24,037 nt of DNA, taken from the IMG/VR virus record IMGVR_UViG_3300046167_000155, positions 1 to 24,037 of that record, one strand, 5' to 3'. The position numbers were made by a program, and so were the translations under genes. This document shows, one piece after another, positions 1-24,037 of this stretch. Position 1 is the stretch's first letter. Every line of letters starts with the position of its first letter. The notes under the pieces are model-generated. The model was given only the letters and a program-made list of their open reading frames with translations. It was not told the DNA's origin and made no database searches. Source of the DNA: a virus.

Positions 1-186
1 TTGCAAGAGGGTGAAGCAATAGGCTTACCTTTCTTTTCGGATTCAAGTAGTACAATAAAATTTGCTACCTTACCTTTTATAACATATGACGATGAGTTTG
101 CTTTAGAGGTTACTGACTACACGACTCTTACTGAAGAAGAACAAGCCACAATGGTTACAGAGGTTAATGCACCCATCTTTAATTGA
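1..186 (+). CDS. C-terminal end of an unknown protein (partial)
   Basis: This frame is open from the first base of the window to a TGA at 184-186, so the gene begins outside the window; the TTG at base 1 need not be its start. The 61 visible residues are acidic, with a run of Thr-Glu-Glu near the end, and show no membrane segment or motif that I recognise. Its last 20 bases overlap the start of the next gene, so the two are probably translated in a coupled way. The setting, just before small membrane proteins and fibre genes, suggests a late or structural phage protein, but that is inference from position only. Confidence 0.6.
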   Translation: MQEGEAIGLPFFSDSSSTIKFATLPFITYDDEFALEVTDYTTLTEEEQATMVTEVNAPIFN

Positions 187-370
187 CACGCTATTTACAA
201 ACATGGAAGAAATAATTTACAGGTCATCAGTAGGAGTATCAGGGTTTATTGCCAGTATTTGGTTACAGGGCGTAGATCAAGTTATTAGTTTATTTGTCGG
301 TTTAGCGACTCTTACATTTATGGTCTTGTCGATTATAAAGATAGTAAGGGAGTTAAAGAATGGACGGTAA
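167..370 (+). CDS. Small membrane protein, possible holin
   Basis: Encodes 67 aa. An amphipathic N-terminal part is followed by a strong hydrophobic segment at about residues 38-60 and a basic tail (Arg-Glu-Leu-Lys-Asn-Gly-Arg). One short transmembrane helix plus a charged tail is the usual form of small phage holins or other lysis accessory proteins, but no family motif is visible. The ATG at 167 overlaps the previous gene and has an AGAGG just upstream; a second possible start is the ATG at 203. The end overlaps the next start by 11 bases. The holin role is a guess from size, topology and position before the fibre genes. Confidence 0.6.
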   Translation: MHPSLIDTLFTNMEEIIYRSSVGVSGFIASIWLQGVDQVISLFVGLATLTFMVLSIIKIVRELKNGR

Positions 371-1082
371 GGAGGCAAAGAAGAATTTACAAGACCTTAA
401 AGAGTCGCTAGAAAAAATACTAGGTGACGATGGTTTAAAAGAAGAAGCCTCTCAGCATTCTAAAGCAGCAAAGGCTGGAGCAAGAACCTTACTAGATAGG
501 CTAAAAGAGTTTCCAGTAGTAGAGAAGATATCGTCCCTTGGGACCGCTGGGACAATGGCTGTAGGCACTGCAGCTGTAGCACAAACAGAGTTAGCTGTTA
601 CTTACACAGAGTTAGTTGTAGCACAAGTAGCAGAAGATGTGTACGAAGGGGTTATTGAACCTCCTGCTTTCTTTGAGTCTTTTGTCGACTTTGACGACTT
701 GCATTCTTGGGGGCAGGAAATGATTTCTGAACGAGTTGCTGCGATTGAGGATCCCACAGGGTCATCCGTTGACGTCGATACCGATAACGCTGTTGATACA
801 AAGCAGCCGAATAGTGTAGAGCCGACACCAACACAAGAGCCAAGTAAGAACAAGCTCAGGAAAAGTCTGAAGAATCGAAGCAACCATCTAAGAAGTAACG
901 AAGAAACAGAATCAAAGCCACAAGAAGAGCCAAAGGAAGAAACAAAGCAAGAAGAGTCATTAGAAGAGAGTAAAGAGGAACCAAAGAAAGAAGTCAAACA
1001 AGAAATACCTATTGTAGAAACACCAATTGACCCTATGGAAGACGATATCACACCCCATAGACAAGTATCACCAACAAACTAA
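360..1082 (+). CDS. Unknown protein with Lys/Glu/Pro-rich low-complexity tail
   Basis: Encodes 240 aa in three visible parts. Residues 1-60 are charged and helical. Residues 60-95 are rich in Ala, Thr and Val and could form an amphipathic or membrane-associated helix. From about residue 130 the protein is disordered-looking, ending in repeated Glu-Glu-Pro-Lys units. A good AAGGGAG sits upstream of the ATG, one of the few clear Shine-Dalgarno sequences in the window. It overlaps the gene before by 11 bases and shares one base with the gene after (TAATG). I do not recognise a family; a virion-associated or membrane-tethered role would fit, without direct support. Confidence 0.65.
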   Translation: MDGKEAKKNLQDLKESLEKILGDDGLKEEASQHSKAAKAGARTLLDRLKEFPVVEKISSLGTAGTMAVGTAAVAQTELAVTYTELVVAQVAEDVYEGVIEPPAFFESFVDFDDLHSWGQEMISERVAAIEDPTGSSVDVDTDNAVDTKQPNSVEPTPTQEPSKNKLRKSLKNRSNHLRSNEETESKPQEEPKEETKQEESLEESKEEPKKEVKQEIPIVETPIDPMEDDITPHRQVSPTN

Positions 1083-1240
1083 TGGAATTTTTTAAACACA
1101 TATTTAGTACATACAAAGATGATTTATGGGCAATGGGGCTTGCCTATGTGGGTATTTTGTCTATTATAGCCATGTTCCTACCTAAAAATAACATAATTTC
1201 TAAATTTATAAAAGAAATTGCATCTATATTTAAAAAATGA
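1082..1240 (+). CDS. Small single-pass membrane protein (52 aa)
   Basis: Starts at the ATG of a TAATG junction with the previous gene and ends in a TGA that overlaps the next ATG (ATGA). The 52 residues hold one hydrophobic segment at about 17-33, flanked by a charged N-terminal helix and a lysine-rich C-terminal helix ending Phe-Lys-Lys. Tight coupling on both sides argues that it is a real gene despite its size. It may be another lysis or membrane accessory protein; no family is recognisable. Its last codons and stop have exactly the same DNA as the end of the next gene. Confidence 0.6.
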   Translation: MEFFKHIFSTYKDDLWAMGLAYVGILSIIAMFLPKNNIISKFIKEIASIFKK

Positions 1241-1476
1241 GTGACCAGATTACAACAAGACCGTTATTGGTTATAGAGCCTGAGTGGGAGTGGTACTATT
1301 ATATACCATTGTTAGATAGACAAGAGTGGGACGGTATACAGTACGACAATGTGCAATATGGTTGGCAAGAACTAGATTACAGGTTCGATGCTCCTTATCC
1401 AGCCGTACCAGAACCGTCTTTTATAGGACTTGTAATGGGTCTTGCTTTATTAACCTTAATAATATTTAAAAAATGA
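1237..1476 (+). CDS. Small tail-anchored protein with PEP-CTERM-like C-terminus
   Basis: Encodes 79 aa. The N-terminal 50 residues are unusually rich in Trp, Tyr, Asp and Glu. The C-terminus reads Val-Pro-Glu-Pro-Ser at 57-61, then a hydrophobic helix at 62-76, then Lys-Lys. That order (VPEPS, membrane helix, basic end) is the pattern of PEP-CTERM sorting signals recognised by exosortase in some Gram-negative bacteria. No N-terminal signal peptide is visible, which such substrates normally have, so the match may be chance and the protein simply tail-anchored. It is coupled by 4-base ATGA overlaps on both sides. Confidence 0.65.
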   Translation: MSDQITTRPLLVIEPEWEWYYYIPLLDRQEWDGIQYDNVQYGWQELDYRFDAPYPAVPEPSFIGLVMGLALLTLIIFKK

Positions 1477-1595
1477 GTTTATACGAAAACATAAACAAAC
1501 GTAAGAAAGCTGGGACTAGTCGTCCTAAGTCTAAATCTACTATATCTGCAAAATCGTATAGTAATATGAAACGTGGCTTTAAAAAGAAAAAGTAA
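1473..1595 (+). CDS. Very small basic phage protein (40 aa)
   Basis: Encodes 40 aa beginning MSLYENINKRKKAG and ending in a run of lysines. About a third of the residues are Lys or Arg, and there is no hydrophobic segment. From memory, near-identical tiny basic proteins occur among the late genes of environmental marine phages, usually unannotated. It overlaps the previous gene by ATGA and shares one base with the next start (TAATG), so it sits in the same translated chain. It could bind nucleic acid or an acidic virion partner; the function is not known. Confidence 0.65.
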   Translation: MSLYENINKRKKAGTSRPKSKSTISAKSYSNMKRGFKKKK

Positions 1596-1999
1596 TGAGT
1601 ACAGAATTATTAGCAATGTTAGGCGGAGGAGCTTCTGGTTTTATCTTTAAGCTTATCGGTACGCTGGTGGGCAACCAAGCAGCAGTCACTAAAGGTCTAA
1701 TTGAAAAACAAAAAGCATCGGACGATAGTGCAGATGCAGCAGCAGCTAGGGTAGATTCCTTTGGTGCTTGGACTAGACGTGTTATAGTCTTTACAGTTTT
1801 GTTCGGTGTTATTATTGCACCATTTATTTTAGCACACAGTGAAGAAGGAGTTACTGTTGCTACTGAATATAGTAAGTGGTTCGGCTTTTCTAAAGGCGTA
1901 ACTTACGAAACTTTACATGGATATATTATCCTACCAGAAATCAAAACAGCTATTATAAGTATTATATCGTTTTACTTTGGTAGTGCAACAGTTAAGTAA
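1595..1999 (+). CDS. Membrane protein, putative three-helix holin
   Basis: Encodes 134 aa with a hydrophobic Gly-rich segment at about 5-25, a charged Ala/Asp-rich linker (30-58), a clear transmembrane helix at 63-80 preceded by Thr-Arg-Arg, and another at about 115-130 ending in SFYFGSATVK. Three hydrophobic segments in this order and the C-terminal Phe-Tyr-Phe-Gly-Ser resemble the three-helix holins of gene transfer agents and marine phages, which form the pore that lets the endolysin reach the cell wall. The assignment rests on remembered likeness and position among small late genes. The start follows the previous stop as TAATG. Confidence 0.6.
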   Translation: MSTELLAMLGGGASGFIFKLIGTLVGNQAAVTKGLIEKQKASDDSADAAAARVDSFGAWTRRVIVFTVLFGVIIAPFILAHSEEGVTVATEYSKWFGFSKGVTYETLHGYIILPEIKTAIISIISFYFGSATVK

Positions 2000-2001
2000 T
2001 T

Positions 2002-2103
2002 ATGCCTAAAGTAAACGGAAAAAAATTCAGCTATACAAAAAGAGGTATGGAAGCGGCTCGTAAAGAGGAAAAGAAACAAAAAAAACTTAAATACAAAAAA
2101 TGA
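2002..2103 (+). CDS. Very small basic phage protein (33 aa)
   Basis: Encodes 33 aa beginning MPKVNGKKFSYTKRGMEAA and ending in a lysine-rich run. From memory this is another tiny basic protein common among small late genes of environmental phages, where it often lies next to the following gene, as here. It starts two bases after the previous stop and overlaps the next gene by ATGA. No function is known to me. Confidence 0.65.
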   Translation: MPKVNGKKFSYTKRGMEAARKEEKKQKKLKYKK

Positions 2104-2336
2104 GAAAACAGCATAAAAGTCCGTCAGGTGGTTTGACTGCCGCAGGTCGTAGACACTTTAAAGCTAAGGAGGGTGCTAACCTTAAAGCACCTGTCACTCA
2201 GTCTAACCCAACAGGTAAGGCTAAGGCACGAAAGAAATCTTTTTGTGCCAGAATGGGTGGAGTCAAGGGTCCTATGAAAGATTCACAGGGTCGCCCTACT
2301 AGAAAAGCTCTTGCTCTTAGAAAATGGAAATGCTAA
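2100..2336 (+). CDS. Conserved phage protein of the DUF6321 type
   Basis: Encodes 78 strongly basic residues. It contains the Ser-Pro-Ser-Gly-Gly-Leu-Thr-Ala-Ala-Gly-Arg block near residue 8, a KKSFCARMGGVKGPMK block at about 46-61 and a terminal Arg-Lys-Ala-Leu-Ala-Leu-Arg-Lys-Trp-Lys-Cys. I recognise this layout as a family seen in many marine and freshwater tailed phages and catalogued as a domain of unknown function (DUF6321, from memory). The two cysteines at the conserved ends may be structural. It is coupled to the previous gene by ATGA and ends directly before the next ATG. Its role is unknown. Confidence 0.75.
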   Translation: MRKQHKSPSGGLTAAGRRHFKAKEGANLKAPVTQSNPTGKAKARKKSFCARMGGVKGPMKDSQGRPTRKALALRKWKC

Positions 2337-2951
2337 ATGGCTAATAAAATCATAGATTTAACAGGTAACCAAATTGAGGCTGCCTTACAACTAGTAGACA
2401 CATCAGTCACTGTTGACCAAGTACCTACTCCTGCCAGTAGTTATTTTATCTCTAGTAGTAACTTACACACATATATTGGTGCAGCTATCCAAGGAAGCTT
2501 GAACAACGGTCCAAAGATCACTGCTGCCACTTTTAGTGACAACACTCTTGTTGACCAAAATGAAGGAATTGCAACCAACATAAGTAATGATAAGGTCGCA
2601 ACTACAGCAGCAATTAGAGATTATGTGTTAGACCAAAACCGAGCTACTGTTTCTAATATTTTTTGGGATGGTGATTCTGCTGCCGCTACAGTTACAAATT
2701 TACATAACAATGCTAGTATAAACGTTAGCATAAACGGAGCTGGTAACGAACTGACATTAAACTTAATAGCTAATGACGATGCTCAGTACTTGGTTACAGG
2801 AACGTATTCAGACACTGCTCTGGCAGGTGTAGGCGGTGGTACCGACATTATTAAAAACTTAAGTTCCTTTTTTAACGCTTCTGATTTGGATGTCCTTATA
2901 AATAAAAGTGACTACAATCAAATAAATTTAACTGTTATTCGTTTTGTCTAA
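2337..2951 (+). CDS. Structural protein, probable tail fibre or fibre-associated
   Basis: Encodes 204 aa rich in Asn, Ser, Thr and Asp with few charged or aromatic residues. The sequence is mostly predicted beta, with the phage-fibre-like phrase DKVATTAAIRDYVLDQ at about 84-99, which resembles the short hinge motif seen in many fibre and tail proteins. It starts right after the preceding stop and its last eight bases overlap the next gene, the giant repetitive fibre protein, so the two are likely partners. No catalytic motif is seen. The fibre assignment rests on composition and neighbours. Confidence 0.65.
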   Translation: MANKIIDLTGNQIEAALQLVDTSVTVDQVPTPASSYFISSSNLHTYIGAAIQGSLNNGPKITAATFSDNTLVDQNEGIATNISNDKVATTAAIRDYVLDQNRATVSNIFWDGDSAAATVTNLHNNASINVSINGAGNELTLNLIANDDAQYLVTGTYSDTALAGVGGGTDIIKNLSSFFNASDLDVLINKSDYNQINLTVIRFV

Positions 2952-5900
2952 TTACCCATTACCTTATACAGCAGCACAAATACAAGAGTACCTTGAAAAA
3001 GTAGCGACTCCTGATGGTGCTCCTGTGGGCGACTCATCAGCACTTATTACATCTGGAGCTGTGGCAGAAGCTTTATCAAACTTTACTGGCTCTGGCTCTG
3101 GGTCTGTTAACCTTACAAAAGAGCAAATAGAAGCTTTAGGTATTAGTGTTGACCTAGATCAGATTGGTGATTTAGACCAACTCACTTTAGATTTTGACTC
3201 TATTACTGGTGATGTTGCAGTTTTTCTTGATGATATTACAGACATAGGTAATTTATTCATAAATGCTGATCATGTAACAGGCACTATATCAGCTAATCAG
3301 ATTGGCAACATATCAATGGACAATGTTGATACAATCAACAACTTAAGTCTTTCTGCTAATACAGTTGCTGGTATTGACATATCAGCTACGAATCTTAACG
3401 GATTCCAGAACATGGTTACTGGAGTTTTAGGAAGCGTAAGTATAGTAGCAGATGAGGTATCACCTGAATTTAATTGGACTGGTGTAAATGAAGGCATCAT
3501 GCAAGCTATTAATACACCATTACAAAACATTGTAGATGGTACGTTAGAGAACTACACAATTACTACAAATAATTTATCAGCAATAACTACCTTGTCAGAT
3601 ATCAGCGATAGTTTAAATAACACTGTCAATGCGGCTATACAAAACCAGGTAAATGGTGCATTAGAGTCTTACACAGTTAATGCTGCCAACATTGACGCTG
3701 ATCTAACTATTGAGGATTATGGAGCAGAGGGCAGTACATTCAGACAAACACTTAATGAAGCTATATCAAATGTAGTAGCAGAAGACCTTGGATCATATAC
3801 AATTGATGCTAATAATATCAGTGCTAACTTTACTGTTGATGGTATGGGAAGTGTTTTCGAGACTGCTATTAACCAAGCTATTACAAATCAAGCAGGTATA
3901 ATTTTAGCAGACTATAAGATTGATGCTAACAACATTGAAGCTAATTTTAGTGTAAGTGATTTAGGTACAGACTTTGAGAACGCAGTTAATACAGCAGTTG
4001 ACGCTCGTATTGCTAGTAACTCTGGTAATATTACAATTGAAGCAGAGGCTATTACATCTGACTTTGATATGTCAACATTTACTGGGCACGCTGATTTCCA
4101 AAATGCAATAAACAGTGGTGTTTCTGTATCCTTAGGTAATAGCTCTGGGGATTTGTCTATTGATGTAGGTAACTTGAATGCAGACTTTATACTACCTATT
4201 GGTAACATGGACAGTGATGTTGGTGTGCTTACAGGTGCGTTAATTGAAAACAACGCTCTTAAGATGGATATAGGTATAATGACAGGAGCTTTGACTTTTT
4301 CTAGTTCTTCAGAGAAACAAGATTTCATTAATCAATTCCAAGGTGACTTAGCGATTAACACAAATGTTATTACAGGTGATATCACATCCTCTGGTAATAT
4401 AACAATTCATGCTGATGTTATTACTGATGGTACTATACCAGCAGCACGTCTCGTTGAAACAGACATTAGCCTAGCAATTACACAAATAGCTGACTTATTG
4501 AAGACTAACAATGGAGTAGCTGTAACTGAAACCCAAATAGATGAAAACGGTAATGCAGTTGACTCTTATGTTATAAACCAAGTTGTTATACCACAAGAGT
4601 TACCTAATTTAAATATCACATCAAATTTAGCAGCAGCTTCACTTGATGCTAACAACATAACTGATGGTACACTGTCTCTTCAACGTATTGATCAAACAGG
4701 TTTAAGTATAACAGCGTCTCAAGTTACAGACTTTGATAATAGGATTACAACTGTGCTAGGAGGTACAAACTTTCTTGCGATTGATGGGTCGGACATAGAT
4801 CTTACTGATTTTAATGTTGCTGGATTATCGATAGATGCTGACGAAATAGGTAACATTGACAACAAAATAGAATCAGTGGCTAGTACCATGGGATTTGCTG
4901 ACATATCAAACAGTACTTTGGATTTGTCAGGTGTAGCTGTATCTGGTTTATCTGTTCCTCATTCAGCTATATCTGATTTTGATACAGAAGTGTCATCAAT
5001 TGCAGCTGGGCTTCAATTAAGTAATGTAACTGATTCTGAGATTAACTTCACAGGTATGACTGTTACTGGGTTCGATATTGCAAACCACATTGGAACTGAT
5101 GATTTTAATGCAGCAGTAACAAGTGCTATAGGGACACTAAGCTTTAGTGATATTTCTGGTGGTAGCTTATCATTAACTGATGTAACTGTTAGTGGTCAAT
5201 CTAATCTTGGATTAACTTCTACACACATTTCAGACTTCGATGAAAAACTTACAGCAGCACTTGGTACGATTACGTTTGAAGGGATTACAAACAGTACTTT
5301 AGACTTAACTAATTTTAATGTTTCTGGTTTTAGCCACACAAGTGTTGATGGTCTTACCGACAGAGTTGCTGACTTAACAGCTAATATTGATGCTAGTCAA
5401 TTAAACTTTGTAGATGCTAATGGAGACATAAGTGTTGGTACTGGTGCTAACGATGTGGGTATAGTGGGACTAAATTATACACACATTGAAAACTTTACCC
5501 AAGAAGTTGAGAGTGCAGCAGCAAGTTTAAATTTTTTACAGGTTGATGACAACAGCGAAATTAACTTAACAGATGTAACTCTTACTGGTTTAAATTTAGA
5601 TTTATCTGAATTATCTTCTGGTACACTACCTTCAAACATAACTCTTGATGTTAACCAACTTACTGGTGGTACAATTGATGCTAATCGGTTACCAATTACA
5701 AATAGTAATCTTGAGCTTCTTGGTGCAGACTTAGACTTTGTTGATTTAAATGGTAATCTTACTATTGATGCTGGTAGTATTACTGGTGGTACTTTAAACC
5801 TTGAAAACATGGATGGTTTTGCAGGCACAATACCTACTGAAAACATTGCTGGTATTAATATTGATGTGAACCAATTATCTGGTTCTGATATTGATATCAT

Positions 5901-6204
5901 TGTAAGTAAGCTAACAGGTAACATTAATATTGACATTGAGCACGTTGTTTCACAGGTAGATGCCGATGGTAACCCAGTAGGGAATCCTTTGAATTTGCTT
6001 CTTGACATTGATCAAGTAACAGGTGATTTGTTTTTAGACGCTTCTAAGCTTAAAGGTGAGATTGTTGTAGGACAAGTTACAGGTCTTGGTGGTGGTGGTA
6101 GTGGTTTACCTGATGGCACAGTATGGAAAGAGTTTGTTACTTTAGAGAATGGTGTACCTACTAAATATTGGATGCCAACTTTACTAAGTAACCCAGATGA
6201 ATAA
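2944..6204 (+). CDS. Large repetitive tail fibre/adhesin-like protein (1086 aa)
   Basis: The TTG start at 2944 lies in an 8-base overlap (TTGTCTAA) with the previous gene. Residues 1-50 carry a common phage fibre head phrase (DSSALITSGAVAEAL). After that the protein is almost entirely repeats. Type A, about 40 aa, occurs about four times at 200-355 around a Tyr-Thr-Ile-Asp-Ala-Asn-Asn-Ile core. Type B, about 46 aa, occurs about six times at 590-890 around an Ile-Ser-Asp-Phe-Asp start and a Leu-Asp-Leu-Thr end. A GTIDA/ITGGTL segment follows, then a glycine-rich hinge and a short tail. The regular Ile/Leu/Asn/Asp pattern suggests a beta-solenoid or trimeric fibre shaft. Cysteine is absent and aromatics are rare. 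Receptor binding is inferred. Confidence 0.8.
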   Translation: MSNYPLPYTAAQIQEYLEKVATPDGAPVGDSSALITSGAVAEALSNFTGSGSGSVNLTKEQIEALGISVDLDQIGDLDQLTLDFDSITGDVAVFLDDITDIGNLFINADHVTGTISANQIGNISMDNVDTINNLSLSANTVAGIDISATNLNGFQNMVTGVLGSVSIVADEVSPEFNWTGVNEGIMQAINTPLQNIVDGTLENYTITTNNLSAITTLSDISDSLNNTVNAAIQNQVNGALESYTVNAANIDADLTIEDYGAEGSTFRQTLNEAISNVVAEDLGSYTIDANNISANFTVDGMGSVFETAINQAITNQAGIILADYKIDANNIEANFSVSDLGTDFENAVNTAVDARIASNSGNITIEAEAITSDFDMSTFTGHADFQNAINSGVSVSLGNSSGDLSIDVGNLNADFILPIGNMDSDVGVLTGALIENNALKMDIGIMTGALTFSSSSEKQDFINQFQGDLAINTNVITGDITSSGNITIHADVITDGTIPAARLVETDISLAITQIADLLKTNNGVAVTETQIDENGNAVDSYVINQVVIPQELPNLNITSNLAAASLDANNITDGTLSLQRIDQTGLSITASQVTDFDNRITTVLGGTNFLAIDGSDIDLTDFNVAGLSIDADEIGNIDNKIESVASTMGFADISNSTLDLSGVAVSGLSVPHSAISDFDTEVSSIAAGLQLSNVTDSEINFTGMTVTGFDIANHIGTDDFNAAVTSAIGTLSFSDISGGSLSLTDVTVSGQSNLGLTSTHISDFDEKLTAALGTITFEGITNSTLDLTNFNVSGFSHTSVDGLTDRVADLTANIDASQLNFVDANGDISVGTGANDVGIVGLNYTHIENFTQEVESAAASLNFLQVDDNSEINLTDVTLTGLNLDLSELSSGTLPSNITLDVNQLTGGTIDANRLPITNSNLELLGADLDFVDLNGNLTIDAGSITGGTLNLENMDGFAGTIPTENIAGINIDVNQLSGSDIDIIVSKLTGNINIDIEHVVSQVDADGNPVGNPLNLLLDIDQVTGDLFLDASKLKGEIVVGQVTGLGGGGSGLPDGTVWKEFVTLENGVPTKYWMPTLLSNPDE

Positions 6205-7481
6205 TGCCAGAGTTTTTAGCACATCATGGATTCCAAAGTCAACCTTATGGTTACTTTGCTCCTAACCAAACAGTTCATGATATTTGGACGCAGCAAGGTT
6301 TTAATGCACTACCTATGTACATTACAAACAGCCCTTCGGAATATGGTTTCGACTCTTTAAATTCATTAAATTCATTAAATTCACAGAGATTTTTAATGTA
6401 TTTTACTAATGGGAAATACTACCTGAGGAATCAATCTTTTTCTCTTGATGAGTATTTAATTTCTCCTGGTGTTCGAGTTGTACATTTACCAGATGTTGAA
6501 GGTTTTACAATAGAAGAAGTGTGTCAGTTTTATTATAAGTTTACAGGGGTACGCAATAATTTAGCTGACCAAACAACTATTTCGTTTCCTAATAACACAT
6601 TCGAAAGCAGATTAACACAACTACAAACAGCTAACATAGCAATTACTGATAATTACGGCTCACTTGTGAATGTTAGTACAAACACTGGTTACGACCATTA
6701 CCCTTTTTATAATCAACCAATAAATGAACTTATGTTATTTGCCAAACACAGTGGTTGGGCTTGGAATACAGCAGCTACCGATGAGACACGGCAGTGGGTT
6801 CCTAATTTTCACAAGGATGATCCTTCATCTGTAAACACAAATGCACACAACAATTACGGAAAAAGAGCTGGTTACTCTTTGGATAATAGAGGTTATAAGG
6901 CAGAGGAGCATGAATGGCTAGGTAGAGCTACGTATCGAACTAATCTTACAGCCTATGCATATCAATCAGATATAACAAACGGTGATGCAGTGGTAGGAAA
7001 TAGGTGGAGAAATGATGATGGGTATGGAGACAGTTATGTTGAAACTGTAACATCTGACTTTAGTGGTTTTAAATTTGATTATACGCATGATATATCATTA
7101 AAACCTTTTAAAAATAGTGAAACTGATGCAATAATATTTAATAGTGGGGAAGTACCAAGCAAGTATATGGCAAATCAGAGTGCTTTTGGTTATTGGTCAG
7201 GGTATTCTTGGAACCCAGGAGGTGGTAGTACAGGTTTTACTTTTGGTTTATCTACTATGCAGGAGTTCTTTAATAGAATGTTTTATGCACAAACTGCTAG
7301 TCCTTATGGTCACCAAGCTCCTGATGCTAGTAATACTTATACGTTTTTAGGTGGCTCATATATTAAGATCCCAGTAAATTATTGGACAACAACTCACAAT
7401 GGTGCAACAGTATACCACAGAAGAACTGGTACTCAAGGCATTGAAAATGTTCTTAACCTAGAACCAATATTTGCTTCTTAA
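6204..7481 (+). CDS. Putative receptor-binding or fibre-tip protein
   Basis: Encodes 425 aa rich in Tyr, Trp, Asn, Gly and His, unlike the shaft protein before it, with which it shares one base (TAATG). The composition is that of carbohydrate-binding tip proteins, but I recognise no named domain. Residues 52-60 are three Leu-Asn-Ser units encoded by a perfect 9-bp tandem repeat. The C-terminal third (from about 300) is Gly/Ser/Tyr-rich. Its stop overlaps the stop of the convergent phosphoesterase gene. Coming last in the late block and directly after the long fibre, it could be the host-recognition tip or its adaptor. Confidence 0.65.
   Translation: MPEFLAHHGFQSQPYGYFAPNQTVHDIWTQQGFNALPMYITNSPSEYGFDSLNSLNSLNSQRFLMYFTNGKYYLRNQSFSLDEYLISPGVRVVHLPDVEGFTIEEVCQFYYKFTGVRNNLADQTTISFPNNTFESRLTQLQTANIAITDNYGSLVNVSTNTGYDHYPFYNQPINELMLFAKHSGWAWNTAATDETRQWVPNFHKDDPSSVNTNAHNNYGKRAGYSLDNRGYKAEEHEWLGRATYRTNLTAYAYQSDITNGDAVVGNRWRNDDGYGDSYVETVTSDFSGFKFDYTHDISLKPFKNSETDAIIFNSGEVPSKYMANQSAFGYWSGYSWNPGGGSTGFTFGLSTMQEFFNRMFYAQTASPYGHQAPDASNTYTFLGGSYIKIPVNYWTTTHNGATVYHRRTGTQGIENVLNLEPIFAS
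6357..6383 (+). repeat. Three perfect tandem copies of a 9-bp unit
   Basis: TTAAATTCA is present three times in a row within the putative fibre-tip gene and encodes Leu-Asn-Ser three times. The unit is a multiple of three, so changes in copy number would lengthen or shorten the protein without shifting frame. Confidence 0.9.
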
Positions 7482-8449
7482 CGATGGGCTTCTCCATCAA
7501 CAATCCTGTAATTGTCCACGCTGAATTTTTTGCCTGTGTGAGTGACGACAGCGAAACCGAGGTTCCATTGATTCACAGGCATATAGTCAGGGTTGAGATC
7601 ACAGAGACAGCCGATGCTCCAGCAGCTGACAGTATCGTCATTCATCCTCCTGACGGAATGTTGGCTGGTCTTGTGCTTATGACCAGCGATGGTACAACAT
7701 CCAGTTTTTACTTGTAGAGTACGAGCAAAGTTAACAGGATCAAATGCTCCAGGGAACTCGTGTCCATGCAAGATCCAAAGACCACCAGCTTTTGCAAGCT
7801 GGCGACCTCCGATCTCCTCTATGCCAAGTTCCTCAAACCGTAGTAGTTTGGAAAGTTTAAAGTCTGGTACACCACATATCTCAGGGGCTTTACGCCACAG
7901 GTATGTTTCCCAACGTTCTTCGTGGTTGCCGATTTTAAAGTAAATATTAGCTTCTGGGAAACGCTCTCTTAGGTGCATAAGGAACTGACGACTAGCTTGT
8001 AATTCACCAGCTAGGTCTCTAGCATCAGGGTCTTTTTCCCAACGACTTACAGCAAAGAAATCAACCGCATCACCATTAAGTAAAATATTTGTAGGGTTCT
8101 TAATGTGATTAAGAGCACACTCCAAAGAGTCCACATCATGATATGGTACATGCACATCAGACAAGATAAGAGTAGTCCCATCAGGTATCTTAACTATTGA
8201 TTTTTTTCTATTAAGAGATTTTGGTAGTTTGTATTCACCAGCTTTTCCGTTTGGTCTTTTAAGTTCTGGGTCTGCATACTTTCTTTGAGCATTGCTAAGG
8301 TTACCTCGTATACGTCGTACACAAGATCGTGCTGCTTCTAGTGTTGGAAATAGGTTAGGGTGTTCTTTTACTACTAGATTTGCAATGGTACGGTTACCAT
8401 GTTCAGGGTACTTTTGTATGTACTTTTTAATACGATCTGTTTTTGTCAT
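7478..8449 (-). CDS. Calcineurin-like metallophosphoesterase with N-terminal helical domain
   Basis: Encodes 323 aa. The metal-binding motifs of the calcineurin-like phosphoesterase fold are all present in order: Asp98-x-His100 (SDVH), Gly-Asp127 (NGDAVD), Gly-Asn175-His176-Glu, His228-Gly-His230 and Gly-His257-x-His259. Residues 1-50 form a separate basic, helical segment that looks like a winged-helix DNA-binding domain. Related phage enzymes are often annotated as nucleases or phosphatases; the DNA-binding-like N-terminus favours a role on nucleic acid, by inference. The ATG overlaps the stop of the SNF2-like gene (ATGA). The stop overlaps that of the convergent late gene. Confidence 0.85.
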   Translation of the reverse strand: MTKTDRIKKYIQKYPEHGNRTIANLVVKEHPNLFPTLEAARSCVRRIRGNLSNAQRKYADPELKRPNGKAGEYKLPKSLNRKKSIVKIPDGTTLILSDVHVPYHDVDSLECALNHIKNPTNILLNGDAVDFFAVSRWEKDPDARDLAGELQASRQFLMHLRERFPEANIYFKIGNHEERWETYLWRKAPEICGVPDFKLSKLLRFEELGIEEIGGRQLAKAGGLWILHGHEFPGAFDPVNFARTLQVKTGCCTIAGHKHKTSQHSVRRMNDDTVSCWSIGCLCDLNPDYMPVNQWNLGFAVVTHTGKKFSVDNYRIVDGEAHR

Positions 8450-9846
8450 GATTTAATTATGTCTATTAGGTCATCAAGAACTTCACTAGAAAGTTCTTTC
8501 TTTTCTTTTAGTCTTTTTAAAATTACTTCGTCTATTGATTTTGGTACTACTAGGTCTATGTAAGTACATTTACAATCTTGACCAATACGGTGTATTCTGT
8601 CTTGAGATTGCAAACGAGTTTCTAGACTATAGTTGTTACTGTAATAGACCATAGTGGACGCTCTGGTCAATGTCAAGCCCTTAGCAGCTGCACTTGTACC
8701 AACGAACACATCAGCGACACCGTTTTGAAAATCTAACACAGCTTGATTTTTAGATGTTGTGTTGTCCTCACCAGTGTATGTTACAATGTTTAGGTCAGGC
8801 AGTGCATCTTTTATTTGTTTTACATTGTGTTTGTAGGCACAGAACACAACAAGTGGTTTAGCAGTTTCTGCTATTTGTTGTAGTGCTGCGATACGGTTGT
8901 TTTTAAGGTCGACTGTTAGGTCTCCGTCAGTAATAACAAAACCAGTTAGTATTTGATGTAGCTTTATAATCTTTGTGAGTGCAAGTGTAGTTGTAACCAT
9001 ATCACCTTCTAATAATGCAATACAATCGTCTTTAATATTTTTATAAACACGTTCTTGTTCTGGCGTGAGCTCTACATATAGTGGAGTAAATGTTTTTTCT
9101 GGTAAGTCTAGACAGTCTTTCTTTTCTAAACGCAGACTAAATGGTTCTATGTTTTTAGTTAGCTTGTCTAAGTTTTGGTAACCTACAATTTTATTAAAGG
9201 ATCTGTTGCCCATAGTCATTGTACGTTCAACAGCATATGCGTGTTTAAATGTAGTCATTGTTTTTTCTGGTATACTGTTATCATCTAGAAATTTACATTG
9301 ACTGTATAGGTCTAAAGGACCTTGTGTTATTGGTGTACCATTAAGTATCCATTTCCGTTCAGCTTGTTTAGCTAATTTCATCACAGCTTTTGTTTGTTGT
9401 GCTTTTGGATTCTTGATACAGGTAGACTCATCTACAATAAAGTGGCGTTCTGTATTTCCAGCTCCTACAAGGAATGCAAGTGCAAAGTCAAAGCCAGACT
9501 TAGTACGTAATGCTTCTATGTTGATAAGAAAGAACTTGTTGTATGATTCTAAATTGTAAAATGCATTTAGTTCTTGCTTACGTTTTTTACTGTTAGGAGG
9601 TCCATTCCAACAATAGACATCTGATTTTTCTACATGTTTAGGTATTTCATTACGTGCCCAGTTATGGTGTAAACCATTTGGTGCTACAATTAATACAGAT
9701 ACTGGTGCCTTAGAGTTTTGTATGACATCTAAGATTATTTTAGATTTACCAGTACCCATCTCACAGAAGAGAGCTCCATACTTTTCATTAATAAATCTAT
9801 CTACTGCTTGTTCTTGGTGTTTTAGAGGTTTGGTTTTATATATCAT
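8446..9846 (-). CDS. SNF2-family SF2 helicase/translocase
   Basis: Encodes 466 aa with both RecA-like domains. The Q-like start is LKHQEQAV, motif I is Gly-Thr-Gly-Lys-Ser at 31-35, motif II is Asp-Glu-Ser-Thr at 139-142, motif III is NGTPI at 169-173, and motif VI is QSQDRIHRIGQ at 414-424, which is typical of SNF2 proteins. These enzymes use ATP to move along double-stranded DNA. Compact phage versions like this one lie with replication genes and may strip proteins or remodel forks. It overlaps both neighbours by 4 bases (ATGA), so it belongs to one translated unit with the SF1 helicase and the phosphoesterase. There is no fused nuclease domain. Confidence 0.9.
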   Translation of the reverse strand: MIYKTKPLKHQEQAVDRFINEKYGALFCEMGTGKSKIILDVIQNSKAPVSVLIVAPNGLHHNWARNEIPKHVEKSDVYCWNGPPNSKKRKQELNAFYNLESYNKFFLINIEALRTKSGFDFALAFLVGAGNTERHFIVDESTCIKNPKAQQTKAVMKLAKQAERKWILNGTPITQGPLDLYSQCKFLDDNSIPEKTMTTFKHAYAVERTMTMGNRSFNKIVGYQNLDKLTKNIEPFSLRLEKKDCLDLPEKTFTPLYVELTPEQERVYKNIKDDCIALLEGDMVTTTLALTKIIKLHQILTGFVITDGDLTVDLKNNRIAALQQIAETAKPLVVFCAYKHNVKQIKDALPDLNIVTYTGEDNTTSKNQAVLDFQNGVADVFVGTSAAAKGLTLTRASTMVYYSNNYSLETRLQSQDRIHRIGQDCKCTYIDLVVPKSIDEVILKRLKEKKELSSEVLDDLIDIIKS

Positions 9847-11363
9847 AAATTATAAAATTTGGAAGTGTATGGGTACAAGAGGAACAAGTTTTGTTTAGCT
9901 CTTGTAGCAGCTACATAAAATACACGGTGTTCGTTGTCTGGGTCTTTTTTGTATGCTGCGGCTGTAAGTGTTGTTAAGTCTGGTAGGACTACTACGTTGT
10001 CTGCTTCTCTACCTTTAGATGCGTGAATAGTAGTAACTTCTATATTAGTGCATTTGTCAAGTCGGTCCTCGGCTTCTGCTTTTAACAAGACTTCTTTTGT
10101 TACATCGTTTAATTTAAATACTTTGTTCCATTTAGCTATTGACTTAAGACCAAAGTTATTTACTAAGTCTACTTTGTCATATAGTTCGTGATCAGGCATA
10201 GAATCTAATAAACTTTTAGCACCTCTAGCAATAACTGCTCCAGAAGGTAAGTAGTTATTATAGAGTACTTTTAGTTGTTGTGCTTTGAACTTATAACCTA
10301 GTCTAAGCTTTTCCCATAACAATATATAATTGATTTGATCTTCATTAAATAATGAACTCTCTCCAGATGAGATAAATAAAATACGTCTTTTTATTAAGAA
10401 ATCTTCATAGATTCGTAGAAGTGCCCTATTTCTTGCTAGAAACAACCATGACTCATCATTTAAATCTAATTCATTTAACGACCTAATTCTATGCACACCA
10501 CCGCCATCTTTATGACTCTTTACTGTATATTCTTGCTTGTTTTCTATGCGACTTGTTATTGTCTCGGCATATTCTAATACCTTAGAAGGTAGTCTATAGG
10601 TTTCATCTAATACGATTCGGTTTCCTTCTTTTTCTATTAACGACTTAGGGTCACCACCAGAAAACTTGTAAATACTTTGTTTGTCGTCGCCTGCTATATA
10701 TGTGTGCTTAGTCTTTGTAGATAGTTTGTTAATAACTTGCCATTGCAGCGGACTTAAGTCTTGGCTCTCATCAACAAAAAGATAATCGTTTTTGGGAGTG
10801 TGTTCACTGTTATTGAAAACTTCCAACTGATCTGTAAAGTCATATTTATTTTTCTCATACTTATATTTATAATAAAACTCATTAAAATCAACAAATTCTT
10901 TTGTAGAAATTGATGAATCTATCTGTTGGGCTAACACTTCTTCTTCGGAACATAACATGTTACGCATAAGACCATTGTAGTATAAAAGTTTATCTCCTTT
11001 TAGATTAGAAAAGAAACTGGTGTCTTTTTGCCAAGATGTTGCTGTAGCTAAACTACCTGTTATGGTAAGACCTATAAGTTCTCCCATAATTTTGTAGTCT
11101 TCTCTGTTCAACATTTGTTTACGAGGAATACGTCTGTAGCAATAAGCATGCAGTGTGCTGAAACCTTCTAAGTCTTTTTCATTGCAATCAAACTTAGCAA
11201 CAACACGATCAATAGCTTCTTGTGCACCTGACTTAGTAAAGGTTGTAAAACATACTTTACTAGGATCTGTATGCTCTAAGCATTCTTCTAGTTTGTTAAT
11301 AAGGGTAGTAGTCTTACCAGTGCCAGCACTTGCTACATAGATTGTTGTTTTTCCATCAGACAT
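9843..11363 (-). CDS. UvrD/Rep-like SF1 DNA helicase
   Basis: Encodes 506 aa. Motif I is ASAGTGKTTT at 11-20. Motif II is Asp-Glu-Ser-Gln-Asp at 198-202. Motif III is GDDKQSIYKFSGGDP at 225-239, motif IV includes Thr-Tyr-Arg-Leu-Pro at 255-259, motif V is TIHASKGREADNVVV, and motif VI is YVAATRAKQNL near the C-terminus. This is a complete set for a 3'-5' ssDNA helicase of the UvrD/Rep/PcrA superfamily, shorter than host UvrD (about 720 aa). With no DnaB-type helicase in the window, it is a candidate fork or repair helicase of the phage. The start lies within the end of the transglycosylase gene, and the stop overlaps the SNF2-like gene. Confidence 0.9.
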   Translation of the reverse strand: MSDGKTTIYVASAGTGKTTTLINKLEECLEHTDPSKVCFTTFTKSGAQEAIDRVVAKFDCNEKDLEGFSTLHAYCYRRIPRKQMLNREDYKIMGELIGLTITGSLATATSWQKDTSFFSNLKGDKLLYYNGLMRNMLCSEEEVLAQQIDSSISTKEFVDFNEFYYKYKYEKNKYDFTDQLEVFNNSEHTPKNDYLFVDESQDLSPLQWQVINKLSTKTKHTYIAGDDKQSIYKFSGGDPKSLIEKEGNRIVLDETYRLPSKVLEYAETITSRIENKQEYTVKSHKDGGGVHRIRSLNELDLNDESWLFLARNRALLRIYEDFLIKRRILFISSGESSLFNEDQINYILLWEKLRLGYKFKAQQLKVLYNNYLPSGAVIARGAKSLLDSMPDHELYDKVDLVNNFGLKSIAKWNKVFKLNDVTKEVLLKAEAEDRLDKCTNIEVTTIHASKGREADNVVVLPDLTTLTAAAYKKDPDNEHRVFYVAATRAKQNLFLLYPYTSKFYNL

Positions 11364-11695
11364 TTTACTTTGTTCCAGTATGGTATTGTTGATTGTTTTT
11401 TGTACCCATTAGGTCCACCGTTGTGTATACGAGCTATATCTTCTAGAGTAACTGGTCTTCCCAGTCTTTCTTCTGTAGCATAGCGATTCATGTAAGCACG
11501 AAATATTTCTATAGATTTTAGTTCTCAAAAGCATCTTCATGTACCCAGTTTTCTTAGCATAGTTCTGCAGCGTCTTGTACATATCAGCATGCATTTGTAA
11601 CATACCAAGTGCTTCCAGTTATCTCCAATGCTCTAGGATCTTGACGCAGACTCAATCATTGCAATAACATTATAAAATCTAATAGGAATCGTCAT
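11333..11695 (-). pseudogene. Lytic transglycosylase/lysozyme-like protein, broken by several frameshifts
   Basis: Joining pieces from several frames gives a protein of about 120 aa of the lysozyme-like transglycosylase fold. It has an N-terminal IAMIESAS with the likely catalytic Glu, then DPRA, IGDNWK and LGMLQMHADMY, and a C-terminal RLGRPVTLEDIARIHNGGP followed by NGYKK. Such enzymes cut the glycan strands of peptidoglycan. The pieces are separated by single-base shifts near 11641, 11628, 11616, about 11540 and about 11520. As written the gene cannot make the enzyme. Sequencing error is the simplest cause, since the protein is otherwise intact; decay is the alternative. It overlaps the reconstructed primase end and the helicase start. 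Confidence 0.65.
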
Positions 11696-13214
11696 TGTTT
11701 AAGTCTGGCATTGGTAGTGAAGTGTCAAGATGTAGATATCTTTATGTACACGCCAGCACCTTATTTGTGTTCTTTTAACTGCAACACGAGTAGTGTCACC
11801 TTTAAGTGTTCTTTTGAGTGTGGACAACAATTTGTTATCTGGCAACTCTGAAAACCGTTGTTGGTTTAAGTACTCTTTTAAGTCAATCATTCGAAAAAGC
11901 ATACCACCCATCCGCTTGCTTGACTGGTCCGTTTCGTATATGATCTATTTCATCGCTTGCACTTGAGCAAAACATAGACAGATACTCTACGAACTGTCCT
12001 ACAGGTGTCATTTCGAACGGTACATCAATTTGTGTACAGTTCTTTAGCAACAAATTCTGTTGTTTAATCCAATCTTCTTGTTTGATTGGTGGGTATTTAA
12101 ACAATAACCGTTCCATTACTTTTTGGTTAAATTGGTTAAATATGTCAAATTCTGCTGTGGTTAATTGTATTTCTTCATCATCTAGTGTTAAGAACCACAA
12201 TGGTGGGTCACTTTTTAATTGTGTAAGTGATCTGTTGTTGGGTAAGAACTCTTCTGTTCCGATGCCGTGTCTTCGTTGTCCGCACAGTTTAGCATCACAA
12301 TAACGACATAGTGGTTCTTGTGCACATTGATACTTATAGTCTTTTCGTTCGTATGAGCTTACAATTGCATCTACTTCTTTGTCAGGTAATGGGTCAGAAA
12401 ACTTTTTATTAAATTTATGTACTTGTGTTTTCCACTCAGTAGGTTCTGCTTTCTTTAAGTACACAGCTACATTAGACAGTGTAATGTTACGATTCTCAGA
12501 TTCTTTAGTTCTGTGTTGGAATATGTAGTTGAGACATGGGGGTCCTTCAGGTAGCAGTTCTTCAGCTAACGCAGGAACAGAAAGTAGATCAAACTGTTCC
12601 TTTGTTAGTTTTTTATTTTTTATGTACTGAATAAATTCTTCTGCGTTTAGACTTTTTTTGTTGCCGTCCATCGCATATTGTAGTGTGGGTGTACCAGAGT
12701 ATGGCATGTTTAACCAGTTACCATATTTACTGTCGTCTTTACGGTTACCGATTTTAGGTTGCTTTGGATATATTTCACACACGCCTTGACCAAAGAAAGC
12801 TGAAAAAGATTTTAGTTTGTCAATCATACTTTTTGCAGATATAGCTTCTGCTACAAACAAGTAAATATGAGCACCACCAGATTTAGACCTACACACTGTG
12901 AACGGTAGGTCATGTTCGTATATGGCTGTGTGTATTTGTTCTATTGTGTTTTTATTCTGGTATACATCTACATCAAGACAACCCCAGCCTACTTTGTTAT
13001 TGTCAAGTATTGGAGTGGTGCCAATAAGTTTCTTACCAGACAGGTGTTGTTCCCATATTTCTACAGTTGGTTCTGATTTTACAAGAAATGATTTTGAATC
13101 TTGTTTGCCATCTCTGTCTCGTACTTTGCCTGTTAACATAGTCTGCCCATGTACATTGGGGTTGCAGACAAACAGGTCTTTAAATTTTATTGCTAATTCA
13201 GTAATTGGTATCAT
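11679..13214 (-). CDS. Archaeo-eukaryotic-type primase, C-terminus frameshifted
   Basis: The main frame runs 13214 to 11883 (443 aa). It contains LDVDVY (catalytic Asp81 and Asp83) and SKSGGAHIYLF (His116), the signature of archaeo-eukaryotic primase/PrimPol domains. A Cys-rich segment at about 305-325 (CxxC and further Cys/His) may bind zinc, and a helical C-terminal region follows. The frame ends in a TGA at 11883, but the next frame continues at once with LKEYLNQQRF through CWRV, and a further shift near 11740 gives DTSLPMPDLNNDDSY and a stop at 11679. I therefore read one gene of about 510 aa with two indels. It makes primers for the phage polymerase. The ATG lies 6 bases after the T-tract of a terminator and has no Shine-Dalgarno sequence. 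Confidence 0.8.
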
Positions 13215-13220
13215 AAAAAG

Positions 13221-13252
13221 AAAAAAAACCCTAGGGGCATAAGCCCCCAGGG
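13221..13252 (-). terminator. Rho-independent terminator between ssDNA-binding gene and primase
   Basis: On the minus strand a 10-bp GC-rich stem (arms 13243-13252 and 13229-13238, one G-U pair, 4-base loop TTAT) is followed at once by eight T residues (13228-13221) and then more T-rich sequence. This is a textbook intrinsic terminator for leftward transcription. It sits 23 bases past the stop of the ssDNA-binding gene and only a few bases before the primase ATG, so it either ends the operon or attenuates expression of primase and helicases. Confidence 0.9.
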
Positions 13253-13275
13253 AAACATATATATATTATTTTACT

Positions 13276-14016
13276 TTAGAATGGAGCCACATCTGTGCTC
13301 GTATTAAGTAGTTTAGGCTCTTCAGCAGTTTGCAGGAGAGGAGTATCCCCAGCTTTAGCGTAACCAGCAGCAGCGAACGTAAGAGCTTCTTCGTCAGCTT
13401 CAAAGTCAAGAACAGTATTTTTACTAAACTCGAAGTTGTAGTAGTCATCGCCATTCTTGCTTGTTTCCAGAACTGTCGAGAGTTCCCATTTTTGTGCGTA
13501 CAACGGTGGTACGACTGTGGAGTGTTCGCCATCATATTTGAATCTATTGATATCTGAGGTTAATTTACGAGATACACGAAGTTGTGAAGAAGTAAACGGA
13601 ATGATTGCTTCTTCCCATACACCGTCAATCTGAGCCAGTACAAACCAGTATGTGGTAAAGCGTAACTCGTTGTCACCGAGCCATTCGTCATACTGACGCT
13701 CTCTACCTTTCTCATACTTAGAGTTTGTTACAATGTTTAAAGGATGTGTAGCTACATAGCCACCGCCCTTGTTGCGTGGAATCCACTCAGTGTATACTGA
13801 TTTTGTATATACAGGTATAATACTTAGTGGTTTTGTTAGGACTGATTTACTCTTGGCAAAGAATAAATCGCCAGCTTCTGACCCCTCTACATATTCGTCT
13901 TTTTGTTTCTTCAATTGAGGAGACAGATCCTGAAGGATCCTAATGAATGGCATAGCAGAACCTGAGTCTAGGTTCTCTGTGCCTTGTCCTGATACTTTAG
14001 TTATATCAAACGCCAT
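13276..14016 (-). CDS. Putative ssDNA-binding protein
   Basis: Encodes 246 aa. The N-terminus has MPFIRILQDLSPQLKK at about 22-37, and the middle has SIIPVYTKSVYTEWIPRNKGGGYVATHP. The C-terminus is acidic and ends Asp-Val-Ala-Pro-Phe. Proteins with this layout are common beside polymerase and primase genes in phages. The acidic tail with a final Phe resembles the partner-binding tail of ssDNA-binding proteins, so I propose that role, though the family is often left unnamed. A strong terminator follows it. It is preceded by a 21-base gap with no clear Shine-Dalgarno sequence but an A-rich leader. Confidence in the gene is high; in the function, moderate. Confidence 0.6.
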   Translation of the reverse strand: MAFDITKVSGQGTENLDSGSAMPFIRILQDLSPQLKKQKDEYVEGSEAGDLFFAKSKSVLTKPLSIIPVYTKSVYTEWIPRNKGGGYVATHPLNIVTNSKYEKGRERQYDEWLGDNELRFTTYWFVLAQIDGVWEEAIIPFTSSQLRVSRKLTSDINRFKYDGEHSTVVPPLYAQKWELSTVLETSKNGDDYYNFEFSKNTVLDFEADEEALTFAAAGYAKAGDTPLLQTAEEPKLLNTSTDVAPF

Positions 14017-14037
14017 AATTTCTTATTTCTTTGTTTC

Positions 14038-14631
14038 TTAGTTTATCTTTGCTCGTTTGCCTTGGTAGATACCAAATGCTTTTTTGGGCAAAGTCTCTGC
14101 CAGCTCTGGATTGTCCAGTGCGTCACGACAGAAAGCCTTGAGCGTCATGTTGTGGATGCCGACTTTGACAGCGGCTTCTACTTCATATTGCTGTTTTAAA
14201 GTTTCTATGATGTCTTGTGCAATAGCGTCATCAGCCACGACCAAGACTAACACTAATCTCATTTTTGATAATGGATTCGTTGTTAGTGTCTCGTAGCCAG
14301 TTAAACGCTACAGCAGGATCTGTAATACGAGCATCAACAAAGTCTTTGATCTCAATCTTTCTACCATTGGTTAGCTTAAGTGTATCAACACCTGCTTGTT
14401 CCATAAGAGTTGGTAGACTGTCTTCAGCAATTGTTTTGCGTGCTTGTTTAAGTACTGAAAGCTCAACCTCTGTTTCAGAGATTTTAGCTTCAAGAGCATC
14501 TAGTTCGTCAGCTAATCTGTATTAAGCTCTGACATGTTAATGTCTCTAGGTTTAGTGTACTCAGGTTCAGATGTTAGTTCAAAATCTGAGTCAACTAATA
14601 TTAAGTCTTCTTCTTTATTTTCTTCAGTCAT
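14038..14631 (-). CDS. Conserved phage protein with N-terminal coiled coil, two frameshifts
   Basis: Three consecutive frames join into one protein of about 197 aa. An acidic N-terminus (MTEENKEED) leads into a coiled coil (LADELDALEAKISETEVEL), then TNGRKIEIKDFVDARI, IIKNEISVSLGRG, and a C-terminal part with THIS order of blocks: DDAIAQDIIETLKQQYEVE, NMTLKAFCRD and FGIYQGKRAKIN. I recognise this order from a family of unknown function frequent in phage replication regions. The breaks are a stop at 14512-14514 and a shift at about 14228-14238. The true start may instead be the in-frame ATG at the MSELN before the coiled coil. It overlaps the previous gene by 8 bases and is followed by the ssDNA-binding gene. 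Confidence 0.7.
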
Positions 14632-14905
14632 TGGTTTTATAGGTTGTGCAAAGATCAGCACAGTGTGCGTATCCTGCTATGTCAATCCAGTTATCTCTTT
14701 TGTTTTTAAATGCAGTTCGTGATAACTTGAGGGCGATCATCATTGCACCGACCTCACTGGAAGTCAAGTCTGTATTTAGTTTATTTTCAAGAAGTGTCGA
14801 CCATATGGTCGCAATTCGTTTAAAGTCATCTTGTGGATGACCATAGTCTGACTGTCTGTCGCCATCTACAAGGCGTGCAGCTTCTATTAGTATTGAATCA
14901 CTCAT
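14624..14905 (-). CDS. Conserved small phage protein of the DUF6378 type
   Basis: Encodes 93 aa. It contains LVDGDRQSDYGHPQDDFKRIA at about 12-32, EVGAMMIALKLSR at about 51-63 and KRDNWIDIAGYA at about 69-80. I know this arrangement as a small all-helical phage and bacterial family listed as a domain of unknown function (DUF6378, from memory), often near nucleotide metabolism or replication genes. The conserved Asp, His and Glu residues suggest metal or nucleotide binding, resembling all-alpha NTP pyrophosphatases, but that is inference. It starts in a 4-base ATGA overlap with the preceding 48-aa gene and its end overlaps the next gene by 8 bases. Confidence 0.75.
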   Translation of the reverse strand: MSDSILIEAARLVDGDRQSDYGHPQDDFKRIATIWSTLLENKLNTDLTSSEVGAMMIALKLSRTAFKNKRDNWIDIAGYAHCADLCTTYKTND

Positions 14906-15048
14906 AAGTTTGGTTCTATTGTTATAGTTCTTTTGTCTAAGTCAATTTCGACATTTGAAAAGTCTTGACTGCTAACAGCATGTGCTACTTGAGCATCTGT
15001 GGTTGCAGTTACTTGGTATGTTTCTGTTACTGTGAATGTTGTTTCCAT
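14902..15048 (-). CDS. Small unknown protein (48 aa)
   Basis: Encodes 48 aa, METTFTVTETYQVTAT at the start and IDLDKRTITIEPNL at the end. It is Thr- and Val-rich and predicted all beta, with no Cys or membrane segment. The ATG lies two bases after the reconstructed end of the polymerase gene, and the stop overlaps the next start (ATGA), so it is well embedded in the operon. I do not recognise a family. Confidence 0.6.
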   Translation of the reverse strand: METTFTVTETYQVTATTDAQVAHAVSSQDFSNVEIDLDKRTITIEPNL

Positions 15049-15049
15049 A

Positions 15050-16879
15050 TTAACACCAGGTTGGTCCTAAGTCTATGTCCGCTATTACTGGGACTTTGAG
15101 AGGTATTGCTTGTTCCATAATTTCTTTTAGTTGATTTGATTCTTGTTCATTACTAACCATAGCATTTATCTCATCATGTACTGGTAGTCGTAAGTCAAAG
15201 CCAGCTTTGTAAGCATGGACCATTGCAACTTTGGCTTGGTCAGCAGCACTAGCCTTGAATCAAGTCTATTGAGTGCTTTAGATGTGAAGGCACGGAATAT
15301 TTCTTTGTCTTCCCATTTAGTTTTAGCATGACCATATGTTTTAACTGGTTTGTCTTCAAAGCTACAAGTCCAGAAGTCAAAGCGTGCACGACGACCAAGT
15401 ATAGTTTTGATGTAGCCACGTTTACTTGCCATGTTCATTACATTGTCAAAGAGTATTTTTAGGAACGGAGCTTCTTTATTAAATTTTCGCATTGTTGACG
15501 TGCAAAGTTCATCTGAGATCCCAAGTGTCCTTGCCATTTTCTGCTTACCCATCCCATATGAAATCCCAAGGCAAAGCATTTTGCAGGTGTCGTAAGGTAA
15601 GCCAGTCGTTTTCTCAAAGAATGTATATAGTTTTTCACCGTTGTTGAATGCTGCTAGTGCTTGTTCTGCTCCTGGTAGTGGTCTTCCAAATTGTCCAAGT
15701 AATGCGTAATGCACTTGCAGTCTTGGTTCTTGACTGCTGTAATCAGCCTTGCACCAAAGCCTACCAGGCTCTGCAATATAAAGCGATCGTATTCGTTTTC
15801 CAATTTCCGAACGCTTTGGCACTTGTTGCATGTTAGGATTTGATGAAGACAATCGTCCAGATCTTGTACCGCCTTCATCAGAGGCTGTTTGTCGGAAGTC
15901 TGCGTGGATTCTGCCATTATGATTTTGATTAAGGATTATGTCTTCGACGAACACTTTGCGAAGACGATTGATTGACCTGACCTCTTGTATCTTTTTTATT
16001 TGAGGGTGTTCACAGGCATTAAGAAAATCTTTTGCTACTGAGTAATTACCTTTGTCTGTTCTTGGGACTTGTAGTCCTAAACTTTCGCAGTACTTACCAA
16101 GCTGTTGTGGTGACCATATATCTAAGTGTTTAAACTCATTCAATAACGCACTCTCTCTGACTTTAAGATCTTTGTTGAATTGTTCTGCTGCGTCTAGGTC
16201 AACAGGTACTCCCATACGTGACATGTATACAAGTACAGGTATGAGTTCACATTCTAGGTCCCAGACGTCCCAAAGTCCTTCTTCTTTAAGAACTGGTATT
16301 TGGTGTTGGTAGACATCATATGTAAGTCTAGCATCTGCTTCAGCGTACTTGCCGACATGTCTAGCAGGTAGCTTCCACATTTCTGACTTAGCTGATACTT
16401 CGTATTCTTTTGCTGCTTGTTGCAGTCCATCTTCTTTCTTTCCTTTCTTTAAGTATTTCTTTGCAATTGAGTCTAACGAATAAGAAAACTTTTCTTCGTC
16501 AATAAGTGCTTCTGCTACTTGTACATCCCTGACTGGGCAAGAGACCTTTATGCCTAAAGTCTCTAGCCAGCCAAGGTCATAAGTGGCGTTAGCCATTATG
16601 ATTTCATCTGCACACTTTATTACACTCTTTACATATGAAAGCACTATATCTTTATCTAGGTTGTCCCCACCGAAGTGGTTGAACGGTAGATAGACGTGTT
16701 GGTGTTTATCTGCCAACGCAACACCAACCACAAAACCATCGTTTCTTTTGTAACCAGGACCTGACTTTTTAATGTTAGGGTCACTAGTTTCTAAGTCAAT
16801 TGAAATGACGGTACCTAGTTCAGGGAAGTATTGCTGGCGGAACCCAATTAGTCTTTGGTTCAAACAGAGGTATCTGCAT
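15050..16879 (-). CDS. polA: Family A DNA polymerase with 3'-5' exonuclease domain, frameshifted near both ends
   Basis: About 609 aa after reconstruction. Exonuclease motifs: ISIDLETSDP (Exo I), ANATYDLGWL (Exo II) and YAEADARLTYD (Exo III). Polymerase motifs: ADYSSQEPRLQ (A), KMLCLGISYGMG (B, O helix) and VHDE (C). There is no 5' nuclease domain, as in most phage PolA. The residue matching E. coli Phe762 is Leu (codon 15568-15570). The start is taken as the ATG at 16879, giving MQIPLFEPKTNWVPP, which joins FPELGTVISIDLE after a shift at about 16830-16838. Near 15261 and 15251 two extra bases interrupt NRL-IQG-SAADQAK; beyond them the frame with VHDE runs to TAA at 15050. It replicates the phage genome with the primase and helicases. 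Confidence 0.9.
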
Positions 16880-17111
16880 CGTTTAGTTCTTCGTTCTTTC
16901 TTATTACTTTGTTCATCTTGAGCCAAGGTTTCTTTGCACATTCTGCATCTATTTCTTCTTGAGTCTTTTTTCGTATGAGTCCGTTAGTCTATTGCATTGC
17001 TCAGCTACTTGATTTATACTCATAATATGGATCTTGTTTGTAGAGTTCAGGAGCTTTTGCGTCCATCATCTTAAAGATTCTTTTTATCGATTCACTGTTT
17101 GTTTCGTACAT
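16860..17111 (-). CDS. Small unknown protein of about 84 aa with internal frame disturbance
   Basis: Starts MYETNSESIKRIFKMMDAKA and ends NKVIRKNEELNDADTSV, in the same frame. In between lie a TGA at 17001-17003 and a TAG at 16989-16991. Reading the middle in another frame gives EQCNRLTDSYEKRL, which continues the charged, helical character, so two compensating indels rather than a stop are likely. The protein is charged and helical with no recognised family. It begins 27 bases after the reconstructed nuclease end and overlaps the polymerase start by 20 bases, where its last codons and the first codons of polA share sequence in different frames. Confidence 0.55.
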
Positions 17112-17138
17112 AATATAAATTGGCTGGGTTGCCCCAGG

Positions 17139-17638
17139 TTATCTGGATAGATGATGAGAACGTAACTGCATCAGTTGTTGTGCATCGATGTCCAGACCAC
17201 ACAATTTGTTCACTGCAGTGTGGCGTCGCAGAGTTTCTAAGGCTCCCTTTGTGGCTAAGCCAGCTTGGGAACGAGTTGGAAATAGTTAATAAATTCTTTA
17301 AAACCCTCATTATCAAGAACGAACTCTCTTTTGTCATGATTGTATACACTGTACCTTTGAACAACAAGTCGTTTAGTTTTGGGATATGCAGACAATGTTA
17401 CCACTACTGCGTTAGTTGGGATAGCGTTAGCTTTTATTTGCCACGCTTTTTGCTCTGGTCTGAGCCTAGTAGTTTCGAACTTACTTTCAATAAGCCAAGT
17501 CTTATCCTGCGTGAGAATGAGCAAATCAGGGACTCCATTCCCTGTACTAGTTTCGATGCGTTGCACCGTAATGTGTTTATTAAATGTTTCATAAAATTGT
17601 TTTGTTAGCCATTTGTTAAATTGTGATTCGTTCTTCAT
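17139..17638 (-). CDS. PD-(D/E)XK nuclease, VRR-NUC-like, C-terminus frameshifted
   Basis: Begins MKNESQFNKWLTKQFYETF. The nuclease core is Gly-Val-Pro-Asp38 followed by TWLIESKF with Glu51-x-Lys53 and a Gln63 on the next helix (LRPEQKAW), the pattern of PD-(D/E)XK nucleases of the VRR-NUC or Holliday-junction-resolvase kind. The first frame stops at 17255. The frame entered by a one-base shift at about 17275-17284 gives TRSQAGLATKGALETLRRH and ends at 17139, which I take as the real C-terminus (about 166 aa). It overlaps the JAB gene by 23 bases, so it is coupled to the ubiquitin-like cassette. It may resolve branched replication DNA or degrade host DNA. Confidence 0.7.
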
Positions 17639-18743
17639 TTTGATATTCCTCAAGCTTGATAACAAGCTGTTGCTTGTCAATACCAAACTGTCCTGAATAT
17701 TTGTCAAGAAGTTTATCAACCAATTTGTAGAATGGACATGTGATTTGTTTGATGTACGCTGAGTACATGTGGTGAGCAATGCGAGTGTCTTCGATCTGTC
17801 CTGTTCTGATGGTTGAGATTTCTGCATCATCGCCACCAGTTTGTGTAACATAATCAAGAAGCTTTTCTTCAAACTCATAATCGTATAAAGAATTGAACAC
17901 CATCTCATCAACGACATCCAACTCACTTATGACCTCGCTTTCTGTAGAGTTTTTTTTTGATGTTGATTTGTTGTATGGGTGATCATCCCACCAAGAGTTT
18001 GTGTCAAAGTAGCCAATACTTCTAGCTTTTGATTTAGTAGTGTATGCTGGAAACTTTGGTTTAGATACATTGTCCATATAACTAGTGAAGTCAAACTTAG
18101 TAAGATCAGGTATCTTGTACAGTTGTTGATTCATGTAGTCCTGTTCTACTGCAAGCATGTCGTCAGTCAGTTCTATATTCTTTTTGAATGGAGACATTGC
18201 ACCGTCAATGACCATAGATAAGTCATCAAGCTCGTGACACTCGTTGTCAAGACACCAACGGAAGTGGATATCAATGTCAGTAGGTTTGTTAAGATTACCA
18301 ATAGTAAAGTGAAAGCCTTCTCGGTTTGTCTCGTCGGCTTCGTCTGTACCAGATTGGAATGCAGATGTACTACAGTGGTGGTGTACAGTACCAAACATAA
18401 TGTCTGGATGTTGTGCACGCTGTACTTGGAAGTTGATGTGCTCTGGGTCAGATTTAACAGTCATACCACTGGTAATCTGGGGTGGTACCCAGAAAGACCA
18501 AGGTTGCTTTTTGTTCTCGTCGTAATACAAGAACAACATAGTCTCTGACTTGAGTACATCATAACTGTGTTTCATGAAAGCAAGAATCTCTTGCCACATG
18601 GTTAACGGTATCTTCTTACCGTTCCACTCTGGGCTAAGTTCTTCGTATTTAGGTAGCTCGACTTTTTGATACGTAGTAAACAAAGGATGTCGTTTTTCTT
18701 CGTACAGGTCGTTTTGTGATAAGACATAATATTTTTTAGACAT
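17616..18743 (-). CDS. JAMM/JAB metalloprotease (deubiquitinase-like)
   Basis: Encodes 375 aa. The JAMM zinc motif is complete: His121-x-His123, seven residues, Ser131, two residues, Asp134 (HHHCSTSAFQSGTD), with Glu67 (SETML) as the likely catalytic glutamate upstream. This motif defines Zn-dependent isopeptidases that remove ubiquitin or ubiquitin-like tails. The rest, from about residue 190, is an extra region of Asp/Tyr/Lys-rich helices that I do not recognise and that could hold the substrate. It starts in an 8-base overlap (ATGTCTAA) with the E1-like gene and ends inside the nuclease gene. In PRTRC and related cassettes a JAB protein accompanies E1 and E2, as here. It may process the Ubl or reverse conjugation. 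Confidence 0.85.
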   Translation of the reverse strand: MSKKYYVLSQNDLYEEKRHPLFTTYQKVELPKYEELSPEWNGKKIPLTMWQEILAFMKHSYDVLKSETMLFLYYDENKKQPWSFWVPPQITSGMTVKSDPEHINFQVQRAQHPDIMFGTVHHHCSTSAFQSGTDEADETNREGFHFTIGNLNKPTDIDIHFRWCLDNECHELDDLSMVIDGAMSPFKKNIELTDDMLAVEQDYMNQQLYKIPDLTKFDFTSYMDNVSKPKFPAYTTKSKARSIGYFDTNSWWDDHPYNKSTSKKNSTESEVISELDVVDEMVFNSLYDYEFEEKLLDYVTQTGGDDAEISTIRTGQIEDTRIAHHMYSAYIKQITCPFYKLVDKLLDKYSGQFGIDKQQLVIKLEEYQNEERITI

Positions 18744-19461
18744 AGGATGGTACGGTTATGTTAGACAGATCTGCTAGTGTAATAGTTTCTAGCTTACTGA
18801 AGGTTGTTTGATACTCGACAGGATACCAGTCGCCACGCTCTTGGTCATCAAGTAAGTATGGTGCCCACAAGTGTAGTAAATAATTACCAAGGGACGCACT
18901 AACTTGATTAGCAATGGCAAGTTGTGGTGTACTTTCTAGTGCGTCGCCTTGGCAGCGGATGGGTGACCCTTCATTAGATGTTGCTAACTCAGGATACCTA
19001 AGAAATGGATTAATCATTGGATACTGTGCTTCTAAGTGTGGCACATACATGAATGCTTGACTTGTTGAATACTCGTTAGCCATAACAAGACATGGTTTGT
19101 CTAGGTCTTTGGCAGTCTCAAGTAACGCTCTGCGTGCAGGATGGTTGTCAACAGCAGCGATGAGTACATCAGCTTGTTGGAACCAGTAATTGTACTCAGT
19201 GTCTAGCATATCGCTGTCAAAGTATTGCTGTATAACACTGCAATTGTGTTTGTTGAAAGTATAAGTCTTTGCTAGTGCGACTGCTTTGTTGAGTCCGACA
19301 TGATTAGTACGGAACAATTGACGGTCTAGATTCTTTTTCTCTAGTGTGTCTCCGTCAATGAGAACAAGCTCTAAGTCGAAGCTGTTCTTGAGGGCTGGTA
19401 GCATGTACGATGTAACACCACCAGCACCTACGATTAGTGCTTTTAGTTTTGGTTTAGCCAT
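18736..19461 (-). CDS. ThiF/E1-like adenylyltransferase (ubiquitin-activating enzyme-like)
   Basis: Encodes 241 aa. It has a Rossmann Gly-rich loop (VGAGGVTS at 11-18), the E1 signature Asp36-x-Asp38 to Asn44-Leu-Asp-Arg47-Gln48, Lys59 in GLNKA and Asp105 in AAVDN; together these bind ATP and adenylate a Ubl C-terminus. Cys170 (SPIRCQGDALES) lies where the ThiF protein of PRTRC cassettes has its conserved cysteine, followed by a similar helix, so thioester formation is plausible. It is shorter than MoeB/ThiF (about 250 aa) but complete. It overlaps both neighbours by 8 bases (ATGGCTAA and ATGTCTAA). The expected substrate is the beta-grasp protein four genes upstream. Confidence 0.9.
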   Translation of the reverse strand: MAKPKLKALIVGAGGVTSYMLPALKNSFDLELVLIDGDTLEKKNLDRQLFRTNHVGLNKAVALAKTYTFNKHNCSVIQQYFDSDMLDTEYNYWFQQADVLIAAVDNHPARRALLETAKDLDKPCLVMANEYSTSQAFMYVPHLEAQYPMINPFLRYPELATSNEGSPIRCQGDALESTPQLAIANQVSASLGNYLLHLWAPYLLDDQERGDWYPVEYQTTFSKLETITLADLSNITVPSYV

Positions 19462-19819
19462 TGCGTTTTAGATATTTGTGAAGTTGTTGACCAGTTACTT
19501 TAGCTGGTTTGTGTTGTGTTTCTTTGAAGTGTTTAATGTAACGAAGTATTGCACCACGCTTACGACCAACACCAGTGTCGGAATCATAATGACGACCTAG
19601 TATTTTAAATAGAATACGCAGTTCGTTTTTTTCAAGACCGTGGTCAATCTCGTGTTCATCAGCCAATCTTTTGTTCTCATTGTCGAGTTCATTAGATAGG
19701 TTTTGCATATGATGTGATGCAACCATTTGACCTGGATTGTCATTTGCATATTGAAATGCATAACGCAATGATGTATCAGCACTAGGCTTTTGAATTAGTT
19801 TGTTGTAGACTGTAGACAT
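19454..19819 (-). CDS. Unknown protein inside the ubiquitin-like cassette
   Basis: Encodes 121 aa, charged and helical. It is rich in His, Lys, Asn and Glu, and contains no cysteine, so it is neither a RING-type E3 nor a second thioester carrier. A likely amphipathic helical pair lies at about 33-80 (NLSNELDNENKRLADEHE, then LEKNELRILFKILGRHY), followed by a basic C-terminal region (GRKRGAILRYIKHFKE). It overlaps the E2-like gene by 25 bases and the E1-like gene by 8, which makes co-expression close to certain. It may be a dedicated adaptor or target of the pathway. I recognise no family. Confidence 0.7.
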   Translation of the reverse strand: MSTVYNKLIQKPSADTSLRYAFQYANDNPGQMVASHHMQNLSNELDNENKRLADEHEIDHGLEKNELRILFKILGRHYDSDTGVGRKRGAILRYIKHFKETQHKPAKVTGQQLHKYLKRNG

Positions 19820-20676
19820 GATGCGAAATCTATAAGGTTAGAGTTAGTAATATCTTGGAAGAAACGACCGTGTGGTTTGTAGTCTTCGTCGAAGTCTGTC
19901 ATTGCATTTGTTGGTACAGTAGCAAACTCATTGTCTCTTTTGTACCACCAAGCATGAGCGTTGACTAGTTCTGAATAAAACAAGTCACGATTACATGGTG
20001 ATTTAAACATTATATTCATTAGATTGGTTACTGCTGTTTGTAAGTACTGAATAGGCATATTATTTTCTATTAGTCGTTCATCTCTGAAGTCTCCACCACC
20101 GCATAGTCTACCGTCGTCATAGATGTTAGGTAGATTGAAGGTAACAATGTTTCTTGATGCTTTGTGTATACCAAACAAATAAGCAGTCATTGGGTCTCTA
20201 CTTTGTTGTAGCTTGGCAGTCTTACTACCGAGATAGCGACAGTTGAATCTAATCATCATCCACATAGAGTAGTCAGTGTTGTTGTACATAACCATATCAG
20301 ATGGTTGAACAACATCCTCAGGTTCAGATCGTTCGCCTCGTCTTTCTGAGTCACTTAGTATATACAGTTCATATAGATCTTGATTATCTGTTTGTCTGAA
20401 TTTTGCACCAGGTAACGGAAAACCGTCATCTAGATTGACGAATGCATAACAATGTTCTGGATTGACACCAGAGTTGTGTGCATAGTAACATTGATACTCC
20501 CTGTTTAGTACAGGGATTGATACAGGTATGTTAGACATACGGAGAGTATCGTCACGCATACAGGCAGTAATAGCTGTGTCTGCGTCAGCGATGACAGATT
20601 CTCTCGTTTCTCGCTTGATAAATTTGCCATCAGGTCCGAGAATGATTTCCTGACGAAGCGGTAGTTGTGTTGACAT
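19795..20676 (-). CDS. E2-like ubiquitin-conjugating protein, PRTRC protein B type
   Basis: Encodes 293 aa from the ATG at 20676; an upstream in-frame ATG at 20718 would add 14 less likely residues. The key block is FNLPNIYDDGRLCGGGDFRDE at about 180-200. An Asn-(Ile/Val)-(Tyr/Phe)-Asp-Asp-Gly-Arg-(Leu/Val)-Cys core like this is what I remember for PRTRC system protein B, the prokaryotic E2 family D, whose cysteine (here Cys192) is the proposed thioester site. It is followed at the usual distance by a hydrophobic helix and FKSPCNRDLF. The N-terminal half is unlike eukaryotic E2 and unassigned. The order E2, small protein, E1, JAB supports the reading. Distant family; moderate certainty. Confidence 0.7.
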   Translation of the reverse strand: MSTQLPLRQEIILGPDGKFIKRETRESVIADADTAITACMRDDTLRMSNIPVSIPVLNREYQCYYAHNSGVNPEHCYAFVNLDDGFPLPGAKFRQTDNQDLYELYILSDSERRGERSEPEDVVQPSDMVMYNNTDYSMWMMIRFNCRYLGSKTAKLQQSRDPMTAYLFGIHKASRNIVTFNLPNIYDDGRLCGGGDFRDERLIENNMPIQYLQTAVTNLMNIMFKSPCNRDLFYSELVNAHAWWYKRDNEFATVPTNAMTDFDEDYKPHGRFFQDITNSNLIDFASCLQSTTN

Positions 20677-20763
20677 GATAGTTATATAAAGGGGACCAAC
20701 GGTGTGATACCTGTGCACTTCGAGTCACATATAAGGATTTCACACACACCATTGGTATTGTTG

Positions 20764-20994
20764 TTACGCTTTACTTGATGCTTGTCGTTCTAGCGTGATT
20801 GATGAGTAGTCAGCTACATAAGCATCAGTGCTTAGTGTTTGACCGTTTGAAACAGCGACGCAACCTTCTGGTGCTGATAAAGCACCAAGAATGGATGAGT
20901 CACGAAGTAGAGAACCTACTGTGAGATTCTCGTCGAAGGAACGACTAACTGAGTTAGACATTCCGTATCTGATTGTGATTGTAGTATTATCCAT
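20764..20994 (-). CDS. Ubiquitin-like beta-grasp protein (76 aa)
   Basis: The preferred start is the ATG at 20994, which makes the same 8-base overlap (ATGGATAA) with the previous gene as two later junctions; an ATG at 21003 would add three residues. The pattern is that of ThiS/ubiquitin-like folds: strand TTITIRY, strand RSFDENL, helix TVGSLLRDSSILGAL, strand GCVAVSNG, then the diagnostic ADYSSITLER before the end (compare Leu-x-Asp-Gly-Asp-x-Ile-x-Leu). The C-terminus is Gln-Ala-Ser-Ser-Lys-Ala, with no glycine after Gly51, which is odd for a conjugated Ubl. It is the likely partner of the E1- and E2-like proteins. The fold is assigned by pattern only. Confidence 0.7.
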   Translation of the reverse strand: MDNTTITIRYGMSNSVSRSFDENLTVGSLLRDSSILGALSAPEGCVAVSNGQTLSTDAYVADYSSITLERQASSKA

Positions 20995-21190
20995 AAAAGT
21001 CAATTGACAAATCTCTACCTATACTGTAATTTTGTAGTCCAAGTTCATTTGGTATTGTTGTCATAAGGATTCCCCTCCCTCGTATAGAGAGAGGGGATCC
21101 ATTTTCGTTATGAATGACGTTTCCGTCGCCTGCCTTTGTTACTCTGTAAAACTCTGTACAGTATTCGGTTGGTTGCACATTTGAATACAT
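20987..21190 (-). CDS. Unknown small protein with C-terminal glycine (67 aa)
   Basis: The ATG at 21190 shares a base with the previous stop (TGATG), and the end overlaps the Ubl gene. The 67 residues are soluble and probably beta-rich, rich in Gly, Asn, Tyr and Ile. One cysteine lies at position 12 and the chain ends Ser-Ile-Asp-Phe-Tyr-Gly. No family is recognised. Its position directly before the Ubl gene, with overlap, makes it a possible member of the same pathway. Confidence 0.6.
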   Translation of the reverse strand: MYSNVQPTEYCTEFYRVTKAGDGNVIHNENGSPLSIRGRGILMTTIPNELGLQNYSIGRDLSIDFYG

Positions 21191-21498
21191 CAAGAGCGAG
21201 TGGGACTAGAAACGCCGTAACTAGTTTTGCTATTTTTCTGTTTACCATACGGAAATTTGAACAATGGTTTCCGAGGTACAACAACATCTAGTATGAAGGT
21301 CATGATTGAGAAGAAAACACCTGACAGGAATGCAGTAGCCATACCTGAATAGGTGCCTAGGAATAGGAAGGGTATTCCAAAAGTAAATAGTATATCCCAC
21401 ACTAGTTGAGTGCGAGCGATAAAGTTGAGACCGAACATCTTAAGCAAGACGATAAGGTAACTGATTGAGCAAATGAAAGATATAAGGATAACATCCAT
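21190..21498 (-). CDS. Three-helix membrane protein (102 aa)
   Basis: Encodes 102 aa with three hydrophobic segments at about 2-20, 33-50 and 52-72, followed by a basic soluble tail (Pro-Arg-Lys then Lys-rich). This is the first gene after a hairpin and a T7-promoter-like motif at 21547-21564, so it may open a transcription unit that includes the ubiquitin-like cassette. Its stop overlaps the next ATG (TGATG). It may be an early membrane protein acting on the host envelope or an anti-superinfection factor, but no family is visible. Confidence 0.65.
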   Translation of the reverse strand: MDVILISFICSISYLIVLLKMFGLNFIARTQLVWDILFTFGIPFLFLGTYSGMATAFLSGVFFSIMTFILDVVVPRKPLFKFPYGKQKNSKTSYGVSSPTRS

Positions 21499-21546
21499 AA
21501 CATAAATTAATCTCTTTTAATATTGGATAAGTGTATAGACAAAACC

Positions 21547-21564
21547 GTGATAGTAAGTGTATTA
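21547..21564 (-). promoter_or_regulatory. T7-type promoter-like motif
   Basis: The minus strand reads TAATACACTTACTATCAC. It shares 16 bases with a second site at 23297-23312 and resembles the T7 RNA polymerase promoter core (TAATACGACTCACTATA) with one base fewer. It lies 49 bases before the 102-aa gene and just past a UUCG hairpin. A partial copy (ATACACTTA) follows at 21528-21536. No phage RNA polymerase gene is in the window. Confidence 0.5.
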
Positions 21565-21585
21565 TATTGTTTTTGTTGGGTAAAG

Positions 21586-21607
21586 GTGTCCTACCGAAGT
21601 AGGACAC
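21586..21607 (-). terminator. UUCG-loop hairpin at the end of the 68-aa gene
   Basis: A perfect 9-bp stem (GTGTCCTAC with GTAGGACAC) closes a UUCG loop on the minus strand, flanked by C and G as in the very stable cUUCGg tetraloop. The stem includes the stop codon of the 68-aa gene. Only a short CUUU follows, so termination may be weak, or the hairpin may protect the 3' end. A promoter-like motif comes next. Confidence 0.55.
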
Positions 21608-21797
21608 GCTTTAAGTGTTGACGATACAGTATTACTTGAAAGAGGTTGAGTGACATTTTGCGTTGTCTGAAATTTGAGTTGGTGAGCCAACGAAATGCGT
21701 ACATAATGTCGTATAGTATAACGCAGGTCATGATAGTAACTGGCATTACGATGTCGTAGTCCCAGGTTAGTCTAAGTTCGAATAGCAGTTTGTTCAT
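21591..21797 (-). CDS. Small membrane protein (68 aa)
   Basis: The ATG at 21797 gives MNKLLFELRLTWDYDIVMPV. One hydrophobic segment spans about residues 16-34 (IVMPVTIMTCVILYDIMYAF), followed by a strongly basic, helical tail (FRQRK, LYRQHLKRVLLR). It overlaps the end of the 293-aa gene by 26 bases, and its stop lies inside a UUCG hairpin. Longer readings upstream in this frame would only shadow the 293-aa gene. Small membrane proteins with basic tails are common among early phage genes; no function can be assigned. Confidence 0.55.
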   Translation of the reverse strand: MNKLLFELRLTWDYDIVMPVTIMTCVILYDIMYAFRWLTNSNFRQRKMSLNLFQVILYRQHLKRVLLR

Positions 21798-22653
21798 AGT
21801 GTTTGTTTTCTTTGTAGTTAGCGTCGATGATAGCTTGTTTAAGGGCACTGCGTCTGCGATTGACTTTTGTTGCCCATTGTTGCTTTGTCTCGTTGTTACG
21901 AGTTGGTTGGGTAAGACTAAAGAACATACGAATGTCATCTTCGTTATGTGATAGTCGAAGTGTACGAAGCATAGTCTTGCGTTGGTCAAGAGTGCGGTAT
22001 GTAGGTTCTGGATGACTTTGTTGATAGAGACCATTGAGTAAGCCTATGTTACCACGAGGTTTTTTGCGATTGAGACGAGTTGTGTCTGCGACATAATGGC
22101 TGTCGTCTGGGTCGCACTCTGGTTCTTGATTAAACGATTCACGGTACTCTTGTCTGTTAGCGTGTTGCTGAGTCTGTGATAGTGGCTCTATGAACTCTGC
22201 AGAGTTGCCAAGTTCTTCGTAGGTTTCGAATGGTACAGAGCGTATGTTGGTTGCACTTTCTTCTTGGTACAACTTGCTTAGACGCTTAGCTATGTTGAGG
22301 AACTCACGGCGTCGTTTGATGCCGTAGTCACGATTGTCAGCATTGCGTAGTGCAGAGACATATTGGTCGTGCACATCTTTGAGGAATGCTTGTTGTTGTT
22401 GTGATAGTGCTTGCATACAGGACATATCGCCTGCGACTAGGTCATCGTTGGGGTCGCAATGGTTGGTGTATATTTCGTTGTAGGCGAGCCATTGGTCGAC
22501 GATTTGTATTGGGTCGATGTCTCTAGGTGCTTTGCGATAGTTGTTGCGTATGTGTTGTTTGGCTAGTAGGAAAAGCTGACGCCAGCCAGCTTTGTACTCG
22601 TCTGAGTATTTCTCGTGTGATAGTGTTTCAGTAATTAGTTGTTGTATTGTCAT
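21772..22653 (-). CDS. Unknown helical protein, Gln/Asn/Arg-rich (293 aa)
   Basis: Encodes 293 aa, almost entirely charged and polar. Helical segments lie near 1-65, a long Gln-rich helix at 85-130, a disordered Glu/Pro/Asp stretch at about 140-195, and a basic C-terminal part with RTLDQRKTMLRTLRLSHNED at about 220-239 and QWATKVNRRRSALKQAI near 260-275. The basic C-terminal helices could bind nucleic acid, but no named domain or catalytic motif is visible. No hydrophobic segment is present. It lies between two small unknown genes in the early region and overlaps the 68-aa gene by 26 bases. It could be a regulator or host-takeover protein; this is inference. Confidence 0.7.
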   Translation of the reverse strand: MTIQQLITETLSHEKYSDEYKAGWRQLFLLAKQHIRNNYRKAPRDIDPIQIVDQWLAYNEIYTNHCDPNDDLVAGDMSCMQALSQQQQAFLKDVHDQYVSALRNADNRDYGIKRRREFLNIAKRLSKLYQEESATNIRSVPFETYEELGNSAEFIEPLSQTQQHANRQEYRESFNQEPECDPDDSHYVADTTRLNRKKPRGNIGLLNGLYQQSHPEPTYRTLDQRKTMLRTLRLSHNEDDIRMFFSLTQPTRNNETKQQWATKVNRRRSALKQAIIDANYKENKHYEQTAIRT

Positions 22654-22700
22654 AACGAAAAGTAGACAGTTTAGGCACTTGTCTAGGTGTTAACATATGA

Positions 22701-22997
22701 TTAATTTGAAAAGAATTCTGAAGGTGCGACAGTAGCGTCTGCGTAGTATTCTGAGCTTTCATTGCTTTCATCTACTTTACGGTTGCCTGTAGTGACTACG
22801 ATCGTGATAGTGTCTCCTTTGTTGCCAAGGATTTTGTTGTCACGGTCCCAGAACTTTTTGGAAGTTTTGTTTTTAAACAGAACAGTTGTGCAAGCCAATG
22901 GTTTCATTGGGTCGTTGTTGTTAGTGATGTCTACATCAGCTGACACTACGAAGGCGTCGATGATAGTAGTTTGATTAGGAATAGTTAAGTCTAGCAT
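22701..22997 (-). CDS. Unknown small soluble protein (98 aa)
   Basis: Encodes 98 aa, predicted mainly beta (LTIPNQTTIIDAFVVSADVD, then DTITIVVTTGNRK) with an acidic, Ser/Glu-rich C-terminal tail ending EFFSN. The beta layout with an acidic aromatic tail is reminiscent of small ssDNA- or protein-binding folds, but I see no family signature. It starts two bases after the end of the 91-aa membrane protein gene and is followed by a 47-base gap before the 293-aa gene. Confidence 0.6.
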   Translation of the reverse strand: MLDLTIPNQTTIIDAFVVSADVDITNNNDPMKPLACTTVLFKNKTSKKFWDRDNKILGNKGDTITIVVTTGNRKVDESNESSEYYADATVAPSEFFSN

Positions 22998-22999
22998 AA

Positions 23000-23275
23000 T
23001 TATTTGATGATTGTGTTGTTAATGTTATCAACTACGCCATCTCTTATATTGTGGATGCCGTCTTTGAGTTTAGTCCAGTTGCCTCGGTCGATGATGTCTC
23101 GACTGATGCGTGATAGGTGTATTTTGTTTGTCTTGTGAGACTTTGAAAAACAGCGAGCGAAGTACTCGCTGTAGCAACGCTTGGCGAACCAGAGCGTGAA
23201 AGCAACAGGTATTGCTATTGGGAAGAGCACGAGTCCGAGGACAGTGCCGATTGTGTAGAAGATGTCTTTATTCAT
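23000..23275 (-). CDS. Small membrane protein (91 aa)
   Basis: The start is taken at the ATG at 23275, giving MNKDIFYTIGTVLG; ATGs further upstream would run through the promoter-like motif and add an unlikely His/Thr-rich stretch. A long hydrophobic segment covers about residues 5-31 and the remainder is basic, then helical with alternating Asp/Asn/Ile. This suggests a single-pass protein with a cytoplasmic tail. It stands 21 bases downstream of a promoter-like motif and is followed by the 98-aa gene within three bases. No family is recognised. Confidence 0.6.
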   Translation of the reverse strand: MNKDIFYTIGTVLGLVLFPIAIPVAFTLWFAKRCYSEYFARCFSKSHKTNKIHLSRISRDIIDRGNWTKLKDGIHNIRDGVVDNINNTIIK

Positions 23276-23296
23276 AACATTCATAAATCTCTTTGT

Positions 23297-23312
23297 GTGA
23301 TAGTAAGTGTAT
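23297..23312 (-). promoter_or_regulatory. Second copy of the T7-type promoter-like motif
   Basis: The minus strand reads ATACACTTACTATCAC, identical over 16 bases to the site at 21547-21564, and continues ACAAAG, shared with a third partial copy at 23441-23452. It lies 21 bases before the ATG at 23275. Two exact intergenic copies on the same strand, both just before a gene, support a promoter or protein-binding site. Confidence 0.5.
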
Positions 23313-23412
23313 CTGAGGATTCTGGGGGTGGTTCCTAGGTTGGTGTTGTGTGGTATGTTGTGCTTAGTATTCATATGATAGTTGTGGATGTGCGTTAGCA
23401 TTTTGAAAGGAA

Positions 23413-23435
23413 CAACAACCCAGGTTGGGTTGTTG
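23413..23435. terminator. Perfect 10-bp hairpin in the 23402-23482 gap
   Basis: CAACAACCCA, three bases, then TGGGTTGTTG. On the plus strand it is followed by CTTTTG, on the minus strand by TTCCTTTC, so it could end transcription weakly from either side. It lies between the 77-aa gene and the next promoter-like motif. Confidence 0.45.
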
Positions 23436-23440
23436 CTTTT

Positions 23441-23452
23441 GTGTGATAGTAA
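23441..23452 (-). promoter_or_regulatory. Third, partial copy of the promoter-like motif
   Basis: The minus strand reads TTACTATCACAC followed by AAAAG, matching the 3' half of the other two sites but lacking the ATACAC half. It lies directly after the UUCG hairpin at 23452-23473. It may be a degenerate promoter or a binding site. Confidence 0.35.
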
Positions 23453-23473
23453 CCCAACCCCGAAGGGCTGGGT
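23452..23473 (-). terminator. UUCG-loop hairpin after the 77-aa gene
   Basis: On the minus strand ACCCAGCCC, loop TTCG, GGGTTGGGT forms a 9-bp stem with one G-U pair closed by the stable cUUCGg loop. It begins ten bases after the stop of the 77-aa gene and has no T-tract. It is built like the hairpin at 21586-21607, and both precede a promoter-like motif. Confidence 0.5.
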
Positions 23474-23482
23474 TGGTTGGGC

Positions 23483-23716
23483 TTATCGAGGGTAGACGAT
23501 GTAGTCGGTGTAGCCGTTTGATTCGACTAACACGACCTCCACTGCTGACTCTCTGGGTAAGCGTTCTTCGAGCCAAGGTTTGATGAACTTTCTGGCTCCG
23601 TCAATCTCTATTTCAATAAGAGTGGGATACTCGGTGAACCCTGCTATATCGCTGACTTGTTTGACTACTCCTTGGTAGGTATCTGATGTTTCTAAGAATA
23701 TTGATTTATTTGACAT
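23483..23716 (-). CDS. Unknown small protein, first gene of the leftward block (77 aa)
   Basis: Encodes 77 aa, with TLIEIEIDGARKFIKPWL in the middle and VEVVLVESNGYTDYIVYPR at the end. It is a compact mixed alpha/beta protein with no cysteine or membrane segment. No Shine-Dalgarno sequence precedes the ATG. A hairpin with a UUCG loop follows the stop after ten bases, suggesting a short separate transcript. As the first gene transcribed leftward from the structured noncoding region, it may be expressed very early. No family is recognised. Confidence 0.6.
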   Translation of the reverse strand: MSNKSIFLETSDTYQGVVKQVSDIAGFTEYPTLIEIEIDGARKFIKPWLEERLPRESAVEVVLVESNGYTDYIVYPR

Positions 23717-23731
23717 ATGTTATATTTGGTT

Positions 23732-23885
23732 GTGTTAATAGATAGGCAGAGTGCCAATCTTCGGAGCTTTAGCTCTTACCATGCCTGTCAACAATGGAGC
23801 TTTAGCTCCACCCTTTAGGGTCGTAGATTGTTGATTGGTATGGTAACCTTTAGGCGATGATTGGTGCTCTGCATGTCATTAACAC
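23732..23885 (+). ncRNA. Branched structured RNA (or cruciform DNA) with UUUA loops
   Basis: Nested inverted repeats fold into a tree. P1 pairs 23732-23739 with 23878-23885 (8 bp). P2 pairs 23746-23759 with 23859-23872 (14 bp, two G-U). P4 pairs 23776-23795 with 23827-23846 (20 positions, two G-U, one U-U). Hairpins with UUUA loops branch off at 23764-23775, 23796-23809 and 23810-23821, with a weak fourth (2 bp) at 23847-23854. All four non-Watson-Crick wobbles are G-U on the plus strand and would be A-C on the minus strand, which points to a plus-strand RNA, opposite to the neighbouring genes. No known RNA family comes to mind. A DNA role (origin, packaging, recombination site) is the alternative. 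Confidence 0.6.
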
Positions 23886-24037
23886 TCCAAATAGGACATA
23901 TGTTAAAGAAATCATTTATTCTCTTGAAAGATCAGATGCATGCCAATGATAGTCATAAACAAGCCTGCGATAGAGCAGGGTTTGCCGAGTAGCCCCCTTA
24001 TTGGTTAGAGAGTGACGGAGACAAAAAGGTCAGCAAG
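23886..24037. other. Noncoding end of the window
   Basis: No convincing gene is seen on either strand; the longest ATG-started frames are under 20 codons. A 5-bp hairpin (CCTGC/GCAGG) lies at 23964-23979. Together with the structured element this makes about 320 bases without a gene at the upstream end of the leftward block, where early promoters or an origin would be expected, but no promoter is identified. Confidence 0.5.

Follow-up and report, generated by a model that had tools for sequence, protein, structure and literature searches.

Comparison with described ubiquitin-like systems

Conjugation of ubiquitin-like proteins (Ubls) in bacteria is known mainly as anti-phage defense (CBASS, Bil) or from unexplained plasmid genes (PRTRC). 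To our knowledge, there are hardly any descriptions of viruses using ubiquitin-like tagging, and phage cassettes combining E1, E2, Ubl, and JAB are undescribed in the open-access papers searched. Here, such a cassette is examined in the window, by which is meant the whole 24,037-nucleotide stretch of viral DNA that was analyzed. On the minus strand, at 17616-20994, genes for a Ubl, an E2-like protein, a protein termed X, an E1, and a JAB protein form a row that mostly overlaps and that lies directly upstream of genes for a VRR nuclease and DNA polymerase A. The sequence-only reading had placed these four components here with one extra gene between them and had described overlaps running from the E2-like gene to the nuclease gene; all were found, the successive overlaps being 25, 8, 8, and ~23 bases. 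The features are as follows.

20764..20994, minus strand: Ubl, 76 amino acids, identified by PDB profile matches, an AF2 model, and Foldseek; tail ITLERQASSKA, no Gly-Gly
20695..20756, minus strand: covarying RNA hairpin, then a short U-rich stretch, between the Ubl and E2 genes
19795..20676, minus strand: E2-like enzyme, 293 amino acids, ATG start; N184...C192 (PNIYDDGRLC), G194, N229; profile link to Prok-E2_D
19454..19819, minus strand: X, 121 amino acids, clade-specific, with a GRKRGAILRYIK motif; conserved within the window clade only
18736..19461, minus strand: E1-like adenylating enzyme, 241 amino acids; Pfam ThiF 4e-19; GAGG, DGD, N44-R47-Q48, K59, D105, C170
17616..18743, minus strand: JAB/JAMM metalloprotease, 375 amino acids, predicted deconjugase; PRTRC_A 1.2e-6, Prok-JAB 0.02; JAMM residues
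17255..17638, minus strand: VRR-NUC nuclease, syntenic flank, its gene overlapping that of JAB; Pfam VRR_NUC 1.5e-6
15166..16941, minus strand: DNA polymerase A, syntenic flank outside the cassette, frame broken by apparent indels; DNA_pol_A 2e-41, exonuclease 4e-11

The PRTRC-type plasmid operon 6d encodes a Ubl, an alpha-helical protein, an E2, a JAB, and an E1 (Iyer 2006; PMC1779556). The window cassette has the same set of parts, including an E2 linked to Prok-E2_D, but differs in its order (Ubl-E2-X-E1-JAB) with the extra protein X, in a Ubl of ubiquitin/ThiS-like sequence with an ASSKA tail, and in its location within a phage replication block. Membership in PRTRC was judged by the NCBIfam equivalog cut-offs of TIGR03736 and TIGR03735. 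The window E1 matched PRTRC_ThiF (TIGR03736; 4.4e-10) with 39.3 bits against a cut-off of 144.75, the JAB matched PRTRC_A (TIGR03735; 1.2e-6) with 28.2 bits against 101.8, and neither the E2 nor the Ubl matched PRTRC_B or PRTRC_C. A weak match to PRTRC_B was obtained with the E2 of Vibrio phage D69, a distant relative.

The chemistry of E1, E2, and JAB is shared with CBASS Cap2/Cap3, as is a modifier ending of a kind accepted there (Gly or Ala), but the window has separate genes for E1 and E2 and encodes a true Ubl rather than a CD-NTase. Like BilABCD, it unites a Ubl, an E2, a JAB-type protease, and an E1 in one operon; unlike Bil, it sits in a phage core block, and only its E1 finds a counterpart, the match to BilD being weak (18 bits). 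Lambda and T1 tail proteins I (Ubl) and K (JAB) also bring a Ubl and a JAB together in phage, but they do so in a tail operon that has no E1 or E2. By the family models used, the cassette is related to PRTRC, CBASS, and Bil yet belongs to none of them, and assignment to any of the three was rejected.

These comparisons bear on whether the phage carries an anti-phage or superinfection-exclusion defense similar to CBASS Cap2/Cap3 or Bil, in which the Ubl would be put on proteins of competing phages. Such a role draws on the domain that the window E1 shares with the CBASS E1-E2 and BilD models and on the tagging by Gly/Ala C-termini known for CBASS/Bil-like systems. It is nevertheless improbable: no CD-NTase, effector, or Cap2-type E1-E2 fusion of type II CBASS was recognized among the proteins scanned near the cassette, the E2, Ubl, and JAB matched no PADLOC model, those for Bil included, and in all relatives the cassette is fixed in the replication block rather than behaving as a mobile accessory.

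The modifier and the downstream hairpin

A profile search of the PDB with the Ubl matched ubiquitin (E 1.8e-5) and also touched SAMP2 and MoaD, while AF2 returned a confident beta-grasp model (pLDDT 86.5) whose closest Foldseek matches were Ub, NEDD8, and ISG15. Profile and model thus agree that the 76-residue protein is a beta-grasp protein, as had been suggested. Direct scans against Pfam, PHROG, and NCBIfam gave no family match for it. Its C-terminus (...ERQASSKA-stop) is without Gly-Gly, and ASSKA is invariant in close relatives. Among phage Ubls in general, Lys-Gly or Lys-Ala tails are commonest and outnumber Gly-Gly; some Ubls are joined in tandem as pairs or triplets, and some continue briefly past the K-G/K-A, both of which would fit processing by JAB.

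It should be noted that the terminal Ala of the window Ubl differs from the ending of classic modifiers, which counts against conjugation. A precedent for a C-terminal Ala comes from CBASS, whose cGAS proteins end in either Gly or Ala, conjugation taking place with the Ala ending as well (PMC10097602).

The hairpin between the Ubl and E2 genes comprises 22 pairs, 9 of which have both sides changed yet keep their pairing among 6 sequences; it matched no Rfam family.

The E2-like protein, X, and the E1 and JAB enzymes

In the E2-like protein, N184, C192, G194, and N229 are invariant (39 sequences), a conservation that in pattern-found loci is, like that of the JAB motif, partly a product of selection by pattern. 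Comparison with a Prok-E2_D-type profile by hhalign aligned 63 columns (96%, E 2e-9), and 22 of the 39 relatives matched PF14460; the window protein itself had no direct PF14460 match above the Pfam cut-off, and direct scans of Pfam, PHROG, and NCBIfam assigned it to no family. The N-x7-C spacing of Asn184 and Cys192 is identical to that in UBC. Alignment with eukaryotic UBC, represented by four E2 sequences, recovered the motif alone (13 columns, 32% probability) and is supporting evidence only. No PDB entry was retrieved when the E2 alignment served as a profile query. The AF2 model (39 sequences; pLDDT 75.6) matched no PDB E2 in Foldseek, which returned weak, meaningless potassium-channel matches and, from the viral library, one uncharacterized phage protein, and the putative E2 fold therefore rests on profile links. 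Hence, the earlier proposal of an E2-like protein was upheld by those links and by the Asn/Cys pair but not by the structural model, and placement with Prok-E2_D is supported by profile comparison together with the catalytic pair. A tblastn search of cultured phages with the window E2 found nothing. For X, scans of Pfam, PHROG, and NCBIfam gave no credible match; it is possibly an accessory or specificity factor.

All ATP-binding features of ThiF/E1 proteins (GxGG, DxD, N..RQ, K, D) are present in the E1, in agreement with its Pfam ThiF match, and G12, G14, N44, K59, and D105 are essentially invariant in ~136 phage E1s. The putative catalytic C170 is kept in 86 of 129 phage E1s, so that roughly one in three of the wider set lacks it in our alignment. 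A tree of phage E1s was built with FastTree only and has long branches, so it was used just for broad grouping. The JAB protein, which profile searches placed with Prok-JAB and PRTRC_A, carries the full E...HxH(x7)S(x2)D motif (H121-x-H123-x7-S131-x2-D134), and its JAMM residues are invariant in the clade. C192, C170, and the perfect JAMM motif all occupy the positions that had been assigned to them.

The E1 is of ThiF type and the Ubl profile touches MoaD and SAMP2, as would suit a sulfur carrier of the ThiS/MoaD kind, with E1 and JAB serving thiocarboxylate chemistry instead of tagging. This is very improbable given an E2-like enzyme with a catalytic Asn/Cys pair, a Ubl tail that lacks Gly-Gly, and the finding that no rhodanese or sulfurtransferase was recognized among the window proteins scanned.

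Conservation and distribution among phages

Twelve or more further virus contigs share the order Ubl-E2-X-E1-JAB-VRRNUC-PolA-gp34-primase, and all five cassette genes are under purifying selection (pN/pS 0.07-0.54), so the block is not a chance assembly. A terminase is encoded on 6 of the 13 cassette contigs. Across the clade, E2 and X evolve fastest (pN/pS 0.2-0.5; identity of 26-30% for E2 versus 57-70% for E1), and in some pairs their synonymous divergence is far below that of their neighbors, which points to exchange of the E2/X part between phages. Both rapid change and exchange are what might be expected of counter-defense, in which host defense or shut-off factors would be tagged and disabled early in infection. 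The rapid change of E2 may, however, merely track host change, and we regard this role as rather unlikely.

Beyond the window clade, an E1 neighbors 109 of the 120 IMG/VR loci bearing the JAB motif, and all four parts are present at ~39 loci (20+19). Cultured phages of Salmonella (Arash), Vibrio (D69), and Acinetobacter (ME3) also carry the cassette; in Arash, D69, and the L025 locus, the order is E2-JAB-E1 and the Ubl tails are GTKG. The existing annotation of Arash places its actual Ubl in an incorrect reading frame. Clear E1 and JAB proteins occur in crAss-like and Flavobacterium phages, which are not counted as full cassettes because our E2 and Ubl models detected no other parts. An E1 match from "Acinetobacter phage MD-2021a" was discarded as contamination since it sits among ordinary bacterial metabolic genes.

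The recognizable genes flanking 34 independent cassettes serve mostly in replication and recombination, a few of the cassettes also having a terminase nearby, and this setting recurs around unrelated cassettes. Together with the beta-grasp fold, the E2 profile links, and the intact E1 and JAB motifs, this recurrence supports what had been proposed at the outset, a complete Ubl-conjugation set within a phage replication operon. The same neighborhoods weigh against virion maturation, in which the Ubl would tag structural proteins and JAB would trim them, as has reportedly been proposed for lambda tail proteins I and K. A role of this kind could draw on Arash, whose Gp246 (E1), Gp247 (JAB), and Gp248 (E2) were detected by mass spectrometry in purified particles; those particles yielded 116 proteins, many of them non-structural enzymes (PMC10585845), so the detection points to expression rather than a virion role. 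Virion maturation is thus also quite unlikely.

Proposed function and significance

Given which genes are present, their folds or family links and catalytic residues, and the conservation, recurrence, and purifying selection observed, the cassette most probably represents a working, phage-encoded system of reversible Ubl conjugation and deconjugation, with a probability of about three in four. We infer its activity, step order, targets, and benefit along the following lines. The Ubl would be made already bearing its final C-terminus (..SSKA). The E1 would adenylate the carboxylate of the terminal Ala and then hold the Ubl as a thioester, probably on Cys170. The E2-like protein would next receive the Ubl on Cys192, with Asn184 supporting transfer to lysine. 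X may help the transfer or set the target, JAB would take the tag off, and the hairpin that follows the Ubl gene might serve to hold the Ubl in excess of the enzymes. Because the cassette is fixed in the replication block, the likeliest targets would be the phage DNA replication or recombination machinery, or host proteins acting early on phage DNA; that replication-related proteins in particular are modified is possible, though somewhat less likely than not. Host polymerase, defense proteins, the virion, and the replisome had been put forward in the sequence-only reading as candidate targets.

More broadly, complete reversible Ubl systems with Lys-Gly or Lys-Ala modifiers may form a widespread core of phage replication modules. 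Such systems would span dozens of divergent lineages, cultured phages among them, would make up virus lineages distinct from bacterial PRTRC, and would regulate phage DNA replication much as SUMO and ubiquitin act in eukaryotic nuclei, a generalization that we consider possible but doubtful. With the full set fixed in replication blocks of many divergent lineages, bacterial viruses would themselves tag proteins, reversing the usual picture of bacterial Ubl conjugation as anti-phage defense, and Salmonella phage Arash, Vibrio phage D69, and Acinetobacter phage ME3 offer cultured systems in which this can be tested. Phage Ubls would then be a family of modifiers whose tails are of a new kind, and the phage cassettes would be a candidate source lineage from which Ubl systems of prokaryotes may have arisen.

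Organization and conservation of the cassette

The window, a 24,037-base virus record, carries a real and conserved phage cassette that, judging from its encoded proteins, is predicted to conjugate a ubiquitin-like (Ubl) modifier. Transcription runs from Ubl through E2-like, X, E1, and JAB to the VRR nuclease and DNA polymerase A.

Genes of the cassette and adjoining genes in the window
20994-20764, minus strand, Ubl (modifier), 76 aa
20676-19795, minus strand, E2-like protein (conjugating), 293 aa
19819-19454, minus strand, X (helper candidate), 121 aa
19461-18736, minus strand, E1 (adenylating), 241 aa
18743-17616, minus strand, JAB (predicted deconjugase), 375 aa
17638-17255, minus strand, VRR nuclease
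16941-15166, minus strand, DNA polymerase A

Consecutive genes overlap throughout the stretch from E2 to the nuclease, and the cassette coordinates and residues named in the sequence-only reading were correct. Beyond the polymerase are encoded a Pam3 gp34-like protein (annotated as ssDNA-binding in relatives), primase, UvrD and SNF2 helicases, and a phosphoesterase. The frame of DNA polymerase A (15166-16941) is interrupted at two points (near 16820 and 15255) in a manner resembling single-base assembly errors; gene ends in the window should be treated with care. An ACTATCA-like motif, possibly a promoter or translation-linked element, recurs upstream of several window genes (about 20690, 21565, 23310, and 23440).

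At least 12 other contigs, several of them cut short at one end, keep the order Ubl-E2-X-E1-JAB-VRRNUC-PolA-gp34-primase(-UvrD-SNF2); a terminase large subunit was present in 6 of the 13 cassette contigs searched. Values of pN/pS were 0.07-0.31 for Ubl, 0.19-0.22 for E1, and 0.2-0.54 for E2, X, and JAB. Synonymous divergence of E2 and X falls below that of their neighbours in some pairs (between the window and the related locus L002, dS is 0.14 for E2 and >1 for Ubl and E1), which suggests that the E2/X part has been exchanged between phages. Between the Ubl and E2 genes (20695-20756) lies an RNA hairpin with covarying stems, 9 of its 22 pairs showing compensated changes among six sequences, followed by a U-rich stretch. 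Shorter hairpins occupy the same position in distant relatives, and the hairpin matched no Rfam family. A reasonable guess is that it would serve as a partial terminator, yielding Ubl in excess over its enzymes.

Components of the cassette

Intact E1 adenylation motifs and an intact JAMM motif in JAB had been claimed from the sequence, and both were confirmed: the window E1 retains all adenylation residues, with G12, G14, N44, K59, and D105 essentially invariant among about 136 phage E1s. Cys170 of E1 is invariant in the closest relatives and present in 86 of 129 sequences of the wide set. GRKRGAILRYIK, in this or a closely similar form, is present in X throughout the window clade; among the cassette loci compared, X was not found outside this clade.

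A beta-grasp fold had been proposed for the 76-aa protein, and two comparisons uphold it. A profile built from 20 Ubls (of the window cassette and related cassettes) matched a redesigned ubiquitin best in the PDB (1.8e-5), with weaker matches to polyubiquitin, SAMP2, and MoaD, and Foldseek matched the AF2 model (mean pLDDT 86.5) foremost to ubiquitin variants, NEDD8, Caldiarchaeum ubiquitin, and ISG15. Gly-Gly is absent from the C-terminus of the window Ubl, which ends in LERQASSKA directly before the stop in 6 of 6 close sequences; more distant Ubls (loci L026 and L174) have nearly the same tail, LEQQASSKA. Among 73 different Ubls beside phage cassettes, tails were K-G (35), K-A (18), K-x-G-G (13), or other (7). 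In CBASS, C-terminal Gly and Ala are both used, including the Ala form of E. cloacae (PMC10097602). Some phage Ubls bear a few residues beyond K-G or K-A, and others are tandem proteins resembling polyubiquitin, with two copies in L061, L076, and L101 and three in Vibrio phage D69; both features would fit processing by JAB.

Tandem two- and three-copy Ubl proteins of phage cassettes (loci of relatives)
L076, 1028-1468
L101, 11160-11648
L061, 979-1368
L017, 1382-2173

In the E2-like protein, N184, C192, G194, and N229 are invariant across 39 sequences with identity down to 13%; N184 and C192 belonged to the search pattern that retrieved many of these, N229 was never in any search pattern, and sequences retrieved via the JAB motif instead also retain N184 and C192. 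Asn and Cys stand at the same distance as in the HPN motif of eukaryotic E2s. Profile comparison supports the proposed E2 identity of the 293-aa protein, its clade matching a profile of Prok-E2_D (PF14460) members with 96% probability (E 2e-9, 63 columns). PF14460 was matched directly by 22 of the 39 relatives, with loci L058 and L026 as stepping stones. Searched against the PDB, the AF2 model of the window protein (pLDDT 75.6) matched no E2. The link to the Prok-E2_D family is a good one, and an E2 fold is putative.

Distribution among phages and prokaryotic genomes

A 35-base E2 pattern retrieved 47 loci from IMG/VR, with E1 near 33, JAB near 30, and all four parts at 20. A JAB pattern retrieved at least 120; among those listed, E1 lay within 4 kb in at least 109 and all four parts occurred in at least 19, E2 and Ubl being under-detected because they diverge fastest. 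At 45% identity, the phage E1s group into 47 clusters. The E2 pattern, when applied to 257 Gb of bacterial and archaeal genomes, found 59 loci, mainly cyanobacterial and Chloroflexi sequences, roughly half with E1 or JAB. In a FastTree phylogeny, the window E1 belongs to a group of 22 made up of phage E1s alone, another such group holds 66, and most bacterial E1s cluster together with some phage E1s among them.

Cultured phages also carry the cassette. Salmonella phage Arash has all four parts: E2 (gp248), JAB (gp247), E1 (gp246), and a Ubl ending in RRTGTKG (L014, 107-307), which is missing from the GenBank record because the overlying gp251 is annotated there in another frame. Mass spectrometry of sucrose-purified Arash particles listed Gp246, Gp247, Gp248, and Gp249 among 116 proteins (PMC10585845); the enzymes Gp246-Gp248 are therefore made, and with a list this long their presence does not establish a function in the particle. 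E1s of the window kind occur in Vibrio phages D69, D181, and D148 and in Acinetobacter phage ME3; D69 (with its triple Ubl) and ME3 (with E2 detected weakly) have all four parts. E1 is also encoded by crAss001-like and Flavobacterium psychrophilum phages, adjoined by JAB in those inspected. The INPHARED entry 'Acinetobacter phage MD-2021a' (L016) was set aside, as it looks like bacterial contamination (kdp, acs, and moeB at the locus).

In ME3 (L013, 2739-5849) the JAB gene is apparently interrupted at the JAMM motif, with VVVMDIH at the end of exon 1, a mini-exon encoding about SHVNMSAFFSS, and the remainder near 5200. Rfam group I introns were detected at 3569-3788 (below cut-off; tRNAs inside) and 3865-4201 (E 2e-20; endonuclease-like ORFs inside).

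Genomic setting and possible targets

Among the recognisable neighbours of 34 independent cassettes, proteins of recombination or replication predominate (Sak4-like annealing proteins, primase, DnaB, and others); HNH nucleases and a few terminases also occur. The cassettes of crAss-like and Flavobacterium phages likewise lie close to genes for primase or toprim and for uracil-DNA glycosylase. Because this setting recurs, replication-related proteins are the favoured candidate targets, with the caveat that genes in a replication block are expressed early as well. The tests run did not place the window cassette in PRTRC, CBASS, or Bil. The predicted phage cassette is of the same general kind as bacterial E1-E2-Ubl-JAB operons (Iyer 2006; PMC1779556), but its setting is new and its modifier tail distinct.

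Follow-up and report, generated by a model that had tools for sequence, protein, structure and literature searches.

A branched 154-nt element forms the exchangeable head of a giant hairpin in a phage, built from a protein gene and an inverted pseudo-copy of it

The branched element at positions 23732–23885 raises the question whether a compact structured RNA stands by itself at this phage locus or belongs to something larger, and which strand, and which kind of nucleic acid, would do the folding. The window, i.e. the whole stretch of DNA analysed, corresponds to an IMG/VR virus record 24,037 nt long; the right arm of the palindrome surrounding the element (P-I) runs past its end, and P-I was seen whole only via contig L003, which is 99.3% identical to the window over 4.1 kb, extends 3.3 kb further and shows no differences from the window over 23452–24037. 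The features of the locus are as follows (window coordinates unless stated otherwise).

23452–24037, plus strand: in-window part of palindrome P-I, from the self-reverse-complement match (whole palindrome: L003 3560–4268, ending at about window position 24160)
23483–23716, minus strand: gene X (77 aa), located within the P-I left arm and leading the leftward early operon, from same-position homologues in relatives
23732–23885, plus strand: branched 154-nt element, head of the giant hairpin, from the fold
23732–23739/23878–23885, plus strand: outer helix of the head, 8 bp, predicted fold
23741–23744/23874–23877, plus strand: head helix, 4 bp, predicted fold
23746–23759/23859–23872, plus strand: head helix, 14 bp, predicted fold
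Between the 14-bp and the 10+9-bp helices, plus strand: head helix, 3 bp, predicted fold
23764–23775, plus strand: hairpin GAGC-UUUA-GCUC, predicted fold
23776–23795/23827–23846, plus strand: head helix, 10+9 bp, predicted fold
23796–23809, plus strand: hairpin GGAGC-UUUA-GCUCC, predicted fold
23810–23821, plus strand: hairpin ACCC-UUUA-GGGU, predicted fold
23847–23854, plus strand: weak 2-bp hairpin CC-UUUA-GG, predicted fold
23886–24037, no strand assigned: in-window portion of the right arm, which is the inverted pseudo-copy of gene X, from the inverted repeat and the L003 arm (remainder outside the window, L003 3994–4268)

The branched fold with nested stems that the preliminary description had drawn for the 154 nt was essentially right: the plus strand folds at −79.4 kcal/mol (z −10.0; mean of 200 dinucleotide shuffles −39.2, none as low), and folding of both strands, proposed there as a check, gave −62.1 kcal/mol (z −8.1) for the minus strand. 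The repeated UUUA-capped hairpins also recurred, four in number with one of just 2 bp, as did the wobble pairs in G-U form on the plus strand, which amount to five among the 63 pairs of the head instead of the four counted earlier. The sole relative sharing this head, L003, is identical there and thus offers no informative changes for covariation.

The boundaries at 23732 and 23885 proved too small, since the stem extends about 280 further bases on each side. In L003, P-I spans 709 nt as an imperfect palindrome centred on the head; it aligns with its own reverse complement at 75% identity over 742 columns (E 8e-113) and folds at −416.8 kcal/mol (mononucleotide shuffles −202.6, sd 7.2). Below the head follows a rod, a long, interrupted helix continuous with the head helix, to which the inverted repeat I1 (23621–23662/23957–23998, 83% complementary) belongs. 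The head lies directly upstream of gene X (gene start at 23716, head edge at 23732), and the right arm is frameshifted with no ORF matching gene X. Three parts make up P-I: gene X on the minus strand of the left arm, the head in the middle, and in the right arm a non-coding pseudo-copy of this gene in inverted orientation. That the 154 nt act as a free-standing phage regulatory RNA, as first described, is therefore highly improbable: the fold is strong alone and a short head with no rod occurs in a sister group, but in the window's genome the helix passes unbroken into the 709-nt palindrome.

Relatives were gathered with the terminase encoded in L003, yielding 80 loci, 33 of which contain a P-I of 608–870 nt (five of these being copies or near-copies of others); further members came via gene X, as additional X loci with an inverted-arm match. 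The arrangement is shared by about 35 related IMG/VR contigs. Where the sequence reaches far enough upstream of the terminase, almost all loci show a long palindrome at this position, 1–2.5 kb from the terminase and flanked by early genes running leftward and terminase genes running rightward. The left arm encodes an X homologue in every P-I checked (18–36% amino acid identity to the window's X; down to about 20% across genes X), and the arms stay complementary despite this divergence: a right arm agrees with the gene X of its own locus, while P-Is of different clades have no mutual blastn match. By tblastn, a frameshifted X was recognisable in the right arms of L005, L043, L054, L055, L057–L059 and L067. 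An assembly artefact was ruled out, as the arms differ by 20–35% with indels and the arrangement recurs in independent contigs; a divergent functional gene pair was ruled out for most members, the right arm being frameshifted with stops.

The rod was found only where gene X is present. A sister group (L018–L020, L066, L112–L124; terminase 85–93% identical) carries a head of one of the recurrent types (type B, see below) at the same locus with neither gene X nor rod; head and rod are therefore separable. L111, a relative of the window's lineage, has a second palindrome (P-II) and no detectable P-I. The window DNA gave no match to known phage genomes, gene X had none in the phage collection or in bacterial genomes, and no such palindrome occurs in MW202510, the closest cultured-type relative by terminase (48%). 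The phage group carrying P-I is known from metagenomes only.

The heads above the rod vary greatly, and most contain one of two sequence modules: type A (GUCAAGGUGGAG ... CUACCUU) with 21 invariant columns in 16 heads, and type B (GGUCGGG ... ACAGCAAnCC) with 17 invariant columns in 16 heads, part of this invariance arising by construction as the heads were collected by motif search. The window's head fits neither type clearly; a partial resemblance to type A by eye (CUGUCAA...UGGAG) is not claimed as membership. In the giant hairpin, of which a protein gene and the inverted pseudo-copy of that gene are part, the element at 23732–23885 occupies the place of the exchangeable head. Within the rods, a 1x5 internal loop was counted 24 times in 10 of 22 representatives, the left side always being A and the right side GUUAA or a close variant, at a spacing of 24–27 nt or about double; the window's rod lacks the A/GUUAA loop. 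Most clades, the window excepted, also show a bulge of 4–6 nt in the 5' arm about 20–25 bp below the end of the main stem (L028, L037, L040, L046, L054, L055, L061, L067, L082 and others).

The codon pattern of gene X, analysed within one clade, showed an excess of synonymous change: 28 of 45 variable sites fell on codon position 3, and 26 variable codons were synonymous versus 10 nonsynonymous. Protein X had no Pfam and no PHROG match and no solved structure related by sequence. Its AlphaFold2 model is a five-strand beta barrel (pLDDT 80), for which Foldseek returned a weak OB/cold-shock-like match (best E 0.058) and VIA-align 2 a best Z of 7.2 (rmsd 5.1, 77 aligned), a range in which unrelated folds also score. 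Judged from this model, a nucleic-acid-binding role of protein X is plausible.

The mismatches between the arms were examined in a strand-neutral self-alignment with the P-Is pooled. Besides 9332 Watson-Crick pairs, there were 564 G-U, 102 A-C and 1050 other pairs when read on the plus strand (138 G-U versus 20 A-C inside helices), so that the plus-strand preference first noted for the head holds across the whole family. Among recent right-arm transitions opposite an unchanged left base in four close clades, 52 gave G-U and 8 gave A-C (p 5e-7 on site opportunity; 1e-4 with local strand composition allowed for). The local plus strand is G/T-rich, which leads to an expected G-U:A-C ratio near 1.9. 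That strand-biased mutation alone produced the surplus of G-U was ruled out: singleton changes in the spacer were unbiased (17 C>T plus A>G versus 16 T>C plus G>A), and the observed ratio is 5–7. The mismatches that persist are those that a plus-strand fold tolerates, G-U being kept and A-C rare. Consensus energies were lower for the plus than for the minus strand in five of five clades, minus-strand folding being weaker in nearly all P-Is. Taken together, the plus strand is supported as the folding strand. Little or no G-U excess was present in L039, L055, L056 and L059, and in the sister group that has a head and no rod, minus-strand folding matches or surpasses that of the plus strand.

Transversion mismatches are tolerated in P-I (71 changes), and A-C is rarer than these other mismatches; a simple constraint on a plus-strand fold does not predict this, which counts against a simple plus-strand RNA. 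The same mismatch pattern could result from selection against base-pairing of the minus-strand X mRNA. The right arm plus head would then constitute the 5' leader of the early mRNA, in which pairing of pseudo-copy and X controls X translation or RNase III processing, and the A-C excess on the minus strand would reflect selection weakening this pairing. Such a leader would agree with the rarity of A-C, with the position of the head directly upstream of the gene X start, with a minus-strand fold of the head that is itself far from chance, with the minus-strand folding of the short-headed sister group, and with a conserved GATAGGGT 30–90 nt outside the right arm in most relatives as a possible early promoter spot. 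We consider it rather unlikely, however: minus-strand folding is the weaker one in nearly all P-Is, loss of the right arm would be the simplest change if pairing harmed X, yet the arm is kept, and the repeated A/GUUAA loops are left unexplained.

The arms also change in concert. In the rod alignment of one clade, 47 of 338 pairs are Watson-Crick double changes, and 45 pure Watson-Crick double changes were counted alongside the 52 G-U and 8 A-C transitions. Altogether 83 double changes comprised 41 of transition type and 42 of transversion type, a ratio resembling the substitution spectrum of the left arm (40 transitions to 31 transversions). Since double changes of transversion type cannot pass through G-U, they suit copying rather than stepwise compensation. 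In clades C3 and C4, changes accumulate several-fold faster in the right arm than in the left. Template switching is known to create and maintain RNA hairpins (PMC8794818), and copying from the coding arm at the DNA level is probably also at work in P-I; arm complementarity may be renewed partly by template switching during DNA replication, with plus-strand selection then acting as a filter.

Taken to its extreme, such copying would make P-I a functionless inverted duplication whose arms are kept alike by quasi-palindrome template switching. The ability of hairpins to arise and persist in this way (PMC8794818), the near-homogenised copies in L055, L059 and L039 and the double changes that mirror the substitution spectrum would be accounted for. 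This is nevertheless distinctly improbable given that the arrangement is kept at one locus in dozens of divergent contigs, that head modules are conserved and loops repeated, and that a strand-asymmetric filter of 52:8 is in operation.

G-T is also better tolerated than A-C in single-stranded DNA, so that the strand bias does not separate RNA from ssDNA. P-I might be a single-stranded DNA hairpin or cruciform serving as a replication, recombination or packaging signal by the terminase genes, a reading that we regard as rather unlikely. Its location between divergent early and late arms at 1–2.5 kb from the terminase, the second palindrome of about 250 nt close by, the compatibility of the G-T preference with a plus-strand ssDNA fold and the likeness of the double changes to DNA-level copying speak for it. 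By contrast, L111 has no detectable P-I and the sister group has no rod, which argues against an essential role of the rod as origin or packaging site, and a full protein gene within an origin is rare. Of the alternatives to a plus-strand RNA, the strongest are a hairpin signal in DNA and an mRNA leader on the minus strand.

The second palindrome, P-II, occupies L003 5159–5416 and has an equivalent nearer the terminase in most relatives; the P-IIs of different relatives are still detectably similar in sequence and contain GTGTCTACA-like repeats. Its mismatches show no plus-strand excess (176 vs 296) and lean to A-C and C-C on the plus strand, opposite to P-I; P-II may have the minus strand as its folding strand, or it may function as DNA. 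The surroundings are rich in further repeats. The motif GTGATAGT occurs eight times in the window (21547–23450, the last 2.5 kb; 1.08 expected), always on the plus strand, and 12 times in L003 (1655–4533); other clades have AGTATATATTG-like copies in its place, mostly on the plus strand near early-gene starts (six in tandem in L055). The conserved GATAGGGT is a single plus-strand site to the right of P-I (e.g. L056 5807, L028 8539) and a possible minus-strand early promoter or end-processing site. The interval between P-I and P-II (L003 4600–5040) is repeat-rich and noncoding, with many GAGCGAAGCGAGC and TTCTTCCAGGGAATGAAG repeats, and the early region left of P-I contains several palindromes of 45–65 nt that are about 80% self-complementary (L054, L056, L047, L048 and others). 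Elsewhere in the window, the minus-strand stretch 17616–21003 includes a ThiF/E1-like protein (18736–19461; Pfam ThiF, E 4e-19) flanked by a 375-aa protein without Pfam match and a 79-aa protein that by eye resembles ubiquitin; together these may form a ubiquitin-like conjugation set of the phage. The plus-strand stretch 2944–6204 encodes a 1086-aa protein without Pfam match and with degenerate 'ADxITGxIxxxxI' repeats by eye, probably a tail fibre.

As a tentative explanation, which we favour while holding it to fall somewhat short of an even chance, P-I would be a plus-strand giant hairpin, probably of RNA, that is antisense to X and acts as scaffold or decoy through its rod and head. The folded molecule would comprise a rod of about 250–320 bp and a protein- or RNA-binding head. 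Being antisense to gene X, its synthesis and that of X would oppose each other, and protein X, predicted to be OB-fold/cold-shock-like, might bind the head or the rod. The pseudo-copy would lock the antisense arm in an intramolecular duplex, so that the RNA would serve as a scaffold or decoy in the shape of a rod and not act as a free antisense RNA. We infer RNA rather than DNA as the material, and the function as scaffold or decoy is a conjecture. No convincing plus-strand promoter for P-I was identified.

No named RNA of such a form had been recognised in the preliminary description, and Rfam 15 covariance models at gathering score likewise gave no family match in the window and nine relatives. 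Permissive Rfam searches returned sub-threshold matches of chance type only, mainly to microRNA hairpin models; mir-30 and MIR6217 were ruled out as such generic long-hairpin matches. The sequences in alignment A1 proved too heterogeneous to be used in scanning a collection. According to the general origin model, hpRNA loci and plant MIR genes are born by inverted duplication of their target gene. Transcripts of hpRNA loci are cut into small RNAs, by which the target is silenced. P-I resembles Drosophila hpRNA loci and plant MIR genes in being a long hairpin from an inverted copy of a protein gene and complementary to that gene, and its arms do derive from such a copy, as in hpRNA loci (PMC10317233, PMC10292708). 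It differs in that it resides in a phage, the gene itself forms one arm, RNAi machinery is lacking and a branched head is added. To our knowledge, there is no RNAi in bacteria, and we know of no bacterial or phage precedent for a gene kept opposite its own inverted pseudo-copy.

Among structured RNAs, phi29 pRNA is likewise phage-encoded, and P-I also lies near packaging genes; pRNA measures 174 nt and is not a long rod, and P-I has no Rfam match. Leaders of cspA-type cold-shock mRNAs are similar in that a structured stretch of about 150 nt immediately precedes a small gene, the product here being predicted OB/cold-shock-like; in P-I, however, it is the opposite strand on which folding is favoured, an inverted gene copy forms part of the structure, Rfam gives no match, and protein X shows weak fold similarity only, with no sequence match. 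GOLLD, ROOL and OLE are very large structured RNAs, some of them in phages (PMC12286853), with multi-domain folds, whereas P-I is one long rod plus head that overlaps a protein gene in antisense and has no Rfam match. The cabRNA of staphylococcal phages, a structured RNA that measures several hundred nt and originates in the terminase region (PMC10686824), activates a CBASS cyclase. It derives from the terS-terL genes themselves, in contrast to P-I, which lies outside the terminase genes, 1–2.5 kb upstream, and stems from an inverted gene duplication. By analogy of design, the eukaryotic hairpin-RNA locus appears nearest, and GOLLD and cabRNA appear nearest in kind; membership in neither is claimed. 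No matching report of a giant palindrome or hairpin RNA in phages was found in the literature covered, subscription papers being outside this coverage.

P-I may represent a new class of giant phage RNA, a proposal we put forward with less than even confidence: a dsRNA rod of 250–320 bp with an exchangeable conserved head and, in some members, periodic loops, built from an early gene and its continually re-matched inverted pseudo-copy and used as a scaffold or decoy during infection. If it is RNA, it would be a new family among the large structured phage RNAs; if transcribed, it would rank among the longest near-continuous dsRNA rods encoded by a phage and would raise questions of RNase III resistance, host dsRNA sensing and phage counter-defence. 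With the coding arm as a fixed reference and the free arm following, the locus offers a natural test bed for the upkeep of long palindromes, in which template switching is set against selection on the folded strand.
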